DNA of 64,000 nt from a virus, in IMG/VR virus record IMGVR_UViG_3300021405_000009, positions 34,240 to 98,239 of that record. One strand, 5' to 3'. Shown here one piece after another: positions 1 to 64,000 of the stretch. The first letter of the stretch is position 1. Every line of letters begins with the position of its first letter. The position numbers were made by a program, and so were the translations under genes. Below the pieces are notes generated by a model. That model was not told the DNA's origin, ran no database searches, and worked only from the letters and a program-made list of their open reading frames with translations.

Positions 1-1775
1 ACGCTGGCAGAGGTTAGTACCACGCCATCGGTAAGGTTGCTTCCAGAGTCCGGTACGCCAGCCGTGAAGATCGAGGTCGAGTTCGATTCGCACTTCTCGA
101 TGTCGAGATAGCCCGCGTTCGGGTTGGTCGCGAAAGTGGTATTTAGAGCTACCCAGCCGCAATCGCTGATCTGTTTGATCGGTGCGGTCCAGGCCAACGC
201 CGAGGTCGAACCTTCATAACTCGCGGCGTATGGGTTGGTAACATTGTTGACCGGAAAGAGAAGCGCCAAGGGCGGCTGTGAATACGAGCTGCCACTCTGA
301 CCACTCCAGGTCCACTGATCGAAAAATGCAGTCGGAATGCTGACCGTGCCGCTGCCCGTGGCCGCCGCAAAGCCGCTGCCGAAGGCTACGCTCGAAGTGC
401 TCGAACAACCGAAGCTGATGGTGCTGTTGTTGTAGCTCAGCCCAGTCGCGCAGTTCGGAACCGTCGCAGCCTTAAAGACGCCCGACGAAGCTCCAATCAG
501 AAGTTGGCTGGCAGCGATCGCAGTGGCCGTACCCGCGCCCGCGCCCGGAACTGCGGCGATCTCGCCCCAGCCCGCGTTGGCCACGTCATCATAGAGATTG
601 CCGTCGCCTGAAACCGCCATGCCAGAGTTGCCCGTCCCGGCTGCCGCTGGTGTGCCGCTGGCCGCGATCGGAACCGTCGTCATGTAATACGGGCCGGTGA
701 GCGTGAACTTCGACGCCACGATCCCGCCAGACGGCGTGTAAGTCAGGGTCGAACTGTTGTCCGATAGGTTGGTATCAAACGCGCACAGGCCGGAAGAGTT
801 GGTGTAAAGAAAATTGCCGATGGAGGCCGTGACCCATGTAAGGTTGGTCGCTCCGGAGTTCACGCACGGTACCTGCCCGGCCGTTGGGGAGCCATCGTTC
901 ACCTGGCTCAAGCTGACTGGGTTCGCGCCCACGAAGGCGTCGGTGGCAACGTCGGCCGAGGTATCTCCAGGCGTCTGCGTTACCGCCTGCGTGCCGGTGG
1001 CCAGGGTCGAGCTGACTGACCATGTGCCGGTGCTAACCTGCGCTACGCCGTTGGACGCGGAAGTACTGATTCCCGTCCCGCCAATCGCAGTGCCGATCGT
1101 GACCAGGCCGCTGTTCGGAATCGAGCCGTTGGTAATGTGCGAGCCATTCACGACAGTAGGAGCCGTCGCGCTGCCGCCCAGGTCGGTGTTTAGCTCGATC
1201 AATCCGAGCGTGCCCACGGCCGCGCTGGCCACGTTGAACTGGACGTTTGAACCCGATGGGTTGGTGGCTGTAGTGTTCGTGCCACTCTGAAAGTTAATGG
1301 GCGACAGAAGCGACGAGCCGCCGTTCACAGTGATAGCCGTGCTGCTGCAAGGGATCGCGCCCAGGACGCCGCCCGAGGAGAAACCAAAACAAGGCGTCGT
1401 CAAGGTGGGGGCGGTGCCAAAGGTGAAGGGCGATCCGCTGATGGTAAGGCCAAGTACAGTCGCGGCGTTCGAGCCCGAAGTCGTAACCTGCCCGCTCAGC
1501 TCTGAGGCTGCAGGCGTGGTGCCGTCGCGCAAGATGCCGGTCCCGGCGCTGGTCGAGTTCAACCCGCCGTTGGCGCGCGTGACTGGCGAGGTTAGGTTCA
1601 CCGTGACCGTGCCGGTCGTACCACCGCCACTTAGCCCCGTGCCCGCCGTAACTCCAGTGATCGTGCCACTGCCGCCGCTGCCGCCACCCCGCCCGGTGTA
1701 ACTCGGGGCCTGGCCAAACAGCATTGCCGCAGATAGCAGCCATAAGGCTGCGAGGAAGCTTAGTTTCCTGACCAT
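1..1775 (-). CDS. Tail-fibre-like repeat protein, 3' end outside window
   Basis: This frame is open from the ATG at 1775 to the window edge (591 codons), so the gene is partial. It begins with a basic and hydrophobic segment (MVRKLSFLAALWLLSAAMLF) that looks like a signal peptide. A glycine-rich linker and long Ser/Thr/Gly-rich stretches of the GTGLSGGGTTGTVTV kind follow, typical of phage tail fibres and receptor-binding proteins. The start overlaps the stop of the upstream gene by 16 bases, so the two are translationally coupled. The role in adsorption is inferred from composition and position. The signal-like N-terminus is unusual for a virion protein. Confidence 0.7.
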   Translation of the reverse strand, partial: MVRKLSFLAALWLLSAAMLFGQAPSYTGRGGGSGGSGTITGVTAGTGLSGGGTTGTVTVNLTSPVTRANGGLNSTSAGTGILRDGTTPAASELSGQVTTSGSNAATVLGLTISGSPFTFGTAPTLTTPCFGFSSGGVLGAIPCSSTAITVNGGSSLLSPINFQSGTNTTATNPSGSNVQFNVASAAVGTLGLIELNTDLGGSATAPTVVNGSHITNGSIPNSGLVTIGTAIGGTGISTSASNGVAQVSTGTWSVSSTLATGTQAVTQTPGDTSADVATDAFVGANPVSLSQVNDGSPTAGQVPCVNSGATNLTWVTASIGNFLYTNSSGLCAFDTNLSDNSSTLTYTPSGGIVASKFTLTGPYYMTTVPIAASGTPAAAGTGNSGMAVSGDGNLYDDVANAGWGEIAAVPGAGAGTATAIAASQLLIGASSGVFKAATVPNCATGLSYNNSTISFGCSSTSSVAFGSGFAAATGSGTVSIPTAFFDQWTWSGQSGSSYSQPPLALLFPVNNVTNPYAASYEGSTSALAWTAPIKQISDCGWVALNTTFATNPNAGYLDIEKCESNSTSIFTAGVPDSGSNLTDGVVLTSAS

Positions 1776-2533
1776 GTAACCGTAGCTCCCGTCGTCGAGG
1801 CGACGACAAAAATAGCGTTGGAATTACTTACGGCTGGACAGTAGCCCGCTCCAGGAGGTATCTCAATGCCGGTCGAGGTAGTAACTCCACTCGGTCCGAC
1901 AAACACGCTGATCGTGTTGGTACTCAGTCCTTCAATACACAAACCCTTGGCCAGTAAGTTCGAGGCCAGGGCCGCCGCCGTGCCAGTTACTGCCTGCTGA
2001 CCGGAAACAATCGTGGTCGGCACCGTCAGCACTACCACCTGCGGACTGGGAAAGTTACTCACCGTGACCGCACCGGCAGCCGCTGAGGCCGGGTTGTTCA
2101 CGAAGCCGAACAGGAAGACAGTCACCGAGCCTGAGCCGGTAACGGTTGGGGTGATCTTGCCCTGGGTCGCGAAGACCGCCGAGCCGATCGTGTTCGAACC
2201 GGCGCTGGTACAGGTCTGAGAAGTCATCAGACTGCCGGTGGTGTAAGCCGTGCCAGCCGCGTTCAGTCCATCGACCGTCAGCGTACATCCCGACACCGTG
2301 CCTTGCGGTACCCAGATCATCTGGTACCAGCCAATGCCCTTGGTGTTGAAGCTCGCAGTCTGCACTGAGCTGCTGGTGAAGGTGTAGGCCAGGCCAAGCT
2401 GGTAAGGCACCGCCACGGGATAGATGATCTGGCTGGGACCACCTGTCTGCGAGAGCGCCGGGGGCGCGACCACCAGACTCAGTAGACCGACCATGAAAAG
2501 GATTACTAATAGGTTGCGCACGAGCTTCTTCAT
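1760..2533 (-). CDS. Signal-peptide-bearing virion-associated protein
   Basis: 257 residues. The chosen ATG at 2533 overlaps the upstream stop (TAATG) and precedes a clear signal peptide: MKKLVRN, a hydrophobic core, then an APPALSQ cleavage-like site. The mature part is rich in Thr, Val, Ser and Gly and predicted to be beta-rich. It lies in an operon between a Cys-rich protein and the fibre-like gene. I do not recognise a family. Secretion or membrane assembly is inferred from the N-terminus only. Confidence 0.65.
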   Translation of the reverse strand: MKKLVRNLLVILFMVGLLSLVVAPPALSQTGGPSQIIYPVAVPYQLGLAYTFTSSSVQTASFNTKGIGWYQMIWVPQGTVSGCTLTVDGLNAAGTAYTTGSLMTSQTCTSAGSNTIGSAVFATQGKITPTVTGSGSVTVFLFGFVNNPASAAAGAVTVSNFPSPQVVVLTVPTTIVSGQQAVTGTAAALASNLLAKGLCIEGLSTNTISVFVGPSGVTTSTGIEIPPGAGYCPAVSNSNAIFVVASTTGATVTWSGN

Positions 2534-2850
2534 TACTCTTCGTCCTCGTCCTTGCGGCCGATCCGCCACACATACTCACAACAGCCCTCGGGATCAACCT
2601 TGACTTTCCCGTCAGGCAGGCGCGGCTGCTTCGACTTGGCTTTCATATCTTTTTGGTTACAGGCTCCCGGCTTCGAGAACCACTTACAGTTCTCGCACTC
2701 AAACTCGCCGAGATTCTTCGCCGCCTCATAGCCAGTGCCGGGCTCACCGCGAACGGCGGCCTGGTTGATGCTCACAAGTTTGCTGTGGCCGGAGCCGAGT
2801 TCGTCCTTAGCTGGCATAGGTGGGCAAAGTTGCGGGGCGTCCTCGGTCAA
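2533..2850 (-). CDS. Small cysteine-rich protein
   Basis: 105 residues. Five cysteines cluster in the C-terminal half (CENCKW, GACNQ, GCCEYVW), an arrangement suited to binding a metal or an Fe-S cluster. It resembles the HiPIP-like small proteins seen near phage head genes, but that resemblance is only by pattern. The gene follows the 2869-3504 gene by 18 bases and is coupled to the next gene by TAATG. Confidence 0.6.
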   Translation of the reverse strand: MTEDAPQLCPPMPAKDELGSGHSKLVSINQAAVRGEPGTGYEAAKNLGEFECENCKWFSKPGACNQKDMKAKSKQPRLPDGKVKVDPEGCCEYVWRIGRKDEDEE

Positions 2851-2868
2851 GAGAACGCCCCGCTGGGG

Positions 2869-3504
2869 TTACACGCGATCGATGGAGAACTCGGTCAACT
2901 GCACCGCGTTCGGGGAAGTCCCGGCCGAGAAGGTGAAGGTGAGTTCGAAGTTCAAGTCAGCGAACTTCAGCCCCGAGCCGATCGTGCCGCCAGAGAGCAC
3001 GGCGTTGATCGTGTAGGCGGGAGTGGTGGTGAAGTTCGTCCACGACGTGGAGCAGAAGCCGCCCAAGCTGCCAGCGGTCGAGTTGAAGAGCAACTGCCAC
3101 TCGTACATGAAATCGACGGTCGCCACGTTCGAGCTGGCGATGGTCGCGCAGGTGTGGAGCAAGGTGCAGCCGGTGCCTACAACGCCCGTCGAGGTCACGC
3201 TGCCCGCAGCCCCAATCACGCCCACGGCAACGCCGTTGACTTGGTAAAGGATGGGGATAATCGTGGCCGCGCCACCAGTCGTGGTCGCCTTACCGCAGGC
3301 GCGGATCTTCAGCGGGTGGACATCAGAGTAGCCGGAAGCGATATCCGGAGTGGGCGAAACCGTCAGGCCAGCGCCTGCAGGAAGCACAGGAGAGGGAAGG
3401 CCGGGATAGCCGGAAGCGGGAACAAGAAACACGTTGGCGGTGGTGCCACCGGCCAACTGGGCGGGCAGGTTGTAGAAGCCGTAAATGGTGTTGACGTTAC
3501 TCAT
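2869..3504 (-). CDS. Putative virion structural protein
   Basis: 211 residues, rich in Gly, Ala, Thr and Val with little charge, and without membrane segments. This composition is typical of beta-sandwich capsid or decoration proteins. An AAGGAAAC ribosome-binding site precedes the ATG. It is the first of the run of virion-type genes leading to the fibre-like gene. The exact role is unknown. Confidence 0.6.
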   Translation of the reverse strand: MSNVNTIYGFYNLPAQLAGGTTANVFLVPASGYPGLPSPVLPAGAGLTVSPTPDIASGYSDVHPLKIRACGKATTTGGAATIIPILYQVNGVAVGVIGAAGSVTSTGVVGTGCTLLHTCATIASSNVATVDFMYEWQLLFNSTAGSLGGFCSTSWTNFTTTPAYTINAVLSGGTIGSGLKFADLNFELTFTFSAGTSPNAVQLTEFSIDRV

Positions 3505-3591
3505 GGAAAGTTTCCTTTAGAAAATTGAAGGTGGGGATGGACTGCGGGTGCCGGGAATACGTTCGCCTAGCGGCGCACTATCAATCCCGTT

Positions 3592-3891
3592 TCATGCGAA
3601 AAGCGTCTGGAGGGCCGCCCTGAGTTTGGCGCGGAAAGTGGGTGGAGGCGGAGGCGGCTCAACAATCTTAGCGGTGACGCGGTACACTTCGCGGCCTTCG
3701 CCGTTGCAATACAAGTCGGTGAAGTAGCGCTCCACTGCAGGGCCTGCCACGGTCTCGGTCGAGAAGTAGCGCGCGACCATGTACTGGCCGGTGGCCTCGA
3801 CTGAGAACAACTCCATGTCTTCGCCGTTCCTGGCCTTGGGGGCTGCGAAGTCCGGGTTTGTGCTCTTGATTCCGACGAGCTGGATGAGCAT
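3592..3891 (-). CDS. Hypothetical protein
   Basis: 99 residues with a proline run near residue 80 (EPPPPPPTF) followed by a basic amphipathic tail. No family recognised. It sits between the short gene at 3898 and the structural gene at 2869, in the same direction. Confidence 0.5.
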   Translation of the reverse strand: MLIQLVGIKSTNPDFAAPKARNGEDMELFSVEATGQYMVARYFSTETVAGPAVERYFTDLYCNGEGREVYRVTAKIVEPPPPPPTFRAKLRAALQTLFA

Positions 3892-3897
3892 CTTTAC

Positions 3898-4032
3898 TTA
3901 AAATCCTTCTGAAGGCCGCGTCTGTACGCTACCGCACAATTTCACTTGACACGGCAGAGTACAGTCAAAGTTATCCATGCCGTAGAACCAGCCTGACGGA
4001 GTGGATCTGGGCTCCCGCACTCGCTCGGTCAT
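3898..4032 (-). CDS. Short hypothetical protein
   Basis: 44 residues from the ATG at 4032, chosen because a GAGGAG ribosome-binding site lies 10 bases upstream (AGAGGAGCCAACC, a sequence that recurs at 31555 and before 35473). No family recognised. The gene is divergent from the plus-strand gene at 4083. Confidence 0.4.
   Translation of the reverse strand: MTERVREPRSTPSGWFYGMDNFDCTLPCQVKLCGSVQTRPSEGF
3943..3965 (+). promoter_or_regulatory. Family B promoter-like site (CACTTGACA-N8-TACAGT)
   Basis: CACTTGACA at 3943-3951, 8 bases, then TACAGT. This is one of at least six sites with the same geometry. It lies inside the opposite-strand gene and points toward the plus gene at 4083. Confidence 0.4.
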
Positions 4033-4082
4033 AGAGGTTGGCTCCTCTACAAAAACCCTGGGGGCGGGAGTCCTTAATTTCG

Positions 4083-4232
4083 ATGAAAGAAAAAAGTGAA
4101 CGCTTAGATGCACTGCGCGAGATGGAGCGGCACGGGGCATCGAAGCTAGCGATCGCGGCCATGCGGGCCGAGATGGAACGCGGGCGAAAATCAGGCCGGG
4201 CGGTGGTGAAGAAAAAACCGAGGAAACGGTAG
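4083..4232 (+). CDS. Short basic protein
   Basis: 49 residues beginning MKEKSERLDALREM, ending in a Lys/Arg-rich tail (VVKKKPRKR). Probably helical. The alternating Ala/Glu/Arg pattern suggests a nucleic-acid contact, but no family is recognised. A GGGAG-like site precedes the start. Confidence 0.45.
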   Translation: MKEKSERLDALREMERHGASKLAIAAMRAEMERGRKSGRAVVKKKPRKR

Positions 4233-4280
4233 GAGCCCCGCGACTATTACGGGAGCTGTTCTGACTTTCACAGATTTACA

Positions 4281-4375
4281 TCGCGGACAAGGGATGCGGC
4301 TGGAATTTGCAGGAGTCGAACCTGCGACGCTTTTTGAGCGTTTCATCAGGATAACCAGCTCACTTCGGCCCGCGA
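4281..4375 (-). ncRNA. Y-type RNA 7 (Ro60-binding architecture), solitary copy
   Basis: On the minus strand the closing stem TCGCGG (4375-4370) pairs with CCGCGA (4286-4281). Between them lie GGCCGAAG, a second stem GCTGG/CCAGC, TTATC and, on the 3' side, CTTGTC. These are the elements shared by the six RNAs at 53.6-54.3 kb and by known Y RNAs. The apical part holds a perfect tRNA T-arm (4309-4325, GCAGG/CCTGC around TTCGACT) and a hairpin ACGCT-CAAAA-AGCGT (4327-4341), but no D-arm. A promoter was not identified. Confidence 0.75.
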
Positions 4376-4394
4376 ACTTTTTAGGAGGACAGGA

Positions 4395-4643
4395 ATGCCA
4401 AACTTGGGAGACAAGGTACGCGATAAGATCACGGGCCACGAGGGTATCGTCATCGCCCGCACGGAGTGGCTCTATGGCTGCGTGCGCTATGTCGTTCAGG
4501 GCCAGACGCTGCATGAAGGCAAACCCACAGAGCCCCACACTTTCGACGAAGACCAACTCGTCGTCCTCAAGGCCGATGCTCTCAACGACAGCGAAGAGAA
4601 GCCTGCCGGTGGCGATCGCGATTATGTTGCCACGCGGCGCTGA
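4395..4643 (+). CDS. Hypothetical protein, SH3-like small beta protein
   Basis: 82 residues with a strong AGGAGGA site upstream. The pattern GDKVRDKITGHEGIVIART is typical of small SH3-like barrels found in phages, where a Gly-rich turn follows an opening strand. The role is unknown. Confidence 0.55.
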   Translation: MPNLGDKVRDKITGHEGIVIARTEWLYGCVRYVVQGQTLHEGKPTEPHTFDEDQLVVLKADALNDSEEKPAGGDRDYVATRR

Positions 4644-4747
4644 CGACTTTATGGGCGCTACGACTGCATGTTCTTTACATCTAGCAGTGGGGAAGAAATC
4701 ACCAAAGAACCACTGCGGCGTGGAGGCGGCTAGCGCCCGCCAAAAAG

Positions 4748-4770
4748 CACTTGACACGGGCTACTAGAAT
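4748..4770 (+). promoter_or_regulatory. Family B promoter (CACTTGACA-N8-TAGAAT)
   Basis: CACTTGACA at 4748-4756, 8 bases, TAGAAT at 4765-4770, placed 21 bases before the ATG at 4792. It is the best-positioned driver of the small-gene operon from 4792 to 7535. The CACTTGACA block lies where the spacer of a normal promoter would be, so it may be an activator or repressor site. Confidence 0.55.
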
Positions 4771-4791
4771 AAAATCCAGGAGAGGATCACG

Positions 4792-5283
4792 ATGCGACAT
4801 TTTTACTTACGCGACCGAGATACATTGTTTCCTGTAGCCTGTATCGCCACCGAACGACAAACCAACGACACCAAAATTGCTTACGCCCTGTCCGTGTTCC
4901 ATGAGGGCGATGACATGGACATCCGAATAGCCCGGCGCATCGCGCGCGGAAGACTTGAGGAATACATCAAGGGTCGGTACGACCAGAAGAACGAGGGCTG
5001 GGCCAAGTTCGGCGTCGTGGTGCTGGAAGATCCAAAGTCCAACGCCAAGGTGAAACTGTTGGCCACCGTTGCGGCCGATCCCGAAGTCCCGAGCGTGGCA
5101 CGCAAGGCCGCCAAGGAGTGGCTGAAGAACATGACCGGCACACCTGAGCAACAGGCGGTGCAGCGCAAGCTCGACAAGGAATGCCGCATCATCAACGGCA
5201 CGCTCCAGGTGCAAGACTGGTGGCGCGCTAAGGCCGTCGCGCTGCAGATGGAGCTGGACGAACTAGTGAAGGCCGTGGCTTAA
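4792..5283 (+). CDS. Hypothetical protein
   Basis: 163 residues with an AGGAGAGG ribosome-binding site. Largely helical by composition, with a C-terminal segment (LDKECRII..WWRAKAVALQMELDELVKAVA) that could form a coiled coil. First gene behind a family B promoter. No family recognised. Confidence 0.55.
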   Translation: MRHFYLRDRDTLFPVACIATERQTNDTKIAYALSVFHEGDDMDIRIARRIARGRLEEYIKGRYDQKNEGWAKFGVVVLEDPKSNAKVKLLATVAADPEVPSVARKAAKEWLKNMTGTPEQQAVQRKLDKECRIINGTLQVQDWWRAKAVALQMELDELVKAVA

Positions 5284-5366
5284 CGGGTGTCGTCACTCGT
5301 CCGGGGTGGCGGCTCGAAGGGGGTCGCTACGCCCCGAGTGTGGCGGCCTCCGACGAAAGGGGACCC

Positions 5367-5651
5367 ATGCTGGTCGTCGAAGTCCCGATGTCAAGTTGGC
5401 AACTGCTGCCACCGCGACCGGATGTTTGTCAGGAGTGTGCCACGAATCATCCTGCAGAGCATCCGCATAACCAGCAGAGTCTGCATTACCGGTACCATTT
5501 CTATCTCAGGACTGGGCGCTGGCCAACCTGGACTGACGCGATGCGGCACTGCAGTCTTGAGACGAGGAGCGCTTGGACGGCGGAGCTGGAGAAGCTTGGC
5601 GTCCAGGTGCGTGAGGTCTACAGAAATTGGGGGAACCCTGAGCGATGCTGA
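5367..5651 (+). CDS. Hypothetical protein
   Basis: 94 residues from the ATG at 5367, preceded by AAGGGGA. It contains a CQEC-type pair and a His-rich stretch (NHPAEHPHNQQSLHYRYH) that could bind metal. It overlaps the next gene by 7 bases, consistent with an operon. Confidence 0.5.
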   Translation: MLVVEVPMSSWQLLPPRPDVCQECATNHPAEHPHNQQSLHYRYHFYLRTGRWPTWTDAMRHCSLETRSAWTAELEKLGVQVREVYRNWGNPERC

Positions 5652-5854
5652 CTGAAATCGAAGAAGGCGACAAGGTAGTCCGGATGATCGCTGGGACGAT
5701 CCCGCATCCGCTCACCGTCACCAAAGTGACTGCGCAGGTGATCGAGTGCGGCCCGTGGATGTTCGATCGCGCCACCGGTGCTGAGATCGATGAGGATCTC
5801 GACTGGGGTCCGCCACCGAGAAGGACTGGCAGCTTTATCAAGGAGCAGGAATGA
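5645..5854 (+). CDS. Hypothetical small protein
   Basis: 69 residues, acidic. The N-terminal MLTEIEEGDKVVRMIAG pattern resembles small phage proteins with an SH3-like strand order. It overlaps both neighbours by a few bases. Confidence 0.5.
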   Translation: MLTEIEEGDKVVRMIAGTIPHPLTVTKVTAQVIECGPWMFDRATGAEIDEDLDWGPPPRRTGSFIKEQE

Positions 5855-6300
5855 AATCGATGAAGGCCCGCGTGCTCGCTGCCTGCGACTGCTGCGGCGA
5901 TCTCGACGTGAGGCACCCGATCACCGGCAAGCGCGAACGGCTGGAGAGTCGTAGCCCTAAGCTCGCCGCCAACCTCATGGCCAGACTGGCTCGACGTGAG
6001 CCGGTCGAAATCAGCGTGACGATCGGCGAGACCGTCGAAGAGTGCGTGCAGGCTCACCTGAACTTTGTCGGCCAACTGGCCGCTCAGCTAGGGCAGCGCT
6101 TCGTGCCGGAGTACTCTGCGGCTAAGGAACTTGCTCAACAGACCGGGCTCGGATATGTCAACCTGAACGAAGGCTACGACCAGTGGCTGCTGAAGACGCT
6201 GCAGGCCAACCTGGGCGATATCGAGGGCAAGATTGCCGAAGCACTGGAGGCCGGGGTCATGCCGATCATCCACTGGGATGTGGATGAGGAGACGAACTGA
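5851..6300 (+). CDS. Hypothetical protein with N-terminal CxCC
   Basis: 149 residues. A Cys cluster (ACDCCGDLDV) lies near residue 12, then a long helical region. Start and stop overlap the neighbours (ATGA type), showing translational coupling. No family recognised. Confidence 0.55.
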   Translation: MKSMKARVLAACDCCGDLDVRHPITGKRERLESRSPKLAANLMARLARREPVEISVTIGETVEECVQAHLNFVGQLAAQLGQRFVPEYSAAKELAQQTGLGYVNLNEGYDQWLLKTLQANLGDIEGKIAEALEAGVMPIIHWDVDEETN

Positions 6301-6557
6301 TGGCCGCGAGCATCCACGATCTCCGGCAGTGGTTCCTCGACGGCGTCGCCACCGGCGCTACCCACGTGATTGTCGTGTGCGATACCTACGACTACTCCGA
6401 CTATCCCGTCTACGTCTACGTCAACGATGACGTGCGCAAGGTGGCGGGAAAGTATCAGCTCCGCTCAGGCAATATGCAGAAGGTGATGGAGGTCTACAAT
6501 CTCAGTATGGACATGGAGCAGCAACTGGCGTCGGAAGAGCTGGTGTTCAATTACTGA
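6300..6557 (+). CDS. Hypothetical protein
   Basis: 85 residues with a pattern (LRQWFLDGVATGATHVIVVCDTYDYSDYPVYV) that I associate with a small conserved phage family of unknown function, probably alpha/beta. Its start overlaps the preceding stop. Confidence 0.55.
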   Translation: MAASIHDLRQWFLDGVATGATHVIVVCDTYDYSDYPVYVYVNDDVRKVAGKYQLRSGNMQKVMEVYNLSMDMEQQLASEELVFNY

Positions 6558-6579
6558 CTACCACAAGTGGGCGGAGCGC

Positions 6580-6792
6580 GTGCGAACACTGAACGACGTG
6601 TGGGCTTTTGTGCTAGTGACGGCGCTGATCGGGCAATGCGCGGCGCTGATGTTCGGCCGACGAACCCTACTCTTTATCGCCTGGGTACCGACCGTGATCC
6701 AGACTGTAGGGACGATTTGCTTCCGGGGTTGCCCGCTTAGGAAGCTGGAGAAATGGTTGCGAAGGCGCGGGAACGGGAGGAGTGATCTATAA
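6580..6792 (+). CDS. Small membrane protein
   Basis: 70 residues from a GTG start preceded by GGGCGGAG. Two hydrophobic segments (WAFVLVTALIGQCAALMF and TLLFIAWVPTVIQTVGTICF) precede a basic tail, consistent with an inner-membrane hairpin. Function unknown. Confidence 0.5.
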   Translation: MRTLNDVWAFVLVTALIGQCAALMFGRRTLLFIAWVPTVIQTVGTICFRGCPLRKLEKWLRRRGNGRSDL

Positions 6793-6813
6793 GCGTACCT
6801 GTTCGAGTGAGTT

Positions 6814-6987
6814 ATGGATAGCTTCGCCTTCTATCGAGTGACCGGCCCCTTCGTGCAGTTCGAGGCCCTGCTGGGCGAGATCCAGATCGAGTTGCTCTTT
6901 TACAAGCACTACGTCCGAGGACGAATCGTCAACAGGGTGTACCAACCCGCAAACCAGGAACGCCGGAGAGTAGCTCATGGAAGTTAA
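6814..6987 (+). CDS. Short hypothetical protein
   Basis: 57 residues beginning MDSFAFYRVTGPFVQFEALL. The ribosome-binding site is weak (GAGTGAG), but the frame is clean and the stop overlaps the next start by 11 bases, as elsewhere in this operon. Confidence 0.4.
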   Translation: MDSFAFYRVTGPFVQFEALLGEIQIELLFYKHYVRGRIVNRVYQPANQERRRVAHGS

Positions 6988-7144
6988 CCGCGCGATCGAC
7001 AGCATAGCCGACATGAAGCCGCGAGGAGTAATCGCACTCGCGAACGCTGTCGCCTGGACGCCATGCCAGCACTTCAAGCAGTGTGTTGGCCTCTGCCCAG
7101 TCTGCTGGGCGCTCTACCTATTCCGGCCCGAGCCGAGTAAGTGA
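6977..7144 (+). CDS. Short cysteine-containing protein
   Basis: 55 residues with four Cys (TPCQHFKQCVGLCPVCW) followed by a hydrophobic stretch. GGAGAG precedes the ATG. Its TGA abuts the next ATG. Possibly a small metal-binding or membrane-associated peptide. Confidence 0.4.
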   Translation: MEVNRAIDSIADMKPRGVIALANAVAWTPCQHFKQCVGLCPVCWALYLFRPEPSK

Positions 7145-7318
7145 ATGCGGACCCTGAGCCGTAGCTTTATCGTGATGCACCTGGCCATCTCGCTGGCCTA
7201 CACCTACATCGTTACCCGCCTCGGATACATGACCCGGCCCTGGGTCCTCTTTATATTCGGCGCTTACTGGGCAGGCGTTATAGGTCGGTGGATACAAGAT
7301 CGCAGGTCCGGCCGGTGA
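7145..7318 (+). CDS. Small membrane protein
   Basis: 57 residues with two membrane-like segments (FIVMHLAISLAYTYIVT and PWVLFIFGAYWAGVIG) and a basic end. It starts directly after the previous stop. Its first codons (MRTL) match those of the genes at 6580 and 7332. Confidence 0.4.
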   Translation: MRTLSRSFIVMHLAISLAYTYIVTRLGYMTRPWVLFIFGAYWAGVIGRWIQDRRSGR

Positions 7319-7331
7319 AGGAGAAAGAAGA

Positions 7332-7535
7332 ATGCGGACCCTGGGCCGCTTACAGGAAGCACTCCAAGTGCTGAGCACTAACTTCACCCAGAAGGCTGGA
7401 GTCTTCCGGCGCAACGACCCGACCTATATTCCGACTCCGCTCGAATCTGACGCCATCGACTACCTGTGCTACGAGTGGGACTATGGCTATGAGGGAGGTT
7501 TGGTAAGCGAAGAAAAGGGACCCGGTACCTGCTAG
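7332..7535 (+). CDS. Hypothetical protein
   Basis: 67 residues with a good GAAGGAGAAAG site. The C-terminal half is acidic and aromatic (YLCYEWDYGYEGG). Last gene of the operon, followed by the 0.9 kb non-coding stretch. Confidence 0.5.
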   Translation: MRTLGRLQEALQVLSTNFTQKAGVFRRNDPTYIPTPLESDAIDYLCYEWDYGYEGGLVSEEKGPGTC

Positions 7536-7681
7536 GTGACTCGGGGTACTTGGGGGTAGGCCAGGGGGTAAGGCCGGGGTATAAGCCTCGACAAAAGCGT
7601 AAAGTAGTACTCCGCCAGACGCGAAAAGAACAACACGAGTTCCCACCGAACCCACCACAAACGAGCTAAGTGCATGAAAAC

Positions 7682-7728
7682 AAGCGCAATCGGCAAATAG
7701 CGGCGAGCCGATTGCTAAGCTTTTGTCT
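7682..7728 (+). terminator. Terminator-like hairpin
   Basis: GCAATCGGC (7686-7694) pairs perfectly with GCCGATTGC (7707-7715), followed by TAAGCTTTTG. It suits termination of the 4.8-7.5 kb operon. Confidence 0.5.
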
Positions 7729-7932
7729 AGGTCAGCGTTGCCGTTGCCGTTCGTTGCCGACCTGTGTCAGGATTGACACACTGCCAACATGGTGCAGCAT
7801 CGGCCGCGCCATGACGGCGAACAAACGGCGAACGAAAAACTGCTAGCGAACGAACGGCGAAAGCGAAGCAAAAGCGAAACAAACTTTTTTCGCTTTGTTT
7901 TCAAGTACTTGCCGACTATTTAAAAAATTGTG

Positions 7933-7961
7933 TTGACAAACTGCGGCAATTCGTGAAATAC
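7933..7961 (+). promoter_or_regulatory. Possible sigma70-type promoter
   Basis: TTGACA at 7933-7938 with a 17-base spacer to AAATAC. The -35 is perfect and the -10 poor. It is one of three TTGACA boxes in the non-coding region. Confidence 0.35.
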
Positions 7962-8372
7962 CGATCATGCAAGCCGGGGTTGCAAACGCACCCCGAGATA
8001 GCGGCTCTTTGACAACCCAACAGTCCGACAGTTCGGCGTCGGCGCTTAGTTCAGCCCAGCCCAGATGTGGCACGGCGTGAGCGGAGGGATAGCTTCTAAG
8101 CGCGGGCAACGGTGATTCTGTCGGCACGATTACTGGGATACTCCGCGTCGTGAGACGTGAGCGAGTCCTGACACGGTAATCGTCTGACCCATGGCTCTGA
8201 GAAACCTAGCGCATGTGGTCAGTCTAAGCCGGGACCATGGTCAGCGTTCAGCCTAGCGAGGCAATGCGAGCACGGACACAGCAACGAATAGCTAGAGCGC
8301 AGCATGTTATGCCACCATGGCACAGCGAAACCCAATGCTAACTCTTGTGGGGCACGACTAATCACCGTGCCC

Positions 8373-8412
8373 TACTCTTTGAGCGCCTAGGTAGCTAGGC
8401 GTTGAAAGAGTA
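8373..8412 (+). promoter_or_regulatory. Large hairpin upstream of 8460
   Basis: TACTCTTT pairs with AAAGAGTA and, inside it, CGCCTAG pairs with CTAGGCG around a GTAG loop. It belongs to a set of CTAGGC-type intergenic hairpins in this block and lies 48 bases before a start codon. It may affect transcription or mRNA stability. Confidence 0.5.
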
Positions 8413-8459
8413 ACCAAATAGGCTTGCGGATAGCCCTAAGCCGCAGATAGGAATACACC

Positions 8460-8798
8460 ATGAAAAACCCGAACAACAACGTCGTCACGTCCGCTGTCCC
8501 CACACCCGAGGAATACGCCGCTCTGTTGGCCAAGGTCACCGAACTCCAGTCCAAGGTGGACCGGAAGAAACGGCAGGACTCTGGCTCAGTCACCCACAAC
8601 GGATTAAAGCAAGTCGTGTCCGAGAAGGGCGGGGTCAGCGTGTATGGATTAGGGCGCTTCCCGGTCACGCTATACGCTGAACAGATGCTCAGACTGTTGG
8701 ATGCTGGCGCGGACATCCGCACGTTCATCGCCGAGAACATGGCCAGCCTGAAGTTCAAGCCCGCGAAGGATGAGCAAGCTGAAGCGGCTGCCGCCTAA
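8460..8798 (+). CDS. Conserved phage hypothetical protein
   Basis: 112 residues: a helical, coiled-coil-like segment (EEYAALLAKVTELQSKVDRKKR) and then a conserved-looking core (GGVSVYGLGRFPVTLYAEQM) that I associate with small phage and bacterial proteins of unknown function. First gene of the 8.5-17.9 kb block. Confidence 0.6.
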   Translation: MKNPNNNVVTSAVPTPEEYAALLAKVTELQSKVDRKKRQDSGSVTHNGLKQVVSEKGGVSVYGLGRFPVTLYAEQMLRLLDAGADIRTFIAENMASLKFKPAKDEQAEAAAA

Positions 8799-8877
8799 TC
8801 GTTGCCGAGGTCACTAGCAAGCCCATGAGCGTAAGGCTGGTGGGCTTGCCTAGCCATCTAGGCTATGGAGGACTGGT
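8799..8877 (+). repeat. Intergenic inverted repeats
   Basis: GCAAGCCCA pairs with TGGGCTTGC, followed by TAGCC-ATC-TAGGCTA. Part of the series of hairpins between genes of this block. No T-run follows, so a simple terminator is unlikely. Confidence 0.45.
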
Positions 8878-9126
8878 ATGTCCAGAGCATTCGATCTATC
8901 GCAGGTAGTCCAGTTCGTGCCCACGTCTAATCTTTGCGGCGTGGACGCGATTGTTTGTCACCCAGACGATACCATGCGCGTTGCCACTGAGAGCATGTGC
9001 GTTAGCTTTGGCGGGAAGGAGAAGGTCGAGTTCATCCTTGCCGCCCTAGAGTACTACCGCAAGCACGTCATGATCCATGCTGAACCGGGGCAGGTGGGCG
9101 GATGGTTGCAGTTGCCAAAGCATTAA
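8878..9126 (+). CDS. Hypothetical protein
   Basis: 82 residues with a GGAGGACT site upstream. Mixed alpha/beta composition (DAIVCHPDDTMRVATES). No family recognised. Confidence 0.5.
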   Translation: MSRAFDLSQVVQFVPTSNLCGVDAIVCHPDDTMRVATESMCVSFGGKEKVEFILAALEYYRKHVMIHAEPGQVGGWLQLPKH

Positions 9127-9233
9127 AGCGCATGGCCAACTAGGCTCCGGCCTAGCAATGGGCTCACCCGAGTCTGTTGCTAGTCCGGATCACGGGCTAA
9201 TCCGCCGCAGGGCGTTAACCTGGGAGTAGAGTT

Positions 9234-9377
9234 ATGCAACGAATTGTCCGCAAACCAAAGTTCAACCCGCGCAACAGTGACGGTTCATTCAAGTCCATCG
9301 ACCAGATCATGCGCGCAACCATGACCGTATTAGAATATGGGCGTATGCTTGCCCAGACTCGGAGGCCAGGGTATTAA
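9234..9377 (+). CDS. Short basic protein
   Basis: 47 residues (MQRIVRKPKFNPRNSDGSF at the start) after the GTTA-ACCTGGGAG start motif. Its TAA overlaps the next ATG (TAATG). Basic and probably nucleic-acid interacting, but unassigned. Confidence 0.45.
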   Translation: MQRIVRKPKFNPRNSDGSFKSIDQIMRATMTVLEYGRMLAQTRRPGY

Positions 9378-9598
9378 TGCGCAAGCCCAAAGTGCCTGAC
9401 TATGTGCCCCAGCAGTCCATACGCTGGCTGATGGGGCGAGTGCATGTCGGTACGCCTGATGCTGAGGTTGAGGCCGATATGCGTAAACGGTGCAGTAAGG
9501 CCACCGAAGAACAGGCGGCAGCTTGCGTGGAGTTTGCGCTGGCTTGCCACCATGAGAACCAAGGGCTGTACAGGTCTGTGATGTCTGGGAGGCTGTGA
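9377..9598 (+). CDS. Hypothetical protein
   Basis: 73 residues, helical by composition (ADMRKRCSKATEEQAAACVEF). Coupled by TAATG upstream and TGATG downstream. No family recognised. Confidence 0.5.
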   Translation: MRKPKVPDYVPQQSIRWLMGRVHVGTPDAEVEADMRKRCSKATEEQAAACVEFALACHHENQGLYRSVMSGRL

Positions 9599-9699
9599 TG
9601 TTATCCCAATTCCACGCTGCGCATCCAGTGCTCTACGCCATTGCACTGTGCTGCGTCTACGTCGAGGCCATGCTTATTTCGATGGCCATGAGGAGGTGA
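9598..9699 (+). CDS. 33-residue membrane peptide
   Basis: MLSQFHAAHPVLYAIALCCV then a second hydrophobic stretch and MRR. It overlaps the previous stop (TGATG), and its last codons form the AGGAGGTGA ribosome-binding site of the next gene. That close packing supports real translation. Confidence 0.35.
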   Translation: MLSQFHAAHPVLYAIALCCVYVEAMLISMAMRR

Positions 9700-9701
9700 C
9701 T

Positions 9702-10151
9702 GTGCCTAACTATGTGGTCAGCGAAGAACACGCCGCGAAGATAGCGGAATGGATTAAAGCGCGCGGCGGTATCGCCATCTGGGAGTCGATCAGCCTAAAC
9801 TGTCCGGGCGAGTCGATGACTACGCCTGTCCGCAAAGCGGACGGAACTCCAACCACCAAGCCAGACTGGAAGCTGGGGAACACTCCAGCGCGGATCATTA
9901 CCGACATGGCTGAGGTTACTGTGTCGCAGGATGTCGAGGTCAAGCGCTTTCATGTGGCCGTGCGTTTTGGAGCGCAGGGCCTAGCTCTCAAGGTCACCGA
10001 TGGCGGCACACGCCGTATTCAGCGTGAGGTTGCCAAGGCAGGCGAGGGAGCGTATTACGTGTTTGACTATGGCAGCGAGGAGAATGCTGTCATCATGAAG
10101 CCAGCGAAGCTGATCCCGCTGACTGAGTGGCTAACCGCCGTGGGGCGTTAA
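9702..10151 (+). CDS. Hypothetical protein
   Basis: 149 residues from the GTG at 9702, preferred over an upstream ATG because GAGGAGGTGACT lies directly before it. It begins VPNYVVSEEHAAKIAEWI and has an alternating beta pattern later. Function unknown. Confidence 0.5.
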   Translation: MPNYVVSEEHAAKIAEWIKARGGIAIWESISLNCPGESMTTPVRKADGTPTTKPDWKLGNTPARIITDMAEVTVSQDVEVKRFHVAVRFGAQGLALKVTDGGTRRIQREVAKAGEGAYYVFDYGSEENAVIMKPAKLIPLTEWLTAVGR

Positions 10152-10252
10152 ACCTGGGGGATGTACAATGCAGAGCTTTATGGAATGGGTGCATGAATAC
10201 CTTGCATCCAAAGACCGCCGTGGGGCGTTAAACCATGGGAGCACACCAGCCA

Positions 10253-10552
10253 ATGCCAATGACGCTACAGCAAGCTGCCAAGGAAGCGATCGACTGTCAG
10301 AACGCAGCCAACCTGTCCGGAGTATTGGACAGCTTTCACCGGGTAGTGATGGAAGTGATCTGGCCCGAGGCCCGAAGGCAGGGTAAGGGCACAGACTTCG
10401 TGAATACCCACCCCGTTGTCTATCTGTTCCTCGACAAACTCACCAGCCTGAATCACAGGCAATGCCTGTGCCACGACAACATGGACAATTACCACGAGGC
10501 GTACACTCAGGCGCAAGAGATGGCGGCCGAGATCTACTGCGACGCCAGTTAG
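10253..10552 (+). CDS. Hypothetical protein
   Basis: 99 residues from the ATG at 10253 (MPMTLQQAAKEAIDCQNAAN), chosen because GGGAG lies upstream. An ATG at 10235 is an alternative. Helical composition. It resembles short phage proteins of unknown role. Confidence 0.5.
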   Translation: MPMTLQQAAKEAIDCQNAANLSGVLDSFHRVVMEVIWPEARRQGKGTDFVNTHPVVYLFLDKLTSLNHRQCLCHDNMDNYHEAYTQAQEMAAEIYCDAS

Positions 10553-10605
10553 CCGCGAGCATGAGGCGTAGGGCACAGCCTATGCCGATTGCTGGAGGCT
10601 TAACT

Positions 10606-10974
10606 ATGCGATACGGCAAAACAGTACACGTGTCAAAACTACACGTTGGCGATGTGGTGCGCCCAGTTCGCGGGCCATCATTCCCAACGGCGTCCAAGGC
10701 TGGCGATGCGGATGACTTCCGCGAAGGCTACGATGCCATGGTTGTGGTCTTTGAGGACGATAAGTACCTCACGTTCCACAGACCGCACATCGAAGTCTAT
10801 CAGGACGGCATTCCCAGCGTGAATCACGTCACAGTCGGGGTTGAGATCGTGAACATGGTGCCCAGAGACCATACGGGGCTGTACTACGAAGTCCTTGCCT
10901 ACGGCCCGGCTCACGTGGACGACAAGGGCCACCAAGTCAGCCACTGGCAAGTCAGCCACTGGGAGAAGGTGTAA
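10606..10974 (+). CDS. Hypothetical protein
   Basis: 122 residues after a CTGGAGGC site. Beta-rich (VHVSKLHVGDVVRPVRG), probably a small barrel. A short tandem duplication (QVSHWQVSHW) occurs near the C-terminus and is also visible in the DNA. Confidence 0.5.
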   Translation: MRYGKTVHVSKLHVGDVVRPVRGPSFPTASKAGDADDFREGYDAMVVVFEDDKYLTFHRPHIEVYQDGIPSVNHVTVGVEIVNMVPRDHTGLYYEVLAYGPAHVDDKGHQVSHWQVSHWEKV

Positions 10975-11102
10975 GCTACCCTAGCCTTGACTGGCTAGGT
11001 GGATGCTGGGATAACGGAACTTATGGACCCGTGGGCTGTTATGAGCAGCCTGTCCCAGTGTCCACTTAGCTTGTCCGGTAAGCGGACAGGTGAGGAGGAG
11101 TT

Positions 11103-11303
11103 ATGGCACAGTTCGAGTGTCGTATCATCGAACGCCTAGTTCGCGTCTATCGGGTTGAGGCCAAAGACGCGGATGAGGCGGATATGTTATTGCAGATCGG
11201 AGACAGTCGGTTGTATCAGGTCGATAGCTTTCCGATTGACTCCGAAGACGGCGAAGCATGGCACGAAGTGGCTGGGGAGTACGGGGAGGCGCAATGCCTG
11301 TAG
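11103..11303 (+). CDS. Hypothetical protein
   Basis: 66 residues after GAGGAGGAG. Acidic C-terminal half (SFPIDSEDGEAWHEVAGEYG). It overlaps the next gene by 10 bases. Confidence 0.5.
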   Translation: MAQFECRIIERLVRVYRVEAKDADEADMLLQIGDSRLYQVDSFPIDSEDGEAWHEVAGEYGEAQCL

Positions 11304-11542
11304 TGATCGAGCGTGACCACATTGCAGGTGCGCGACTACTGACGCTGAGGTCTGCGTTTGGATTAGAGCTGAAAGGCATGTCCAGACGCGGGCGCTCGGT
11401 GTACAGCATCGTGAAGCGGGAGTTTGGGCTTCGCGGGAATCAACAGCGGGTATACGACCAGTTCGATACGCTCGTTACTGAGCGGACAGGAGTGGCGCGT
11501 CATGGCGAACCAACTGGACCACGCCCAGCTCTACGCCCTTGA
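11294..11542 (+). CDS. Hypothetical protein
   Basis: 82 residues from the ATG at 11294 (GGGGAGGC upstream). The centre (FGLELKGMSRRGRSVYSIVK) is basic and helical, which suits DNA or RNA contact. It overlaps the next gene by 41 bases. No family recognised. Confidence 0.5.
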   Translation: MPVVIERDHIAGARLLTLRSAFGLELKGMSRRGRSVYSIVKREFGLRGNQQRVYDQFDTLVTERTGVARHGEPTGPRPALRP

Positions 11543-11903
11543 AGTGTATGCGCGTGAGCATGGGCGCAACTGGAAGTCTAAGCTCAACCTCGACTGGATG
11601 ACTGGCGGCACTACTGGAACACTCCAGCAGATACGCAATTCATTCGGCCCAACCTGGCTCACGCGATTCAATCTCAAGCGCGAGCTGGCGTCAGACTGGT
11701 ATCGGCGCGTATCCTGCGACCAATGCCAGATGCTGGCCATTAATGGGGTAGCCTGTCACGAGACAGGTTGCCCAAACATGGGCGCGCGATGGGATCGGGA
11801 GAATCAGGTCTGGGTGAAACAGCGCAAATGCTTCGACTGTGGCTATATGGTCGATCTGGATGACATGTGCTGCTCTGCGCCCATGGAGGGAGAGGACGAG
11901 TAG
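11502..11903 (+). CDS. Zinc-finger-like hypothetical protein
   Basis: 133 residues. The N-terminal half is helical. The C-terminal half carries CDQCQ, ACHETGCPN and CFDCGYM..CC motifs, likely two zinc sites. The CHETGCPN segment is a signature I associate with small phage proteins of unknown role. The start at 11502 has ACAGGAG upstream. Confidence 0.6.
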   Translation: MANQLDHAQLYALEVYAREHGRNWKSKLNLDWMTGGTTGTLQQIRNSFGPTWLTRFNLKRELASDWYRRVSCDQCQMLAINGVACHETGCPNMGARWDRENQVWVKQRKCFDCGYMVDLDDMCCSAPMEGEDE

Positions 11904-12010
11904 CAGAAGGGATTGCAGTATTCTTCGGGATGGCCCTTGTCCAGCAAGCACGCCAGTATCCCCTCGGGCGTAGGGCAAGGCTTCCCGCATTTAGTGGTCC
12001 AGATAATCAT
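11843..12010 (-). CDS. Possible antisense small zinc-finger gene
   Basis: 55 residues on the opposite strand to its neighbours. It contains CGKPCPTPEGILACLLDKGH and EEYCNPFCY, a spaced Cys/His pattern like small phage zinc knuckles. There is no clear ribosome-binding site, and it overlaps the 3' end of the plus gene by 61 bases. It could be chance. Confidence 0.3.
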   Translation of the reverse strand: MIIWTTKCGKPCPTPEGILACLLDKGHPEEYCNPFCYSSSPSMGAEQHMSSRSTI

Positions 12011-12106
12011 GAGAGGACGGGAGTTGAGATAACGCGCGGCATTAAAGCGCGTCGATGCCAAGGTACTACAGCCGGGCCGCAATGCCCCTAAACTAGGAGG
12101 AGAGAA

Positions 12107-12319
12107 ATGAAGCGAGCAGGCAAGCCTGAGATCATCAACGCGGCTGCGAATGTTGTGGAAGCGCAGATCGCCGTTGACCATGCGGAGAAAGCTGGCGACG
12201 ATGCCAAGCGCTATCGCGATGCACTGGCAAGTTGCGTTTACAGCTTGCGGTGGCTGATAGAGCGCGACAGGCCGGAGATTACAGCACGCTTCCGCAGTGC
12301 CGAGGCCGTAACCAAGTAG
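12107..12319 (+). CDS. Hypothetical helical protein
   Basis: 70 residues after a strong AGGAGGAG site. Almost wholly helical (VVEAQIAVDHAEKAGDDAKR). No family recognised. Confidence 0.5.
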   Translation: MKRAGKPEIINAAANVVEAQIAVDHAEKAGDDAKRYRDALASCVYSLRWLIERDRPEITARFRSAEAVTK

Positions 12320-12395
12320 CGCGGCAGTCCTGCCTTACTCGCTAATACAGGAGCTGGGCAGGGTCAGCCGTACTAATGGCTGGGAAGGAGTAATC

Positions 12396-12959
12396 ATGTC
12401 CGAGTACACGGAGCAAGCGGAGGAATTCATGCGCAAGCATGAGCTAACATTCCGCGTCGTTCACATCGGCAGCGATTGCCCGACGTTCTGTGAAGATAGG
12501 GTCAAGGGAATTGCGATGGACAAGCTCGACGAGTTCCCGCGCAAGTCCCACATTCATGGCCATCACTATCTTTGCACGATTAGCGGGAAGGAGCGGAGTG
12601 CATTCCAGATTGACTTCTGGAATAGCTATGCCGACGAGTTCCACAACTGGGCACTCAAGCATCGCATAGCAGCGATGCCGTGGGCTACAACCATCTCCAG
12701 CATGTCCTATAAGCTACAGGACATGATTAAGGCGGAGCTGAAGAAGGGCAAGCAGCGCTCCGAGCCCACTCCCTACGATGTCCTGGCTTGCATCACAAAA
12801 AGCGAGCCGGGTAGCTTTGAAGAGTTTTGCGGAGAGTTCGGCTACGATACCGATTCCCGCAAAGCCGAACAGGTCTATCTTGCCGTGCAGGCCGAGTGGT
12901 CGAAGGTCCGCAGGTTCTTCACGGCGGAAGAGATCACCGAGATGCAGGAGATCTCATGA
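12396..12959 (+). CDS. Conserved phage protein of unknown function
   Basis: 187 residues. The C-terminal half (TPYDVLACITKSEPGSFEEF..GYDTDSRKAEQVYLAV) matches a pattern I know from a widespread phage family without an assigned activity. The N-terminal half is alpha/beta. It is coupled to the next gene by ATGA. Confidence 0.65.
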   Translation: MSEYTEQAEEFMRKHELTFRVVHIGSDCPTFCEDRVKGIAMDKLDEFPRKSHIHGHHYLCTISGKERSAFQIDFWNSYADEFHNWALKHRIAAMPWATTISSMSYKLQDMIKAELKKGKQRSEPTPYDVLACITKSEPGSFEEFCGEFGYDTDSRKAEQVYLAVQAEWSKVRRFFTAEEITEMQEIS

Positions 12960-13153
12960 AGTTGAAGCTGGTCATCACGATGGACAACGCAGCCTTCGAG
13001 CCTAACAACGGCGTAGAGGTTGCTCGCATCTTACGCCAACTCGCCGACCAAGAGGAAGGTAACCAACTGTCGCCCGGCGATAAGTGGAAGTTGCGCGACA
13101 TCAACGGCAACACAGTCGGCGAAGCTGTTATTCGTCAAAGCCGCCGGAGGTAG
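12956..13153 (+). CDS. Conserved small phage protein
   Basis: 65 residues beginning MKLKLVITMDNAAFEPNNG, then EVARILRQLADQ and DINGNTVGEAVI. This arrangement recurs in small phage proteins, and the function is unknown. It is coupled to the upstream gene. Confidence 0.6.
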   Translation: MKLKLVITMDNAAFEPNNGVEVARILRQLADQEEGNQLSPGDKWKLRDINGNTVGEAVIRQSRRR

Positions 13154-13155
13154 CA

Positions 13156-13383
13156 TTGAAAACAGTAACGATCAGCGAGCGGAGTAAGCACAAACTACTC
13201 CACATCGAAGCACCGGGCTGCATTGTCAACATCACAGTTGGGCTAACTGACAGTAGCCATCACGCTATAACTGCGGTCCACATCAAATGCGATGAGTCAG
13301 GCGAAGAATCGAGTCGCTTGCCTGACTTTGGCGACACAACCCATCTCGGCGTCCGCGTGAGAATGCTGAAGCCGCGACAGTAA
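13156..13383 (+). CDS. Hypothetical protein
   Basis: 75 residues from a TTG start, chosen because GGAGGTAGCA lies directly upstream. Beta-rich, with a run of His (DSSHHAITAVHIKC). No family recognised. Confidence 0.45.
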   Translation: MKTVTISERSKHKLLHIEAPGCIVNITVGLTDSSHHAITAVHIKCDESGEESSRLPDFGDTTHLGVRVRMLKPRQ

Positions 13384-13394
13384 ACCCACTAACC

Positions 13395-13421
13395 GTGCAT
13401 GGCACGTTAAACAGGAGAGCG
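13395..13421 (+). promoter_or_regulatory. Hairpin plus GTTAAACAGGAG start motif
   Basis: CGTGC-ATG-GCACG is immediately followed by TTAAACAGGAG, the ribosome-binding site of the 13425 gene. Related hairpin plus GTTAAAC-N-GGAG units precede the genes at 9234 and 16661, and similar sequence occurs near 10150 and 10215. Confidence 0.5.
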
Positions 13422-13424
13422 CCT

Positions 13425-14282
13425 ATGGAGAATGCGAAGCCAAGGTGCCCGTATCTCGCGATCAACATCCCCGGTGAGCGTCCCTTTGTGGTCGAACGAC
13501 GGTTGTACGAATCGGCCACGCGGGGCATTCACATCGTGGACACCACGCTCACCAAAGAGCTGGTGAAGGATCATGGCGAAATATGGGTGCTGACCGTGAA
13601 GCACGACAGCGGCAGGGTGCGCGGAACACTCAAGTTCTACAGCCTGCTGCAAACCAAGTTCAAGGGTACCTACTGGATATTCAAGCGCGACTTGGCCGAT
13701 TGGGCCGCGCGCGCGTTCAAAAAGAAGTGCGCCAGTGTGGCTGGTCCGCCAAGCAAACACGCGAAGCAGATTGCCCGGCTGGAACGTGAGCTGGCAAAGC
13801 TGTATGCTCATCAGCCAAAGAATCCACTGCTGCGGGAGCCCAGCGTGTACCACATGGGCCGCGAGTATACCGAGCGATGGTACGGTGATCGAAGCCAGCG
13901 AATGCAGTTGGCTCTAATCGGTGGCTGGGTTCTAAAGGGAGTGATTACGCCTGTTAAGGCGTATGAGCTTCTGGAAGAGGCTGGCTACAGCGTGCGGCGA
14001 TTCAGTAAAGTCACGCCCAACACGCGCAGGCACTACGATGTCCACTTCGACGTGGACTATTGGAAGAAGCTGTACTGTTTTGCGTCGGGGCTGGAGGACA
14101 GGCGCAGAACGTTTGTAGATACGCCGTTGCCGCAACAGCTCACCGAGCACCGTGAGCACCTGATCCAGTTCATCGAGAAGAGACGAGAGATTGTCTCCAT
14201 CGAGAACCAGATCGCATCGATCAAACTGTTGGCCGAAGCTGTTGTACCAGCGGCTAACGAGACTGGGGTGGTGTACGCATGA
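13425..14282 (+). CDS. Hypothetical protein, 285 residues
   Basis: The largest gene of this block, from the ATG at 13425 after ACAGGAG. The N-terminal quarter is beta-rich (CPYLAINIPGERPFVVE). The middle is basic and helical (KHAKQIARLERELAKLYAH), with a C-terminal helical segment. No motif of a known enzyme was recognised. ATGA coupling to the next gene. Confidence 0.55.
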   Translation: MENAKPRCPYLAINIPGERPFVVERRLYESATRGIHIVDTTLTKELVKDHGEIWVLTVKHDSGRVRGTLKFYSLLQTKFKGTYWIFKRDLADWAARAFKKKCASVAGPPSKHAKQIARLERELAKLYAHQPKNPLLREPSVYHMGREYTERWYGDRSQRMQLALIGGWVLKGVITPVKAYELLEEAGYSVRRFSKVTPNTRRHYDVHFDVDYWKKLYCFASGLEDRRRTFVDTPLPQQLTEHREHLIQFIEKRREIVSIENQIASIKLLAEAVVPAANETGVVYA

Positions 14283-14524
14283 AGCCGGACAAGGTCAAGA
14301 TCACAGTGCAGGTACTAAACGGTGCCACGGGCGAAGTACGCGAAGTGGTTGCCAATGTCACAGCCGTCAGCGAGCAGCACGCGGTTAACGTGTTGTTTGC
14401 TCGGGCGCGGCGTGACGATTACTACTACCGCTTTCTCGCATCGTCCGGCATCATCGGCCCACAACATGAGCACGCAAAGGCCGTGGAGCATGAGTCGATG
14501 ACGTATTGGGCGCTGGAAGGCTAG
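14279..14524 (+). CDS. Hypothetical protein
   Basis: 81 residues beginning MKPDKVKITVQVLNGATGEV, alpha/beta. Its start overlaps the preceding stop by four bases. Confidence 0.5.
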   Translation: MKPDKVKITVQVLNGATGEVREVVANVTAVSEQHAVNVLFARARRDDYYYRFLASSGIIGPQHEHAKAVEHESMTYWALEG

Positions 14525-14532
14525 GGGGTTAA

Positions 14533-14985
14533 GTGGAGGATAAAGTCACCACGATCACCGTCACGCCAAACTACGAGGCGATCTTCGAGCAGTTCAGGCG
14601 AGATGCACAGCTTCACCTGAACTCCTTCACCTACAACCAGAAGAAAACTTTCACGCGCAGCGAGGTCTATGCATTCGTAGCCGCAATGCGTATTGCACTC
14701 GGAGCGGCTACCACCATCCCGAACATCGAAGCATTACGCACGGTGTTGGACGATGGCGGGGAGAAGATGTTCGCCGTGCTGCAGGAGGAGCAAGAGCCAG
14801 TCGAGACGGTCTGCGTTGTCTGCAACGAAACCAACCTGCTAGAGCATGGGGAAGACCTGAAGACTCGCGTCTGCGATGACTGCAAGCGCGTGGGTTCGGT
14901 CATGCTCATGTCCGAGTACAACCTGCTCCCTGTGGCAGAGCTGGAGCCATTGCGAAGGAGGACGATTGAGCAGAACAAGCGCTGA
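14533..14985 (+). CDS. Zinc-ribbon protein
   Basis: 150 residues from a GTG start. A helical N-terminal two thirds is followed by CVVCNETN..RVCDDCKRVG, a CxxC-x(n)-CxxC zinc ribbon at about residues 93-117. Role unknown. Nucleic-acid or protein binding is typical of such ribbons. Confidence 0.55.
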   Translation: MEDKVTTITVTPNYEAIFEQFRRDAQLHLNSFTYNQKKTFTRSEVYAFVAAMRIALGAATTIPNIEALRTVLDDGGEKMFAVLQEEQEPVETVCVVCNETNLLEHGEDLKTRVCDDCKRVGSVMLMSEYNLLPVAELEPLRRRTIEQNKR

Positions 14986-15145
14986 CGTGTACTTAGGCGG
15001 TCGCCTAATCGACGGCTACGACTACGCGAATCAGGCATGGGTCGTAGACGGGAAGTATGTGCGCTGCGGGCATCCGGAGTCGATGGCTTGCGGATGCTAT
15101 GGGCGCGTTCATGCCGGAGAGGAGACTCGTGCCAGTGCGGGATAG
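14966..15145 (+). CDS. Small Cys-rich phage protein
   Basis: 59 residues from TTG at 14966, chosen for the AAGGAGGACGA directly upstream. It carries CGHPESMACGCYGRVHAGEE, a compact motif that I recall as recurring in phage small proteins. It overlaps both neighbours. Confidence 0.55.
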   Translation: MSRTSADVYLGGRLIDGYDYANQAWVVDGKYVRCGHPESMACGCYGRVHAGEETRASAG

Positions 15146-15344
15146 AAAGTGGTATCTCGTTGGGTATGGCGGTATCGGATGCGGCCATTACCACAAATCA
15201 GCAAGCACAGCACGGCGGTGCTTGCTGCGCTTCCGCGCGTGCGTTAGCGACCGAATGCGGAGATATTGGGGCGTCTACGCGATGTCGCGCAAAGGCGGCA
15301 AGTTGCATCATGTTAGGCTGAAAACTGCATCACGCAAACCTTGA
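15129..15344 (+). CDS. Small basic protein
   Basis: 71 residues from GTG at 15129 (GAGAGGAG upstream). Strongly basic (KSASTARRCLLRFRACVSDR), probably nucleic-acid binding. No family recognised. Confidence 0.45.
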   Translation: MPVRDRKWYLVGYGGIGCGHYHKSASTARRCLLRFRACVSDRMRRYWGVYAMSRKGGKLHHVRLKTASRKP

Positions 15345-15414
15345 GCACTCATCCAGCGCACTGGCCAAGCAGTGCTCTGGAGTGGCTGCTCCACAGCCAG
15401 AAAGGAGGACCTAA

Positions 15415-15585
15415 ATGAAGGCTAGCGATGTAGTCTACAAGCTACAGCGCATGATTAAAGCTCACGGTGACTTGGCGGTCGAGGTTGAGACCGATCAGGC
15501 CATTGTGCCCGCACAAGGGATTCGTCTGATGCGTTCCGATTCGGAGCGCGGGGATACCATCATCATCAGGGGAGGCCAACAGTGA
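15415..15585 (+). CDS. Small hypothetical protein
   Basis: 56 residues after AAAGGAGGAC. Begins MKASDVVYKLQRMIKAHGDL, alpha then beta. This resembles small phage proteins of unknown function. It overlaps the next GTG by four bases. Confidence 0.5.
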   Translation: MKASDVVYKLQRMIKAHGDLAVEVETDQAIVPAQGIRLMRSDSERGDTIIIRGGQQ

Positions 15586-16181
15586 AAAAGAAAACTAAGG
15601 CGCGTATTAAAGCGCAACCAAAACCTGCCACGGTCACCGTCACGCTGTCATCGAATGACTTCGGTCAGATGATGGACGGACTACGCGAGCGGCAGACCGC
15701 GTGGAGGATCACTGCCGAACACTGGCGCGGCGAGGAAGATCATGCCGAGGCCATGGAGTACGGGATACAAGAATGCTCAGGCGAAGACGAGGCCCAGAAG
15801 ATCGCGGATCATTACCAGAAGCTGATCGCCGATCTGGAAGGGCAGCAGAAATGGCGCGGCGACTTCGATCTGCTCGAAAACGTTGCCGCCATCTCCGCCG
15901 AACTATGGGGTGGAGATACCAAGCGCAACTTCTACGTCCGCTTCGGCGCGGAGCTGAGCGGATTCCCCGGCGTGTGGGCGTATTCCGTTCAAGCGGCGCG
16001 CGCTTTCACGAAGGCGGAGGAACGATTCGCGAAGGAGATCGGCAGGAAGCCGGAACACTCCTACGAATATCTCGACGCGATCCTTCACTTTGCCGAATGG
16101 CTGGCCACAGCGGAGACGCTGCCAACCACTGCCGAGCTTGAGGCGAAGGCATGGGGAGCATTACTGGCAGCGCGCAACTGA
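15582..16181 (+). CDS. Hypothetical protein
   Basis: 199 residues from GTG. A basic N-terminus (MKKKTKARIKAQPKP) leads into a long helical, acidic region with coiled-coil character. Unknown function. Confidence 0.5.
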   Translation: MKKKTKARIKAQPKPATVTVTLSSNDFGQMMDGLRERQTAWRITAEHWRGEEDHAEAMEYGIQECSGEDEAQKIADHYQKLIADLEGQQKWRGDFDLLENVAAISAELWGGDTKRNFYVRFGAELSGFPGVWAYSVQAARAFTKAEERFAKEIGRKPEHSYEYLDAILHFAEWLATAETLPTTAELEAKAWGALLAARN

Positions 16182-16199
16182 AGCCAGAAGGGAGAAGAA

Positions 16200-16622
16200 A
16201 TGACGGAGAGCCAGGAACAAACCATTCAGATGCTCAAGTGGTTCCGCGACTGCCACGCCAACAACGGCGTACCGCAGAGCTGGTTCTATAAGGGGCCAGC
16301 GGACCTGTTGCTGCGCGAGGGCAAATGGTACGACGAGGGCCATGTGATTGACTGGAAGCGCAGCGTACCGCAAGCATGTTTCCGCAACGCGGCTCTGTAC
16401 GCCATGCTGCACCGCCTGCCTTACATCGAAGGCTACGCGACCGGCATTATTCCAGTGCATCATGCGTGGTGCCTCGACGCCGTGGGCCGCGTGTGCGAGG
16501 TCACATGGAAGGAGTTGGGCACCGATTACTTCGGCGTTGCGTTCAAGCCGAATCTGGTCACGCGCGGCGCTGTGCTGTTCAATGAACAGGATTGCTCGGT
16601 ATATACGCGAAAAGTGCGGTAA
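16200..16622 (+). CDS. Conserved phage protein with Cys-His pattern
   Basis: 140 residues after AAGGGAG. The sequence QACFRNAALYAML, then EGYATGIIPVHHAWCLDAVG and CEVTWKELG, has the spacing of a Cys-His-Asp arrangement as in papain-like folds. I recall this pattern in uncharacterised phage proteins. An enzymatic role is inference only. Confidence 0.55.
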   Translation: MTESQEQTIQMLKWFRDCHANNGVPQSWFYKGPADLLLREGKWYDEGHVIDWKRSVPQACFRNAALYAMLHRLPYIEGYATGIIPVHHAWCLDAVGRVCEVTWKELGTDYFGVAFKPNLVTRGAVLFNEQDCSVYTRKVR

Positions 16623-16627
16623 AATCC

Positions 16628-16655
16628 GTCCGTTAACCGGACGTTAAACTGGAGA
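16628..16655 (+). promoter_or_regulatory. Hairpin plus GTTAAACTGGAG start motif
   Basis: GTCCG-TTAA-CCGGAC followed directly by GTTAAACTGGAG before the ATG at 16661. Same arrangement as at 13395. Confidence 0.5.
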
Positions 16656-16660
16656 ACCGA

Positions 16661-16972
16661 ATGCCCGTTGAAATCACGTGCGAGTCGCCGAAGGGTGGCG
16701 CTGCGAAGCTGGGGAAGGATGTGACTGTGAGCTACGCCGTAGCTTCGGTCGCCGAATACCCAGCCTCTGAGCTTTTCTACGCCTGGGTCAAACTGCCCAA
16801 CGGAAAGACTGTATCGCTGTTCGTCAACCGCGAGACTGGGCTGGTCGTGGTGGACGTTGTCCGCAAAGATGAGCGCGGGGGGAACGAGATCCTGCGCACA
16901 ACCGTGGACAGGGTAGTCATGCCAACCAAGCGCCAGCTCGACGCAGCGGAGGTTGTGGACCCTACCTCGTGA
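16661..16972 (+). CDS. Hypothetical protein
   Basis: 103 residues, beta-rich (LGKDVTVSYAVASVAEY). The start follows the GTTAAACTGGAG motif. It overlaps the next GTG by four bases. Confidence 0.5.
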   Translation: MPVEITCESPKGGAAKLGKDVTVSYAVASVAEYPASELFYAWVKLPNGKTVSLFVNRETGLVVVDVVRKDERGGNEILRTTVDRVVMPTKRQLDAAEVVDPTS

Positions 16973-17361
16973 CCCTCGCTGAATTCATCGCGGCGCACAC
17001 TCTGGGGTTCACCTGTGAAAGGGTGAGTCCCAGGCTGTGGCGTTGCCGCATCACGTGCGGGGTTACCAAAGAGGCGGAGCGCGGGATGAGTTTCTTTCAT
17101 CTCAGCTCCACCGAGCCCACCTTGGCCGATGCGCTCAGCCGTCTGGCGAAGGTGTCTCACCAGCACGTGGCCACGAAGCTGCCAACCGGACTGGCTGCCA
17201 GTCGGGATAAGGCGTCATTCCAACACTGGTGCGTGCTGTACGATCACGATCCCGAGTCGCGTAAAGATCGGGCGCACTATCTCACTATCCGGCGACGCGC
17301 CGAGCAGCTTAGGTATGTGCTCGGTACTGCCGCGTTCAAACAATTACTGGAGGTCGCGTGA
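16969..17361 (+). CDS. Hypothetical protein
   Basis: 130 residues from GTG, coupled to both neighbours by four-base overlaps. Basic C-terminal half. No family recognised. Confidence 0.5.
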   Translation: MTLAEFIAAHTLGFTCERVSPRLWRCRITCGVTKEAERGMSFFHLSSTEPTLADALSRLAKVSHQHVATKLPTGLAASRDKASFQHWCVLYDHDPESRKDRAHYLTIRRRAEQLRYVLGTAAFKQLLEVA

Positions 17362-17654
17362 CGGCGCTAAAGCGAACCCGAACCTGTAAGCGTTGCAAGC
17401 GCGAGATGGATAAGCACCACTACTTCTACTCGCCGACTGACGACGTTTGCATCGAATGCGGTCCTGATGTCAACTTCCTTAAACAGTCAAAGAGGCTGGC
17501 CCGAGAGCACGGTACTGGTGCGCTCGAAGCCAAGTTCCTCGACTACATCCGCCGCGCACGATTAGTGCGCGAGGTCATGCGCGGCCTTAGAAGGGAGGCT
17601 AAAGACGGATCATCCACACCCAGACAAACGACACGTCGTCCGCCAAGTGCGTAG
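17358..17654 (+). CDS. Zinc-ribbon protein
   Basis: 98 residues from GTG. CKRCKREM and CIECGPD form a CxxC-x(n)-CxxC ribbon in the first third, followed by a basic helix. Likely nucleic-acid binding, role unknown. Confidence 0.5.
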   Translation: MTALKRTRTCKRCKREMDKHHYFYSPTDDVCIECGPDVNFLKQSKRLAREHGTGALEAKFLDYIRRARLVREVMRGLRREAKDGSSTPRQTTRRPPSA

Positions 17655-17823
17655 ATACCTACTGGCGGCGAAGATGCGGTTTAGCTCTGACAAACTGCCA
17701 CAGCCGGGCGGGAAACGAATCCCAAGACGTGGGGCTAGAAGTCTCGTGCATTACAGGGATCTCATAGCCACATACCAGACGGCCAAGCGGCAGTTGCTGA
17801 CCGAGAAAGGGGGGAACAGTTGA
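17647..17823 (+). CDS. Short basic protein, start uncertain
   Basis: 58 residues from GTG at 17647 (or 49 from ATG at 17674). Arg/Lys-rich. The frame stays open and protein-like upstream of the GTG without a standard start, so the true start may be unusual. Confidence 0.35.
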   Translation: MRRYLLAAKMRFSSDKLPQPGGKRIPRRGARSLVHYRDLIATYQTAKRQLLTEKGGNS

Positions 17824-17936
17824 GACTACTGAAGATGATCGGTCGCTGGGCGAAGTGGCTCTATGAGGAGACCTTCAACACTAGCGAAGCCAAGCGCCGC
17901 GACTTCGAGCGGCGAAGGAATCAAACCCCGCTGTAG
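17820..17936 (+). CDS. 38-residue basic peptide
   Basis: TTG start preceded by AAAGGGGGGAACAG, overlapping the previous stop. It begins LRLLKMIGRWAKWLYEE and is amphipathic and basic. Last plus gene before the minus block. Confidence 0.35.
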   Translation: MRLLKMIGRWAKWLYEETFNTSEAKRRDFERRRNQTPL

Positions 17937-18019
17937 AGTGCGATGCGCATCGCGTCCGGTCCATTTAGAAAAAGTAGTACACAATTTCTTAATGGCCTTG
18001 GCGCGGTGCGGAGTGCGCT

Positions 18020-18388
18020 TTATGCCCGTGGCGGCAAGTCGTAGTTCGGTCGCGGCTCGGTGCGCCCTTCGCGCCGATCGTCGGGCGGAATTACATTCAC
18101 GGGCTCCAGGTTGATTGAGTTGTGGGGCTCGGCGGGCGCGGTCAGCACCATGTCGAGCATCTCCGATAACTCTCGCGCGTAGCTGCGGACGGCCGGGTTG
18201 TTGTGGCCCATCATGCGCCACAGCACGATCTGATCCTGCCCCCGGTAAGCTTCTTCGATGGCTGCGCGCTGATCCTCGGGCATCCGGGGGCCGCCTACGG
18301 GCAGCGCAGCCGGATGAAGGAGCCGGTGAGCACAGGAGACGCTCTGTCGCGACTCGTCGAAGTAGTCTAAACACGCGGGGCATTTCAT
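18020..18388 (-). CDS. Small zinc-binding protein
   Basis: 122 residues. MKCPACLDYF and CAHRLLHP near the N-terminus give a CxxC...CxH pattern. The rest is helical and then proline-rich. ATGA overlap with the upstream gene shows coupling. Confidence 0.5.
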   Translation of the reverse strand: MKCPACLDYFDESRQSVSCAHRLLHPAALPVGGPRMPEDQRAAIEEAYRGQDQIVLWRMMGHNNPAVRSYARELSEMLDMVLTAPAEPHNSINLEPVNVIPPDDRREGRTEPRPNYDLPPRA

Positions 18389-18573
18389 CGGGGTGGAATC
18401 TCCGCATTTTCTGCGGAGAATAGGGCCGATAATTCACGCATCACCGACCGTTCCGCTAGCAGCCCGGCCTGCTCTTCTTCTTCGGTCATGCGCCTGCAGC
18501 CTTCGCAAGCTTGATCGAACCAAGGATGAGACGCGGCGTGGTGCCGACCGGTATGGGATGGGCTATAGGCCAT
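18385..18573 (-). CDS. Hypothetical protein
   Basis: 62 residues with His-rich N-terminus and CEGC pair, then an acidic helix. Coupled to both neighbours by short overlaps. Confidence 0.45.
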   Translation of the reverse strand: MAYSPSHTGRHHAASHPWFDQACEGCRRMTEEEEQAGLLAERSVMRELSALFSAENAEIPPR

Positions 18574-18938
18574 TAGACGCCCAAGGCATTCGGACCCTCG
18601 GGCTTAGGCAAATCCCGTGGCGCTTTCGGCTTAGCTACGCCGAGCACGCGCTTGGTGATCTCAGCCTGGGCCTTGGCCATGCGGGCGGCGCGAATGCCGC
18701 GCTGCTCTTCGAGCTTGGTCTGCTGCTTAATTTCTTCGGCCTTGGTGTCGGCCCGCTCCAGCTCCATGAGCTGCTCTTTGGCCTTCAGGATTTCTAAGAG
18801 CGGAGTGCTGGGGCTTTCGGCGATCCGCAGCAGGACAGCGAATAGCCTGGCGCGTAGCCGGTTGCCAGGGTTGTTGAGAGTCTTCAAGTTTGTCGATCGG
18901 CCGGTGAGTGTGCCACGCGGAGTTAAAGGGGCTGCCAA
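18573..18938 (-). CDS. Helical, coiled-coil protein
   Basis: 121 residues from a TTG start. The central part (LKAKEQLMELERADTKAEEI) is strongly coiled-coil, with a basic Ala-rich end. A small terminase-like role is possible but no motif proves it. Confidence 0.4.
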   Translation of the reverse strand: MAAPLTPRGTLTGRSTNLKTLNNPGNRLRARLFAVLLRIAESPSTPLLEILKAKEQLMELERADTKAEEIKQQTKLEEQRGIRAARMAKAQAEITKRVLGVAKPKAPRDLPKPEGPNALGV

Positions 18939-18943
18939 AATGT

Positions 18944-18969
18944 GGGCGGGTTTTATATCGTGCCCGCCC
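18944..18969 (-). promoter_or_regulatory. GGGCGGG/CCCGCCC hairpin
   Basis: A 7-bp perfect inverted repeat between the 19082 gene and the TTG start at 18938. On the minus strand it is followed by ACATTTTGG, too weak a T-run for a clear terminator. Confidence 0.35.
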
Positions 18970-19081
18970 GATCACGCTCAAGTCTAAGTAGCCTCGCCGG
19001 TGAGGGCCTACGGTCGGTTCGCCACAGTGTGGGCTGAAGTGTAGGGCATCAGAAGGAATGCGCGAGAGCGCGGGGCAGAGG

Positions 19082-19426
19082 CTAGGGCTTGGAGTCCTCG
19101 GTGTAGTTGTCTTCGGCTACACCATAATTGTCGGAGAGGGGTTTGCTTTGCGGACCAGTTTCGGGGCCATGTTCTTCGCCTAATGGACACTCGGGCGAGG
19201 CCCTGGCCAGCGGCTGTGGAACTACCGTGCTGGGCGTGTTGCTCTGGTCATTGCGCGGGTCGGTGTCGTGGTAGTCCCAACCATAGCTGTTGCGCTGCGG
19301 GTACAGGCCGCGCGTCATGGCCAGCCCTTCGCGTTTGAGTATCTCTTCCCAGTACTCTTGCGAGTTGGGGTCCAGCGTGCTTAAGTCTTTCTGTGGCTTA
19401 CGATACCGAGATCCGGCCAAGTACAC
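19082..19426 (-). CDS. Hypothetical acidic protein
   Basis: 114 residues from GTG. The segment LDPNSQEYWEEILKREGLAM is a pattern I recall next to terminase genes in some phages. The C-terminal half is Pro/Glu-rich and probably disordered. Function unknown. Confidence 0.5.
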   Translation of the reverse strand: MYLAGSRYRKPQKDLSTLDPNSQEYWEEILKREGLAMTRGLYPQRNSYGWDYHDTDPRNDQSNTPSTVVPQPLARASPECPLGEEHGPETGPQSKPLSDNYGVAEDNYTEDSKP

Positions 19427-19548
19427 CCTCTATAAGTATAAATTTCCCCGTAAGTCGTTGATAATGCGTAGAGGCGACGCTCGGCGGACTTGCAACGCTT
19501 GCAAAGATGCATAAGATATTATACCATAGACTGAGAGGAGGATACAAG

Positions 19549-19836
19549 TTGGCGACGTTTATCGATCAAAACAGCAACGCAGTGAACGTGACACCGGCAA
19601 ACCAGAAGCGAGGTTTCACTCTTCAGGAGCTTTACTCCATCATCGACTGCAATACCGTGCAGGCAGTTCAACTGGCTGACGGCCGGACGATGTGGATGGA
19701 TGAGGACGCCAAGCTTCGCGAAGGGCTCCAGTTCGTCAATCTCAAGGCCACCATACTGCTGGCTGAAGCTGGCGGCATCCCTGGGGACGAGGTTATCGGT
19801 CACGTCCTCATCACCCAACCTGGAGAAGTGAAATGA
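19549..19836 (+). CDS. DUF3846-like protein
   Basis: 95 residues from TTG at 19549, chosen for GAGAGGAGG upstream. The order LQELYSIIDCNTVQAVQL, DGRTMWMDEDAK and GDEVIGHVLI matches the DUF3846 layout known from phages, where the function is unknown. Assignment is by pattern. Confidence 0.55.
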   Translation: MATFIDQNSNAVNVTPANQKRGFTLQELYSIIDCNTVQAVQLADGRTMWMDEDAKLREGLQFVNLKATILLAEAGGIPGDEVIGHVLITQPGEVK

Positions 19837-20048
19837 AACCCACCAAGGCCGACATCGGCCAGCAAGTTCGCTACTGGGAGAATGGCTGGCACTTCGCCAA
19901 GCTCGTCGAGCTGGGCAGGCGCTGGGCCAAGGTCTCACACCCAACACGCGGGCGCAAGAGTCCCAAGACCGGACAGCGCCTGCCTTACCGCATCCCCGTA
20001 TCCAGCGTCCAGAGCCTGGGGACTACAGCCTCCGGCTCTGCGGCTTAA
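19833..20048 (+). CDS. Small basic protein
   Basis: 71 residues, alpha/beta with many aromatic and basic residues (VRYWENGWHFAKLVELG). ATGA overlap upstream. Unknown function. Confidence 0.5.
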   Translation: MKPTKADIGQQVRYWENGWHFAKLVELGRRWAKVSHPTRGRKSPKTGQRLPYRIPVSSVQSLGTTASGSAA

Positions 20049-20113
20049 ACCCTTTCACCCTTGACACCGTGCGGCTCCAAGCGCACGCTAATCTCAATGA
20101 AACGAGGCGACAC

Positions 20114-20575
20114 ATGGCAACACCCGAGACAAACTCACCCGAGGGAAAGCCAAAGCAAGCCAAGCAACTCACGGAACGCCAACTAGCTACCATCTTGCAC
20201 GCCCTGCGCATGTTGCAAGAAAGTGAAAGCCACACCACCAAGGCTTGCACCACAGGCCACTGTGAACATTTCGCGGACGTGAGCGAGATGGATAACGATG
20301 AAATCAACGAACTGTGCGAGTCGCTGAATGTTGACTTCGAGATCAAAGAAGGGGAAGAGGACCAAGGCCGTTACACCAATCACTATCTCTGCCCTAACGA
20401 CAACACGCGCTGGGATGATGACTGGTCCTCGACCTGCAATGACCGCTGCCCTGACTGCGACGCCGAGATCGAGCCTTACGCTTCGACCGACAACCGAGAC
20501 CAGAAGGTTACCATTTACGCTCAGGATGTTTACGACCGAGCTAACTCAGTTGATCCCGAACAACCAAAGGGGTAG
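20114..20575 (+). CDS. Acidic zinc-ribbon protein
   Basis: 153 residues from the ATG at 20114. Helical N-terminus, acidic middle, and a C-terminal region with LCPNDNTRW and CNDRCPDCD, a likely zinc ribbon. Preceded by CTTGACA but without the full family B geometry. Confidence 0.5.
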   Translation: MATPETNSPEGKPKQAKQLTERQLATILHALRMLQESESHTTKACTTGHCEHFADVSEMDNDEINELCESLNVDFEIKEGEEDQGRYTNHYLCPNDNTRWDDDWSSTCNDRCPDCDAEIEPYASTDNRDQKVTIYAQDVYDRANSVDPEQPKG

Positions 20576-20612
20576 AATCCCACTTATCCTTGAAAGGAGC
20601 ACCACTCCACTC

Positions 20613-20954
20613 ATGCAAGGTATGCAAAACGTAGTAGCCAGTATCCGCAAAGCAAGAGACGAACACCATCGCGAATGCCAGCGCCTCGACCAGGCGCTCG
20701 TCGCGTTAGGTGTAAACCATTCAATCCACCGGGGCGTTCGCAGGCTGTCCAAAGATGCTCGCGAACGGATCGCGGCGGCACAACGCGCGCGCTGGGCTAA
20801 AATTAAAGGCAAGTCAAAGCTGCCTTCCACGAGCACCGCCAGCAAGTCCAAGTCGGCCGGGATTGCGGGCTACTGGGCAAACATGACGCCAGAAGAGCGC
20901 AAGGCCGAAGTAAAGCGAAGGCAGAAGTTGGCGGCGAAGAAGAGAGCCGCGTAA
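20613..20954 (+). CDS. Basic helical protein
   Basis: 113 residues from ATG at 20613 (AAAGGAGC upstream). The C-terminal half (SKDARERIAAAQRARWAKIK and TPEERKAEVKRRQKLAAKK) is a basic repeat pattern common in bacterial and phage DNA-binding proteins. Probable nucleoid or DNA-binding role, inferred. Confidence 0.5.
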   Translation: MQGMQNVVASIRKARDEHHRECQRLDQALVALGVNHSIHRGVRRLSKDARERIAAAQRARWAKIKGKSKLPSTSTASKSKSAGIAGYWANMTPEERKAEVKRRQKLAAKKRAA

Positions 20955-21002
20955 CCAGTTCCCCGGCTGGAGTTCCTCCCCGTCACTTTATCCAGCCGGG
21001 AA

Positions 21003-21056
21003 CCCGCACAGGGAAGGGGGAAAGAAGCAGTCTCCCCTGTGCGGGCTTAATTTTTT
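21003..21056 (+). terminator. Rho-independent terminator
   Basis: CCCGCACAGGG pairs with CCCTGTGCGGG, followed by CTTAATTTTTT. An additional inverted repeat (CCGGCTGGA/TCCAGCCGG, 20961-20997) lies just before. The T-run is directly followed by the GGAGGGG ribosome-binding site of the next gene. Confidence 0.75.
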
Positions 21057-21068
21057 GGAGGGGAAACA

Positions 21069-21395
21069 ATGCAGACGCCAGTCCGAGTCTCCCTGCTTGA
21101 GTTCGCACTAAAGCGCAATGAGTGGATCAAGGCTCATTGCCTAACCGATGGCGAGCGCCAGCTATGCGTGGACTGCAAGACGCCAATCGAGATTACCGGC
21201 CCGTACATGTCGATCCACGATGCCCGCTTCGGCAATCATTGCGCCGGGCCAGGCGCAGTCATCCGGCTGGCAGTTCCGTTCTGTCCGAAGTGTGAGGCCA
21301 GCCCCCAGGAGCGGGGCTGCCTTCATGAGGATCTTAGCCAGTGGCTTAGCGCCAGGCTCGCGAAATCAACCGCAGACACTGGGATGCTCTGTTAG
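21069..21395 (+). CDS. Zinc-binding hypothetical protein
   Basis: 108 residues. CVDCKTPIE, HCAGPG and CPKCEASPQERGC suggest two metal sites. Convergent with the 21392 gene, with a four-base overlap of the ends. Confidence 0.5.
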   Translation: MQTPVRVSLLEFALKRNEWIKAHCLTDGERQLCVDCKTPIEITGPYMSIHDARFGNHCAGPGAVIRLAVPFCPKCEASPQERGCLHEDLSQWLSARLAKSTADTGMLC

Positions 21396-21610
21396 TCCTT
21401 GTTGGATTCCCACACCGCGTCGAACTTCGCTTCGGGGATGAAGTAAACTGCGCGCAATGCGCCGTCGAAGCGCCGCGCAAAGATCAGCATGGTGGAGCAA
21501 TCGCACTTGAACGCGAAGTTCTCCCCCTTGCCGCCGCCGATGGCGTAACTCTTCCCGTGGTAGTCGGTAGAGGTTAACTGCGCCCCGCATAGTGGGCAAT
21601 GGATGTTCAT
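21392..21610 (-). CDS. Zinc-ribbon protein
   Basis: 72 residues beginning MNIHCPLCGAQL, with KCDCSTM later, making a CxxC...CxC ribbon. Small alpha/beta remainder. Unknown role. Confidence 0.5.
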   Translation of the reverse strand: MNIHCPLCGAQLTSTDYHGKSYAIGGGKGENFAFKCDCSTMLIFARRFDGALRAVYFIPEAKFDAVWESNKD

Positions 21611-21873
21611 ACTCCCTCCGGAACGTCATCCACCGGGCCGTCCGTGAATCCCACCACGCCGTAGCCTTCGAGGATTACGATGTAGGTGTCCCACCCAGTC
21701 CTGTCATCGTAGCCGTAGTAAGATTCGATCTTCAGTTTGTCCACGCGCACGCCCCACGGAGCCAGCAACCCCCGCACATGCGTGAGCAGCGCGGGGTAAC
21801 TGTAGAGCCGGACCGTGGTGGCCAGCGACTCGTCCAATCCCCCGCGATGCTCACGAAACCTTGAGAATGACAT
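21607..21873 (-). CDS. Hypothetical protein
   Basis: 88 residues from the ATG at 21873, preceded by GGAGG. Beta-rich C-terminus (DTYIVILEGYGVVGFTDG). Coupled to its neighbours by short overlaps. Confidence 0.5.
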   Translation of the reverse strand: MSFSRFREHRGGLDESLATTVRLYSYPALLTHVRGLLAPWGVRVDKLKIESYYGYDDRTGWDTYIVILEGYGVVGFTDGPVDDVPEGV

Positions 21874-22075
21874 GCGCCTCCGCGATGTGCTTGCGCACGA
21901 CTTCAATGTCGGTCGGCAGGGCGTGAACGTCAGAGCCATGCAGGCCGGTCCTACTAAAGCAGAGGCGGCAAGCGTAATGTCGCTTGCCGCCAAACAGACT
22001 GACTCCGAGGGGCTCGCTCCACGGGAAGGCCGGGAACTCCCGCTGTATCCAGTCGTCAAACTCCGCCTGCGTCAC
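21851..22075 (-). CDS. Small C2H2-like protein
   Basis: 74 residues. CRLCFSRTGLHGSDVHALP with a later RKHIAEAH gives a Cys-Cys-His-His spacing like a zinc finger. Overlaps the next gene by 23 bases. Confidence 0.5.
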   Translation of the reverse strand: MTQAEFDDWIQREFPAFPWSEPLGVSLFGGKRHYACRLCFSRTGLHGSDVHALPTDIEVVRKHIAEAHVILKVS

Positions 22076-22079
22076 AAAG

Positions 22080-22967
22080 CTAACTCGCCCTGGCAGAGTC
22101 AGAGTCGATCATCTCTGGCAGGTAATACTTATCGTCCACATAAAGCAGGTCAACGCCCTTTTTCCCGAGCCCCAGGACGGCCTGATAAATTGTGCCCTCG
22201 TTGCGGTCGGGATGCGCCTGGCAAAGGGCTGCGACCAGTTGCTTTCGGGTCATGGGGACTTTCATTATCGCACGGACTTCTCCCGCCCAATAACCGTTCG
22301 GCATCACGACCTTCTTGCCGTTCCCGTTAGCGTGTCCGTTGCCGTTCGGCCTGGCGACCGGGCCGGTGGTGAGTTTCATCACATCGCGCAAGCCGCTGGC
22401 CACCTGGTCCCAGCGCGCCTGTTCCTGCTGACAACGCAGAACCTCAGAGGCGTAGTGTTTCGCTTTAGCCTCGGCGTCTCGTAGAGCGTTTTCGAGAGTA
22501 CCCCCGACTTCGACAACAGACCTAGGTTCCGCTGCGCGCGTGAGGGTTTCAGCCATATCAGTGTGCATGGTCACTGTGTTGTTCTCCTTAAGTTGTTGCA
22601 GATAGTCGGAGACAGCTCGCTCTCCGCCGTTGGTTCGTAAGACGTTGATGGTGCGGATAACTTCGGGACTGTACTGGAAACAAATTCCAGCCTTGTGCTT
22701 TCGACGCTTAGGTAGGATGGGAACGACGAAGCGCATATTCAAACCCTCCACCGTCGATAACCGGGGCGCGCCTTCGATAAAATCGCGAGGCCGACTCAGG
22801 TGAAACATCTTTGGCTGGGGTCGATTTAAGGCAGGATCAAGTGCGGCTCGCGCACGGCCACTATGGGGCCGCGAGGTTCTCACTCTGGTGGGACATGGGC
22901 TCCCAATCACATCGCGAGCTTTTTCTCTCAACAGTTGGCTGGCGTTGAAAGTTTTCTTCTTACTCAT
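22080..22967 (-). CDS. Putative DNA-binding regulator, leaderless
   Basis: 295 residues from the ATG at 22967. The C-terminal 50 residues (MTRKQLVAALCQAHPDRNEG.. VLGLGKKGVDLLYVDDKYYL) have a winged-helix pattern. A helical segment precedes it, and an Asn/Gly linker separates them. The family B -10 (TACAAT) lies only seven bases before the ATG and there is no ribosome-binding site, so the mRNA is probably leaderless. The regulatory role is inferred. Confidence 0.5.
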   Translation of the reverse strand: MSKKKTFNASQLLREKARDVIGSPCPTRVRTSRPHSGRARAALDPALNRPQPKMFHLSRPRDFIEGAPRLSTVEGLNMRFVVPILPKRRKHKAGICFQYSPEVIRTINVLRTNGGERAVSDYLQQLKENNTVTMHTDMAETLTRAAEPRSVVEVGGTLENALRDAEAKAKHYASEVLRCQQEQARWDQVASGLRDVMKLTTGPVARPNGNGHANGNGKKVVMPNGYWAGEVRAIMKVPMTRKQLVAALCQAHPDRNEGTIYQAVLGLGKKGVDLLYVDDKYYLPEMIDSDSARAS

Positions 22968-22974
22968 TGAGACA

Positions 22975-22997
22975 ATTGTAATAGGGCTTGTCAAGTG
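22975..22997 (-). promoter_or_regulatory. Family B promoter (CACTTGACA-N8-TACAAT)
   Basis: On the minus strand CACTTGACA (22997-22989), 8 bases, TACAAT (22980-22975), then seven bases to the ATG of the 22967 gene. Confidence 0.55.
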
Positions 22998-23014
22998 AAA
23001 ACCGACAAGCCCCC

Positions 23015-23653
23015 TCACCGGGACAACTTACGCCTAACCAAGCCCGCGATGGCCAGCAAACCGGTCCCCATCGTGACCAGGGTCCCCGGCTCTGGCGTCA
23101 CCGTCCCAAGGAAGCGCTCGCTATTCATGTTAATCTGGCCCACGCCCGTGGTACCGCATAGATCGCCACTGCCATAGAACCCTGAGTTCACGCCGCACAC
23201 CCCCAGGCTGTCCAGGTTCAAAGATTCACTAAAGCTTCCAGAGACGAGATAGACGGCGAACGCCTGCGTGTGACCAGGCAGCCGGACAAATTCCTCGCCG
23301 GTAAACGTGCCCGAGAAAATCCCGGTGCTCGGGTTGTATATCGTGCTGGTCATGGTGAACACCGGCTGGCCGAAGGCGGACTTGTAGCCCATGGAGTAAG
23401 CTTCAGGGCCGAACGGCGCGTTCAGGAAAATGTGGTTGGCGCTCAGGTTGGCGCTGCCGCCAGCGAATGCCGCCCCAATGCCAACGCCCTGACCGCCCGG
23501 CCCAATCGAGCCTTCCAGTTCGACAAAGGTGCCAGAGCTTAACGTGATGGAAGTGATGGGACTGGGCAGGTCGCGCATCGAAGAGCCGACCATCTTCTGT
23601 GGAGTTACCGCCAGCGTCAAGAAAAGCAAAGCCAGAACAGAGTAGGTTCTCAT
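23015..23653 (-). CDS. PEP-CTERM sorting-signal protein
   Basis: 212 residues from the ATG at 23653. A signal peptide (MRTYSVLALLFLTLAVTP) opens the protein. A Gly/Ser/Thr-rich beta domain follows, and the protein ends in TPEPGTLVTMGTGLLAIAGL then VRRKLSR. That is the PEP motif, membrane helix and basic tail of PEP-CTERM proteins, which are processed by host exosortase and linked to extracellular polysaccharide. It is unusual in a phage. The gene stands alone between terminator-like hairpins, as expected of a moron. Confidence 0.8.
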   Translation of the reverse strand: MRTYSVLALLFLTLAVTPQKMVGSSMRDLPSPITSITLSSGTFVELEGSIGPGGQGVGIGAAFAGGSANLSANHIFLNAPFGPEAYSMGYKSAFGQPVFTMTSTIYNPSTGIFSGTFTGEEFVRLPGHTQAFAVYLVSGSFSESLNLDSLGVCGVNSGFYGSGDLCGTTGVGQINMNSERFLGTVTPEPGTLVTMGTGLLAIAGLVRRKLSR

Positions 23654-23683
23654 GTTGAGTTTCCCCCGGCAGCTCTTATACCA

Positions 23684-23719
23684 CAAAAACCAGGCCCGGA
23701 AGGGAGCTTCCGAGCCTGG
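23684..23719 (-). terminator. Terminator of the 23752 gene
   Basis: On the minus strand CCAGGCTCGGAAG pairs with CTTCCGGGCCTGG-like sequence (CCAGGC and GGAAG arms), followed by TTTTTG. Confidence 0.6.
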
Positions 23720-23751
23720 AGCGAAGAAGTAAAGCCGCCAACTCTTCCCCT

Positions 23752-24015
23752 CTAGTTGCGGTTACGCCCCGCGTTAGAGTTCTCATTGTCCTCGCCTTCG
23801 AGGTCGATCTTGGTGCAGGTGTAGGGCAGGTTGGTTCCGGGGCTCAGCGTGACCGCTTCGATCGACCCCACCGGAGTCCAGGACTTGATCGAATGGCCCT
23901 CGGCAGCCACCACAATCGCGGACTGTCCGCCGCGCTGCACCAGGAAGGTTCCGTGCTCGCCCCGCAGGGTCAAAGCAACGTCGTAGGTTTGGACGGGCTG
24001 GTTGAACTTCATCAT
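23752..24015 (-). CDS. Hypothetical beta-rich protein
   Basis: 87 residues, alternating hydrophobic pattern (TYDVALTLRGEHGTFLVQRG) and an Asn/Glu-rich C-terminus. AGGAAAT precedes the start. Divergent from the 24095 gene. Unknown function. Confidence 0.5.
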   Translation of the reverse strand: MMKFNQPVQTYDVALTLRGEHGTFLVQRGGQSAIVVAAEGHSIKSWTPVGSIEAVTLSPGTNLPYTCTKIDLEGEDNENSNAGRNRN

Positions 24016-24067
24016 ATTTCCTCTTTTCCGGCTCCCCTACATTCGCGATCTTCCCGCTTCACTGCCT

Positions 24068-24086
24068 GTGATGTCAAGTGATAATA
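24068..24086 (+). promoter_or_regulatory. Reverse CACTTGACA element beside a -10 box
   Basis: TGTCAAGTG (the complement of CACTTGACA) runs into GATAATATT, 9 bases before the ATG at 24095, which lacks a ribosome-binding site. Probably a regulated, leaderless promoter for the 24.1-29.2 kb operon. Confidence 0.45.
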
Positions 24087-24094
24087 TTCCGTGC

Positions 24095-24514
24095 ATGAAC
24101 GAAGAAAATCGTCCCAACTTAAATGCGGTCGGATTGCTCACTGACATCCTGCAGGCCATCGACAAGCGGCGGCGCGGCAAGGCTGGCGGCGCGCCCATGG
24201 CAGAGCTGATGGGCCTGGTGTCGGAGGACGTGAAGAAATTCGTGGAGCTGATCGACTCGCTGCTGGATGACCGCTTCGGCGACTCGCACGACATCGTCAT
24301 CCGCAATCCGGCCGACAGTGAGATGTTGTTTATGGTCGCAGCCACCAACAAATTCTTCGAGGATGCGATGAACAGCATAGTCGCTCCCGCTACGCGAGCC
24401 TGGACTGATTACAAAGTCCAGAAGGTGGAGCAGATCATCGTGAAGCCCGGCGACATCGAAGAGAATGAAGCGCGCTTCACCGTGGTGTTGCACGCCAAGC
24501 GGAGGAACACGTGA
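24095..24514 (+). CDS. Hypothetical helical protein
   Basis: 139 residues from ATG at 24095 (MNEENRPNLNAVGLLTDILQ). Mostly helical. First gene of a long operon in which almost every junction is a four-base overlap. No family recognised. Confidence 0.5.
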   Translation: MNEENRPNLNAVGLLTDILQAIDKRRRGKAGGAPMAELMGLVSEDVKKFVELIDSLLDDRFGDSHDIVIRNPADSEMLFMVAATNKFFEDAMNSIVAPATRAWTDYKVQKVEQIIVKPGDIEENEARFTVVLHAKRRNT

Positions 24515-24783
24515 ACAAAGAAGCAGTCGCGGCCTCCTGGTTGAAATTGCTTAAGTCTTGGCAGGCGCTGGCGTTGATGTCAGCCGAGCACATCGCAAAC
24601 TGCGATATCTGCATCGCGGCGGGATTGTTTCTAGGCAGCTATTGCAGCGTCGGCAACGCGGCATGGGCGGAACTAAAGGCGATGGAACTGCGCGTCACTG
24701 CCATCCTGCCAGAGTTGCGCGCGGCCGGGATTGACGTGGACCAGGCGATCCAACTCATCGCAGACGGAGCAGCGATAAAATGA
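24511..24783 (+). CDS. Hypothetical protein
   Basis: 90 residues from GTG. Hydrophobic, helical (WQALALMSAEHIANCDICIA). Coupled at both ends by four-base overlaps. Confidence 0.5.
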   Translation: MNKEAVAASWLKLLKSWQALALMSAEHIANCDICIAAGLFLGSYCSVGNAAWAELKAMELRVTAILPELRAAGIDVDQAIQLIADGAAIK

Positions 24784-25067
24784 CGCCCACACGGAAGGAC
24801 GTGTTTAATCAGTTCTTGGAGCTGAACGAACTACAGCGCAACGCATTCTTCGCGCAGCTCATGATGTGGACCGATCTCAATCTGCCAGACGGCACATTCA
24901 TGGTCATCACGAAGGACCAGTACCGGCGCGCCACCCAGGGCGTCATGATCCCGGAAATTCCAGAGCTGTACGAAGTAGCGAAGCAGGTGATGCACTCCTT
25001 CGGTCTGACCTACACGCATCCTGTAACCGGCAAGAAATTCCCGCCGCCAAGGAAGAGGAAAAAATAA
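24780..25067 (+). CDS. Hypothetical protein
   Basis: 95 residues with a basic Pro/Lys tail (KKFPPPRKRKK). Helical core. Its TAA overlaps the next ATG. Confidence 0.5.
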   Translation: MTPTRKDVFNQFLELNELQRNAFFAQLMMWTDLNLPDGTFMVITKDQYRRATQGVMIPEIPELYEVAKQVMHSFGLTYTHPVTGKKFPPPRKRKK

Positions 25068-25438
25068 TGAGACACGGTGTAGTAGCTGCAGCTCTCCTGT
25101 TAGCCCCCATCCTGCTGGGCGTGCCCCTGCAACCTGGCGATCTGGTGGACGGCAAGGTTGAACTGATCCCCGTCGAAGACGCGAAGACGTTCCAGCTCGC
25201 CATCCGTGTGGCCAAGGGCGTGGACGCGGATCAGGCCGTCGTCACCATCCACTACAAGGCCGACGTGCCACAGCTCGGCGAACTGTGGCTGACCAAGACT
25301 TCCGTCGTGGACGTTATTCCCGACGTGGCCGTCATGGCCGATGGCGTTCCGGTCCCGCGCGAGAGAGTGCAGCGCATCGAAGTGACGCTGGTGAAGAACG
25401 TGGAGTCGCACACCTTCCAGATGGCGGAGAAGAAGTGA
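25067..25438 (+). CDS. Secreted or periplasmic small protein
   Basis: 123 residues. MRHGVVAAALLLAPILLGVP is a likely signal peptide or anchor. The rest is beta-rich. TAATG and TGATG junctions couple it to both neighbours. Confidence 0.5.
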   Translation: MRHGVVAAALLLAPILLGVPLQPGDLVDGKVELIPVEDAKTFQLAIRVAKGVDADQAVVTIHYKADVPQLGELWLTKTSVVDVIPDVAVMADGVPVPRERVQRIEVTLVKNVESHTFQMAEKK

Positions 25439-25551
25439 TGCTCGGCCCGCAGTTCTGGAAGGGCTTTTTCTTCGGCGCGATCTGGGGCCTGGTCGTTGGC
25501 GGATTCCTAACCTGGTTCTGGTTGATGCTGAAGCACGGCAGGCGGCTATGA
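25438..25551 (+). CDS. 37-residue membrane peptide
   Basis: One hydrophobic segment (FFFGAIWGLVVGGFLTWFWL) between short polar ends. TGATG overlap with the upstream gene and a four-base overlap with the next support translation. Confidence 0.45.
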   Translation: MLGPQFWKGFFFGAIWGLVVGGFLTWFWLMLKHGRRL

Positions 25552-25802
25552 AACCAGAAGGAGAAATAGGGCGCGAGCTGAAGGCGTCGGAACTCAAGCC
25601 GGGCACAGTCGTGATCGTCGCGCCTTCATGTCATCCACGCGCAATGCTGAGTGTGTGGGTGAAGGCCGTGGATTCGAAGCTGGTCGTGTTCTACGCTGGG
25701 GAACTGAATCTGCACATTATCAACTTCGTCCAACCGGATGGCTCGATTCAGGATGACCATGGAACGGTCGTCCGGGTGTACGAGTACCTGGGGCAAGCAT
25801 GA
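25548..25802 (+). CDS. Hypothetical protein
   Basis: 84 residues, beta-rich SH3-like pattern (LKPGTVVIVAPSCHPRAMLSV). Coupled at both ends. Confidence 0.5.
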   Translation: MKPEGEIGRELKASELKPGTVVIVAPSCHPRAMLSVWVKAVDSKLVVFYAGELNLHIINFVQPDGSIQDDHGTVVRVYEYLGQA

Positions 25803-26131
25803 CAGAGGAGATACACAAACTGCGCGACATGGCACCAGAAGATGCGCAACGCGAGTTCCGTGGACTGATCGTCCACCTCGGCATCGTAACCGAGCAGCAG
25901 GCGGCGGCCGTGACCTTCACGCGCGTCAATCCCGCCGATCATCCGGAGATCCCGCGTTGCACCTGTGAAAGCTGCAAGAATGACACGTCGTTCATGGCGT
26001 TCGGTATCGACCAGGAAAAGCTGTCGCCGATTCAATTTAAGCTCATCGTGGCGACCTACAACAAATACGCCGGACCATTTATTCCAGCATCCGCTGATCC
26101 TTCCGAGTGGACAAGGAAGAAGCCGCAATGA
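25799..26131 (+). CDS. Hypothetical protein with Cys motif
   Basis: 110 residues. CTCESCKN near residue 60 is a compact Cys cluster. Helical N-terminus. Coupled at both ends. Confidence 0.5.
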   Translation: MTEEIHKLRDMAPEDAQREFRGLIVHLGIVTEQQAAAVTFTRVNPADHPEIPRCTCESCKNDTSFMAFGIDQEKLSPIQFKLIVATYNKYAGPFIPASADPSEWTRKKPQ

Positions 26132-26508
26132 AGAATGTATTCATCGAAGTAACCAACGGCCCGCAGAACTGGGGCAAGTTCATGGTCGCCCAGTTCGACG
26201 ACGAGTGGCGGCGTGGCTCGAAGATCAGCGAGTCCCGCTCACTGCTCCGCACCATCGGCTGGGGCGCTAACGACATCGTTGTCTTCGATCTGCAGACGCT
26301 CGAAGGCGCAGCATTCTCTCCACATGGCGGACACGGCAACGCGCACTGCGACCTGGAGAAGCATAAGGTCTGGGTATGTCCAATGTTCGAACCGTTCCTG
26401 GCCTGGCTGTACAAGCAAGACCTCAGCGACCTCGACAAACTGCCGAACCACGTCGATCTGCCGGACGCGCCGTTCGCGATGCACGGCTACCGCCGCGAGG
26501 GAAAATGA
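26128..26508 (+). CDS. Conserved phage hypothetical protein
   Basis: 126 residues beginning MKNVFIEVTNGPQNWGKFMV, a pattern I recall from small phage proteins of unknown function. It includes a His-rich stretch (PHGGHGNAHCD). Coupled at both ends. Confidence 0.55.
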   Translation: MKNVFIEVTNGPQNWGKFMVAQFDDEWRRGSKISESRSLLRTIGWGANDIVVFDLQTLEGAAFSPHGGHGNAHCDLEKHKVWVCPMFEPFLAWLYKQDLSDLDKLPNHVDLPDAPFAMHGYRREGK

Positions 26509-26702
26509 CGATCAAGCTTACTCCAGAGCAGCGCGAGCGCGTGATCGCAGAACTGCAATCGCGGACGAAGCCTGTCGCGGAGATGACCGACGAAGAGATT
26601 ATGGGAATGATCCAGCGCGGCCAGGGCCTGATGATCGAGTGTGATCCAGAGTACGCGGCCAAGTACGCGCCAAAAGAGAGGAAAAAGAAGGGCGCAGCAT
26701 GA
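26505..26702 (+). CDS. Hypothetical protein
   Basis: 65 residues, charged and helical (TPEQRERVIAELQSRTKPV), with a basic tail. Coupled at both ends by four-base overlaps. Confidence 0.5.
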   Translation: MTIKLTPEQRERVIAELQSRTKPVAEMTDEEIMGMIQRGQGLMIECDPEYAAKYAPKERKKKGAA

Positions 26703-27274
26703 AAACCATGAACTGGCAAGACAAGTTCCGCATTTACACCCTCCTGCTGCTGATGGTGCTCGGAATCGTCCCCAGCCTCCAATGGCACCAGGTGATCAAG
26801 CAGCGCGCGAAGCTGAATGCCGACATCAAGGCGTTCAATGCCGACGTTAACGCGAAGCTGGCACAGATCAAAGAGCTGCAGAAACATACCGTCGAGCTGC
26901 AGAAACAGACCGGCCAACTCAGCGGATGTCTGGCGGGTCCGAAGCCAGAGATCGGCGGCCCACACTGTCACGCGGTCACCGTGAAGAAAACCAATGGAGG
27001 TTGCGCCCAGCACGACGGCGCGTTCTCCTGTCACTACGACTTCCTGCAGCCTCAGACCTGGGGTCGCTGCCTCATGGAGGTTGACAACAGTCTCGACTGC
27101 GAGAAGGGTGGCGTGTTGTCCCACTACGAAGACGGCGCGGCAATTCCAGCCTGGAACCTTGAAGCCAAGAGTTGCCCGTTGTTGAAGGACCAGATCGCCA
27201 AGTTCGGCCAGGACCCGACGATGACGATGCCAGTGACGATCGAGATGCCGCACAAGGAAGCGCCGAAGACATGA
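26699..27274 (+). CDS. Membrane-anchored coiled-coil protein
   Basis: 191 residues. One N-terminal membrane segment (YTLLLLMVLGIVPSLQW) is followed by a coiled coil (about residues 35-75) and a Cys-rich C-terminal domain with seven Cys. Topology recalls an inner-membrane spanin, but the Cys-rich domain and operon context do not support a lysis role. Function unknown. Confidence 0.5.
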   Translation: MKTMNWQDKFRIYTLLLLMVLGIVPSLQWHQVIKQRAKLNADIKAFNADVNAKLAQIKELQKHTVELQKQTGQLSGCLAGPKPEIGGPHCHAVTVKKTNGGCAQHDGAFSCHYDFLQPQTWGRCLMEVDNSLDCEKGGVLSHYEDGAAIPAWNLEAKSCPLLKDQIAKFGQDPTMTMPVTIEMPHKEAPKT

Positions 27275-27612
27275 GCGAAGACGGTCTCGTAAAAGTATTC
27301 GGCGGCGAGCATCCCGACCTGGAGAGCATCCCGGTTCCGGTGGGGGAGTTGTGCTTCCATTGTGAGGAAGTGATTGCCGAAGGCGAGCGCGGGTTCAGCA
27401 GCATGTACATGGGCGAGCAAGGTTCACGCCGTATTTATTTCCATCGCGACTGTTTCCTGCGCGGCATCACCGGCAGCGTGGCCCACATTCAGCACAAGTG
27501 CTCCTGCTATGTGCCGGGCGCAGAAGAAGGCGATCCTCCGGGGATGACGAGGCGGGAAGCGGCGCAGGCAGCGGTGCTGGAGTGGGAGTTCTTCCAGAAG
27601 CGGGTACAGTGA
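27271..27612 (+). CDS. Conserved phage zinc-binding protein
   Basis: 113 residues. CFHCEEVIAEGERGF, then YFHRDCFLRGITGSVAHIQH and CSCYV, give a Cys/His arrangement that I know from a small phage family of unknown role. Coupled to the upstream gene. Confidence 0.6.
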   Translation: MSEDGLVKVFGGEHPDLESIPVPVGELCFHCEEVIAEGERGFSSMYMGEQGSRRIYFHRDCFLRGITGSVAHIQHKCSCYVPGAEEGDPPGMTRREAAQAAVLEWEFFQKRVQ

Positions 27613-27614
27613 CT

Positions 27615-27845
27615 ATGCTGCGAGCTGAGATCATGCTGCTGACCTTCGGGCGCGCGCGCATCGTCATCACCGATGACCACTCGGTCTATAACGCCTGGTG
27701 ATACGACACTCCCGAGGCGGCGGTCGCCGCTTTAGCGAAGTGGGACCGGAGCGTGCAGCCTGAGCCCGAAGGCTGGATGCGTAATCCCCAGACGGGACGG
27801 CGGCGGCCCGGTGGAGATCCCGCGAAGGAGTATGTGGACTGGTGA
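27615..27845 (+). pseudogene. Conserved small phage gene interrupted by in-frame TGA
   Basis: Read through one TGA (codon 29, 27699-27701), the frame gives 76 codons: MLRAEIMLLTFGRARIVITD, then DHSVYNAW, stop, YDTPEAAVAALAKWD and EGWMRNPQTGRRRPGGDPAK. The part after the TGA matches a motif (GWMR.P.TGRRRP.GDP..EYV.W) I associate with small phage proteins, and it runs up to the next gene. It is either a recent nonsense mutation, a sequencing error, or readthrough. TGA is used as a normal stop elsewhere here. Confidence 0.6.
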
Positions 27846-27846
27846 A

Positions 27847-28074
27847 ATGATTAGCGGCCAGAAAGTTCGCTTCACCATGGGCAGTCAAACGCTGGACGCT
27901 GTGGTCGAGTTCGGTTCCGGCAATGGGCGGGCCTTATTCCTTCGCTTCAACGGAGCGGCACGCACGAACGACGGCGGGTTGTACATTGGGACGATGGCAG
28001 TCCTGCGCGACGAAAACGATCGGTGGATAGATTTACGCGGCGAGGAGATCGCGCTCGAATGGCTCTCGGAATAG
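27847..28074 (+). CDS. Hypothetical protein
   Basis: 75 residues from ATG at 27847, directly after the stop of the interrupted gene. Beta-rich (MISGQKVRFTMGSQTLDAVV). Unknown function. Confidence 0.5.
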   Translation: MISGQKVRFTMGSQTLDAVVEFGSGNGRALFLRFNGAARTNDGGLYIGTMAVLRDENDRWIDLRGEEIALEWLSE

Positions 28075-28271
28075 AAACCTGGGTGATCTACTGGAGCCCG
28101 CGAGACGTTCCGGGCTACTGGGTAATGCGGCGCTGGGATGGGTTGGTGCCAGATCGCATCGGCTCCATCCATAACACGCTCGAAAGCGCGCGAGCAATGA
28201 TCCCGGAACATTGCGTCAAGCTGCACCGATCTCCCAATGACGATCCCGCGATCTACGAGGTATGGTTATAG
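28059..28271 (+). CDS. Small phage protein
   Basis: 70 residues from ATG at 28059 (MALGIETWVIYWSPRDVPGY). The pattern WVIYWSPRD..GYWVMRRW is common in small phage proteins without known function. Overlaps its neighbour by 16 bases. Confidence 0.55.
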   Translation: MALGIETWVIYWSPRDVPGYWVMRRWDGLVPDRIGSIHNTLESARAMIPEHCVKLHRSPNDDPAIYEVWL

Positions 28272-28273
28272 CC

Positions 28274-28540
28274 ATGGGGCGACCGAGGAAACGCTTCTGC
28301 CCTTACGGGCACGACAAAGATGCTCCGGGCGGGTCTGCCTGGAGCCGGGCCAAAACCTACAAAGGCGTTTACATTGCGAAGCGGGTCTGCGCGGAATGTA
28401 AGCGGCGGTGGGACCGGGAACACAAGAGAACGAGAAGTGCTGCCAAGATGTCGATTTACCAGAGCCGATATCGAGCCAAGAAACGGGCGCAGATGGTCAG
28501 CAATGTCCTCCATCTGGACTGTGCAAACCCTGATGAGTAG
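28274..28540 (+). CDS. Zinc-finger, HNH-like small protein
   Basis: 88 residues. RKRFCPYGHDKDAPGG and RVCAECKRRWDREHKRTR give a Cys-His...CxxC zinc site with a basic C-terminus, as in small HNH-related or DNA-binding phage proteins. The HNH catalytic residues are not clear. Confidence 0.5.
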   Translation: MGRPRKRFCPYGHDKDAPGGSAWSRAKTYKGVYIAKRVCAECKRRWDREHKRTRSAAKMSIYQSRYRAKKRAQMVSNVLHLDCANPDE

Positions 28541-28823
28541 AGAGCAGTACAACGATTCCTGCCCCGGCTGCCGACCCGTCTTGATCGACACGACAACGGG
28601 ACAGGTTTTTGCCGACGATTCACCGACGATGCAGGCGGTGAAGCGCGCGTGGAACGGAACGACCGTGGAGGAGCGGCAGGCATGGCACCGCGTCACCTGT
28701 CTGAACTCGCGGCGCATCTACGACCTGAATGTCGTCGCACGGTTCAGTGAGAGGATCAAGGAAGAGCTGGAGAAACTACCCAGAGGAGGTATGGATGACG
28801 GAACAAGTAAAGACATGGGTTGA
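28533..28823 (+). CDS. Hypothetical protein
   Basis: 96 residues from ATG at 28533 (MSREQYNDSCPGCRPVLIDT), with one CxxC. It overlaps the upstream gene by 8 bases and the downstream gene by 29. Confidence 0.5.
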   Translation: MSREQYNDSCPGCRPVLIDTTTGQVFADDSPTMQAVKRAWNGTTVEERQAWHRVTCLNSRRIYDLNVVARFSERIKEELEKLPRGGMDDGTSKDMG

Positions 28824-29208
28824 GGCGCTATTGGCAGAAGTGCAGGAGTTCGATTTCAAGATGTTCCCGCCGACCGGCAAGATCAAAAAAGGCGAGACCG
28901 TTCTGGGTAGCTGCCCGGAGAACGCCAAGCCGCTTTTCTCCCTGGCGCAGTATTACTTGCGCGAGTGCCAGCGCATAAAGCTGGAAGCGGAGTACCAGCC
29001 CGGTGGAATGTCTAAGGACGATCAGGTCCGGTTCAAGCAGATGGACCAGAAAAACGACGCGCTGATGGAGTTGTTCTGGGGCATGGTCTACGACGGGTTG
29101 GGTATCTGGGGCACCAGGGGTATTGGCGTAAGGGAGGAATGGAAGATCATCGAGACCAAGGCAGACAACCCACTCCAAATGCTCGCCGGTATCCTGGGGA
29201 CGGGGTAA
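28795..29208 (+). CDS. Hypothetical protein
   Basis: 137 residues after AGAGGAGGT. Helical and acidic. It ends the 24-29 kb operon. No family recognised. Confidence 0.5.
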   Translation: MTEQVKTWVEALLAEVQEFDFKMFPPTGKIKKGETVLGSCPENAKPLFSLAQYYLRECQRIKLEAEYQPGGMSKDDQVRFKQMDQKNDALMELFWGMVYDGLGIWGTRGIGVREEWKIIETKADNPLQMLAGILGTG

Positions 29209-29211
29209 ACA

Positions 29212-29241
29212 TTGCAACCGATGCAAGCGATGTGGTAGAAT
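29212..29241 (+). promoter_or_regulatory. Family A promoter (TTGCAA-N18-TAGAAT)
   Basis: TTGCAA at 29212-29217 and TAGAAT at 29236-29241, 18-base spacer, with the operator-like core TTGCAACCGATGC. The -10 ends nine bases before the ATG at 29251, implying a leaderless message. Confidence 0.6.
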
Positions 29242-29250
29242 GTTTACATC

Positions 29251-29466
29251 ATGGTTCCCGAAACCGAACGCCCCTACAGCATCCAGGACCTCTGCGTCCT
29301 GCACAATCTCAGCCCGGCGACGATCGTGAAGTTATACGAGAACGAGCCCGAAGTGGAGAACACGCAGGCGGCACTTCCGCCACGAGGGAAGTGCCGCCGT
29401 TACCGCACGCTCAACGTCCCCAGGCACGTGTACCTGCGAGTGCGGGCAAAAATGCGCAGCCGTTAA
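29251..29466 (+). CDS. Excisionase-like small DNA-binding protein
   Basis: 71 residues. YSIQDLCVLHNLSPATIVKLYENEP and RYRTLNVPRHVYLRVRAKM resemble a winged helix of the excisionase/MerR type. It lies convergent to the integrase with a four-base overlap of the ends, and its own family A promoter makes it separately controlled. The directionality-factor role is inferred from context. Confidence 0.5.
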   Translation: MVPETERPYSIQDLCVLHNLSPATIVKLYENEPEVENTQAALPPRGKCRRYRTLNVPRHVYLRVRAKMRSR

Positions 29467-30617
29467 TCCCAGCAGCGGACGGGGAGTTTACCGAAGCGCT
29501 CTTCCGCCCGCTTGCTGGCCGTCGTCTTATAATGCTTCTCGACCACAGCCACGGTGTCACCCAACGCATCGGCCACATCGGTCAGCGTCCAGCCCTGTCC
29601 CAGCCAGAAGTCCACGGCCGTATCGCGAAAGCGATGCGAGAGGTTGCCCTTGATGTAGAGCCCGGCGTCCTCCATGAGAGTTTGCAGGTCGCGCTGCCAC
29701 AACCCCGTCGCCGACTCGGCCAGGCTCGTGCCGTTCCAGAAGACATAGCGCGGGTTGCTGTTGGCCACGGCGATCAATTCCTTATGGAGCGATGGGGCCA
29801 GGCGCTGGCGCACGGGGCGATTGGTTTTCTTGCGCTTGATGCGCAACCAGCCATCCGCAATGCTGGCCCGTTCGAGCAGGGCAACATCGACGATGGCCAT
29901 TCCGGTCGCCACCTGGCAATGAATGAGCGCAGTCATGGGAGCGATCTTATGCGACGCGTGAGCGAACGTGATCGGCACCTGCAGAATGAGTTTCGCGATC
30001 TCCTCTTCGGTGTAAGGCTGCGGTTCCAGGCGTTCTTCGTCCTGGCGGCTGAGCTTAATGGCTTTGAGCGAATCGAGCAGCCGTTTGAGCTGGTTGGCGT
30101 CCGTGCAATAGGCGCGCAGGAAGCCGCGCAGATTCTGCTGCGCTTTCTGTCGCGTGGTGCCTGCTGGCCAGTTGGTCCAGGATGCGCGGAACTCGATCAG
30201 GTCCTCGCGGGTGAGTTGATGCGCGAAGAGTTTCCCTCGCGTCTCCAGAAAAGTTTGCAGACGGTCGAGATGGTAGGTGAGCTTGCGCAGCGTCGCCTTA
30301 CTGACCCCCTCGCCTTGCTTGCCCAGGAGATAGGTTTTGGCGGCAGCGTCGATCGACGTGGAGGGTTCGGCGGAGACGACGGTGGCCGAGTTTGGGTCGA
30401 GCAGGATTTCCCGCTCCCGCTTGGCGCGCTCGGCACCGGCCCAATCTCTGGCCCGAGCCGGAGCCTGGTGAACGAGACCCTTCACCGACCAGCGCAGATG
30501 CTTCCAGCATTTGCAGCGGCTGGAAAAGCTGTCGTCGCTGTAGGGGCAATCTTTCTTGTGGCGAACGAAGATGGTGACGGTGGGACCGAGGTAAATGTGC
30601 TGCTGAGCGGTTCTCAT
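29463..30617 (-). CDS. int: Tyrosine site-specific recombinase (integrase)
   Basis: 384 residues from the ATG at 30617. It has an N-terminal Cys-containing region (CPYSDD, CKCWKH), a SAM-like core-binding domain (about 100-190), and a catalytic domain with KRKKTNRPV (lysine hairpin), LSHRFRDTAV (HxxR) and the nucleophile in EKHYKT. At the usual first-Arg position (TGxR) the sequence is ATGMAIVD, and the usual LGH/W is LGD. These substitutions match a divergent integrase family that I recall from acidobacterial elements. It mediates lysogenic integration. The att site was not located. Confidence 0.85.
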   Translation of the reverse strand: MRTAQQHIYLGPTVTIFVRHKKDCPYSDDSFSSRCKCWKHLRWSVKGLVHQAPARARDWAGAERAKREREILLDPNSATVVSAEPSTSIDAAAKTYLLGKQGEGVSKATLRKLTYHLDRLQTFLETRGKLFAHQLTREDLIEFRASWTNWPAGTTRQKAQQNLRGFLRAYCTDANQLKRLLDSLKAIKLSRQDEERLEPQPYTEEEIAKLILQVPITFAHASHKIAPMTALIHCQVATGMAIVDVALLERASIADGWLRIKRKKTNRPVRQRLAPSLHKELIAVANSNPRYVFWNGTSLAESATGLWQRDLQTLMEDAGLYIKGNLSHRFRDTAVDFWLGQGWTLTDVADALGDTVAVVEKHYKTTASKRAEERFGKLPVRCWD

Positions 30618-30958
30618 GTGACAAATACTCGACAATTTTTATCATTTTGTCAAGTTTTATTGATTCTAAACGACTTAAGTATGGCGGAGAGGGTGGGATT
30701 TGGAGTCTTGCAGCGTTTTTAGCGTTCCTTGCAACCGTTGCAAACGCAGGACATCCGCGTATTCATTGGCGATCAACAATGTGACCGAACATCCCAGAAC
30801 TAGCAAAACTGACACAACAGCAAATCGGCTCGACAAAAATGTGACAAAAATCACGCCCTTGACGTGAGCATTTTACCGCCCTCGAAAAGATCACCGCTTG
30901 ACCGCGATGGTAGACTGTCCTTACCGTCAGGCGACGAAACCAAAACAGGAGGACGATC
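30618..30958. promoter_or_regulatory. Integrase upstream control region
   Basis: 341 bases without a gene. It includes ACTTGACA-N8-AAAATT reading toward the integrase (30656-30634), the palindrome TTGCAACCGTTGCAA at 30729-30743 (the same core as in family A promoters), and TTGACC/TAGACT boxes (30898-30916) before the 30959 gene. A repressor operator and possibly attP may lie here. Confidence 0.5.
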
Positions 30959-31543
30959 ATGACACTGCTCAATCTATTGCAAAGAGTTCGCGGAACCGAA
31001 CGCTCAGCGCCCCTGGCCAGACTGCTCGCCGAGCTTGACATCCAACCGTTCGACACGAAGAGTGTCGAACACTACAAAGCGGAAAAGAAGGAGAAGACGT
31101 TCCTCTCCATCCTGACCACGATGCCTGGGTCCGGGTCCTGGCAAGAGATACACACTTCCACTTCCAGAAGGTTCGTAAGCCCATCGATTACCGATCCTGC
31201 TGGGCTTCTCCTCACAGAGGAAGTTGAAATGGACGCGCAGGCGCGCCAACAGGGTTGGGATCTTCGATTTTTCCACGACCGCTGTCGATTGACAGTTCCC
31301 CATGCCATATTCCTGCGCTGGCGGCGTATGAGCATCGCTGAAGCCGTGGCCACGATTGGCGTGCCTGAATACATCGCCAACAAGGCCGCACAGATTCTTG
31401 ACAAATCACCCGAGGCCGTCCTGGAAGTGGACGCTCTCGAATCGAAGGTCCGGCCTTACGATCCGTTCCTGATCGTGAAGCAGGGCGAGGAAGAGTATTA
31501 CGTCGAAGTGTGGGGCGACGACGAACGCGAATTCAGCCACTGA
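30959..31543 (+). CDS. Hypothetical protein
   Basis: 194 residues after CAGGAGGACG. Alpha/beta with a helical centre and acidic beta C-terminus (EEEYYVEVWGDDEREFSH). Lies next to the integrase control region and ends at a terminator, so it may be a lysogenic or accessory gene. No family recognised. Confidence 0.5.
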   Translation: MTLLNLLQRVRGTERSAPLARLLAELDIQPFDTKSVEHYKAEKKEKTFLSILTTMPGSGSWQEIHTSTSRRFVSPSITDPAGLLLTEEVEMDAQARQQGWDLRFFHDRCRLTVPHAIFLRWRRMSIAEAVATIGVPEYIANKAAQILDKSPEAVLEVDALESKVRPYDPFLIVKQGEEEYYVEVWGDDEREFSH

Positions 31544-31567
31544 GTGTCCAGCAAAGAGGAGCCAACC

Positions 31568-31604
31568 AAGCCACAGGGATTTCACATCTTGTGGCTTTGT
31601 TTTT
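31568..31604 (+). terminator. Terminator after the 30959 gene
   Basis: AAGCCACA pairs with TGTGGCTT, followed by TGTTTTTC. Confidence 0.6.
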
Positions 31605-32401
31605 CACAGTCGATACCTCATCTCCCAGTGGCGGCGATACGCGTCGGCAATCACGCGCGAGACGAAGTTGCGATCGATCTCCGGCTGCAGCGGCGAGCTG
31701 GCTTCGGCCGCACGGCAAATCTCCGAGCGCTCGGTCGCATTGCGGATGACCCAATCCTCCGTGTACTCGCCGTTGCGAATAGCGATCAACAGATCTTTCT
31801 GCGGAGAGGGTAGCGTGATGATCCCGCTGCGCATCAGTTCTTCGCACTCGATCAGCAGCCGGATGATGTGCATGGCGAACTTGGTGTCGTAGCCGTACTT
31901 CGCGACCAGGTCGGGCCGATTCACGTTGCGGCTACGCTCGCCCGTCATGCGCATCAACTGCGCGGTCGCGAAGCCCAGGAATTGTTTGTAGTGCTTCCGG
32001 CACAGGAACTGCAGACGATATTTCTCGACGGCATGGAACCAGGTGTCGAACGCACCGGCTGGCACCGGCAGCGCATTCTTCGCGAAGATGGCGTGCAGGA
32101 TGCTGGGGTTCCCCTTGCAGGCCAGGTGCGCCCATTTCTGCAGCCCGTAGAGCGTGATGTCGATGTCGCTGGAATCGTTCTTGCGTTCATTCGTGCTGGT
32201 GGACCAGACGAAGTGTTCATAGCTATCGACGCCGATGATTTTTTCTGGCGGCTCGACGTAGACGCCATAGATGTCGAGATCGTCATAGCCGGAGACTTTC
32301 GCCCCGTGCAGGGCGGAGCCACCCACGAACAGGTGGATGATCTCCGTCCAGTACGGGAACTTCGCTGCCTTCACGTGGTCGAGCAGTGCGCTATCGACCA
32401 T
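31604..32401 (-). CDS. RlaP-type nucleotidyltransferase (DNA polymerase beta superfamily)
   Basis: 265 residues. LFVGGSALHGAKVSGYDDLD (about residues 25-44) is the GGS...DxD nucleotidyltransferase core, and a further acidic strand (SDIDITLYGLQKW) supplies the third carboxylate. The long helical C-terminal part fits the RlaP/YcgL-like family (PF10127) predicted to work in RNA repair. It overlaps the HisRS-like gene by 11 bases, so the two form one operon. The RNA substrate is not known. Confidence 0.7.
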   Translation of the reverse strand: MVDSALLDHVKAAKFPYWTEIIHLFVGGSALHGAKVSGYDDLDIYGVYVEPPEKIIGVDSYEHFVWSTSTNERKNDSSDIDITLYGLQKWAHLACKGNPSILHAIFAKNALPVPAGAFDTWFHAVEKYRLQFLCRKHYKQFLGFATAQLMRMTGERSRNVNRPDLVAKYGYDTKFAMHIIRLLIECEELMRSGIITLPSPQKDLLIAIRNGEYTEDWVIRNATERSEICRAAEASSPLQPEIDRNFVSRVIADAYRRHWEMRYRL

Positions 32402-33047
32402 TGCCGTTCCCGTTCTCCAGCAGCAGCATCACGCGCTCTACGCCGATGGCGAAGCCGAAGCCCCGATCGTAGGGACCTCCGGCGCACACCTGCTTCTGGG
32501 CTCCCAGTTGGTCGCAGTTAATTTCAAAACCGTCGCCGGTGTAGTAGGCGTAGCGGGGTTTGACGGCGGTGTTGAGGTTGAATTTTTTAGTGAAGACGGT
32601 CATCATCCGCGTGGCTAACTCGATGAAGAGTTCGCGCTGAGCGTCGGGATTGGTCGGGTTTAGAATCTCGACGCCGAACTGCGTGAACTCATGATACCTG
32701 CCCATCTGGGGCCGTTCATTACGCCAGCATTTCGTGATATAGAACACTCTCACGTCGCGGCGAGCCTTCCAGAGCGTGCTGGCAATCAGTCTGCATGTGA
32801 TGGTTCCTTCCGGCCGCAGACAGATACTTCTGGCAGTGGACGGCTCCGGGAATGAATACATGTGACGAAGCGCTTCTTCCTCGCCCTGGTACAGCTCGGT
32901 CAGATCGAGGATGGGGAGTTGGATTTCGCGCGCCCCGAAAACTTCGGCGATGGGGGTGAGTGTATTGCATATTCTGCGGTACCTCTCGGCGTGTTCGTAT
33001 ACCAAAACGCGCGTGCCGCGCGGCGCAAGCTTCAGATGTAAGTCCAC
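32391..33047 (-). CDS. Histidyl-tRNA synthetase-like catalytic domain, no anticodon domain
   Basis: 218 residues from GTG, against about 420 for HisRS. It keeps class II motif 2 (FYITKCWRNERPQMGRYHEF), the histidine signatures YYTGDGFEI and AGGPYDRG, and motif 3 (GFGFAIGVERVML). The anticodon-binding domain is missing, as in HisZ and other paralogues. It shares an operon with the RlaP-type gene. It could charge, sense or adenylate a tRNA-like RNA, or make another histidyl product. The family-level call is solid but the function is inferred. Confidence 0.75.
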   Translation of the reverse strand: MDLHLKLAPRGTRVLVYEHAERYRRICNTLTPIAEVFGAREIQLPILDLTELYQGEEEALRHMYSFPEPSTARSICLRPEGTITCRLIASTLWKARRDVRVFYITKCWRNERPQMGRYHEFTQFGVEILNPTNPDAQRELFIELATRMMTVFTKKFNLNTAVKPRYAYYTGDGFEINCDQLGAQKQVCAGGPYDRGFGFAIGVERVMLLLENGNGNGR

Positions 33048-33090
33048 GTTCTACGTCCCCTTCCAGGATTTTTTGCGGTGAAGAGAAAAG

Positions 33091-33113
33091 CACTTGACAT
33101 GCCTCTCTATACT
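33091..33113 (+). promoter_or_regulatory. Family B promoter, rightward (CACTTGACA-N8-TATACT)
   Basis: CACTTGACA at 33091-33099, TATACT at 33108-33113, reading toward the 33163 gene. With the leftward copy it forms the inverted repeat AGCACTTGACA...TGTCAAGTGCT. Confidence 0.55.
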
Positions 33114-33123
33114 GACAGGTAAG

Positions 33124-33146
33124 ATTATATTTAGCACTGTCAAGTG
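33124..33146 (-). promoter_or_regulatory. Family B promoter, leftward (CACTTGACA-N8-TATAAT)
   Basis: On the minus strand CACTTGACA (33146-33138) and TATAAT (33129-33124), reading toward the HisRS-like/RlaP operon. The two family B promoters overlap head to head, so one factor bound to the inverted repeat could control both operons. Confidence 0.55.
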
Positions 33147-33162
33147 CTCCGGAATTTACCCG

Positions 33163-33612
33163 ATGGAACGCCATTACAAGCTCGACGACAATCACGAACT
33201 GGTGCCGTGCGATCTACTCACCTGGGCTGAATGGCTAGAGACTGCCGGAGAGAAGCGGGTGGTTGGGCAACAGGTCGTGGGCCGCTTCTGGGTCTCAACC
33301 GCCTGCCTTGGCCTCGATCACGACTTCTCGGCGATGCACCTGATCCGCGAATACGGCGGCGGCATTCCGGTTGATTTCTACCGCCCGCTGGTATTCGAGA
33401 CCATGGTCTTCATGGCCGCCATCTCAGAGATTGAAATGTCCAGCTCGAAAAAGAAGATGAAGTATCACGAGCCGCAAGGGTACCAGACCCGGTACCGCTC
33501 CTGGGATGACGCCAAAGCGGGGCACGAGCACGCCGTGAAGCTTATGACGCGGTACGACCGGATGCTAACGCACCACCAGAATGTGCTGGCCAGACTTGAA
33601 GGTGATTTGTGA
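33163..33612 (+). CDS. Hypothetical protein
   Basis: 149 residues from ATG at 33163, driven by the rightward family B promoter. Alpha/beta. Includes a basic His-rich C-terminus (MTRYDRMLTHHQNVLARL). No family recognised. Confidence 0.5.
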   Translation: MERHYKLDDNHELVPCDLLTWAEWLETAGEKRVVGQQVVGRFWVSTACLGLDHDFSAMHLIREYGGGIPVDFYRPLVFETMVFMAAISEIEMSSSKKKMKYHEPQGYQTRYRSWDDAKAGHEHAVKLMTRYDRMLTHHQNVLARLEGDL

Positions 33613-34040
33613 CCAACCTCGCAGTACAAATATTTGCCGACGTTATTTTGTTCAGCGTGATCGGATTCAACATCGCCATTACGCGGAAACTCAGGCGCAG
33701 TGCGCGCGAGATGAAAGCCGAGTGCGCCGAACTGGCGCAGTTTAATCGCGACAAGTTCCCCATGATGGTTTCCGCGCTGGAGCGGCTGGCGGTGGCCGTG
33801 TGCCCACTGTGCGCGTTGGCGGCCGGAGAAGGTCGCGGAGAATGCGAGGGCGAGGCCATGGCCGCCGACGCCGAGATCGATGGCCACCACGCGGTCTATG
33901 TGCGGGGCGGGTGCGGCACGACGCCCTGCCGGGCAGCAAGCATTCGCGCCGACGCCCGTAGGCTCTTCGCGGAAGCGTTTGGGGAAGGCGAGGACTTCAC
34001 TATCGTGGGCGCGCCCGTGAAAGAGGGTGAACCGTCATGA
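33609..34040 (+). CDS. Membrane-anchored hypothetical protein
   Basis: 143 residues from GTG. One N-terminal membrane segment (IFADVILFSVIGFNIAI), then a basic helix and a Cys-rich part (VCPLCALAAGEGRGEC, GGCGTTPC). Four-base overlaps at both ends. Confidence 0.5.
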   Translation: MTNLAVQIFADVILFSVIGFNIAITRKLRRSAREMKAECAELAQFNRDKFPMMVSALERLAVAVCPLCALAAGEGRGECEGEAMAADAEIDGHHAVYVRGGCGTTPCRAASIRADARRLFAEAFGEGEDFTIVGAPVKEGEPS

Positions 34041-34468
34041 AGCAGATTCACGGCAATCTTTGGAGCTGGTACGGGAAGCCCTCCATCATCGTGCTCATCA
34101 CCACCAATGGGATCGTGACTGCGGGCGGGCGGGCCATCATGGGGCGAGGCTGCGCGGAAGAGGCCAAGCTGCGGTTCAAGGACATCGACCTTGAGCTGGG
34201 CCGCAACATCCGCATCCACGGCAACCAGATGTACTCGCTGGGCGGCGGCCTGATCTGGAGTTTTCCGGTGAAGCGTGACTGGCGCGACCAGGCTGACCTC
34301 GGGCTGATCGGCGAGTCGGCCAGCCAGCTCGAAGCCATGGCGCTGAAGCGCGCCGAGGAACATTTCATCCTGCCCCGGCCAGGCTGCGGCAATGGCGGAC
34401 GAACCTGGGATGAAGTTGAGCCGGTGATCGACTTCCTGCCTGACAACGTGCTGGTCATTTCCAAGTGA
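34037..34468 (+). CDS. Macro-domain protein
   Basis: 143 residues. ITTNGIVTAGGRAIMGRGCA, then a Gly-rich WSFPVK segment and ILPRPGCGNGGRTWDEVEPV match macro domains of the ADP-ribose-1''-phosphatase or ADP-ribosyl-hydrolase kind found in phages. It could remove ADP-ribose from nucleic acid or protein in a host-defence conflict, or process ADP-ribose phosphates released during RNA 2'-phosphate removal. The substrate is not settled by sequence. Confidence 0.7.
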   Translation: MKQIHGNLWSWYGKPSIIVLITTNGIVTAGGRAIMGRGCAEEAKLRFKDIDLELGRNIRIHGNQMYSLGGGLIWSFPVKRDWRDQADLGLIGESASQLEAMALKRAEEHFILPRPGCGNGGRTWDEVEPVIDFLPDNVLVISK

Positions 34469-34773
34469 GGCCGGAGATTAGCAGCGGCTTCGCGCGTGCC
34501 CGGCGAGCCGCGAAACGCTTCCACATCTGCACCCGCTGCCTCACCAAGAAAGCCGAGAGAAAAGGGAAGCGATGGTTGACCAAGTGCAGCGATTGTAATC
34601 AGCACGAGCGAGACACCGCGCCCGCGCGCCTGCGAAAAAAATATAAGGAATCCGATGCAGCCGGGCTGTGCGTGCGCTGCAATAAAAACGCGCAGCAGGA
34701 CACTAATAAGCGGTGCGAGCCCTGCGAAGCGAACCACCAGAAAATAAAAAAGGCGTCCCGAAAGGACGCCTGA
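34465..34773 (+). CDS. Double zinc-ribbon basic protein
   Basis: 102 residues from GTG. ICTRCLTKKAERKG..CSDCNQHE and LCVRCNKNAQQDTNKRCEPC give two CxxC...CxxC ribbons in a very basic context. Probable RNA or DNA binding. Its 3' end overlaps the terminator hairpin of the opposite-strand gene. Confidence 0.55.
   Translation: MRPEISSGFARARRAAKRFHICTRCLTKKAERKGKRWLTKCSDCNQHERDTAPARLRKKYKESDAAGLCVRCNKNAQQDTNKRCEPCEANHQKIKKASRKDA
34741..34771 (-). terminator. Terminator of the 34793 gene
   Basis: On the minus strand AGGCGTCC-TTTCG-GGACGCCT is followed by TTTTTATTTT. It lies inside the last codons of the convergent plus gene. Confidence 0.75.
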
Positions 34774-34792
34774 AAAGCAACAGGGGTAAGAG

Positions 34793-35473
34793 TTAAAACT
34801 CGGCCGTACCGCGCCGCGTTCTGGGGGCGCGAGGGATCTCCACGGGGACGAACTTCTCCGGCTTCAAATCGAAGTACTGCATGGTGACGCCAATCAAGCG
34901 ACGCGCGAACTTGGTCCGCGTACCCGGATGCGGAGGCAAGCGCTTGTCGATGGCCTTAAGCAGGCGGCAGCATTCCAGAAGCGCCTCCTCCGGGCTTTTC
35001 GGCAAGCTGTGGGCCAGCGTCCCGGTCATGCGCTTGGGCCTGCGGGCCACGATCTGTTCCACCCACGTGGCATAGGTTTCCGGCGTGCCACTCTTGGGGG
35101 GCGGGAACTCCGCAATGGGCCTGGTCCATTCTCCCAGGTTGCCCTGTTTGGGGCTGGGGGTGATGGTCAGCCGACGATTCATCATGGCCACAACCGCAGC
35201 CGCAGGCAGTTCCTTGGTGGCATTCCGGTACCCGTACATATACCCGTAGGCGGTCCGCAGCACCAGACCCAGAGCGGTGAGGGCTTTAAGGAAATAGCCA
35301 TACGGGTGCAGGATGGTGTGCAACTCGGCGACGCGCTTGCCGATGTACAGCGGGTTCGGCGGGTTGACGGAGGCAATTTCCTTTAGATTGCGCTGCACCA
35401 TCCGGTAATTGTCGTCATTCAGAAAGTCCAAACTGCTGCGGTCAAATCCTTCAAATCCTTCGCGTTCGATCAA
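34793..35473 (-). CDS. Hypothetical protein
   Basis: 226 residues from a TTG start with AAGAGGAGCCAACC upstream. Helical N-terminal half, a short hydrophobic segment (YFLKALTALGLVLRTAYG), and a basic Pro-rich C-terminus. No family recognised. It is transcribed as a single gene between a promoter near 35530 and a strong terminator, consistent with a separately regulated function such as a repressor, though no HTH is evident. Confidence 0.5.
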   Translation of the reverse strand: MIEREGFEGFDRSSLDFLNDDNYRMVQRNLKEIASVNPPNPLYIGKRVAELHTILHPYGYFLKALTALGLVLRTAYGYMYGYRNATKELPAAAVVAMMNRRLTITPSPKQGNLGEWTRPIAEFPPPKSGTPETYATWVEQIVARRPKRMTGTLAHSLPKSPEEALLECCRLLKAIDKRLPPHPGTRTKFARRLIGVTMQYFDLKPEKFVPVEIPRAPRTRRGTAEF

Positions 35474-35509
35474 GGTTGGCTCCTCTTGGTTTCGCTGGCT
35501 GCGTGCGTT

Positions 35510-35540
35510 ACTACCGAGAGATTAGCAAACGTTGCCAGTT
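35510..35540 (-). promoter_or_regulatory. Promoter with embedded TGGCAACGTTTGC core
   Basis: On the minus strand TTGACG, 18 bases, TAATCT. The spacer contains TGGCAACGTTTGC, a relative of the TTGCAAC/GTTGC core of family A. Confidence 0.4.
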
Positions 35541-35613
35541 GGCGTCAAGCGGAAATACTCGCTGCATCCTGCTACAGGTTGCATCGCTATTTCTGGAATT
35601 TCAATGTTTTCAC

Positions 35614-35643
35614 TTGCAACGGATGCCAATAAAAGCCTAGTCT
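35614..35643 (+). promoter_or_regulatory. Family A promoter (TTGCAA-N18-TAGTCT)
   Basis: TTGCAACGGATGCCA begins at 35614 and TAGTCT lies 18 bases further on, before the RHH gene. The -10 is weaker than in the other members. Confidence 0.45.
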
Positions 35644-35674
35644 CTGTCTTGTTGGCGAGAGGCAGGCAGTAACC

Positions 35675-35872
35675 TTGGCAACACAGAAAGACACGCGAGC
35701 GTTAATCCGCGTCGATCGCGGGCAGGCCGACGAGATCGACAGCTACTGCAAAATCACCGGAGTCACCAGGGCCAACGCAATTCGTCAAGCCATCGCCCTG
35801 TGGCTCACCGAGGCAAAACCACAACGCCTGGCCGCCTTCGCAGGCAAACGCAAACCAAAGGCTGAGGAATGA
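35675..35872 (+). CDS. Ribbon-helix-helix (CopG-type) regulator
   Basis: 65 residues from TTG. An N-terminal strand (RALIRVDRGQADEIDSYCK) is followed by two helices (GVTRANAIRQAIALWLTEA), the usual RHH layout. It probably binds DNA as a dimer. Its own upstream region has a family A core, so autoregulation is possible. Confidence 0.6.
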   Translation: MATQKDTRALIRVDRGQADEIDSYCKITGVTRANAIRQAIALWLTEAKPQRLAAFAGKRKPKAEE

Positions 35873-35991
35873 AAACCAAGAAGCGCACGGCACCGACGCA
35901 AGGCGTGAACGGCCGGATGCACGCCGTGCTGCATCGCAAGACCAAACGCCAGCACTGGCTGGCCAACCTGATCCGGAAGATCAAGAGATAA
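35869..35991 (+). CDS. 40-residue basic peptide
   Basis: MKTKKRTAPTQGVNGRMHAV and a tail rich in Lys/Arg/His. ATGA overlap with the RHH gene supports translation. Likely nucleic-acid binding. Confidence 0.4.
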   Translation: MKTKKRTAPTQGVNGRMHAVLHRKTKRQHWLANLIRKIKR

Positions 35992-36099
35992 AACGACACC
36001 GTCCGCCCACCCGGCAAGCGTTTGGGTAGACAGTCTCCGGGGGGATCGTCGCTGCCCCCAGTCAGCGCCCCCCGGAGCCCTCCAATTTCGAGGACGCAA

Positions 36100-36294
36100 A
36101 TGAAGATCGAAGAACTCGCAAACGACATCGACCGCCGTCACGCCACTCGCGCCGAGAGCGCGCCCAGCGTATCCGCCAGCCGACCAACCTTCAACGCGAT
36201 CAGGATTGAGCGCAAGATGTGGACCTACAGAGAGGCACGCGATGAATTCTATGATACCGACCGGCGCAGTCCAATTGCGCAGCCAGCTTCGTAG
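36100..36294 (+). CDS. Hypothetical protein
   Basis: 64 residues from ATG at 36100 with CGAGGACG upstream. Charged, helical. It overlaps the Fis-like gene by 53 bases in another frame. Confidence 0.4.
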   Translation: MKIEELANDIDRRHATRAESAPSVSASRPTFNAIRIERKMWTYREARDEFYDTDRRSPIAQPAS

Positions 36295-36526
36295 CCTGGC
36301 GCGTCACTGCATCCGGAATTCGGTCGGCTTCCATCTAGCGAGGCAGTGGTTCAGGCGGGCTTTGCTGGAGGAGCTGCTAGAGGTCCACGGCAACAACCAA
36401 GTGGTCATCGCCGAGATGATTGGGATGCACCGCAACACCGTGGGCCGCTTTATGCGCGATCACCACCTGGAACCGGGCAAAGCGCGGCGAAGGGGCCAGG
36501 AACCGAGAGAAAGGAGGACCCATTGA
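36242..36526 (+). CDS. Fis-type HTH DNA-binding protein
   Basis: 94 residues. ALLEELLEVHGNNQVVIAEM followed by IGMHRNTVGRFMRDHHLEPG is the C-terminal HTH of Fis/NtrC proteins. It could be a nucleoid protein or a transcription regulator of neighbouring operons. Confidence 0.65.
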   Translation: MNSMIPTGAVQLRSQLRSLARHCIRNSVGFHLARQWFRRALLEELLEVHGNNQVVIAEMIGMHRNTVGRFMRDHHLEPGKARRRGQEPRERRTH

Positions 36527-36603
36527 CAAACCTCATCTGTGCGTTGGCGATTGTATGCTCTATCACGATTCCCCACCCGCATTTGATTGGCCGCGCCTCG
36601 TAG
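36523..36603 (+). CDS. 26-residue hydrophobic peptide
   Basis: TTG start after AAAGGAGGACCCA, overlapping the Fis-like stop. Sequence begins MTNLICALAIVCSITIP. Good ribosome-binding site but very short. Confidence 0.3.
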   Translation: MTNLICALAIVCSITIPHPHLIGRAS

Positions 36604-36673
36604 GCACCGTAGCGAGGGCGGAGCGGTAACCACGGTGCGGCAAGGTCGCGCGGAACAAAAGGAGGTCACTCGG

Positions 36674-36994
36674 ATGAAAACGTTTTTCGCCGCGCTCGCA
36701 ATCGTCAGCGCAGCGCTTGCCATGCCAGCCGGGCAGCAAGATCATCCATGCGGAGACGGATATGTCCGCGCCTGGGAAGATGGCAGGTATGTGTGCGATC
36801 CAGAGGAAAAGACCGTGGCCGTCTTCGAGGCCGACTGTATCGATAAAGTTGAGGTGACGAAGGGCTCTCGGATATATATGACCATCGGCTGGGACGGGAA
36901 ACCAGACAAGAACGATTGGCGCAGCGAGCACCTTCAACTCACGATCAAAGACAACTGCCAGCCGCATTACGAGAAAGTGAAGGTACACCAATGA
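36674..36994 (+). CDS. Secreted small protein
   Basis: 106 residues from ATG at 36674 after AAAGGAGG. The signal peptide MKTFFAALAIVSAALAMPAG is clear. The mature part has four Cys, likely disulfide-bonded outside the cytoplasm. Function unknown. Confidence 0.55.
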   Translation: MKTFFAALAIVSAALAMPAGQQDHPCGDGYVRAWEDGRYVCDPEEKTVAVFEADCIDKVEVTKGSRIYMTIGWDGKPDKNDWRSEHLQLTIKDNCQPHYEKVKVHQ

Positions 36995-37257
36995 AACGCC
37001 TGCATAAACTCGCGATGGTCGTGGTGGCGCGGGTGCTAGAGCTGCTGCGGGATTACGATCGGCAATGCTATATCTGCTGGGTGCCGATCACTGACCTGGC
37101 TGGGAGGGCCTACGATCACCATCTCTGCAGTGAGTGCCACGCCTCGACTCGTAAGCTAGCGAAGCGCCGCCGCAAGGAGTGGCGGCAGCGCGCAAAAAGA
37201 TTGGCAAGGGTGTCCGGCACAGCTCCGGCCCCGGTAGACAGCGGAGTTGGGCCGTAG
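36991..37257 (+). CDS. Small zinc-ribbon protein
   Basis: 88 residues. CYICWVPI and LCSECHAS form CxxC pairs, followed by a very basic stretch (RKLAKRRRKEWRQRAKRLAR). Probably nucleic-acid binding. ATGA coupling to the secreted protein. Confidence 0.5.
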   Translation: MKRLHKLAMVVVARVLELLRDYDRQCYICWVPITDLAGRAYDHHLCSECHASTRKLAKRRRKEWRQRAKRLARVSGTAPAPVDSGVGP

Positions 37258-37335
37258 CCAAGCACCCAACCTGAGCCTTCGGCGAGCAGAAGCCATAGCT
37301 ATACGCCGACGTGGCGGGCAACGGTCCCGCCGTTT

Positions 37336-37358
37336 CACTTGACATCATTGGTTACAAT
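37336..37358 (+). promoter_or_regulatory. Family B promoter (CACTTGACA-N8-TACAAT)
   Basis: CACTTGACA at 37336-37344, TACAAT at 37353-37358, then six bases to the ATG at 37365. No ribosome-binding site, so the mRNA is probably leaderless. Confidence 0.6.
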
Positions 37359-37364
37359 ATACTG

Positions 37365-37694
37365 ATGCCAAGGCGTAATCCATTCGACAATCCAGACGCT
37401 AAGAAGTGGCTCGCTGATGTCGAACAAGACATGCTGCCAAAACTGGAAGGCTCAGCGTTTATGATGGCCGTGTTTGATGGCAAAGTGACAGCCGAGTTCG
37501 CAGTGCAGATCGGCGCGGCGATCATGCTCGACAAGCCAATCGTGTTGCTGGCGCTGGAAGGCGCGAGCATTTCGCCAAAACTCGAACAGGTAGCGGATGC
37601 GATTGTGCGCGGCGATCCTAAGCTCGACCCAGTCAAGAAGCGCCTCACCGAGGCAATTCAGCTCGCGCTCTTGAAGCGCGGAATTTCCACATGA
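37365..37694 (+). CDS. Nucleoside 2-deoxyribosyltransferase-like small protein
   Basis: 109 residues. FMMAVFDGKVTAEFAVQIGA and AIMLDKPIVLLALEGASISP follow the pattern of small Rossmann-like proteins related to nucleoside deoxyribosyltransferases that occur in phages. Catalytic activity is not shown by the sequence. Leaderless start under a family B promoter. Confidence 0.5.
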   Translation: MPRRNPFDNPDAKKWLADVEQDMLPKLEGSAFMMAVFDGKVTAEFAVQIGAAIMLDKPIVLLALEGASISPKLEQVADAIVRGDPKLDPVKKRLTEAIQLALLKRGIST

Positions 37695-37771
37695 CCGCAG
37701 CGCACGCACTTCCACCAGCGCCCCAGGCGTTCCCACTTATGCTTGAGTAGCAGACAGACCAGGAAGCGCAC

Positions 37772-38014
37772 TCACTTGGGCCAATAGCAGACGCCAGACT
37801 TATCGCAGTCGGTCGGGCAGGGCGGGGTGCCGTCGTAGTAGACGCCGTTGATGTAATGCGAACAACTGTGCCCATGAAGAGCCAGGCCCACGCTCACTCC
37901 TACCACCGAGCCGACGATGAGCGCGGTGGCCTTCGGATGCCGGTGGATGGTGGCACAGCCGCCGAGCGGCGCGATGAGCAAGAGGGCGACGAGCTTTCGC
38001 AATAGAGAGTTCAT
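37772..38014 (-). CDS. Small lipoprotein
   Basis: 80 residues from ATG at 38014. MNSLLRKLVALLLIAPLGGC is a lipoprotein signal with a lipobox ending in Cys20. The mature part has a second hydrophobic segment and five further Cys. Membrane-associated, role unknown. It overlaps the preceding gene by four bases. Confidence 0.6.
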   Translation of the reverse strand: MNSLLRKLVALLLIAPLGGCATIHRHPKATALIVGSVVGVSVGLALHGHSCSHYINGVYYDGTPPCPTDCDKSGVCYWPK

Positions 38015-38361
38015 TTGCCCCCACACGTGCCGCAAACGCTGGAAAGGGGAACGGGGATGTTGGCCTCAATCCACTCGGCAGCGGCTTCGGCCGCGCCATC
38101 GCGCGTAGGCGCGCAAACGACATGGCCCTTCGCGGTCAGGCAGGTATCACCAGTGTGTTCCAAGTTCTCGCACGCGTTCATCGAACGCGACTTAAGCGCG
38201 TCCATCAGGTGCCGGTAGCCTTGCTCGGAAGCGGGCGTCATTATTGTCCAGTTGCCCGGCACCGGCGAGCCTGTGGATGGTTTATGAACTGGCCCCCGCG
38301 CAAGTGAGATCGCCATGCACGCTACAAGGCATAGTACGACCACGATAGCAATAACTTTCAT
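38011..38361 (-). CDS. Secreted Cys-containing protein
   Basis: 116 residues. MKVIAIVVVLCLVACMAISL is a signal peptide or anchor. Six more Cys follow, including a CGTCGGK end. It forms a pair with the lipoprotein gene. Function unknown. Confidence 0.55.
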   Translation of the reverse strand: MKVIAIVVVLCLVACMAISLARGPVHKPSTGSPVPGNWTIMTPASEQGYRHLMDALKSRSMNACENLEHTGDTCLTAKGHVVCAPTRDGAAEAAAEWIEANIPVPLSSVCGTCGGK

Positions 38362-38378
38362 TGGTTATTCCTTGTCAC

Positions 38379-38403
38379 AAAACTCCCCGATTCAGGGGGT
38401 TTT
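38379..38403 (-). terminator. Terminator-like hairpin
   Basis: AAAAC-T-CCCC-GATTCA-GGGG-GTTTT, a near-perfect hairpin with T-run on both strands. It overlaps the last codons of the 38392 gene. Confidence 0.5.
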
Positions 38404-38697
38404 GATGAAATGTTTGAGGCGGACTTTCCTCCGCCCAATTTCCTTCTGGGCACGCACAAACTCCGAGCGAAAATTGGTCATGATCTCGATCACCTTGTCG
38501 ATCTTTTTCAAGCCATCGGCATCAGACGAGAAATACCAGTTGATCTTCCGGTTGCAGTCTGACAGGTCCATATTGGCCGAGAAACGGCGGCGGCGAGAGT
38601 TTAAGCGCGAGACAATGGCGTAGGCCACGATCGATTCGCACCCGCCAGGATCGATATAGTCGGCCCGAGAGGTGTGGACCTTAAGGGTGCGTTTCAT
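38392..38697 (-). CDS. Hypothetical protein
   Basis: 101 residues, basic, with a helical C-terminal half (IDKVIEIMTNFRSEFVRAQK). Coupled to the upstream gene. No family recognised. Confidence 0.5.
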   Translation of the reverse strand: MKRTLKVHTSRADYIDPGGCESIVAYAIVSRLNSRRRRFSANMDLSDCNRKINWYFSSDADGLKKIDKVIEIMTNFRSEFVRAQKEIGRRKVRLKHFIKTP

Positions 38698-38891
38698 TGG
38701 TCACCTCCTACTGGCCCGAGCGGGATCGCCGTGGTATGGCTTCCCAGCATAATCACGCGGCGCGCGATCCGCGCCGCAGCCTGTACGCGTTCTTCGTAGA
38801 TGTCAACCTTGATCTCGGCCGGGTAGTAACTCCCGACCGGGCCGCCTAGCAGGTGCGAGATTTCAATCAAAGCTTCGACGGCGATGTTCAT
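38694..38891 (-). CDS. Hypothetical protein
   Basis: 65 residues, helical (VEALIEISHLLGG, YEERVQAAARIARRVIM). Four-base overlaps at both ends. Confidence 0.5.
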   Translation of the reverse strand: MNIAVEALIEISHLLGGPVGSYYPAEIKVDIYEERVQAAARIARRVIMLGSHTTAIPLGPVGGDQ

Positions 38892-39328
38892 GACACCGCC
38901 TGGTCGGCAGAGATATAACGCACCCTTACCCCCCTAAAGACGCCAGGATGGCCAGGGTGATTATTCTCAGCCCACTTCAATCCCAGCGCACTGAATGCGT
39001 TCTTGGCGTGCCAGATGAAATGCGTCGGAGCCAGCTCCTCCACCATCTTCCGAACCTCAACAGCTCGGTCTTCATCAGGGCCAATCACCAGGCTGTCGGT
39101 CTTTAAGCCAATGGCGTGACGGATCACGGCGGTAGTCGAGCACTTCAGCGCTTCCATGCGGTCGTCCTCATCAGGACCACGCAGGGCCGAGAGCACGTTC
39201 CATAAAGCGCTAGTGGCAACGTCGTCGCCATACCCGTAGTTCAGGAACTCAACGATGCGATCCAGTTCGGCTTTCCAGTCGCGGGGAGGTTTCGCCTCTT
39301 TATACATATCGCTAAACGTTGCGGACAT
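38888..39328 (-). CDS. Hypothetical protein
   Basis: 146 residues, mostly helical, with a basic beta C-terminus (HPGHPGVFRGVRVRYIS). Coupled to the downstream gene. No family recognised. Confidence 0.5.
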   Translation of the reverse strand: MSATFSDMYKEAKPPRDWKAELDRIVEFLNYGYGDDVATSALWNVLSALRGPDEDDRMEALKCSTTAVIRHAIGLKTDSLVIGPDEDRAVEVRKMVEELAPTHFIWHAKNAFSALGLKWAENNHPGHPGVFRGVRVRYISADQAVS

Positions 39329-39515
39329 GGGTCTGTCTCCTATCGGGGATCTCCCGAATCATTAGTCCGGTGTCGGTGCGGCCCTGCCAGTGTCCCTTGG
39401 GGCAGCGCCAGAATTCCCCGTCGCTGACCAGCATCAGGTCGCAGTCCTCGCCGAGGTTCATCGCTTGCACGTTACAGATCAACTCTTTCGGGATGGGTAC
39501 TTCTTCAACGGACAT
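39312..39515 (-). CDS. Hypothetical protein
   Basis: 67 residues with three Cys and a beta pattern (LMLVSDGEFWRCPKGHWQG). Overlaps the next gene by 17 bases. Confidence 0.45.
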   Translation of the reverse strand: MSVEEVPIPKELICNVQAMNLGEDCDLMLVSDGEFWRCPKGHWQGRTDTGLMIREIPDRRQTHVRNV

Positions 39516-39517
39516 AG

Positions 39518-39703
39518 TTAGTCACTGAACTTCGAATGCGCCGCTTGCCATGCCAAGGCATCGCAGTAATACGACTGCCGCCCATCGGCAACGCATTGCT
39601 GATAAATCTTGTCGTGATACGCCTGCTCTTGTTTGACCGAGTAACTTGCGAACAGGCCGATGGTCCACAGAATCAGCGCAATCCAAACTACGAAGCGAAA
39701 CAT
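39518..39703 (-). CDS. Single-span membrane protein
   Basis: 61 residues. The N-terminal membrane segment FRFVVWIALILWTIGLFASY is followed by a small polar domain with two Cys. It starts one base into the stop of the ligase fragment. Confidence 0.5.
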   Translation of the reverse strand: MFRFVVWIALILWTIGLFASYSVKQEQAYHDKIYQQCVADGRQSYYCDALAWQAAHSKFSD

Positions 39704-39921
39704 TACGCGTTGTCCTTTTCGAGGAACGAATTCGACACGATCTTCAACTGCACGCGGCCGAGGCCACGCTCGTGGCGCTCAATCAGCGGCTCGATCACTA
39801 CACCCTCGCGGATGTTGGTTGCGCCCGCCACCATCGACTTACCTTCCGCCAGAGCCTTCACCATGGCCGAATCGAACGGGCCGATATGTAGAACGGGAAC
39901 TACTTCGATGCCGTCAGACAT
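39703..39921 (-). CDS. RNA ligase C-terminal fragment (motifs IV-V)
   Basis: 72 residues. MVKALAEGKSMVAGATNIRE, then EGVVIEPL and RVQLKIVSNSFLE correspond to the EGxV motif IV and the LKxVS motif V that close the nucleotide-binding pocket of Rnl-type RNA ligases. The upstream gene holds motifs I to IIIa and stops just inside this one, in another frame. The ATG at 39921 has GGAGGAGAAG at ideal distance, so this piece is probably made as a separate subunit by reinitiation. Confidence 0.7.
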   Translation of the reverse strand: MSDGIEVVPVLHIGPFDSAMVKALAEGKSMVAGATNIREGVVIEPLIERHERGLGRVQLKIVSNSFLEKDNA

Positions 39922-40997
39922 TCGAGCTTCTCCTCCAGAGGGGCGGAGCGAATGCGGCCCACTAACATCGGGTCCACTTCTTCCTGCCACAGATTGTTAA
40001 TGTTGACGGTGGTCATCTTCGGCGCCCAGCCGTGCGGGCCGAGAATATCGAAGAGGAAGAACCGCACCTTGCCCGGCTCAGCGCCGTAGCGGAACTTGTC
40101 GCCCTGGGTTGGCACCACTTCGCCATAGAGCGTGTAGCCAGGATGTTCGCGGCACCACTGCTCGATGGCGGGATTCTGTTCGAGCGCATCGCGCCACACA
40201 CACTTCGCGCCGGGGCTCTTCCACATGGTGCGCGAGCCCACATACATCACGCCGTCTTCGAAGGTGTAGCGGGCGTTCGAGCCGTGGATCTTCTCGGTCA
40301 CGATTACCTGCTCGCCTTCGTGCAGCGCGTGTGGATAATTCTTGAAGCCTTCCACGTCATAGACGCGGCGGTCTTCCTTGGGACCGCGCTGGCTATGGCC
40401 GCCAGTGTTCCCGTTCGGGCGAAAGCCCAGCAACTCCAGCAGCCAGTACCACCAGCCCATCAGCGAACGAGGCCAGCCGGTGCGCTGCTGGCGCGCCTGC
40501 CGAGTGTCGAGACTCTGGGGCTCGGGCGGCTGATAGTGCGAGATGCCCATGGCGGTAGAAAGGTCATCGCCTTCCTTGGGGCTGCGAACGGTCGAAGCAT
40601 CATAGATGCGCACCCAGTTCGGGATCTGAACCAGCAAACCTTCCGACCATTCCTTGCGAAACTTGCGCGGGATCACACGCCGGTGCTTGACGGGGATGTC
40701 GTCGTTCTCGGTAAAACCCTTACCAGCCCACATGAAGGCGAATTGCTCGGAGTTCGGCACCACGCTGTCGGGCTGTACATAAACAGCCAGGTCGCCGACT
40801 TCGAACTCACCCAGCTTCACAACGATCTGGTAGCCGTCCACCTGCACAATGCCCAGGGTGTCGGCGTTGGGGTGTTTCAGAATCTCCGCAATGCGGACAA
40901 CGGGGGCCTGGTGACTTTTTTTCTTCGTCTCTTTGTCCTGGTCGCGATCCAGCTCTGGGATCTTGCCGTAAAGGCCGTCAATGGCAACGCTGCTCAT
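39900..40997 (-). CDS. RNA ligase, nucleotidyltransferase core lacking its C-terminal motifs
   Basis: 365 residues. An N-terminal OB-like domain (about 30-130: APVVRIAEILKHPNADTLGI) resembles that of Rnl5/DraRnl ligases. The catalytic part has motif I IVTEKIHGSNARYTF (nucleophilic Lys near residue 236), GYTLYGEVV and FFLFDILG (IIIa). It lacks motifs IV and V, which lie in the overlapping downstream frame. It should seal RNA nicks or repair cleaved tRNA through an adenylated Lys, provided the two parts join or assemble. Confidence 0.75.
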   Translation of the reverse strand: MSSVAIDGLYGKIPELDRDQDKETKKKSHQAPVVRIAEILKHPNADTLGIVQVDGYQIVVKLGEFEVGDLAVYVQPDSVVPNSEQFAFMWAGKGFTENDDIPVKHRRVIPRKFRKEWSEGLLVQIPNWVRIYDASTVRSPKEGDDLSTAMGISHYQPPEPQSLDTRQARQQRTGWPRSLMGWWYWLLELLGFRPNGNTGGHSQRGPKEDRRVYDVEGFKNYPHALHEGEQVIVTEKIHGSNARYTFEDGVMYVGSRTMWKSPGAKCVWRDALEQNPAIEQWCREHPGYTLYGEVVPTQGDKFRYGAEPGKVRFFLFDILGPHGWAPKMTTVNINNLWQEEVDPMLVGRIRSAPLEEKLECLTASK

Positions 40998-41000
40998 GCC

Positions 41001-41168
41001 TTACTCTCCAAACTCGATCGCGGCGTCGATGCCCTCTTCAAAAGCGTCGCTGAACGTGCCCAGCACAAATCCGACCACAAAGCAGAGGGTCACTGGAACG
41101 ATCAGAAGAACCATGACCGGAATGCGGTAAACGTCGCGCCAGGGAAGCGCCTCATCGTTTAAGTTCAT
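41001..41168 (-). CDS. Small membrane protein
   Basis: 55 residues (MNLNDEALPWRDVYRIPVMV then VLLIVPVTLCFVVGFVLG). One membrane segment and an acidic tail. Four-base overlap with the metalloprotease gene. Confidence 0.45.
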   Translation of the reverse strand: MNLNDEALPWRDVYRIPVMVLLIVPVTLCFVVGFVLGTFSDAFEEGIDAAIEFGE

Positions 41169-41572
41169 TTCTTTCTTCCTCTCAGTTGCCGGTCGAGTCC
41201 AACCAGCAGTTCGGAGTTCACGTTGATGACTTGCTCCTCGACCGTGTCTCCGGCTGGGTCCGGGCCTTTGATGGCGTCGCGCATCCCGCACATCTGAACG
41301 TGCAACAGCTCATGCACGATGGTGGACTCAATCTCGTCGCGACCGTCTTCGTCGGCGTAGTCGTCGGGATGAAGGATCAGGATGGTGGCCCGCAGGTGGT
41401 TGTCGTTCAACATGCAGCGCCCCCAGGAGATGGTCCCATCGTCCGGGATCAGCATCTCGCGCGAGCGGGCGTAGCGAATCTTGATGTGCCATTGCTGCAG
41501 GCGAAGCAACTTCTGCCAGCGCTCCAACAGGCGGCGCAGGTCCGCTTCGCTCGGGGGTGACGTTTTCTGCAT
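41165..41572 (-). CDS. HExxH metallopeptidase-like protein, leaderless
   Basis: 135 residues from ATG at 41572. STIVHELLHVQM carries the zinc-binding HExxH at about residues 89-93, and a Glu-rich helix follows (DTVEEQVINVNSELL). It is similar in size to ImmA-type or SprT-like proteases. The -10 of its family A promoter is six bases from the ATG, implying a leaderless message. Confidence 0.6.
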   Translation of the reverse strand: MQKTSPPSEADLRRLLERWQKLLRLQQWHIKIRYARSREMLIPDDGTISWGRCMLNDNHLRATILILHPDDYADEDGRDEIESTIVHELLHVQMCGMRDAIKGPDPAGDTVEEQVINVNSELLVGLDRQLRGRKK

Positions 41573-41609
41573 GTAAAGATTATACCAGATACCGTGGACA
41601 GAATGCAAG
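41573..41609 (-). promoter_or_regulatory. Family A-like promoter, leftward
   Basis: On the minus strand TTGCAT, 18 bases, TATAAT, CTTTAC and the ATG of the 41572 gene. It is back to back with the rightward family A promoter. Confidence 0.55.
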
Positions 41610-41610
41610 C

Positions 41611-41640
41611 TTGCAACAGATGCCAATGATCTGGTATAAT
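41611..41640 (+). promoter_or_regulatory. Family A promoter (TTGCAA-N18-TATAAT)
   Basis: TTGCAA at 41611-41616 and TATAAT at 41635-41640 with the core TTGCAACAGATGCCA. It drives the recombination and replication operon. A GTG lies seven bases downstream. Confidence 0.65.
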
Positions 41641-41647
41641 ATTTGCA

Positions 41648-42403
41648 GTGGAGAACTCGATGCACGAAGCAGGAACCCCCGAACAGATCACCGCACTATA
41701 CGCAGCTCTCAGCCTGGCCCAGGCGGAATTCCCCAAGATCGAAAAGACCAAGAGCGCCTACAACTACAAGTACGCCCCCATGGACGAGATCGAACTCAAG
41801 ATCCGTCCCGTCCTCATCAAGCACGGCCTGGCCGTCTTCCACCCCATCAACCACGTCGGCGAGAGTGGCAAGCAAGCCGTGGGAGCGCTCATCGTCCATG
41901 CGCTGGGCGGCCGGTTCTGGTGCGATGGGCTCATCATCCAGGAAAGCGCCAAGCCGCAGGACCAGGGCGGGCATATCACTTACGGCCGACGCTATGTCTA
42001 TTGCTCCATGCTCGGCATCACCTCGCAGGACGACGACGAGTCAGTCCTTGCGAAAAGCCCTCGTCGCAGCACCGTGACGAGGCGGGACGGCGTAGCTCAA
42101 GATGGTCGAGCGCCGATCGCTGGACGTAGTTCGGTGCCCCCAGCGCCAGTCGGAGATTCCGGTTCGATTCCGGACCCGTCCCTACCCACTAAACAAGAGC
42201 GCATTGAGTATGTCGCGCGCCTGGGCAACTACCGCAAACAGGTCACCGACGATGCGCTGCGGGCATTCCTTCTGCGCGAGTCGGGCGCATCCGAGACGCG
42301 GCTGATCGCGAAGAAAGACTGGCTCAAGCTACTCACGCAACTCGACGACGCCCTGGCGAAGGGCAAGCTTCTGGAGGCCGTCAGTGAAAATTTCAACCGC
42401 TAG
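41648..42403 (+). CDS. erf: ERF-family single-strand annealing protein
   Basis: 251 residues from the leaderless GTG at 41648 (an ATG at 41660 with GGAG is an alternative). ALSLAQAEFPKIEKTKSAYN, then YAPMDEIELKIRPVLIKHGL and HITYGRRYVYCSMLGI are the ERF core. It anneals complementary single strands in phage recombination and works with the exonuclease and SSB encoded just downstream. Confidence 0.85.
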   Translation: MENSMHEAGTPEQITALYAALSLAQAEFPKIEKTKSAYNYKYAPMDEIELKIRPVLIKHGLAVFHPINHVGESGKQAVGALIVHALGGRFWCDGLIIQESAKPQDQGGHITYGRRYVYCSMLGITSQDDDESVLAKSPRRSTVTRRDGVAQDGRAPIAGRSSVPPAPVGDSGSIPDPSLPTKQERIEYVARLGNYRKQVTDDALRAFLLRESGASETRLIAKKDWLKLLTQLDDALAKGKLLEAVSENFNR

Positions 42404-43154
42404 CAAGATGGGCCGTCGCACCTACCAGGAAGATCGCTATGTCGTCCATCACACCGGCGCTGGCGTTCTCCTGGCCGTCATGGACGGGCACGGCGGTGAA
42501 GATGTCGCCGATGTATGCAAGGACTACGTCGGCCACTTCTTCGATTTAACACTCGTCCCTTTAGACAATGGCGACCCGCGCGCATTTGACAAGGCGCTGG
42601 CACTGACCATCTGGGAACTCAACTGCATCACGAACGAGTATCACTCCGGCTGCACCATCTCGCTAGCCTTTATACCGAAGAGTGAGGACAAGGTCTTCAT
42701 CGCCACCCTGGGTGACTCGCCGGTCATTGTCCGATCGCCAAGTGGAGTTACCTGGATATCTGAAAGCCACAACGCGCGCACCAACCTCGAAGAGCGCGAA
42801 GCGGCCGAGAAGCGTGGCGGCATCTACCACGGCGGTTATATCTGGTGCGCGCCACACGGGCTCTATCCCATGGGCGACAGCGGCCGTGGCCTGCAGATGA
42901 CCCGCAGCCTCGGCGACACCGAGATGGGGCCGGTAATCTCCCGCGATCCCCAGATCGAGATTCACGCGCTGGGAAAGTTTGTCCTCGTGGCCACCGATGG
43001 ATGCTTCGATCCCGGCCATGAGAATGAATCGCAGGCCGTAGCCGACGTGATCGCCCTCATCGACCAAGGCGGAGACGCCAAAGCCATCGTCGATCGCGCC
43101 GTCCAACTTCCCACCGAAGACAACGCAACCGCAGTCTTACTAACCAAGGAGTAA
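42384..43154 (+). CDS. PP2C-type serine/threonine phosphatase
   Basis: 256 residues from GTG. YQEDRY, AVMDGHGGEDVAD, ATLGDSPVIV, MTRSLGD, ATDGCFD and EDNATAVLL are the PP2C motifs with the metal-binding Asp residues intact. It should dephosphorylate Ser/Thr proteins in a metal-dependent reaction. Its place between the annealase and SSB is unusual for a phage. It may counter a host kinase-based defence or tune replication proteins; both are inference. Confidence 0.8.
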   Translation: MKISTASKMGRRTYQEDRYVVHHTGAGVLLAVMDGHGGEDVADVCKDYVGHFFDLTLVPLDNGDPRAFDKALALTIWELNCITNEYHSGCTISLAFIPKSEDKVFIATLGDSPVIVRSPSGVTWISESHNARTNLEEREAAEKRGGIYHGGYIWCAPHGLYPMGDSGRGLQMTRSLGDTEMGPVISRDPQIEIHALGKFVLVATDGCFDPGHENESQAVADVIALIDQGGDAKAIVDRAVQLPTEDNATAVLLTKE

Positions 43155-43159
43155 CACCC

Positions 43160-43564
43160 ATGTCCATGTCAGTCAATAAGCACACCATCCTCGGCCACGT
43201 CGGCAAAGACCCGGAGTTCAAGGTCACACCGGGTGGCACCGCTGTCGCCAAGTTCTCCATCGCCACCAACCACCGCCAGAAGGACGACTCCGGCAACTAT
43301 CAGGACAACGTCGAGTGGCACAACGCCGTAGCCTTCAGCCGCACGGCCGAGATCGTCCGCGACTACATCAAGAAGGGCGACCCGATCTACATCGAAGGCC
43401 GCAGCCAGACCCGGTCCTGGGAAGACAAAACGTCGGGCAAGAAACAGTACATGACCGAAGTCATCGTCAACGACCTCCAGCTCCTCGGCACCAAAGGCGG
43501 CAACCGCACGGATAACTCCAGCGCCGCACATAAGCCGATCGGGGACGAAGACATCCCCTTCTAA
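43160..43564 (+). CDS. ssb: Single-stranded DNA-binding protein
   Basis: 134 residues. OB-fold signature (KHTILGHVGKDPEFKVTPGG, VAKFSIATNHRQKDDSGNYQ) and the acidic tip DEDIPF that recruits partner proteins. It protects ssDNA during replication and annealing. Confidence 0.9.
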   Translation: MSMSVNKHTILGHVGKDPEFKVTPGGTAVAKFSIATNHRQKDDSGNYQDNVEWHNAVAFSRTAEIVRDYIKKGDPIYIEGRSQTRSWEDKTSGKKQYMTEVIVNDLQLLGTKGGNRTDNSSAAHKPIGDEDIPF

Positions 43565-44449
43565 GTGGCGGAGAGGAAGCCCACAGTGGACACGCCCGCC
43601 TACCAAGGGCGGGCGACCATCCACTTTCATCCGGGCAAGCACTACTACACCGTAAGTGTGCCATCGCTCAACCGTGAGCGTGTGTACCAACCCGGTGTCA
43701 CGTCCATCATCAAACTCAAGGATAAGTCCGGGCCTTTGATGTGGTGGGCGGTCGAACAGTGCGAAGCCTATGCGCGGCAAAAGATCTCCGAGCAAGAGGA
43801 GGATGGCGAGGTATCGCTCAAGCTCATCTACGACACGCTGCACGAGATGCGCTTCCATTACCGCGATGTGGCGCGCCGGGCAGCCGACATCGGCACTGCC
43901 GTGCATGACTACCTGCACCGGTACCTGGTATGGAAGGCGTTCGGCGGCGATGAGCCTGAGCGGCCAGAAGAGATCGAAGCCAACGTTCAGACCAACAACG
44001 CGATCGACGCCGGGCTGCAGTTTTTCGGCGAGCACGACATGAAACCGCTGACGATCGAGCAGCCGGTGTGGTCGGCAACTCACGGCTATGTCGGCACCGA
44101 TGACTTCATTGGCTATGTCGATGACGAGCTGTGCGTGTGTGATTACAAGACTTCCAAGAACTTATACCCCGAGGTCTGGCTGCAGACGGCCGCGTACCAG
44201 CACGCTTACCAGGAAGAGCACCCGCGAGCTGAGGTCAAGGCCCGGTGGGGAATCAACGTCGGCAAGGATGGCGTGCTGCGAGCCGAGCGGCGCGGACCAG
44301 AGTGGTTCGCGGATGATTTTAAGGCGTTCCTGGGCCTGGTGGAGATTTACCGCTGGGACCGAATCCATGGCGGTGGTGAAAGCAAAACCGCCACGGAAGT
44401 AATAGGCCCACTGCCTGACGTTGGCTGGGTCGAGGAGTTGGCGGCGTGA
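43565..44449 (+). CDS. PD-(D/E)XK exonuclease (RecB/Cas4-like)
   Basis: 294 residues from GTG. GTAVHDYLHRYL, YVGTDDFIGYVDDELCVCDY then KTSKNLYPEVWLQTAAYQHA contain the Asp, Glu/Asp-x-Lys and Q-x3-Y motifs of RecB-type nucleases. It probably resects DNA ends to feed the ERF annealase. Confidence 0.8.
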   Translation: MAERKPTVDTPAYQGRATIHFHPGKHYYTVSVPSLNRERVYQPGVTSIIKLKDKSGPLMWWAVEQCEAYARQKISEQEEDGEVSLKLIYDTLHEMRFHYRDVARRAADIGTAVHDYLHRYLVWKAFGGDEPERPEEIEANVQTNNAIDAGLQFFGEHDMKPLTIEQPVWSATHGYVGTDDFIGYVDDELCVCDYKTSKNLYPEVWLQTAAYQHAYQEEHPRAEVKARWGINVGKDGVLRAERRGPEWFADDFKAFLGLVEIYRWDRIHGGGESKTATEVIGPLPDVGWVEELAA

Positions 44450-45129
44450 CGGAGGAAGAGTTGGGTCAAAACAACGTGTGGACGGCATTCTACTGGAAGG
44501 ACTATCTGGCTGACACCGGTGGCCTGAGTGCCCTAGAACATGGCATGTACTTCCAGCTCATGGCGAACTACTACGCCAGTGGCCAGCCACTCCCGTCTGA
44601 CCGGAAGGTTCTGCGGAGGATGTGTAAGGCTATCAATAACGCAGAAAAACACGCTTTAGAAATTATTTTAGAAAAATTCTTCACTATCGACAGCCTCGTT
44701 TTTCGTCACAAGCGAATCGACGAGGAAATAGCTAAGCGCATTGAAATCAGCAGGAAGCGCAGCGAGGCGGTGTCCACCAGATATACAAGTGAACCTACAA
44801 ATGTACCTACAAATGTAGAACAAGTGAACACACATACACATACACATACACAAAGAGCTAGGCGCGCACCCAAAATCGCCACCACTTATCCTGAAGATTT
44901 CCAGCCCAGCGACGCCAACCGCGCTCTTGCCAGCAAGATGGGCGTCAACCTTGAGAACGCACTAGCCGCGTTCAAGGCAAACCATCTCAGCAAAGGTTCC
45001 GCCTTCAAAGACTGGCACCAGGCGCTTACCACCTGGCTACTGCGAGAGCCATCGTTCAACCGGGCTCCGGCGAAGAAACAACCCCTACCCACCTTTGATG
45101 CCGTCAAGGCGTTTCGGGAGTCCAAGTGA
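44446..45129 (+). CDS. DUF1376 replication protein, helicase-loader candidate
   Basis: 227 residues from GTG. YWKDYLADTGGLSALEHGMY is the DUF1376 signature of phage replication initiators. The C-terminal part resembles helicase-loader ends, and DnaB follows with a four-base overlap. A run of ACACAT repeats (44828-44852) encodes alternating Thr-His, a likely mutation-prone linker. Confidence 0.7.
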   Translation: MTEEELGQNNVWTAFYWKDYLADTGGLSALEHGMYFQLMANYYASGQPLPSDRKVLRRMCKAINNAEKHALEIILEKFFTIDSLVFRHKRIDEEIAKRIEISRKRSEAVSTRYTSEPTNVPTNVEQVNTHTHTHTQRARRAPKIATTYPEDFQPSDANRALASKMGVNLENALAAFKANHLSKGSAFKDWHQALTTWLLREPSFNRAPAKKQPLPTFDAVKAFRESK

Positions 45130-46439
45130 CCGACTTAGTTGAGATCAACGCACCCTTCGGCCAGATCGCCAGCCTCGAAGCTGAGCGCGCCGTACTTGGC
45201 GGCATCCTGCTGGAGAACACTGCCTATCCAGAAGCTGCGGGCTCTTTGAAGCCGCAGGACTTCTCGCTCGACTCACACCGCATTCTCTATCGGCGCATGG
45301 CTGACCTGGCCGAGGCTGATCGCTCGATCGACCTAATCACCATGATCGACGAGCTGTCGCGCCATAACGAGCTGGAGAAGATTGGCGATGTGGGCTATGT
45401 GTCGAGCCTGGTCGATGGCGTGCCCGACCGCCCGAGCATTGCCAACTATGTCCGCATCGTGAAGGAGAAGGCACAGCTCCGCTCCCTGATCGTTGCTTCC
45501 AAGAACAGCATCGAGCGCGTCTTCGCAGGCGAGGCCCCGGTCGATGTGGCCGGTGCCATGGTCGATGCCGCCCTCGACATCCAGGCGTATTCCACCCGCG
45601 CGCAGGCCGTGCGCCCAAAGGACTTCATGTTCGAAGTGAAGGAAGAGTTGGAACGCCAATCGAAGATCCAGGGGTTAGTCGGCCTGCCCACCGGCCTCGA
45701 CAACCTCGACGAGGTTACGGGCGGCCTCCGGCGCGGCGAGCTGGTCTGCATCGGTGCGCGGCCAGGAGCAGGGAAGAGCGCTCTAGCCTGTCAGATGGTT
45801 GCGGCCAACTCCGAAGCCAATACCGACTCAATTTTCTTCTCCCTGGAAATGGGGCGCACCGACATTGGCCGCCGCTTCATTGCCATGACCACCGACGTTA
45901 CCTCAAAGCAACTCCGGCATCCGCACCTGATTCAAGACGCGGGCTGGAAGACGATCGGCCGGGCGCTCGGCGACATTGCTTCCTGGCCAATGGTGATCGA
46001 CGACAACGGCAGCCTCTCGATCAACGAACTGCTGGCGCGGGCCAAGCTGGCGATTAACCGGGGCGCGCTTTTGGTGGTGGTCGATTACCTGCAGCTTGTG
46101 CGCGCCGATGGCCGCGAACTGCGTGAGCGCGTCGGCAAGGTAGCAAACGCGCTGCGCCTGCTGGCTAAGCACGAGAAGGTCGCCGTGGTCATGCTGTCAC
46201 AGTTGCGCCGTCCGCACGATGTGAATGACGAGCCTACGCTGATCGACCTGAAAGAGTCGGGCGACATCGAGGCACACTCCCATGTGGTGCTGCTGATCCA
46301 TTCCCCGATCGCCGATGACGGCAGCCCGAGTGGTGAAGACCGGATCATCATCGCCAAGAATCGCAACGGCGTGCGCGGGTCGATCCCGGTGAAGTTCGTA
46401 GGCGACAAGATGAAATTTTATTCGAGGTACTTGGGTTAA
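45126..46439 (+). CDS. dnaB: Replicative DNA helicase DnaB
   Basis: 437 residues from GTG. The N-terminal primase-binding domain begins SLEAERAVLGGILLENTAYP. Walker A is GARPGAGKSALACQM, Walker B LLVVVDYLQLVRAD, and the family motifs SQLRRP and DLKESGDIE follow. It unwinds DNA at the phage fork. It is in an operon with its loader candidate and SSB. Confidence 0.92.
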   Translation: MTDLVEINAPFGQIASLEAERAVLGGILLENTAYPEAAGSLKPQDFSLDSHRILYRRMADLAEADRSIDLITMIDELSRHNELEKIGDVGYVSSLVDGVPDRPSIANYVRIVKEKAQLRSLIVASKNSIERVFAGEAPVDVAGAMVDAALDIQAYSTRAQAVRPKDFMFEVKEELERQSKIQGLVGLPTGLDNLDEVTGGLRRGELVCIGARPGAGKSALACQMVAANSEANTDSIFFSLEMGRTDIGRRFIAMTTDVTSKQLRHPHLIQDAGWKTIGRALGDIASWPMVIDDNGSLSINELLARAKLAINRGALLVVVDYLQLVRADGRELRERVGKVANALRLLAKHEKVAVVMLSQLRRPHDVNDEPTLIDLKESGDIEAHSHVVLLIHSPIADDGSPSGEDRIIIAKNRNGVRGSIPVKFVGDKMKFYSRYLG

Positions 46440-46442
46440 CTT

Positions 46443-46946
46443 ATGCAAATCGGAAGACCCAGGACGAAGAACCTGCTCGTGGCAGCCCCGTGCCGCGCGT
46501 GTGGTTCTACTGAGCGTTATCTGAACGGTAAGTGTCCAGAGTGTTCGCGGCGCGCCACTGCCGAGTCCTACGATGTCGGTTCCGACTTTGCACTTAGCTA
46601 TTACGGCCCCGGTTGTAGGTGTTGCGGCGAATCTGATCGCAGAATGCTGGCCATCCACCACATGAATGATGACGGTCAGCGTGAATCTCAGCTCGGCAGG
46701 CCGTTCTACGCACAACTCTACCGCATTTACCAGAGGGATGGAGCGGCTGGGATGCCGACCGATCTAGAAGTACTCTGCTACAACTGCCACGCGGCGCACC
46801 ATAAGAATGGCGGGATCTGTCCGCATCGATCTCGTGGCTCGCGCGTTCTGGCCTGGATGCGGAGGTTCTCCTGGTTCGGCGCGCGCCCTCATCAGGCATA
46901 TTATCCGTTTCCGGTACTTGCAACCGTTGCCAATGTTGTGGTATAA
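46443..46946 (+). CDS. HNH-type endonuclease-like protein
   Basis: 167 residues. An N-terminal ribbon (CRACGSTERYLNGKCPECSR) precedes CCGESDRRMLAIHHMNDDG and LEVLCYNCHAAHHKNGG, a His-His...Asn...His HNH pattern. The last codons overlap the next family A promoter. It may be a homing-type or packaging-type nuclease. Confidence 0.65.
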   Translation: MQIGRPRTKNLLVAAPCRACGSTERYLNGKCPECSRRATAESYDVGSDFALSYYGPGCRCCGESDRRMLAIHHMNDDGQRESQLGRPFYAQLYRIYQRDGAAGMPTDLEVLCYNCHAAHHKNGGICPHRSRGSRVLAWMRRFSWFGARPHQAYYPFPVLATVANVVV

Positions 46947-46947
46947 T
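46918..46947 (+). promoter_or_regulatory. Family A promoter (TTGCAA-N18-TATAAT)
   Basis: TTGCAACCGTTGCCA at 46918 and TATAAT at 46942-46947, partly inside the end of the HNH gene, reading into the 46959 gene. Confidence 0.65.
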
Positions 46948-46958
46948 ATTTACAGAGG

Positions 46959-47681
46959 TTGAGATTGGTAGACGCATTCACCCCCGAGCAAACCCAGGAA
47001 GCCGAAGTCGTCCGTTCCCAGATCCAGTCCTACATCGCGGCTAACCGCGACCACCAGGCTGATCTTGAAAGCAACTATGTCGAGATCGGCGACCGGTTGG
47101 TCGCGGTCAAGACGGCGCGTTACTGGCGGCTGTGGCAGTTCAAGAACTTCTCAGCCTTCATGGAATCGCTCGACTCGCGCACTAAAAACTATCACAGCAT
47201 GGGCGTAGCCCGCGACTTGTTGCCAGTCGTTACCAAGGCTGACTTAGTTGTCATGGGTATTAGTAAAGCCGCCCTGCTGCGCAAGATGATTAAGGGCGGC
47301 AAGCCGATCTCGGCCGAGCTGGTCGAGATGGCGAAGTCGAAGACCAAAGAAGAGCTGGAAGGCGCTGTGGCGGTTGAGCTTGGGCTAGTCGCCAACGAAG
47401 AGAAGGGCGACTGGTTCAGCTTCGGCGGCGCGCGCCTCGATACGGCTGAGCGCGAAGAGTTTCTCCGGACCATGAACACAGTCATCCGGTCCGCCGAGAT
47501 TGAAGGCGAGGAGATTACCAACTGGCAAGACACGCCATCCTCGCGCAAGAAAGAATTGCTATTCCTGCTGTTTGCGGAGTTTTTGAGTACCTATGCCGTA
47601 TACGCGCAAGAACAAACGCCGAGTCCACCGAGTGCTGGTGGAGATGAAGAACGGCCAGCCTTTCCGGATCTTTCGCAGTGA
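46959..47681 (+). CDS. Hypothetical protein
   Basis: 240 residues from TTG at 46959 (a TTG at 46965 is also possible). Helical, with a segment (WQFKNFSAFMESLDSRTKNY..GVARDLLPVVTKADL) reminiscent of small DNA-binding phage proteins. Own family A promoter. Unknown function. Confidence 0.5.
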   Translation: MRLVDAFTPEQTQEAEVVRSQIQSYIAANRDHQADLESNYVEIGDRLVAVKTARYWRLWQFKNFSAFMESLDSRTKNYHSMGVARDLLPVVTKADLVVMGISKAALLRKMIKGGKPISAELVEMAKSKTKEELEGAVAVELGLVANEEKGDWFSFGGARLDTAEREEFLRTMNTVIRSAEIEGEEITNWQDTPSSRKKELLFLLFAEFLSTYAVYAQEQTPSPPSAGGDEERPAFPDLSQ

Positions 47682-48003
47682 CAAGGCGGCGGTGCTGGCA
47701 TCCCTGGCCGGATGCCGGGTGCAGGAAATGCAGCGCTGGCTCGCCATCGGCTCCATACGCGAGCAAGTCAGGATGCGGGCGGGTGACGCCTGTGAGCGCT
47801 GCGGAACGATGTTGACCAGCGCCACCGGCGAGATGCACGAGACCAACCCGCGCGGCAAAGGTGGAGAGATCAGTCTCGTAAATTGTGAATGGCTGTGTCA
47901 CGACTGCCACCAAGGCAAGGCGGACTCGGCGCATGGCGATCGTAGATTGCACTTCGGAGAAGTGACCAATGTCGATACCCCGGTGTACTCATGGCGTCTA
48001 TAG
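47593..48003 (+). CDS. HNH endonuclease
   Basis: 136 residues if started at 47593. An ATG at 47644 would reduce the 89-base overlap with the previous gene. REQVRMRAGDACERCGTMLT, then EMHETNPRGKGGEISLVNCE and WLCHDCHQGKAD form a complete Cys4 HNH domain. Such genes are often free-standing homing or packaging-associated nucleases. Confidence 0.75.
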   Translation: MPYTRKNKRRVHRVLVEMKNGQPFRIFRSDKAAVLASLAGCRVQEMQRWLAIGSIREQVRMRAGDACERCGTMLTSATGEMHETNPRGKGGEISLVNCEWLCHDCHQGKADSAHGDRRLHFGEVTNVDTPVYSWRL

Positions 48004-48199
48004 CCCTTATGGCGATGGTCAACCCTCCGAGTACTGTACCGGCTGTACGGTGCCGGTCATGCGCATTACCTTCATCCTGACGCCCGCCGAGGAAGACGAA
48101 CCGGAGCCGGTGTCGTGCCCCGCTTGCGGCGAGCTGATGGACGTTACCGACGAATACGACCTGGAGTGTTTTAGCTGCGGGTTTAACGATTTGAATTGA
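47969..48199 (+). CDS. Zinc-ribbon protein
   Basis: 76 residues. CTHGVYS..YCTGC, then SCPACGELM and CFSCGFND give two Cys-pair metal sites. Overlaps the HNH gene by 35 bases. Confidence 0.5.
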   Translation: MSIPRCTHGVYSPYGDGQPSEYCTGCTVPVMRITFILTPAEEDEPEPVSCPACGELMDVTDEYDLECFSCGFNDLN

Positions 48200-48206
48200 A
48201 CACATT

Positions 48207-48617
48207 ATGACGAGTGTACTTACCAAATCAGCCATCATCACCTGTGAGAACGGGGATGAGATTGAATTCACCGAGGCGGAGCTAGAGACTCTCCGCTCCA
48301 ATAACACGGCAGTCATTACCTGCGACGGCCCGCGCTGCGCAACGCATCACGGAGATAAGGCCGCCTCGTTCAGCCTCAACGATGAGGCGATGCGCAAAGC
48401 TCCAGACTCCGTGCCCGACGCGACCTTCAAGTGGTTCCGGGTCGGCCAGTCCCAGGGCCAGGGCGAGATGGTGCTTGAGTTCTGCAGCCCGCAATGCAAC
48501 AAGGATTGGCTTAGCTACAGCTATGTTGAGCCATTATCACCGCGCGAGAGAGCGGCGCAGATGAAGAACAATTCAAGCCTAGGTGCGGTCAGCCAGGCAG
48601 ACGGAGAAGCATTATGA
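48207..48617 (+). CDS. Hypothetical protein
   Basis: 136 residues with scattered Cys/His (CDGPRCATHHGD, FCSPQCNKDW) that could bind zinc. Four-base overlap with the vWA gene. Unknown function. Confidence 0.5.
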   Translation: MTSVLTKSAIITCENGDEIEFTEAELETLRSNNTAVITCDGPRCATHHGDKAASFSLNDEAMRKAPDSVPDATFKWFRVGQSQGQGEMVLEFCSPQCNKDWLSYSYVEPLSPRERAAQMKNNSSLGAVSQADGEAL

Positions 48618-49684
48618 AACAGTACATCGGCATCAGTCGCGACCACTCAGGTTCCATGGCCACTCTGGCCAGCCTCGCCAAGGCGGACTACAACGAAAAC
48701 ATTGACGCCATCCGCAACGCCGCCACCAAGGAAGGCATCGACACCATTGTCACCACGGTGAAGTGCGGTGTGGGCTCGGGCCTGGTCGAGCGCGAGTCGG
48801 TGAACTCCAGCGTCGCGGCCTTGAAACCGCTGACCAGATATGAAGCGTCCGGCCAGACCCCGCTGTTCGACAGTGTCGGCGAGCTGGTCGAGTTGCTGCA
48901 GAAGTCCCCCGACGCCGAAGATCCCACGGTCTCCTTCCTGGTCATGACTATCACTGACGGCCAAGAGAACGCGTCGCGGCGCTACACCGGCGCAGCTCTG
49001 GGCAAGCTCATCCGCGAGAAGCAAGCCACCGACCGGTGGACGTTCGTCTTCCGCGTCCCACATGGCTACAAGCGTGAACTCGCGAGCCTCGGCATTCCCG
49101 AGGGTAACATCCAGGAGTGGGAGCAGACCGAGCGCGGCTTCAAAGAGAGCACGGCGGTTCTGCCACAGGCGATGGCCGTCTACTACAGTGCCCGTAGCGC
49201 TGGCGTGCGCGCGACTGACAGCTTCTACGCCAACCTTACCAATGTCAGCAAGTCGCAGATCAAAGGTGCTATGACTGACATCTCGGGCCAGGTTAAGTTC
49301 TGGCCGGTAAGTCAGGTCGATCAGATCCGTCCCTTCGTCGAGACCAAGCTCAAAGGCAAGGGCATGATCCTGGGCGCGGCCTTCTACCAACTCTCGAAGA
49401 TGGAGAAGAAAGTCCAGAGCTACAAACAGATCGTGATCCGCGACAAGAAGTCCGGCGAAGTGTACGCCGGGGATTCCGCGCGCGACTTGCTCGGGCTGCC
49501 GACTGCGGGCTCGATCACGCTCTCGCCGGGCAACCACGGTAACTATGACATCTTCGTGCAGTCGGCCAGCGTCAACCGCAAGCTGGTGCCGGGCACGAAT
49601 GTCATGTACTGGGATCAGTATGCGGCCACGCTCGGCGCGCACTGTCCCGCGACCTATGCCGGGCCGGTACGGGGCATGAAGTGA
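48614..49684 (+). CDS. von Willebrand factor A-domain protein
   Basis: 356 residues. ISRDHSGSMATLASLA at residues 7-22 is a MIDAS (DxSGS) and VMTITDGQENAS supplies the later Asp, so the N-terminal 200 residues are a vWA domain that should bind a metal and a partner. The C-terminal 150 residues are a separate domain of unknown kind. It is in the same run of genes as the Ro60 protein, which has a vWA domain of its own. Confidence 0.75.
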   Translation: MKQYIGISRDHSGSMATLASLAKADYNENIDAIRNAATKEGIDTIVTTVKCGVGSGLVERESVNSSVAALKPLTRYEASGQTPLFDSVGELVELLQKSPDAEDPTVSFLVMTITDGQENASRRYTGAALGKLIREKQATDRWTFVFRVPHGYKRELASLGIPEGNIQEWEQTERGFKESTAVLPQAMAVYYSARSAGVRATDSFYANLTNVSKSQIKGAMTDISGQVKFWPVSQVDQIRPFVETKLKGKGMILGAAFYQLSKMEKKVQSYKQIVIRDKKSGEVYAGDSARDLLGLPTAGSITLSPGNHGNYDIFVQSASVNRKLVPGTNVMYWDQYAATLGAHCPATYAGPVRGMK

Positions 49685-50112
49685 CAGTAGCGGACTACGA
49701 GAAAGCCCTCGCGTCGTTGCTGGCGTGGCGTGAAGAACGCAGTAACGGCACCAATGGAATGCTGGGCGTCTTGTTTGTCGTGCGCAACCGGTCGAAGGCC
49801 ATGTGGAGTAGCGGTGACTGGTCCAAGATCATCGAAGGCCATAATCAGTTCTCTTCGATCAGCGTACTCGGCGACAGCCAGACCGTAACTTTCCCCGACG
49901 TGCGCGATCCGTCGTTCCTGGCCATTCTGCAGGCGGTTGACTCGGTCTACGACGACGAGCGCGTGGATGTGTTAACCAATGGCGCGCTGTACTACGCGGA
50001 CCTGGGGTCGAAGGGATACACGGTGGGCGGGTGGTTTGACCGGAACATCGTACAAGACCCGGCCACTCACCCGCGCATTGCGCAGATCGGCACCACAACT
50101 TACTTCAAGTAG
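49681..50112 (+). CDS. SleB-like cell-wall hydrolase
   Basis: 143 residues from GTG. TNGMLGVLFVVRNRSKAMWS, then GDWSKIIEGHNQFSSIS matches Hydrolase_2/SleB enzymes that cleave peptidoglycan, and the ALYYAD segment recalls the family's C-terminal strand. It may be the endolysin or a defence-related cell-wall enzyme. No holin is obvious next to it. Confidence 0.65.
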   Translation: MTVADYEKALASLLAWREERSNGTNGMLGVLFVVRNRSKAMWSSGDWSKIIEGHNQFSSISVLGDSQTVTFPDVRDPSFLAILQAVDSVYDDERVDVLTNGALYYADLGSKGYTVGGWFDRNIVQDPATHPRIAQIGTTTYFK

Positions 50113-50122
50113 GAGCCAGCAG

Positions 50123-50317
50123 ATGAACCCGGTCGATCAGAAGTGGCTCGACGCACTCACCGCGAAGTATCCCGTCGAGGGAATCACGTTGCCGTTCTGG
50201 CGGAACACTGACGGCTCAGTCAACGCCGTCGTAACCATTACCCACTATCTCACCTTGATCGGCGTCAAGCTCCAACCAGGTGGACGCATCGCCGATCCTG
50301 GGGAGCATGGAGAGTAG
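50123..50317 (+). CDS. Hypothetical protein
   Basis: 64 residues from ATG at 50123 after TAGGAG. Alpha/beta (MNPVDQKWLDALTAKYPVEG). No family recognised. Confidence 0.45.
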   Translation: MNPVDQKWLDALTAKYPVEGITLPFWRNTDGSVNAVVTITHYLTLIGVKLQPGGRIADPGEHGE

Positions 50318-50319
50318 TT

Positions 50320-50616
50320 ATGGCCGACAAGCGCTGGAAGCAGTTCGAGCGGTTCGCGGCCGACCTGATTGGCGGCAAGCGCTACTGGGCCAACTCGGGC
50401 GAAGCCATCGACTGCGAGTCGGAAGACTTCGTAGCCCAGTGTAAGTTAGTGGCATCGCTCTCTCTGGCCGCGCTGTCGAAGCTGTGCCAGGTCGCGGCCG
50501 ATCAGGCTAAGGCGAAGGGCAAGGTCGGCGTAGTCGTCACCAAGGTCTCGAAGCGCCAGCTCCCGGCCATCATCAGCATGACGGCGGAACAGTTCCAGAG
50601 CCTGGTCGAAAAATAA
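50320..50616 (+). CDS. PD-(D/E)XK nuclease-like protein
   Basis: 98 residues. RWKQFERFAADLIGGKRYWA, then AIDCESEDFVAQCK has the Asp...(E/Q)xK core of small restriction-like or resolvase nucleases. Probably DNA-binding. A Holliday-junction role is possible. Confidence 0.55.
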   Translation: MADKRWKQFERFAADLIGGKRYWANSGEAIDCESEDFVAQCKLVASLSLAALSKLCQVAADQAKAKGKVGVVVTKVSKRQLPAIISMTAEQFQSLVEK

Positions 50617-50619
50617 CAC

Positions 50620-50649
50620 TTGCAACGGTTGCCAGTGTTCTGGTAGAAT
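50620..50649 (+). promoter_or_regulatory. Family A promoter (TTGCAA-N18-TAGAAT)
   Basis: TTGCAACGGTTGCCA at 50620 and TAGAAT at 50644-50649. It is the nearest promoter upstream of the lipoprotein and Ro60 genes and may also feed the Y RNA array. Confidence 0.65.
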
Positions 50650-50700
50650 ATTTATAGATCAAACGAGCAACGAGTATCAGCACACGGAGAAATAAAGTTC

Positions 50701-51363
50701 ATGGATTTGAAACGCGGTTTCACTGCAATCGTTCTGTGCATCACCCTGGTCCTCGCAGGCTGCACCACGGCCTGGATCACCGAAGTCGAGAACATCATCA
50801 CGGCCGTCATTCCGGCCGTCGTGAATATCATCACCCTGGTGGGCGAGTTGGATGGCAGCGGAGTTTCAGCCACGGACCTCAACCTGGTCCGGAACGTGGG
50901 CACGCAGGCCACGGGCGATCTGCAGCTTCTGCAGTCCTTGATTGCGCAGTACCAGAAGGCCGACGCCACGGCGCAGCCTGGCCTGTTGCGCGAGATCTCC
51001 ATACTCGCAGTCACCATCCAGACCAACCTTACGGCGCTGCTTCCGGCTTTACATATCAGCGACGCTGCGACCGAGGCCAAAGTTGTGGCAGTGGTCGGCC
51101 TGGTGGTCTCTGAAATCGATTCACTCGTCGCCGTGCTGCCTATCGTCAATACAGGCAACACCGGGGTCATCGGCGGGGATATTCGGCTTCCGGCGTATCA
51201 ACTGAAGTCTCCGCCGCTTTCCGCCAGCGCCTTTGTCAGTAGCTACAACTCCACCATGACAGCGAAGACGGGCAACGCAGCGCTCGACAAGGCCACGTCC
51301 GGCTTGAAGATCCACCTGCATGGCCGGTTCATGCGGTTCGTTACGGTCGGAATTCTGAAGTAG
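50701..51363 (+). CDS. Lipoprotein
   Basis: 220 residues. MDLKRGFTAIVLCITLVLAG then Cys is a lipoprotein signal (LVLAGC). The mature part is helical and hydrophobic-repeat-rich (IITAVIPAVVNIITLVGELD). It could be a superinfection-exclusion or host-surface protein. Expressed from the family A promoter just upstream. Confidence 0.65.
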   Translation: MDLKRGFTAIVLCITLVLAGCTTAWITEVENIITAVIPAVVNIITLVGELDGSGVSATDLNLVRNVGTQATGDLQLLQSLIAQYQKADATAQPGLLREISILAVTIQTNLTALLPALHISDAATEAKVVAVVGLVVSEIDSLVAVLPIVNTGNTGVIGGDIRLPAYQLKSPPLSASAFVSSYNSTMTAKTGNAALDKATSGLKIHLHGRFMRFVTVGILK

Positions 51364-51378
51364 TCCAAGGAGACATAC

Positions 51379-51705
51379 ATGCCAGTCGAGAACGTGAAGC
51401 TCGTAACCGCTGCCAAGAAATTGCTGAAACTGTTCGGCCCCAAGGGCGAGCACTGGACGCTCCGTAGTAACGCGCGTGATGCCAATGGCGACGAAGTCCC
51501 GGTCATGTCGCGCAAGGCTATCCAGTGGTGCCTCAGCGGGGCTACGCAAAAGCTTAACCTGCCGTCGTTAGTGCGGGGTGAACTTCGGCAGGCCGTTCCC
51601 ACGGCATCCTTCGTGGGTTTCAATGATTCACACCGCACCTACACCCATGTGCGCAAGTTCCTTGAAAAGATCGTCAACCGGAAAGAGCTGAAGACTAAGA
51701 GCTAA
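51379..51705 (+). CDS. Hypothetical protein
   Basis: 108 residues after AAGGAGAC. Helical and basic. It precedes the Ro60 gene by 15 bases and is probably cotranscribed. No family recognised; a Ro60-linked role cannot be excluded. Confidence 0.5.
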   Translation: MPVENVKLVTAAKKLLKLFGPKGEHWTLRSNARDANGDEVPVMSRKAIQWCLSGATQKLNLPSLVRGELRQAVPTASFVGFNDSHRTYTHVRKFLEKIVNRKELKTKS

Positions 51706-51720
51706 GGAGCTGCAACCCCC

Positions 51721-53313
51721 ATGCGATATCTCATTCACCGCGCAGTAGCGATCGGTAACCCGCCCCAGAGTCAGCCGCTGAACGACCGTCAGTCGAAAAA
51801 CAGCGCTGGCGGTTACAGTTTCACTCTGGATAAGTGGGGCAAGCTCGACCGTTTTCTCATCCTAGGCAGCGAAGGTGGCAGTTACTATGCCAGCGAGCAG
51901 AAGCTTACCGAGGAGAATGCCACCAATCTGGCAGCGTGTGTGAAGGAAGATGGCATTAAGGTGGTCAAGCGCATCGTCGAGATCAGCGATGCGGGCCGGG
52001 CTCCGAAGAACGACCCGGCGCTGTTCGCTCTGGCTTACGCCTCGGCGAAGGGCGACGACGACACGCGTAGTGCGGCTCTGGCTGCACTGCCCAAGGTCGC
52101 ACGCATCGGCACGCATCTGTTCCACTTCACCGCCTTCGTCAACACCATGCGAGGCTGGGGCCGTGGACTGCGGAAGGCCGTAGGTAACTGGTATGCCCAA
52201 GCTGGCGAAGAAGATTGGGATCGCCTGGCCGAGCAGGTCACAAAGTACCAACAGCGTGAGGGCTGGAGCCACCGCGATCTACTGCGCCTGGCGCACCCCA
52301 AGCCGACCTGCCGTCCGCACCAGGCAATCGCTAAGTGGGTAGTCAAGGGCGGAGAGTTGAACCAGACCGCGCCCGAGAAGTTGGTGGGCCACGTTGAACT
52401 GCAAGAGGCCACGACGCCGAAGCAGGCCGTGAAGCTCATCACCAAGTACGGGCTCGTGCGCGAGTCCGTGCCCACTGAACTGCTGAAGTCTCCTGAGGTA
52501 TGGGAGGCCCTGCTCGCGCGGATGCCCATGACGGCGATGATTCGCAACCTGGGCAACCTGTCGAAGTGCGGGTTGCTGACTCCATTGAGCGAAGCCTCGA
52601 AGATGGTAGTCGAGCGGCTGAGCGAGGAAGCGCTGCTGAAGAAGGCGCGCGTACATCCGATTCAACTCTTGATCGCGCAAAAGACTTACGGCTCCGGCCA
52701 TGGCAACAAAGGCAAAGGCGAATGGACGCCCGTGCCCCAGGTAGTTGACGCATTAGACGGCGCTTTCTACTCAGCCTTCCAGAACATTATCCCGTCAGGC
52801 AAGCGCTTCTACCTGGGGCTCGATGTGTCGGGCTCGATGTCCTGCGGCGAAGTAGCCGGAGTCAACGACTTCACGCCTCGCGAGGCATCGTCCGCCATGG
52901 CCATGGTCACGGCGCGCAGCGAGCAGAACTACTACGTCGCTGGCTTCCAGGAGCGCATGATCCAGCTCATGATTACGCCGAAGTCGCGGCTCGATCAGAT
53001 CTGCTCTGCTACGGCGAAGCTGCCGTTCGGCTCTACCGATTGCGCCCAGCCCATGCTGGACGCGCTGGCAAAGAAGTTGCCGGTGGACGTGTTCGCGATC
53101 TACACCGACTCCGAGACCTGGAGTGGAACAACGCACCCAACCGTGGCCCTGGAGCGCTACCGCCAGCAGACTGGCATCCCGGCGAAGTTGATTGTCGTCG
53201 GCATGGTGGCCAATCCGTTCACGATCGCCGATCCGAACGATGCTGGCATGTTGGACGTGGTCGGATTCGATTCAGCGACGCCGCAGATCATCTCACAGTT
53301 CGCGGAGGCGTAG
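51721..53313 (+). CDS. rsr: Ro60/TROVE-domain RNA-binding protein
   Basis: 530 residues, full length for a bacterial Ro60 (Rsr). The N-terminal two thirds (about 1-345) is the TROVE HEAT-repeat ring: GGYSFTLDKWGKLDRFLILG, LFALAYASAKGDDDTRSAAL and WSHRDLLRLAHPKPTCRPH are family signatures. The C-terminal third is a vWA domain with MIDAS FYLGLDVSGSMSC (about 363-375). Ro60 holds Y RNAs on the outside of the ring and the ends of misfolded RNAs in its hole. Six Y-type RNAs follow directly, so the partner RNAs are encoded in cis. Confidence 0.92.
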   Translation: MRYLIHRAVAIGNPPQSQPLNDRQSKNSAGGYSFTLDKWGKLDRFLILGSEGGSYYASEQKLTEENATNLAACVKEDGIKVVKRIVEISDAGRAPKNDPALFALAYASAKGDDDTRSAALAALPKVARIGTHLFHFTAFVNTMRGWGRGLRKAVGNWYAQAGEEDWDRLAEQVTKYQQREGWSHRDLLRLAHPKPTCRPHQAIAKWVVKGGELNQTAPEKLVGHVELQEATTPKQAVKLITKYGLVRESVPTELLKSPEVWEALLARMPMTAMIRNLGNLSKCGLLTPLSEASKMVVERLSEEALLKKARVHPIQLLIAQKTYGSGHGNKGKGEWTPVPQVVDALDGAFYSAFQNIIPSGKRFYLGLDVSGSMSCGEVAGVNDFTPREASSAMAMVTARSEQNYYVAGFQERMIQLMITPKSRLDQICSATAKLPFGSTDCAQPMLDALAKKLPVDVFAIYTDSETWSGTTHPTVALERYRQQTGIPAKLIVVGMVANPFTIADPNDAGMLDVVGFDSATPQIISQFAEA

Positions 53314-53523
53314 ATGCAGGTGCAGATCCCGCAGGTCACGCTCGAAGACACCAAGGGGTTCGCCGAGGCGTGGAATAAGTCGAGGCCCATCGTGGTGATC
53401 TTCGATCCGCACGACCTGGCGTTCGCCCAAGCATTCGCGAACTTCGCAGTGCAACGAGTTTTCGCTGGCCTCATCGCGCAACAGGAAGCAGAAGCGAAGA
53501 GGCTGACGGTTGTGGAACCATAG
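53314..53523 (+). CDS. Small hypothetical protein next to Ro60
   Basis: 69 residues, starting at the base after the Ro60 stop, with GGAGG upstream. Helical C-terminus (AFAQAFANFAVQRVFAGLIA). Unknown function, but position suggests cotranscription with Ro60. Confidence 0.5.
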   Translation: MQVQIPQVTLEDTKGFAEAWNKSRPIVVIFDPHDLAFAQAFANFAVQRVFAGLIAQQEAEAKRLTVVEP

Positions 53524-53578
53524 CTCCAGTACGAGAGGAGAACAACTATAGGAATACGCACAGGCTAACACACGCAAC

Positions 53579-53648
53579 TGACGGGCCGATAGCAGATCGT
53601 TATCATATGCTTGAAAAACAATTACGGTCTGCGACAACTTGTCCGTCA
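53579..53648 (+). ncRNA. Y-type RNA 1, minimal form
   Basis: Closing stem TGACGG (53579-53584) with CCGTCA (53643-53648). Second stem GCAGATCG (53592-53599) with CGGTCTGC (53625-53632). Conserved strands are GCCGATA, TTATC (53600-53604) and ACTTGTC. This is the Ro60-binding fold of Y RNAs. The apical loop is only about 20 bases and has no tRNA-like part. Confidence 0.75.
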
Positions 53649-53657
53649 CCTACTTAC

Positions 53658-53729
53658 ACCGTTGGGCCGCAGTTGGTTCGTTACCTACATTGATTGGAAT
53701 ATACGGACCGACACATTTTGTCTAACGGT
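53658..53729 (+). ncRNA. Y-type RNA 2, minimal form
   Basis: Closing stem ACCGTTG (53658-53664) with TAACGGT (53723-53729). Second stem GTTGGTTCG (53672-53680) with CGGACCGAC (53704-53712). Conserved strands GGCCGCA, TTACC and ATTTTGTC, the most divergent of the set. Both stems covary fully relative to RNA 1. Confidence 0.75.
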
Positions 53730-53737
53730 AAATATAT

Positions 53738-53878
53738 GCGAGGGCCGAAGAGAATTGGTTATCCTCCACCTAAGCCGTACCGGGGGAGTAGCTCAATGGT
53801 AGAGCGCCGGACCTGATCAATCCGGAGGTTGCTGGTTCAAGTCCAGTCTCCATACCGATTCTCGTACCTTGTCTTCGC
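53738..53878 (+). ncRNA. Y-type RNA 3 with complete tRNA-like module
   Basis: Closing stem GCGAG (53738-53742) with TTCGC (53874-53878). Second stem GAGAATTGG (53750-53758) with CCGATTCTC (53855-53863). Conserved GGCCGAAG, TTATC and CTTGTC. The apical insert (53782-53854) is a near-complete cloverleaf: acceptor GGGGGAG/CTCC, D-arm GCTC/GAGC, anticodon-type arm CCGGA/TCCGG with a 9-base loop (CCTGATCAA), AGGTT, and T-arm GCTGG/CCAGT. YrlA-type RNAs carry such tRNA mimics. Confidence 0.85.
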
Positions 53879-53887
53879 TTCATTTCT

Positions 53888-53952
53888 GCGAGGGTCGAAG
53901 TCGGTCTGTTATCACAATGCAAACAGAGACGGACCGCGTAACTTATCTTCGC
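53888..53952 (+). ncRNA. Y-type RNA 4, minimal form
   Basis: Closing stem GCGAG (53888-53892) with TTCGC (53948-53952). Second stem CGGTCTG (53902-53908) with CGGACCG (53930-53936). Conserved GGTCGAAG, TTATC and ACTTATC. Short apical loop without tRNA parts. Confidence 0.75.
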
Positions 53953-53970
53953 TTCATGTTTCACTTGTAA

Positions 53971-54111
53971 GTGCGAGGGCCGAAGCTAGCTGGTTATCTT
54001 GGAACTCTATGTCGTTGGTTCGATTCCAACCGTCCTGGTTCTCCAGGCGTAGTTCAGTGGTAGAACAAGAGTGGCGAAAGCCATTTCCGGCTACATCACT
54101 TGTCTTCGCAT
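53971..54111 (+). ncRNA. Y-type RNA 5 with permuted tRNA-like module
   Basis: Closing stem GTGCGAG (53971-53977) with TTCGCAT (54105-54111). Second stem TAGCTGG (53987-53993) with CCGGCTA (54087-54093). Conserved GGCCGAAG, TTATC, ACTTGTC. The insert is in permuted order: T-arm (54014-54030), 3' acceptor strand CGTCCTGG, four-base loop TTCT, 5' acceptor strand CCAGGCG (54043-54049), TA, D-arm (54052-54066). The acceptor helix pairs with one bulged T. Confidence 0.85.
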
Positions 54112-54118
54112 GAAATCC

Positions 54119-54150
54119 CTGGCCGGGTACTATCTGAGGCATCCGGCCAG
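54119..54150 (+). repeat. Hairpin between Y RNAs 5 and 6
   Basis: CTGGCCGG pairs perfectly with CCGGCCAG around a 16-base loop. No T-run follows. It could be an RNase III-type processing site or a spacer structure between RNAs. Confidence 0.5.
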
Positions 54151-54161
54151 TAAAACAGAAA

Positions 54162-54300
54162 GAGAGCGGGCCGAAAGCTGGTTGGTTATCTACTGCTAAT
54201 AGAGAGGTCGCGGGTTCGAGTCCCGCTGGCACCTTCGGGTGCTATAGCTCAGTTGGCTAGAGCGCTAAAACACCGATTGGCATAGAACTTGTCCGCTCTC
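54162..54300 (+). ncRNA. Y-type RNA 6 with permuted tRNA-like module closed by TTCG
   Basis: Closing stem GAGAGCG (54162-54168) with CGCTCTC (54294-54300). Second stem GCTGGTTGG (54177-54185) with CCGATTGGC (54273-54281). Conserved GGCCGAAAG, TTATC, ACTTGTC. The insert reads CTGCTAA, TAGAG, AGGTC, T-arm GCGGG/CCCGC (54210-54226), 3' acceptor TGGCACC, tetraloop TTCG (54234-54237), 5' acceptor GGTGCTA, TA, D-arm GCTC/GAGC. All seven acceptor pairs form. Confidence 0.9.
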
Positions 54301-54310
54301 TTTTTATTTT
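54294..54310 (+). terminator. End of the Y RNA array
   Basis: The closing stem of RNA 6 (CGCTCTC) runs straight into TTTTTATTTT. The long-range stem plus T-run probably ends transcription of the array. Confidence 0.5.
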
Positions 54311-54342
54311 ACCTCTAACGGTCAGCGTCAGGTGTTTCTCTT

Positions 54343-55158
54343 ATGCCAACTCTCTGCTTTGTCGGCGACGTGCATGGAAACTTAACGCAGATGTACGCCG
54401 CTCTGATGGCGTGGATGGAGCGTAGTTACACTAAGATCGATGCCGTCGTTCAGGTTGGCGATCTCGGCGTATACCGCCGTGGTACCACCTGGTCTTCCAT
54501 GTTCTTCAAGGGCGTGCCCTCGCCGATCCCGACCTGGGCCTGCATGGGCAACCATGAAGATCCGCTCGCGATCCGCGACTGGCAGAACGAGCCCGACCGA
54601 ATTCCTAACATGCACCTGATGCCGGATGGCGAGATCACCAGCGTTCTCGGCGTCCAGATCGGCGTTGTGTGGGGCAACTACAGCCCGATTAGTTGGCTTG
54701 ATCCTGGCCGTGTACACAAGGCGCGCGCTGTGGGCGGCGAGTCCGCGCGGATCGCTATGCACATCGACCACGCTGCTGTTACCCGCCTGATGGATTTATA
54801 CCAGCGCTGCGGCGATCACATGGATGTGCTAGTCACGCATGACTCTGCGGCGTCCACACTGCCGGTACAGTTTCGCGGCAAGGGCATGGACTCCTTCATC
54901 AAAGGGCAGCTCGGCCTTACTGATAACGAAGAGTCTGGCGGCTGCCACGGCTTCAACTCGCTGCTCAAGGCATTTCAGCCCGATGAATATTTCTTTGGCC
55001 ACCTGCACTGTTATGACGAAGGCATGATTGGCCGCACGCATTACACCTGCCTGAACGCGATCGGCTACGAAGGTGGCCCGTGGTTCAAGGTGATGGAGTT
55101 CCCAGACGTGGCGGGGCCGCTGTCTGGGGGTATCAACATTCTCGGGGGAGGTTCTTAA
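54343..55158 (+). CDS. Calcineurin-like metallophosphoesterase
   Basis: 271 residues. CFVGDVHGN, VQVGDLG, CMGNHED, LVTHDS and FFGHLHC are the five metal-binding blocks of the family in order. Substrates range from phosphoproteins to cyclic nucleotides and RNA ends. It is the first gene after the Y RNA array, so a role in RNA-end processing is attractive but inferred. Confidence 0.8.
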   Translation: MPTLCFVGDVHGNLTQMYAALMAWMERSYTKIDAVVQVGDLGVYRRGTTWSSMFFKGVPSPIPTWACMGNHEDPLAIRDWQNEPDRIPNMHLMPDGEITSVLGVQIGVVWGNYSPISWLDPGRVHKARAVGGESARIAMHIDHAAVTRLMDLYQRCGDHMDVLVTHDSAASTLPVQFRGKGMDSFIKGQLGLTDNEESGGCHGFNSLLKAFQPDEYFFGHLHCYDEGMIGRTHYTCLNAIGYEGGPWFKVMEFPDVAGPLSGGINILGGGS

Positions 55159-55388
55159 TGTTCAACGAAGTGCAGAGAATCATTGAACTCGATTACGAAG
55201 ATGCCAAGGTCGCAGACCGGCTGCACAGTAAACAGGAAACGTGCTGGGAGGAGTACAGTCGCGCGACTAAAGAGTACGGCGCGCAACTCGAACTATTCTA
55301 CAGGAAGCACTGCCCGTTCAAGCCTGGCGACCGAGTCGATCCGGAACTCAGCTTCAAAGATGGCTATCTCGTAGTTCTTCGGAGCTAA
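55158..55388 (+). CDS. Hypothetical protein
   Basis: 76 residues beginning MFNEVQRIIELDYEDAKVAD, helical then beta. TAATG coupling to the phosphoesterase suggests a linked function, otherwise unassigned. Confidence 0.45.
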   Translation: MFNEVQRIIELDYEDAKVADRLHSKQETCWEEYSRATKEYGAQLELFYRKHCPFKPGDRVDPELSFKDGYLVVLRS

Positions 55389-55390
55389 CC

Positions 55391-55783
55391 ATGACCCAAG
55401 TCTTTATCAGTGCAGCGTGGAGCAGGCGCGAGGAAGCTCGCAAGTTGGCCGAAGAGATAGAGCATGATGGCGGAGCTTTCGTCAGGGCCGACTGGCTCTA
55501 CTGCGATAAACCGCCGATAGACTCGATCTATCAGGACCTCCGCGACCTCAAGAGTTGCGACGTATTTGTCCGCTTGGCGGACGATCTATCCGAGCCTACT
55601 GTGCCGTCGCATCTGGCCACCGGCGCTCGCATGTTCGAGCAGGGCATCGCGTGGGGCATGGGCGCAGAGATCATCGTAGTTGGTGGTAAGCAAATGTTGT
55701 ACGACCACATGCGGAGCGTGCAGCACGTGAAGAACACTTTGGAACTCAGGAGCGTGTTATGCCCGATCCCCACGCTGCAGTAG
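55391..55783 (+). CDS. Nucleoside deoxyribosyltransferase-like protein
   Basis: 130 residues. QVFISAAWSRREEARKLAEE, then DLRDLKSCDVFVRLADDLSE and QGIAWGMGAEIIVVGG follow the Rossmann-like layout of nucleoside deoxyribosyltransferase and related NAD-processing folds. Catalytic residues are not certain. Nucleotide metabolism fits the neighbours. Confidence 0.5.
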   Translation: MTQVFISAAWSRREEARKLAEEIEHDGGAFVRADWLYCDKPPIDSIYQDLRDLKSCDVFVRLADDLSEPTVPSHLATGARMFEQGIAWGMGAEIIVVGGKQMLYDHMRSVQHVKNTLELRSVLCPIPTLQ

Positions 55784-56217
55784 CGCCAGTCCTTAAGGAC
55801 TCCGGACAGCGCGAAGAGTTTGCCACGGGCTCGGTGCGCGATAAGCAGAAGGGCAAGGGCGCACTTGACCTGGTGCCAGACTGGGTGATCTGGGTTGTGT
55901 CCCGCGTGTACGAGGAAGGCGCGCACAAGTACGCCGCCCGTAACTGGGAAATGGGACAGCCGCTTTCGCAGTACATCAAGAGCGCCGGGAATCATTTGGC
56001 GAAGTTGAAGGCCGGAATGCGTGACGAGCCGCACGCCTCACAGGTGATCTGGAACATGATCGGCTACATCTTCACCGCGTGGCTGGTAAAGACTGGCAAG
56101 CGCCCGAAGGAGTTGAGCGACATGCCTGACCAGTTCAACGCGAAGCCGGGCACGATCGCCGAGCCGCTGTCGCCGTTCGAGTACGAGAGCCTGGAAGTGT
56201 TCACCAAGGGGGCGTGA
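55759..56217 (+). CDS. DUF5664 dATP/dGTP diphosphohydrolase-like protein
   Basis: 152 residues. The order REEFATGSVRDKQKGKGALD, VYEEGAHKYAARNWEMGQPL and SAGNHLAKLKAGMRDEPHAS matches the phage family annotated as dATP/dGTP diphosphohydrolase. It probably trims the purine nucleotide pool. Overlaps its neighbours. Confidence 0.65.
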   Translation: MPDPHAAVAPVLKDSGQREEFATGSVRDKQKGKGALDLVPDWVIWVVSRVYEEGAHKYAARNWEMGQPLSQYIKSAGNHLAKLKAGMRDEPHASQVIWNMIGYIFTAWLVKTGKRPKELSDMPDQFNAKPGTIAEPLSPFEYESLEVFTKGA

Positions 56218-56417
56218 TGGATGAAGCCGTAACCTGTGAGCGACTGACCAACGCCAAGCGCGAAGGCGTGAAACATTACCCGCACAAGTGCGGTCTGCCA
56301 GCCGTCCGGTACCGGGTAACAGGTACCGCGTTCCTGGCCTACGCCGTGCTCTGCAACCGGTGCAGGGGGTTGGCGGCAAAGGAAGGTTACATCCTGGAGG
56401 TTGCGCCCCTGCTGTGA
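56217..56417 (+). CDS. Small Cys-containing protein
   Basis: 66 residues. CERLTNAKREGV..HKCGLPAVRY and LCNRCRGLA give a zinc-finger-like spacing. Start at ATG 56217 overlaps the upstream TGA. Confidence 0.5.
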   Translation: MDEAVTCERLTNAKREGVKHYPHKCGLPAVRYRVTGTAFLAYAVLCNRCRGLAAKEGYILEVAPLL

Positions 56418-56558
56418 GGAGGCCGCGACATGGCTGGCCAAAGATCACCGCAGCGCGCAAGGCTGATTGCGCCCGGTTGCTGCGATTGTTGGGACTGTGG
56501 CCCGGCACCATGGTCATACGCGTATCCAGACGACGGAGACGAAGACGGAGACGAAGAG

Positions 56559-56915
56559 ATGAAAGACATCGACCAGTACGCGGAGTTCACCGAAAAGATG
56601 TGGTTCTCGGGCGCGCTGCCGGAAGGCGCTGAGAATTGCATCATCCCTGTCGGCCCTGGTCGCGACCTTGCGATCATGTGCTTCGGCCTGGCCGGTGAGA
56701 CCGGCGAAGTGATGGAGCACATCAAGAAGCTGGTACGCGACTGCCATCTCGATAGAGCCGCGCTGAAGAAAGAGTTGGGGGACGCCGCGTTCTACTGGGC
56801 GCGCATCTGCAAGTTCTTCGGGATGCTCCCATCGGACGTGTTGGCCACCAATGTAGAGAAGCTGGAATCACGCCATGCTCGCGGCAAGATGAGAGGCGAC
56901 GGCGATGATCGTTGA
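56559..56915 (+). CDS. MazG-like nucleotide pyrophosphohydrolase
   Basis: 118 residues from ATG at 56559 (an in-frame ATG at 56430 adds a poorly conserved leader). MCFGLAGETGEVMEHIKKLV and LKKELGDAAFYWARICKFFG contain the ExxE...ExxD metal-binding pattern of MazG proteins, which hydrolyse NTPs, dNTPs or alarmones. Confidence 0.75.
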   Translation: MKDIDQYAEFTEKMWFSGALPEGAENCIIPVGPGRDLAIMCFGLAGETGEVMEHIKKLVRDCHLDRAALKKELGDAAFYWARICKFFGMLPSDVLATNVEKLESRHARGKMRGDGDDR

Positions 56916-57090
56916 GATCACGGTCCGCAGTAAAGACGGCACAGTAATCTCGCAGCACATACAAGACGCGCTGCAGCCCTGTGAGTGGAAGACACATCCC
57001 GATCACCCGGAGCGCGAGGGCGATTACCAGTACTTCGGTTTCACTTACCAGCCGCGTGTCCGGCTCAACTCAAAGGCGGGCGGATTTTGA
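56905..57090 (+). CDS. Hypothetical protein
   Basis: 61 residues, beta-rich (MIVEITVRSKDGTVISQHIQ). Overlaps the MazG gene by 11 bases. No family recognised. Confidence 0.45.
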   Translation: MIVEITVRSKDGTVISQHIQDALQPCEWKTHPDHPEREGDYQYFGFTYQPRVRLNSKAGGF

Positions 57091-57629
57091 ATTTCAGTGA
57101 TGCGGAGCTTGAGAAGCTAGCGAAGATAATGCGGGAGTGGCTGCAGCTTTACTATGTCCGCAGGATGCAGTTCACTGCCGCTGCTGCGAAGAAAAAAACG
57201 CAGGACGACTGCCCGCACCTACAGGGCTGCCTGGGACCGGGACCCTGGGGTCCACGCACCTGCATCATCTGGCACACGTTTGAAGATGACATTAAACATC
57301 CGGTCGGGATCTGTAATAGCTGCCAGCGTATCTGGCGATACACCGACTCCGACTACGCCGAGTGGTTCAGGAAGCCGAGTTGCAACACGCCATCTACTGG
57401 CGGGCTGCCCGTGGCACCGAGCACTTATCCGGTGGGCACCACTGGAGCTTCCTCGATGGTGCGTGAGGTCGTCATCACCAATGGCGAGCTGGCCATGAAC
57501 CCGCCGGTCGAGCCGCCGATCGCTGGTTCACTGAAGGATTTCGTCAAACACCATGAGCGGTCGTATCTGGAATTGAAGGAGGAGCGCTATGAAGACAACT
57601 GTGGAGACGCAGTCCGGATCGATCTATGA
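57087..57629 (+). CDS. Zinc-ribbon protein
   Basis: 180 residues from TTG at 57087, overlapping the previous TGA. Cys/His residues (CPHLQGCLG, CIIWHTFEDD, GICNSCQRIW) suggest a metal-bound centre. C-terminal part helical. Overlaps the next gene by 41 bases. Confidence 0.45.
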   Translation: MNFSDAELEKLAKIMREWLQLYYVRRMQFTAAAAKKKTQDDCPHLQGCLGPGPWGPRTCIIWHTFEDDIKHPVGICNSCQRIWRYTDSDYAEWFRKPSCNTPSTGGLPVAPSTYPVGTTGASSMVREVVITNGELAMNPPVEPPIAGSLKDFVKHHERSYLELKEERYEDNCGDAVRIDL

Positions 57630-58302
57630 GTTAGACAACGTGAAGATGACCTGGCGGCGCTCGTTCGAGAACACGGGGCTGTCCGGCGTGCTGCGCAGTG
57701 ATGGCGGTGAGATGTCAAGTTTTCCTGCAATAAAACTTGACAAGCCGATGGTCATCCAGTGTCCGCCGATCGTGAGCCATGCCATCGGCCGCGCCATCGT
57801 CACGACACCAGTAGTCCAGATTTCACATGAGGCCACGGGCTTCGCGAACGGCGCGCCGAACTCCAGCGGCCGAACGACCTATGGCTTCATGGCAGGATTG
57901 GCGGCGGGTGGGAAGCGAGCGGTTGACCAGGCGGGAAGAGGATGCGCTGCCAGAAACGCCCGCATCCGGGCGTCATGCAATGGCGAACCCGCAACAACGG
58001 ACGAGGCTAAGGCCGCCGCCAATGTAGTTAAAGACTGCACCCGGCCTCTGCCTCATGTCTGTAAACAGAACGGGCCATGCAATGGATGGCCGAGACCTGA
58101 CCGCTTCAATGTCGATGCCATCATGAGGAATGGTGAAGAGTACTGCCCAGACAGCCATGGCGGCAAGTATGACGGCTGTTCGACTTCAGCTATCGGGTCC
58201 AACCGGACACCGCGCGTCACAAGTGAACAAGCGGATGGCTGCGACCACCCCAAGAGCGTTGGATGTGATGGCTGGATTTGCGTCCGTTTCTACCGTCCTT
58301 AA
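57589..58302 (+). CDS. Cys-rich hypothetical protein
   Basis: 237 residues after GGAGCGCT. N-terminal beta domain, C-terminal half with nine or more Cys. A perfect inverted repeat (57713-57742) containing CTTGACA arms lies in the coding region. No family recognised. Confidence 0.5.
   Translation: MKTTVETQSGSIYELDNVKMTWRRSFENTGLSGVLRSDGGEMSSFPAIKLDKPMVIQCPPIVSHAIGRAIVTTPVVQISHEATGFANGAPNSSGRTTYGFMAGLAAGGKRAVDQAGRGCAARNARIRASCNGEPATTDEAKAAANVVKDCTRPLPHVCKQNGPCNGWPRPDRFNVDAIMRNGEEYCPDSHGGKYDGCSTSAIGSNRTPRVTSEQADGCDHPKSVGCDGWICVRFYRP
57713..57742. repeat. Intragenic inverted repeat with ACTTGACA arms
   Basis: TGTCAAGTTTT and AAAACTTGACA, 11-bp perfect arms around CCTGCAAT. The arms contain the family B half-site, so a regulator may bind here. 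Confidence 0.5.
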
Positions 58303-58319
58303 AACACGGCCGCAAACAA

Positions 58320-58362
58320 GAACGCCCCACTCGACAGAGATGTCAGGTGGGGCGTTCGCTTT
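58320..58362 (+). terminator. Strong terminator between convergent operons
   Basis: GAACGCCCCAC pairs with GTGGGGCGTTC, followed by GCTTTTAC. It separates the plus early genes from the minus virion genes. Confidence 0.8.
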
Positions 58363-58377
58363 TACTGGTGTTGTTTG

Positions 58378-58923
58378 TTACGGCGTAAGGCTGATGACGC
58401 TGACGATGTTCTGCGTCTGCGGGTACGAGGCCACGGTCATCGTGTGCTGGCTGGCCCAGGCCATGGTGCCATCGTGCGCGTGCAGGGTGAGTTCGTAATA
58501 CGAACCTGCCAGCACGCCGCCGTCGTTCGGCGAGACCGTGGTCCCGCCAATCACGCTGCCGTCCTCGTCGAGATAGATCTTCGACGTGCCTGCGATCGCG
58601 CCATTCATAATAAGGTTGGCGGTAAGATACCCGTAGGCGATACGGTTGCCCTCGAAGTCCTGGAAGTCTCCGCCCGTCAGGGTTACCGGCAGACCCAGGA
58701 TCTTGCCGGTCTCCAGGATCAGGTAACACTGGTTGGCTTGCAGCAGATGATGGGGAACGATCCCAGGGCTGATCTCGGTGAGCAGGTTGGCCTGCTCGAC
58801 GCGTAAATGTCCTGCGCCGGGTGGCACGTGGACTTCAATGACCAGCGCCGCCTGGTGGGCTCGTACCCCAACACTGAGTTGGGTTTCGGCCAGCAGTGGA
58901 GCTTGCTCGACCCGCAACGCCAT
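58378..58923 (-). CDS. Virion-associated protein
   Basis: 181 residues beginning MALRVEQAPLLAETQLSVGV, beta-rich, with a C-terminal repeat-like region. The order (coiled coil, 1099-residue protein, LamG-like, this protein) suggests a tail or minor virion component. No specific family recognised. Confidence 0.5.
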   Translation of the reverse strand: MALRVEQAPLLAETQLSVGVRAHQAALVIEVHVPPGAGHLRVEQANLLTEISPGIVPHHLLQANQCYLILETGKILGLPVTLTGGDFQDFEGNRIAYGYLTANLIMNGAIAGTSKIYLDEDGSVIGGTTVSPNDGGVLAGSYYELTLHAHDGTMAWASQHTMTVASYPQTQNIVSVISLTP

Positions 58924-58926
58924 GGT

Positions 58927-59976
58927 TTAGGTAACTTCCTCGTGGTAAAAGTGCGCCGCATCCGCGCCTGCCGCTGTCCAGGCAATGCCGGTGGCAGGGT
59001 CGTTGGGGATACAGTTCTGCACCCAGGTTAATCCCGAGTTCGCGGTAAAGGTTGTGCCCGTGGCGGCCGAGCCGCTGCTGAGCACTCCGTTCGTATAGGT
59101 GCGCGTGGCGGCGTCATCCTTCTGGTAGTAAGACACGGCCACAACCTGCGAGGGCGCAGTAGTCAGGCTGGCGCTGGGCATGGCGTAATCGTCAATCACA
59201 GCCGAGCCGTTGGCGCTCACATAGTCCGAGGAGTTCGGCGGCACGACGGCAACGCAGGCGTGGTTGGTGCCAAGACCGTTCGGAGTCCAGTTGGTGTTCG
59301 TGCCCGCGCCGCTGGGTAACTTGGTTACGGGCTGGCGGTCGGTGCCGATGGGCGCGTTCTGGGTCGAGCCGGTTGCGTCCCACACGCGCAGGTAGTCGGT
59401 GTACATCGACTGGTTAGTGTTGCCGATCGCGCCGATCTCCACCTGGTTGGCGTAGGCGTTGCCGGTCTGACTGGTGTTCAGACTGGCGGCGCTGTTGATG
59501 ACCTGCACGCCATCGAGCCAACACTTCACCTGGCCTACAGTGGTCGAGAATGTGACCTGCACTTCAATACCATGAACGGGCAGAGTCGCGGTGGTAATCA
59601 ATCCATTCGATGACGCGGGGCCAACGGCCGTGCCGCCCGATCCACCACGATAGAACTGCAGTGAGCCCGTAGCGGTGAGCCCCAGGTAGCACTGGATGGT
59701 ACCAGCATCGCGGAAGCCGAAGACTCCGGAGTTTGAGCTGGGCGGCAGTGAGCCCGCGCCGAAGCTGCAGAAGCCGATCAGCGTGGCCTGGTTGCTGGTC
59801 AGGTTTTTGCGCAGGGCCGCGTTGGTGGCAATGAGCACACCGCCGCCCTGGCAGCCACTGGGCGGGGTAAAGCGCGCAAAGGCTGAAGAGTAGGTGATGG
59901 TGCCAGTCACCAGGTCGTAGGGCGACTGAGCCGAAGTGGTGATGGTGCAGTAAGTGTCGGTGAACTGAAAGGCCAT
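58927..59976 (-). CDS. Virion protein with concanavalin-like (LamG) fold
   Basis: 349 residues. Beta-rich, with LPVHGIEVQVTFSTTVGQVK, then CWLDGVQVINSA and VEIGAIGNTNQSMYTDYLRV, the strand pattern of LamG-type jelly rolls in phage tail or capsid proteins. It probably binds carbohydrate or decorates the particle. It is separated from the 1099-residue gene by a plus gene. Confidence 0.6.
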   Translation of the reverse strand: MAFQFTDTYCTITTSAQSPYDLVTGTITYSSAFARFTPPSGCQGGGVLIATNAALRKNLTSNQATLIGFCSFGAGSLPPSSNSGVFGFRDAGTIQCYLGLTATGSLQFYRGGSGGTAVGPASSNGLITTATLPVHGIEVQVTFSTTVGQVKCWLDGVQVINSAASLNTSQTGNAYANQVEIGAIGNTNQSMYTDYLRVWDATGSTQNAPIGTDRQPVTKLPSGAGTNTNWTPNGLGTNHACVAVVPPNSSDYVSANGSAVIDDYAMPSASLTTAPSQVVAVSYYQKDDAATRTYTNGVLSSGSAATGTTFTANSGLTWVQNCIPNDPATGIAWTAAGADAAHFYHEEVT

Positions 59977-60009
59977 AGGGTGTATACTCAGCGATCAAAG
60001 GAGATCGCA

Positions 60010-60300
60010 ATGCCAAAAGGTATGGGGTTGATTCTGTCCGCTGCCGGGCTATTCATAGGCTTCACGTTTGGCTACTTCTTCGACCTGGCCAAGTGCGACC
60101 ACGACTATCACCCGTTCGGTACTACGCCGTATCTCTACGACACGCACACGGGAAGGGTGTGTGCCCCGCTTCGGGAGTCAGAAGACGCGTACAAAAAAGC
60201 TACCGTGAATCCAACCCCCGGCAGCCCACTCGGAGACGTGTTCGACCAGGCAGCCAAGTTGCCCCATGGGGCGGCCGACATGATCCCGGCCTGTGAGTAG
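60010..60300 (+). CDS. Small membrane-anchored protein
   Basis: 96 residues from ATG at 60010 after AAAGGAGA. One membrane segment near the N-terminus (GLILSAAGLFIGFTFGYF), then a polar domain with three Cys. It is a plus gene inserted between two minus virion genes, as accessory genes often are. Confidence 0.55.
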   Translation: MPKGMGLILSAAGLFIGFTFGYFFDLAKCDHDYHPFGTTPYLYDTHTGRVCAPLRESEDAYKKATVNPTPGSPLGDVFDQAAKLPHGAADMIPACE

Positions 60301-63300
60301 CTACCATAGCGGCATGTGCGGCGAGAGATCGCGCAGCAGCCGGTTGTAAGTGGGGTCGGCCTCGCGGTCTTTCTTAATCATCGAGGTTAGCGCCTTCTTG
60401 ACGTATGCCTTGCCCTTCTCTTGAAGGATCGGCAGCAACAGCTTCTTCTCCTGCGGCGTGGCCACGTCGTAGACCTGCAGCAGCTCTTTCACCGGCAGCC
60501 GATTCGAGCGCGTGTAGAGGCGCGCGTCCCAGTCGCTCATCGGCTTACCTTCAGCGCCACCTTTCGAGGTAGCCTTGAAGTTGTCGTAGATCTGTTTGGC
60601 CTCGTCCTGGGTAAGCTCTTCGTCGTGAACTTTCTGGTTGATGTCCGGGCCTTTCAGTTTCCCGCTTCTCAGGTCGTCTTCCAGTTGCATCACATACTGG
60701 TGGCGGTTCAACTTCGCGGTATCCACCGGCCCAGACTCCGAGTTAGAACTCGCCAGCTTCGAGGCCGTCTTGTAAGCCGTGGTTGTGTCAGGCTCGACGT
60801 TAACGCCTAATGAGCGCGCCACGCCGGTGCCAATGCCTTCACCCTCGCGCCGGAAGGTTGGCACAAAGTTCTGTGAAGAGATGGGCAAGACGTTGCGCAA
60901 CAGGTCGTGAACTTGTTTCTCGGCCGTGACCTGCTTGCCTTGCTCGTCGCGGCCTTGCAGGTACTCTGCGCCCGTGCGCATGGTAAGCGGGTTCAGACGG
61001 TTATAGATAAATCCGCGCGGGTCGGTCATGGCGTGGAAGATGTCCTGCGGCATGGTGCGCACCGACATCACATTTTTGCCATCCGGCGAGACCACCGCAA
61101 AAGGGTGCTCGGGATGGATCTTGCCGTTGACTAACAGATTCAAGGCTTGCGCGGCGGCGAAGTTATACAGCGCAATGCGTCCCAGGCTCTGGGCAATGAC
61201 CGATCCGCCAGGCTGGAATCCATACTTAGCGAAGGCGACCTGACTTCCGGTGAAGTCGGGGGCTAGCAGGAACAGCCGCAGGGCGTCGCGCGTGTTCATA
61301 CTGGTGCCCAGCATCTTCCAGTTGAGACCGCCGAAAGCTGCATCCACAATTTTAGACGCGGCGAAGTCTACCTGGTCTGGGCTCCAGTTCTTATTGCGCT
61401 CGCCGAGCTGCTTCGATACCTTCTCGAAGGCTGCACCTTTGAGGCGATCGATGTAGCCATTCGCGCCGAACAGCTTCTGCTCGATGTTCTCCATCGCCTT
61501 GCCGAAGACTGGCACCTTACTAAGCAGTCCGCCGCCGCCGCCCAGGCCCTCAGAAAATTCAAGTCCAGCCTTGGTCGATCCGCCAAGGATGGTGGGGCCG
61601 AATTTCTTCGTCACGGCCGCCGAGTCTGCGGCCAGTCGTGGCGGCCGGAAAGCTTCCATCGGCCCCAGGCCCATCTGGAGTCCGCGCAGATATTCCGTGG
61701 TCCAATGGAAGGGGCTGAGGAGTGGGTTGAGTAAGCTGGTCTTCGCCGTTGAAGATAACTTGAGCAGCGGACCGAGGATTGAGTTCTTGCGCAGCCATGA
61801 GCTGTCTTCGCCGAAGGCGGTCTTCACCGGCTCGACATACTTCGGGTGAATCAGCAGCGGCTTTGCCTCGGTGATCGGAATGCTTTTGGTTGAATCGTTC
61901 GGATCGCGCGCGTCGGCGAGCCAGCGCCTGCGGGTAAAGGTATCCGGCCCATCCTTGTAGTCATGCACGTCGAGATAGAGCTTGCCATCCTGGCCCTGGA
62001 ATAGGCGCTCTGGTGGAACCTTATTCAGATCAACACCTGCCGCGTCGGCAGAAACGGCCGTGCGCGTCTTGCCCGGCATCAATCCAGTGCCGCCATTAGG
62101 ATCTGGGATCACTTCCTTTACGCCGCGAATGGTAGCCGGGCTTACGGCCATCGGCATCCCGTCTTGAACGCGCTCCGCCAGTAGCGCTTTTTCGGCTTCG
62201 AAGTGGGCCATTTTCTGGCCAACCTGACGGATATATTCTGCGTGCGCCGCTGCGAGCCCGCGCGTTGGTTCCAGTCCTGCCTTCAGGGCATCGACGGCGG
62301 TCGGGAACTCGCGCGCCTTCAGGTGCTGTGGTGTGCCCACCATTCGCCGCGAGCGATCAAGCAAGCCGGAGTTCATGCCGTCTTGCGGATCGTAGATGTG
62401 CGGCCCGGCGTAGTTCTCACGGCCTTCGTTCGAAGCGCCGCCAGGCAACGCCTCGCGGACGATCTTCCTGTCTTTGTAGTCTTCCCAGAACTCGCGATAC
62501 CGATCCGCCAAGCCAGACGACAGGTTCTTCACTTCGTCGGGCAGCTTCTGGGCCTTGTCGAGCAGGTCGGCCCAGCGCTGGCGAATCTGGGGTTGAATGT
62601 TCTTGTCGGCCAGCACATCATCGTGCCAGGCTTTGAGTTGGTCGGTGGTAGTCAGTCTGGGCGGAGCGTTGGGGCCGAACGGGCCAACGGGCGCGGCTTC
62701 CCCCAGCTTCCCGCCAGCTTCGTGATACAGCATGGCAGCCATGTCGGTGGGCTTGTCTTTGATAAGGTCGAGATGGTCGTGCTCGAACTGCTCGGCGCGC
62801 TGGTTGAACGAGCGCTCCTGCTGCTGCGCGATGCCGATGATTTCCTTGTCGTGCTCAACCACCGGCGAGTCTGGAGTGCCGCGCAGTAAATGCGCCGCGC
62901 TCAGCCCGGCCGCGACCGTTCCCAACGCAGCCGAAGTAATCATCTCTGCGGCCGTGTCGGTGTCCCCGGCCTTGATGGCGTCGCCAATGCGCGGCACGGC
63001 TTTGGTAACGTCGATGATCTGGTTCGCGGTGAAACCGAAGTTAGCCAGCTTCTCAATCGTACCTGAAGCCGTGGCTACCTTGGCCGCAACGTCTGGGCTA
63101 AGTCGAGATAGCAGTGAGGCTCCGGCCCGCCCAGCCACACTCAGTCCGCCTTCAGTCACAGCTTCGCCAGCCTCGGCGGCAGCCGTAGATGCACCGGCTT
63201 CGGCGATCCCACCCAGGCCGCCAGTTACTAACATCAATCCGATGTTCAGCGGGCTAGTTAGGCCAGAAGCAAACTTCTCTGCGGCGCGCTCGATACCACC

Positions 63301-63600
63301 GGCACCTTGCCTGTATTCGGGAATACCGAAGTAGGTAGAGAGCGGGCGCGTGAGTGCCGACTCACCTTCGCCCATGTTGCCGGGTCCGCCGCCAGAGTCC
63401 TGGCCAGAGCTTCGGGCGGCTGCTGCCAGGGGGCTCAGCGATTCTCCGCCAGGCGCGGCGGATGGCGACGCAGTATCCTGCGTGGACATTGCCTGCTGTA
63501 GCGGGCTACTGGAGGCAATGGGCGTGTCGGGTGTTTGTGCCTGAGTACGACTGGCGGCTAGAGCTTGTGCCAGCGGACTGCCCTGCGTGTCGTCTGCCAT
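60301..63600 (-). CDS. Large virion-associated protein
   Basis: 1099 residues. Low-complexity Ala/Ser/Gln N-terminus, a hydrophobic Gly/Ala region (about 115-240), a charged helical middle, and a C-terminal region (NWKMLGTSMNTRDALRLFLL, PGGSVIAQSLGRIALYNFAA) resembling the large polyvalent or internal virion proteins of podovirus-like phages. It may be ejected with the DNA. No enzymatic motif was recognised. Confidence 0.6.
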   Translation of the reverse strand: MADDTQGSPLAQALAASRTQAQTPDTPIASSSPLQQAMSTQDTASPSAAPGGESLSPLAAAARSSGQDSGGGPGNMGEGESALTRPLSTYFGIPEYRQGAGGIERAAEKFASGLTSPLNIGLMLVTGGLGGIAEAGASTAAAEAGEAVTEGGLSVAGRAGASLLSRLSPDVAAKVATASGTIEKLANFGFTANQIIDVTKAVPRIGDAIKAGDTDTAAEMITSAALGTVAAGLSAAHLLRGTPDSPVVEHDKEIIGIAQQQERSFNQRAEQFEHDHLDLIKDKPTDMAAMLYHEAGGKLGEAAPVGPFGPNAPPRLTTTDQLKAWHDDVLADKNIQPQIRQRWADLLDKAQKLPDEVKNLSSGLADRYREFWEDYKDRKIVREALPGGASNEGRENYAGPHIYDPQDGMNSGLLDRSRRMVGTPQHLKAREFPTAVDALKAGLEPTRGLAAAHAEYIRQVGQKMAHFEAEKALLAERVQDGMPMAVSPATIRGVKEVIPDPNGGTGLMPGKTRTAVSADAAGVDLNKVPPERLFQGQDGKLYLDVHDYKDGPDTFTRRRWLADARDPNDSTKSIPITEAKPLLIHPKYVEPVKTAFGEDSSWLRKNSILGPLLKLSSTAKTSLLNPLLSPFHWTTEYLRGLQMGLGPMEAFRPPRLAADSAAVTKKFGPTILGGSTKAGLEFSEGLGGGGGLLSKVPVFGKAMENIEQKLFGANGYIDRLKGAAFEKVSKQLGERNKNWSPDQVDFAASKIVDAAFGGLNWKMLGTSMNTRDALRLFLLAPDFTGSQVAFAKYGFQPGGSVIAQSLGRIALYNFAAAQALNLLVNGKIHPEHPFAVVSPDGKNVMSVRTMPQDIFHAMTDPRGFIYNRLNPLTMRTGAEYLQGRDEQGKQVTAEKQVHDLLRNVLPISSQNFVPTFRREGEGIGTGVARSLGVNVEPDTTTAYKTASKLASSNSESGPVDTAKLNRHQYVMQLEDDLRSGKLKGPDINQKVHDEELTQDEAKQIYDNFKATSKGGAEGKPMSDWDARLYTRSNRLPVKELLQVYDVATPQEKKLLLPILQEKGKAYVKKALTSMIKKDREADPTYNRLLRDLSPHMPLW

Positions 63601-64000
63601 TTATTGGAGAGCTTGCCGAACCGCGCCAACCGCTTTCTTCCCGGCTTGGTATATGTTCTTGGCCCCTGATTCAAGGATCGGCGTAACGTCGCCCCTTGAC
63701 GGAGCGGCCGGATGCGCAGCAGGATCGTCTGCGTAGCCTTGGTCAACCAACAACTTGTTAGCTTTCACCATATCGCCGCCGCTTTGAGAGAGCGCTCTCT
63801 TAGCCACATCCACGGGAGCTGTCATCCCCTGCGTCGTAGCCTTGGGGATCGCCGTGGTCGCATTGATCCCGAGCGCCTGGGTTTGCAAGCCGCGCAGAGT
63901 TTCCTGCTGCTGCTTCAGTTCATCGGCGCGCGCCTGGTCGTTCTGGTTCTTGGCTTCGATGATGCTTTTCTCCAGGGAGTCAATCTCTTTGGTCAGAGTC
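63601..64000 (-). CDS. Coiled-coil virion-region protein, 5' end outside window
   Basis: The frame is open to the window edge, so at least 132 residues of the C-terminal part are visible. The first 40 residues (TKEIDSLEKSIIEAKNQNDQ, ARADELKQQQETLRGLQ) are a coiled coil, followed by an Ala-rich end. It is one base upstream of the 1099-residue gene and likely cotranscribed. Confidence 0.55.
   Translation of the reverse strand, partial: TLTKEIDSLEKSIIEAKNQNDQARADELKQQQETLRGLQTQALGINATTAIPKATTQGMTAPVDVAKRALSQSGGDMVKANKLLVDQGYADDPAAHPAAPSRGDVTPILESGAKNIYQAGKKAVGAVRQALQ

Follow-up and report, generated by a model that had tools for sequence, protein, structure and literature searches.

In prokaryotes the gene of a Y RNA usually adjoins that of Ro60, although this position is not a defining property. 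The window analysed here (the whole stretch of DNA, 64,000 nucleotides in length) carries a Y RNA-like element on the minus strand at 4281-4375 that does not lie beside Ro60 but 47 kb off and on the opposite strand. The question raised by this locus is whether such a remote element is a real Y RNA and, if so, what it might contribute to the phage. The features of the element are given below; R1 is the covariance model described further on, and RF01053 is the Rfam family of the Deinococcus Y RNA.

4281-4375, minus strand: remote Y RNA, the seventh, 95 nt (R1, RF01053, descriptor)
4368-4375, minus strand: lower stem, 5' strand TCGCGGGC, forming 8 pairs with 4281-4288 (pair probabilities 0.65-1.0)
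4367, minus strand: bulged C of the predicted Ro60-binding site, the second C of GGCCGAAG (fold; site definition of PMC4726728)
4355-4359, minus strand: upper stem, 5' strand GCTGG, partner CCAGC (fold)
4350-4355, minus strand: GTTATC motif at the end of the upper stem (alignment of 46 phage Y RNAs)
4327-4341, minus strand: apical hairpin of 5 bp, ACGCT/AGCGT (fold, RF01053 alignment)
4309-4325, minus strand: tRNA-like T-arm GCAGG-TTCGACT-CCTGC, 5 bp (fold, RF01053 alignment)
4299-4303, minus strand: upper stem, 3' strand CCAGC (fold)
4286-4291, minus strand: CTTGTC, 3' motif of the predicted Ro60-binding site (46-core alignment, R1)
4281-4288, minus strand: lower stem, 3' strand GTCCGCGA (fold and pair probabilities)

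The minus-strand sequence (TCGCGGGCCGAAGTGAGCTGGTTATCCTGATGAAACGCTCAAAAAGCGTCGCAGGTTCGACTCCTGCAAATTCCAGCCGCATCCCTTGTCCGCGA, 95 nt) contains a full Y RNA core consisting of an 8-bp lower stem, a bulged C, CCGAAG, an upper stem, GGTTATC and CTTGTC. The preliminary description had reported a complete set of Y-type elements on this strand, and all of those it named (TCGCGG/CCGCGA, GGCCGAAG, GCTGG/CCAGC, TTATC as part of GGTTATC, and CTTGTC) were located there, spanning exactly 4281-4375. Structure prediction paired positions 1-8 with 88-95, where approximately 7 bp are expected for a Y RNA, with probabilities of 0.65-1.0. The C at 4367 is left unpaired beside pair C8-G88 with CUU opposite, in agreement with R1 and with the published definition of the site (PMC4726728), and the site sequences GGYCGA, GUUAYC and CUUGUC are all present. 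The upper stem is composed of GCTGG/CCAGC plus GTG/CGC. The classical register of Y RNAs places G10 and A11 opposite the UU of CUUGUC; the free-energy fold favours an A11-U82 pair and leaves the rest undisturbed. The apical part consists of the hairpin followed by the T-arm, and both the fold and the RF01053 alignment bear out the original account of a perfect T-arm and a hairpin without a D-arm. The minus-strand fold amounts to -36 kcal/mol with a z-score of -2.9, and that of the plus strand has a z-score of -1.9. A plus-strand reading of the element was rejected, as the models match the minus strand only and the plus-strand fold is the weaker when compared to its own shuffles.

A descriptor scan of the 64-kb window returned seven matches, namely 4281-4375 and six more at 53579-54298, where 0.05 would be expected in order-2 Markov random sequence; the six other copies presupposed by the label of a seventh Y RNA are consequently real. 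The descriptor was designed with the elements already in view, and a model built from the Y RNAs of other phages constitutes the stronger test. R1 is such a model, constructed solely from 46 Y RNA cores of other virus contigs with trimmed loops and a stated structure. Its training set displays 91% pairing and a covariation of 0.70 versus 0.26 in shuffles, figures that are inflated, with E-values that are somewhat flattering, because the sequences were selected for pairing. The exchange of C-G to U-A at column pair 8-52 (39 C-G, 6 U-A) was not required by this selection. Applied to the window, R1 returned 4281-4375 on the minus strand with exact ends as its third-ranked match (38.9 bits, E 5.7e-6), and the covariance-model search thereby supports the Y-type identity that had been assigned by eye. 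The G, the TTA and the final C of the GTTATC motif are invariant among the 46 phage Y RNAs, and the remote copy retains all invariant positions of these cores.

Results for other sequences indicate how far R1 can be trusted. Among 37 Ro60-virus contigs searched whole (2.87 Mb, including G001, which is the same phage without the region of the remote copy), R1 found 47 matches on 25 contigs, and every one of the 47 was situated within 3.0 kb of Ro60 on the Ro60 strand. Since all matches are linked to Ro60 in this manner, R1 is specific and the placement of the remote copy exceptional. Chance resemblance, in favour of which nothing was found, is refuted in practice by the E-value of 5.7e-6 and by zero off-target matches in 2.87 Mb, leaving it a virtually negligible probability. 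The remote element is almost certainly a real Y RNA. An R1 search of the remaining record outside the window gave no further match, although the model misses long forms (it recovers four of the seven Y RNAs of this phage) and remote long copies elsewhere may escape it. Rfam at curated thresholds reported none of the Y RNAs, and an exact-motif DNA pattern with limited gaps gave no match, its gap range being too narrow.

The presumed protein partner and the other Y RNAs of the phage lie together on the plus strand.

51721-53313, plus strand: Ro60 homologue of 530 aa with TROVE and Ro60 vWA domains, presumed partner (domain search, alignment)
53579-54298, plus strand: array of six Y RNAs, three short, one with a whole tRNA-Ile cloverleaf and two YrlA-type (descriptor, Rfam)
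53579-53648, 53660-53727, 53738-53878, 53888-53952, 53973-54109 and 54164-54298, plus strand: members of the array (descriptor scan)

With the remote copy, seven Y RNAs of four layouts are present in one phage. Rfam and ARAGORN both identify a tRNA-Ile(GAT) in the array RNA at 53738-53878, whose cloverleaf is complete but has a degraded acceptor stem, and the same design is seen in another virus contig (L005:8356-8492); annotation pipelines will label both of these cloverleaf-bearing Y RNAs as tRNA genes. The latter contig holds approximately eight Y RNA elements ahead of its Ro60 gene (L005:6921-9926), one of them 207 nt long. The final member of the array has a T-run immediately after its lower stem (54164-54310; CCGCTCTCTTTTTATTTT), and this Y stem may double as the terminator of the array. 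A tRNA-Ser(GGA) was also called by ARAGORN at 42084-42183, unsupported by Rfam at threshold.

The preliminary description went on to propose that Y RNAs have spread within this genome. The remote copy does have its core in common with the array, but a self-BLAST of the record detected no kinship beyond that core, and an old duplication and a separate acquisition would both be compatible with this result. In comparison with any one of the six array copies, two to four base pairs in the remote copy's lower stem are changed on both sides without loss of pairing.

Analysis of the phage Ro60 placed it nearest in sequence to Rsr of D. radiodurans (2nvo, 1.5e-135), followed by human and Xenopus Ro60. 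Lysine, arginine and histidine are found at the positions of Xenopus K170, R174 and H187, which we take to be RNA-contacting residues, and the DxSxS metal site is also aligned. Judged by these retained contact residues, the phage protein is an intact partner. No PNPase or RtcB domain was detected in the whole record, and a RYPER-like complex of the kind discussed previously (PMC8394870, PMC7790460), if formed at all, would thus need a host enzyme. The record also encodes a phage PP2C-type phosphatase and a dATP/dGTP diphosphohydrolase (42384-43154 and 55759-56217), and a search of it for a PurZ-like adenylosuccinate synthetase found none.

The remote element very probably represents a functional Y RNA gene of the bacterial type, read from the minus strand, that combines a Ro60 docking site with a tRNA-like apical module, and its RNA is probably expressed and bound by Ro60. 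The lower stem with its bulged C, together with the GUUAUC and CUUGUC motifs, would dock on the outer side of the phage Ro60 ring, while the apical hairpin and T-arm would project as a small tRNA-like module that could gate the ring or recruit a host partner. Because neither a PNPase nor an RtcB domain was detected in the phage, the partner of the apical module would most likely be host PNPase or another tRNA-recognising protein.

The tRNA-like character of the T-arm also bears on two other explanations. Phage attP sites often contain the 3' half of a tRNA gene, and an attachment site would account for a tRNA-like arm at this position. It would leave the Y-specific motifs unexplained, and we rejected this extremely improbable candidate on the basis that the record contains no tyrosine integrase domain. 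Alternatively, the RNA might act as a decoy tRNA mimic whose T-arm competes for or inhibits anticodon nucleases or tRNA-modifying enzymes of the host, Ro60 serving just to stabilise it. The T-arm has been retained in perfect form and tRNA parts occur in four of the seven Y RNAs of this phage; moreover, a competitive-inhibitor role has been proposed for the tRNA-like domain of YrlA (PMC7790460), on which DusA and TruB act as on a substrate (PMC8394870). However, the remote RNA has no anticodon arm for a nuclease to read and half of the array RNAs are devoid of any tRNA part, and we consider the decoy role unlikely.

The position of the remote Y RNA gene in the genome was evaluated on the closed map. 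The record comprises 98,239 bases with ends (1-148 and 98092-98239) that match over 148 bp at 98%, forming a direct terminal repeat, and these ends are bridged at 99.97% by a second contig whose Ro60 is identical. The matching ends and the bridging contig indicate that the map closes at approximately 98.1 kb and that the genome in this record is closed and essentially complete. Within the window 47.3 kb separate the remote copy from Ro60, and the opposite route around the closed map measures about 49 kb; on a genome of this size the copy therefore sits nearly opposite the Ro60 gene and its Y array. The neighbouring features are as follows.

3592-3891, minus strand: gene that opens the minus (virion) arm, located 389 bases downstream of the remote RNA (gene calls, domain searches)
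4083-4232, plus strand: 49-aa ORF, first of the plus arm, no family (ORF list, family search)
4205-4230, minus strand: possible weak terminator ACCG-TTTCCT-CGGT-TTTTT downstream of the remote RNA (hairpin of -4.1 kcal/mol and U-run)
4395-4643, plus strand: 82-aa ORF, phrog_16275, function unknown, to whose leader the remote RNA is antisense (family match)

The remote copy falls into the gap that separates the first two ORFs of the plus arm (4083-4232 and 4395-4643). This agrees with its initial placement far from Ro60 among small accessory genes, the flanking ORFs encoding products of 49 and 82 aa from the opposite strand. Portal, terminase and long virion-type genes occupy the minus strand in a stretch that begins at window position 3891, descends across the junction and reaches 58.9 kb, and the plus strand encodes DnaB, ERF, Ro60 and many small genes. 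This location speaks to some degree against a functional Y RNA gene, in that a plus-strand gene has a leader to which the remote RNA is antisense. A cis-antisense switch would make use of this very arrangement: minus-strand transcription would silence the beginning of the plus (early) arm, and the only function of the Y fold would be to stabilise the antisense RNA. Along its whole length the RNA is complementary to the leader that separates the 49-aa and 82-aa genes, and only a few bases lie between its end and a Shine-Dalgarno-like AGGAGG. Such a role needs no Ro60-binding motifs, yet all of them are intact, which renders the switch very unlikely.

Signals for expression were sought on either side of the element. 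No sigma-70-like promoter stands out upstream of the remote copy (78th percentile), and the better minus-strand candidate, at the 97.6th percentile, falls in the divergent gap at 3892-4082, downstream of the RNA. No strong terminator was found downstream, and the weak candidate at 4205-4230, which overlaps lysine codons of the small plus-strand ORF, may be due to chance. In addition, no orthologous locus was recovered from virus, phage or genome collections, whether the element or its neighbours served as the query. These results count against a functional gene, and both the promoter search and the missing orthologue would suit a silent relic, that is, a moved or acquired Y RNA gene that has lost its expression. 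Against this explanation, the conserved positions and both stems have stayed intact despite a sequence that has diverged beyond recognition from every other copy, and a relic is hardly probable.

For a functional remote Y RNA, the earlier suggestion of separate expression timing receives partial support. The copy lies on the virion and packaging strand and the array on the replication or early-type strand, but the promoter search lends the suggestion no help. Strand and position suggest that the remote copy is expressed with the late arm, and by this strand logic it is plausible that the phage makes it at a different time than the array. As it occupies the strand of the virion genes where the two arms diverge, it would be made separately from, and probably later than, the Ro60-linked array. 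An extension of this reading envisages two Y RNA programmes, an array rich in tRNA-like adaptors produced with Ro60 and a Deinococcus-type copy produced from the virion strand, so that Ro60 would swap its adaptor late while the same transcript damps the early arm by antisense. We regard this extension as distinctly unlikely; if true, the substrate or nuclease partner of Ro60 would change as infection turns late.

The remote copy adds a new member to a known RNA family, and its arrangement is noteworthy. Prokaryotic Y RNAs are sought beside Ro60, and a well-supported copy located across the genome and in the opposite orientation demonstrates that partners can go unnoticed in this way. The copy also supplies a natural example in which Y RNAs produced at different times could serve a single Ro60, and the occurrence of seven Y RNAs in four layouts within one phage makes the role of the adaptor part directly testable.

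Comparison with other phage Y RNAs emphasizes this arrangement. The Y RNAs beside Ro60 in mycobacterial, Gordonia, Streptomyces and Microbacterium phages and in soil viruses share the core and are found by R1, but all 47 matches in the virus contigs are on the Ro60 strand and within 3.0 kb of the gene, whereas the remote copy lies about 47 kb away on the other strand. Unlinking is nevertheless not unique to this phage, as Streptomyces phage StarPlatinum has an unannotated R1 match at 72777-72863 (MH576965; L060:1278-1364) approximately 9 kb before Ro60. Like the remote copy it is not adjacent to Ro60; it differs in lying only about 9 kb off on the same strand as Ro60, beside a tRNA-Gly gene, and in having no T-arm. 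Blast located this stretch in 49 records, belonging to the genera Karimacvirus and Samistivirus where checked, and across the two genera its core is invariant and its upper stem altered on both sides in a compensating manner. This different locus supports the view that unlinked phage Y RNAs may be maintained by selection. A sister phage Y RNA (L023:9453-9552) also has a T-arm and no D-arm, with a similar order of hairpin and T-arm readable. The best family match of this RNA (over L023:9451-9553) is to RF01656, the model of nematode sbRNAs, with an E-value of 0.004, ahead of all bacterial Y families.

Among established families, the closest layout is that of the Deinococcus radiodurans Y RNA. 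RF01053 aligns to 4277-4376 on the minus strand over the full model with 30.6 bits (E 9e-4 for a 301-base stretch and 4227 families); this is below the gathering score of 80, so that the remote copy is similar in layout and is not filed as a member of that family, and a whole-record Rfam search with coarser filters did not report the RF01053 match at the remote copy. Both RNAs have a lower stem with a bulged C, an upper stem and a hairpin followed by a T-arm, without a D-arm, and because hairpin aligns on hairpin and T-arm on T-arm, the absent D-arm represents the Deinococcus layout rather than a defect. The remote copy differs in its shorter loop region, in being phage-encoded and in its distance from its Ro60 gene. 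Vertebrate Y RNAs are RNA polymerase III transcripts. YrlA and related bacterial Y RNAs (RF02553; Salmonella, Mycobacterium) likewise combine a Ro60-binding lower stem with a tRNA-like apex, but YrlA contains a T-arm, an acceptor-like arm or hairpin and a D-arm in permuted order, and the remote copy has the T-arm only. Bacterial Y RNAs are described as highly divergent and as lacking homology to the vertebrate clades, and nematode sbRNAs count as homologues of Y RNAs (PMC4726728); with the vertebrate Y RNAs and sbRNAs the remote copy shares the seven-base-pair helix with a single bulged C in the Ro60 site (PMC4726728).
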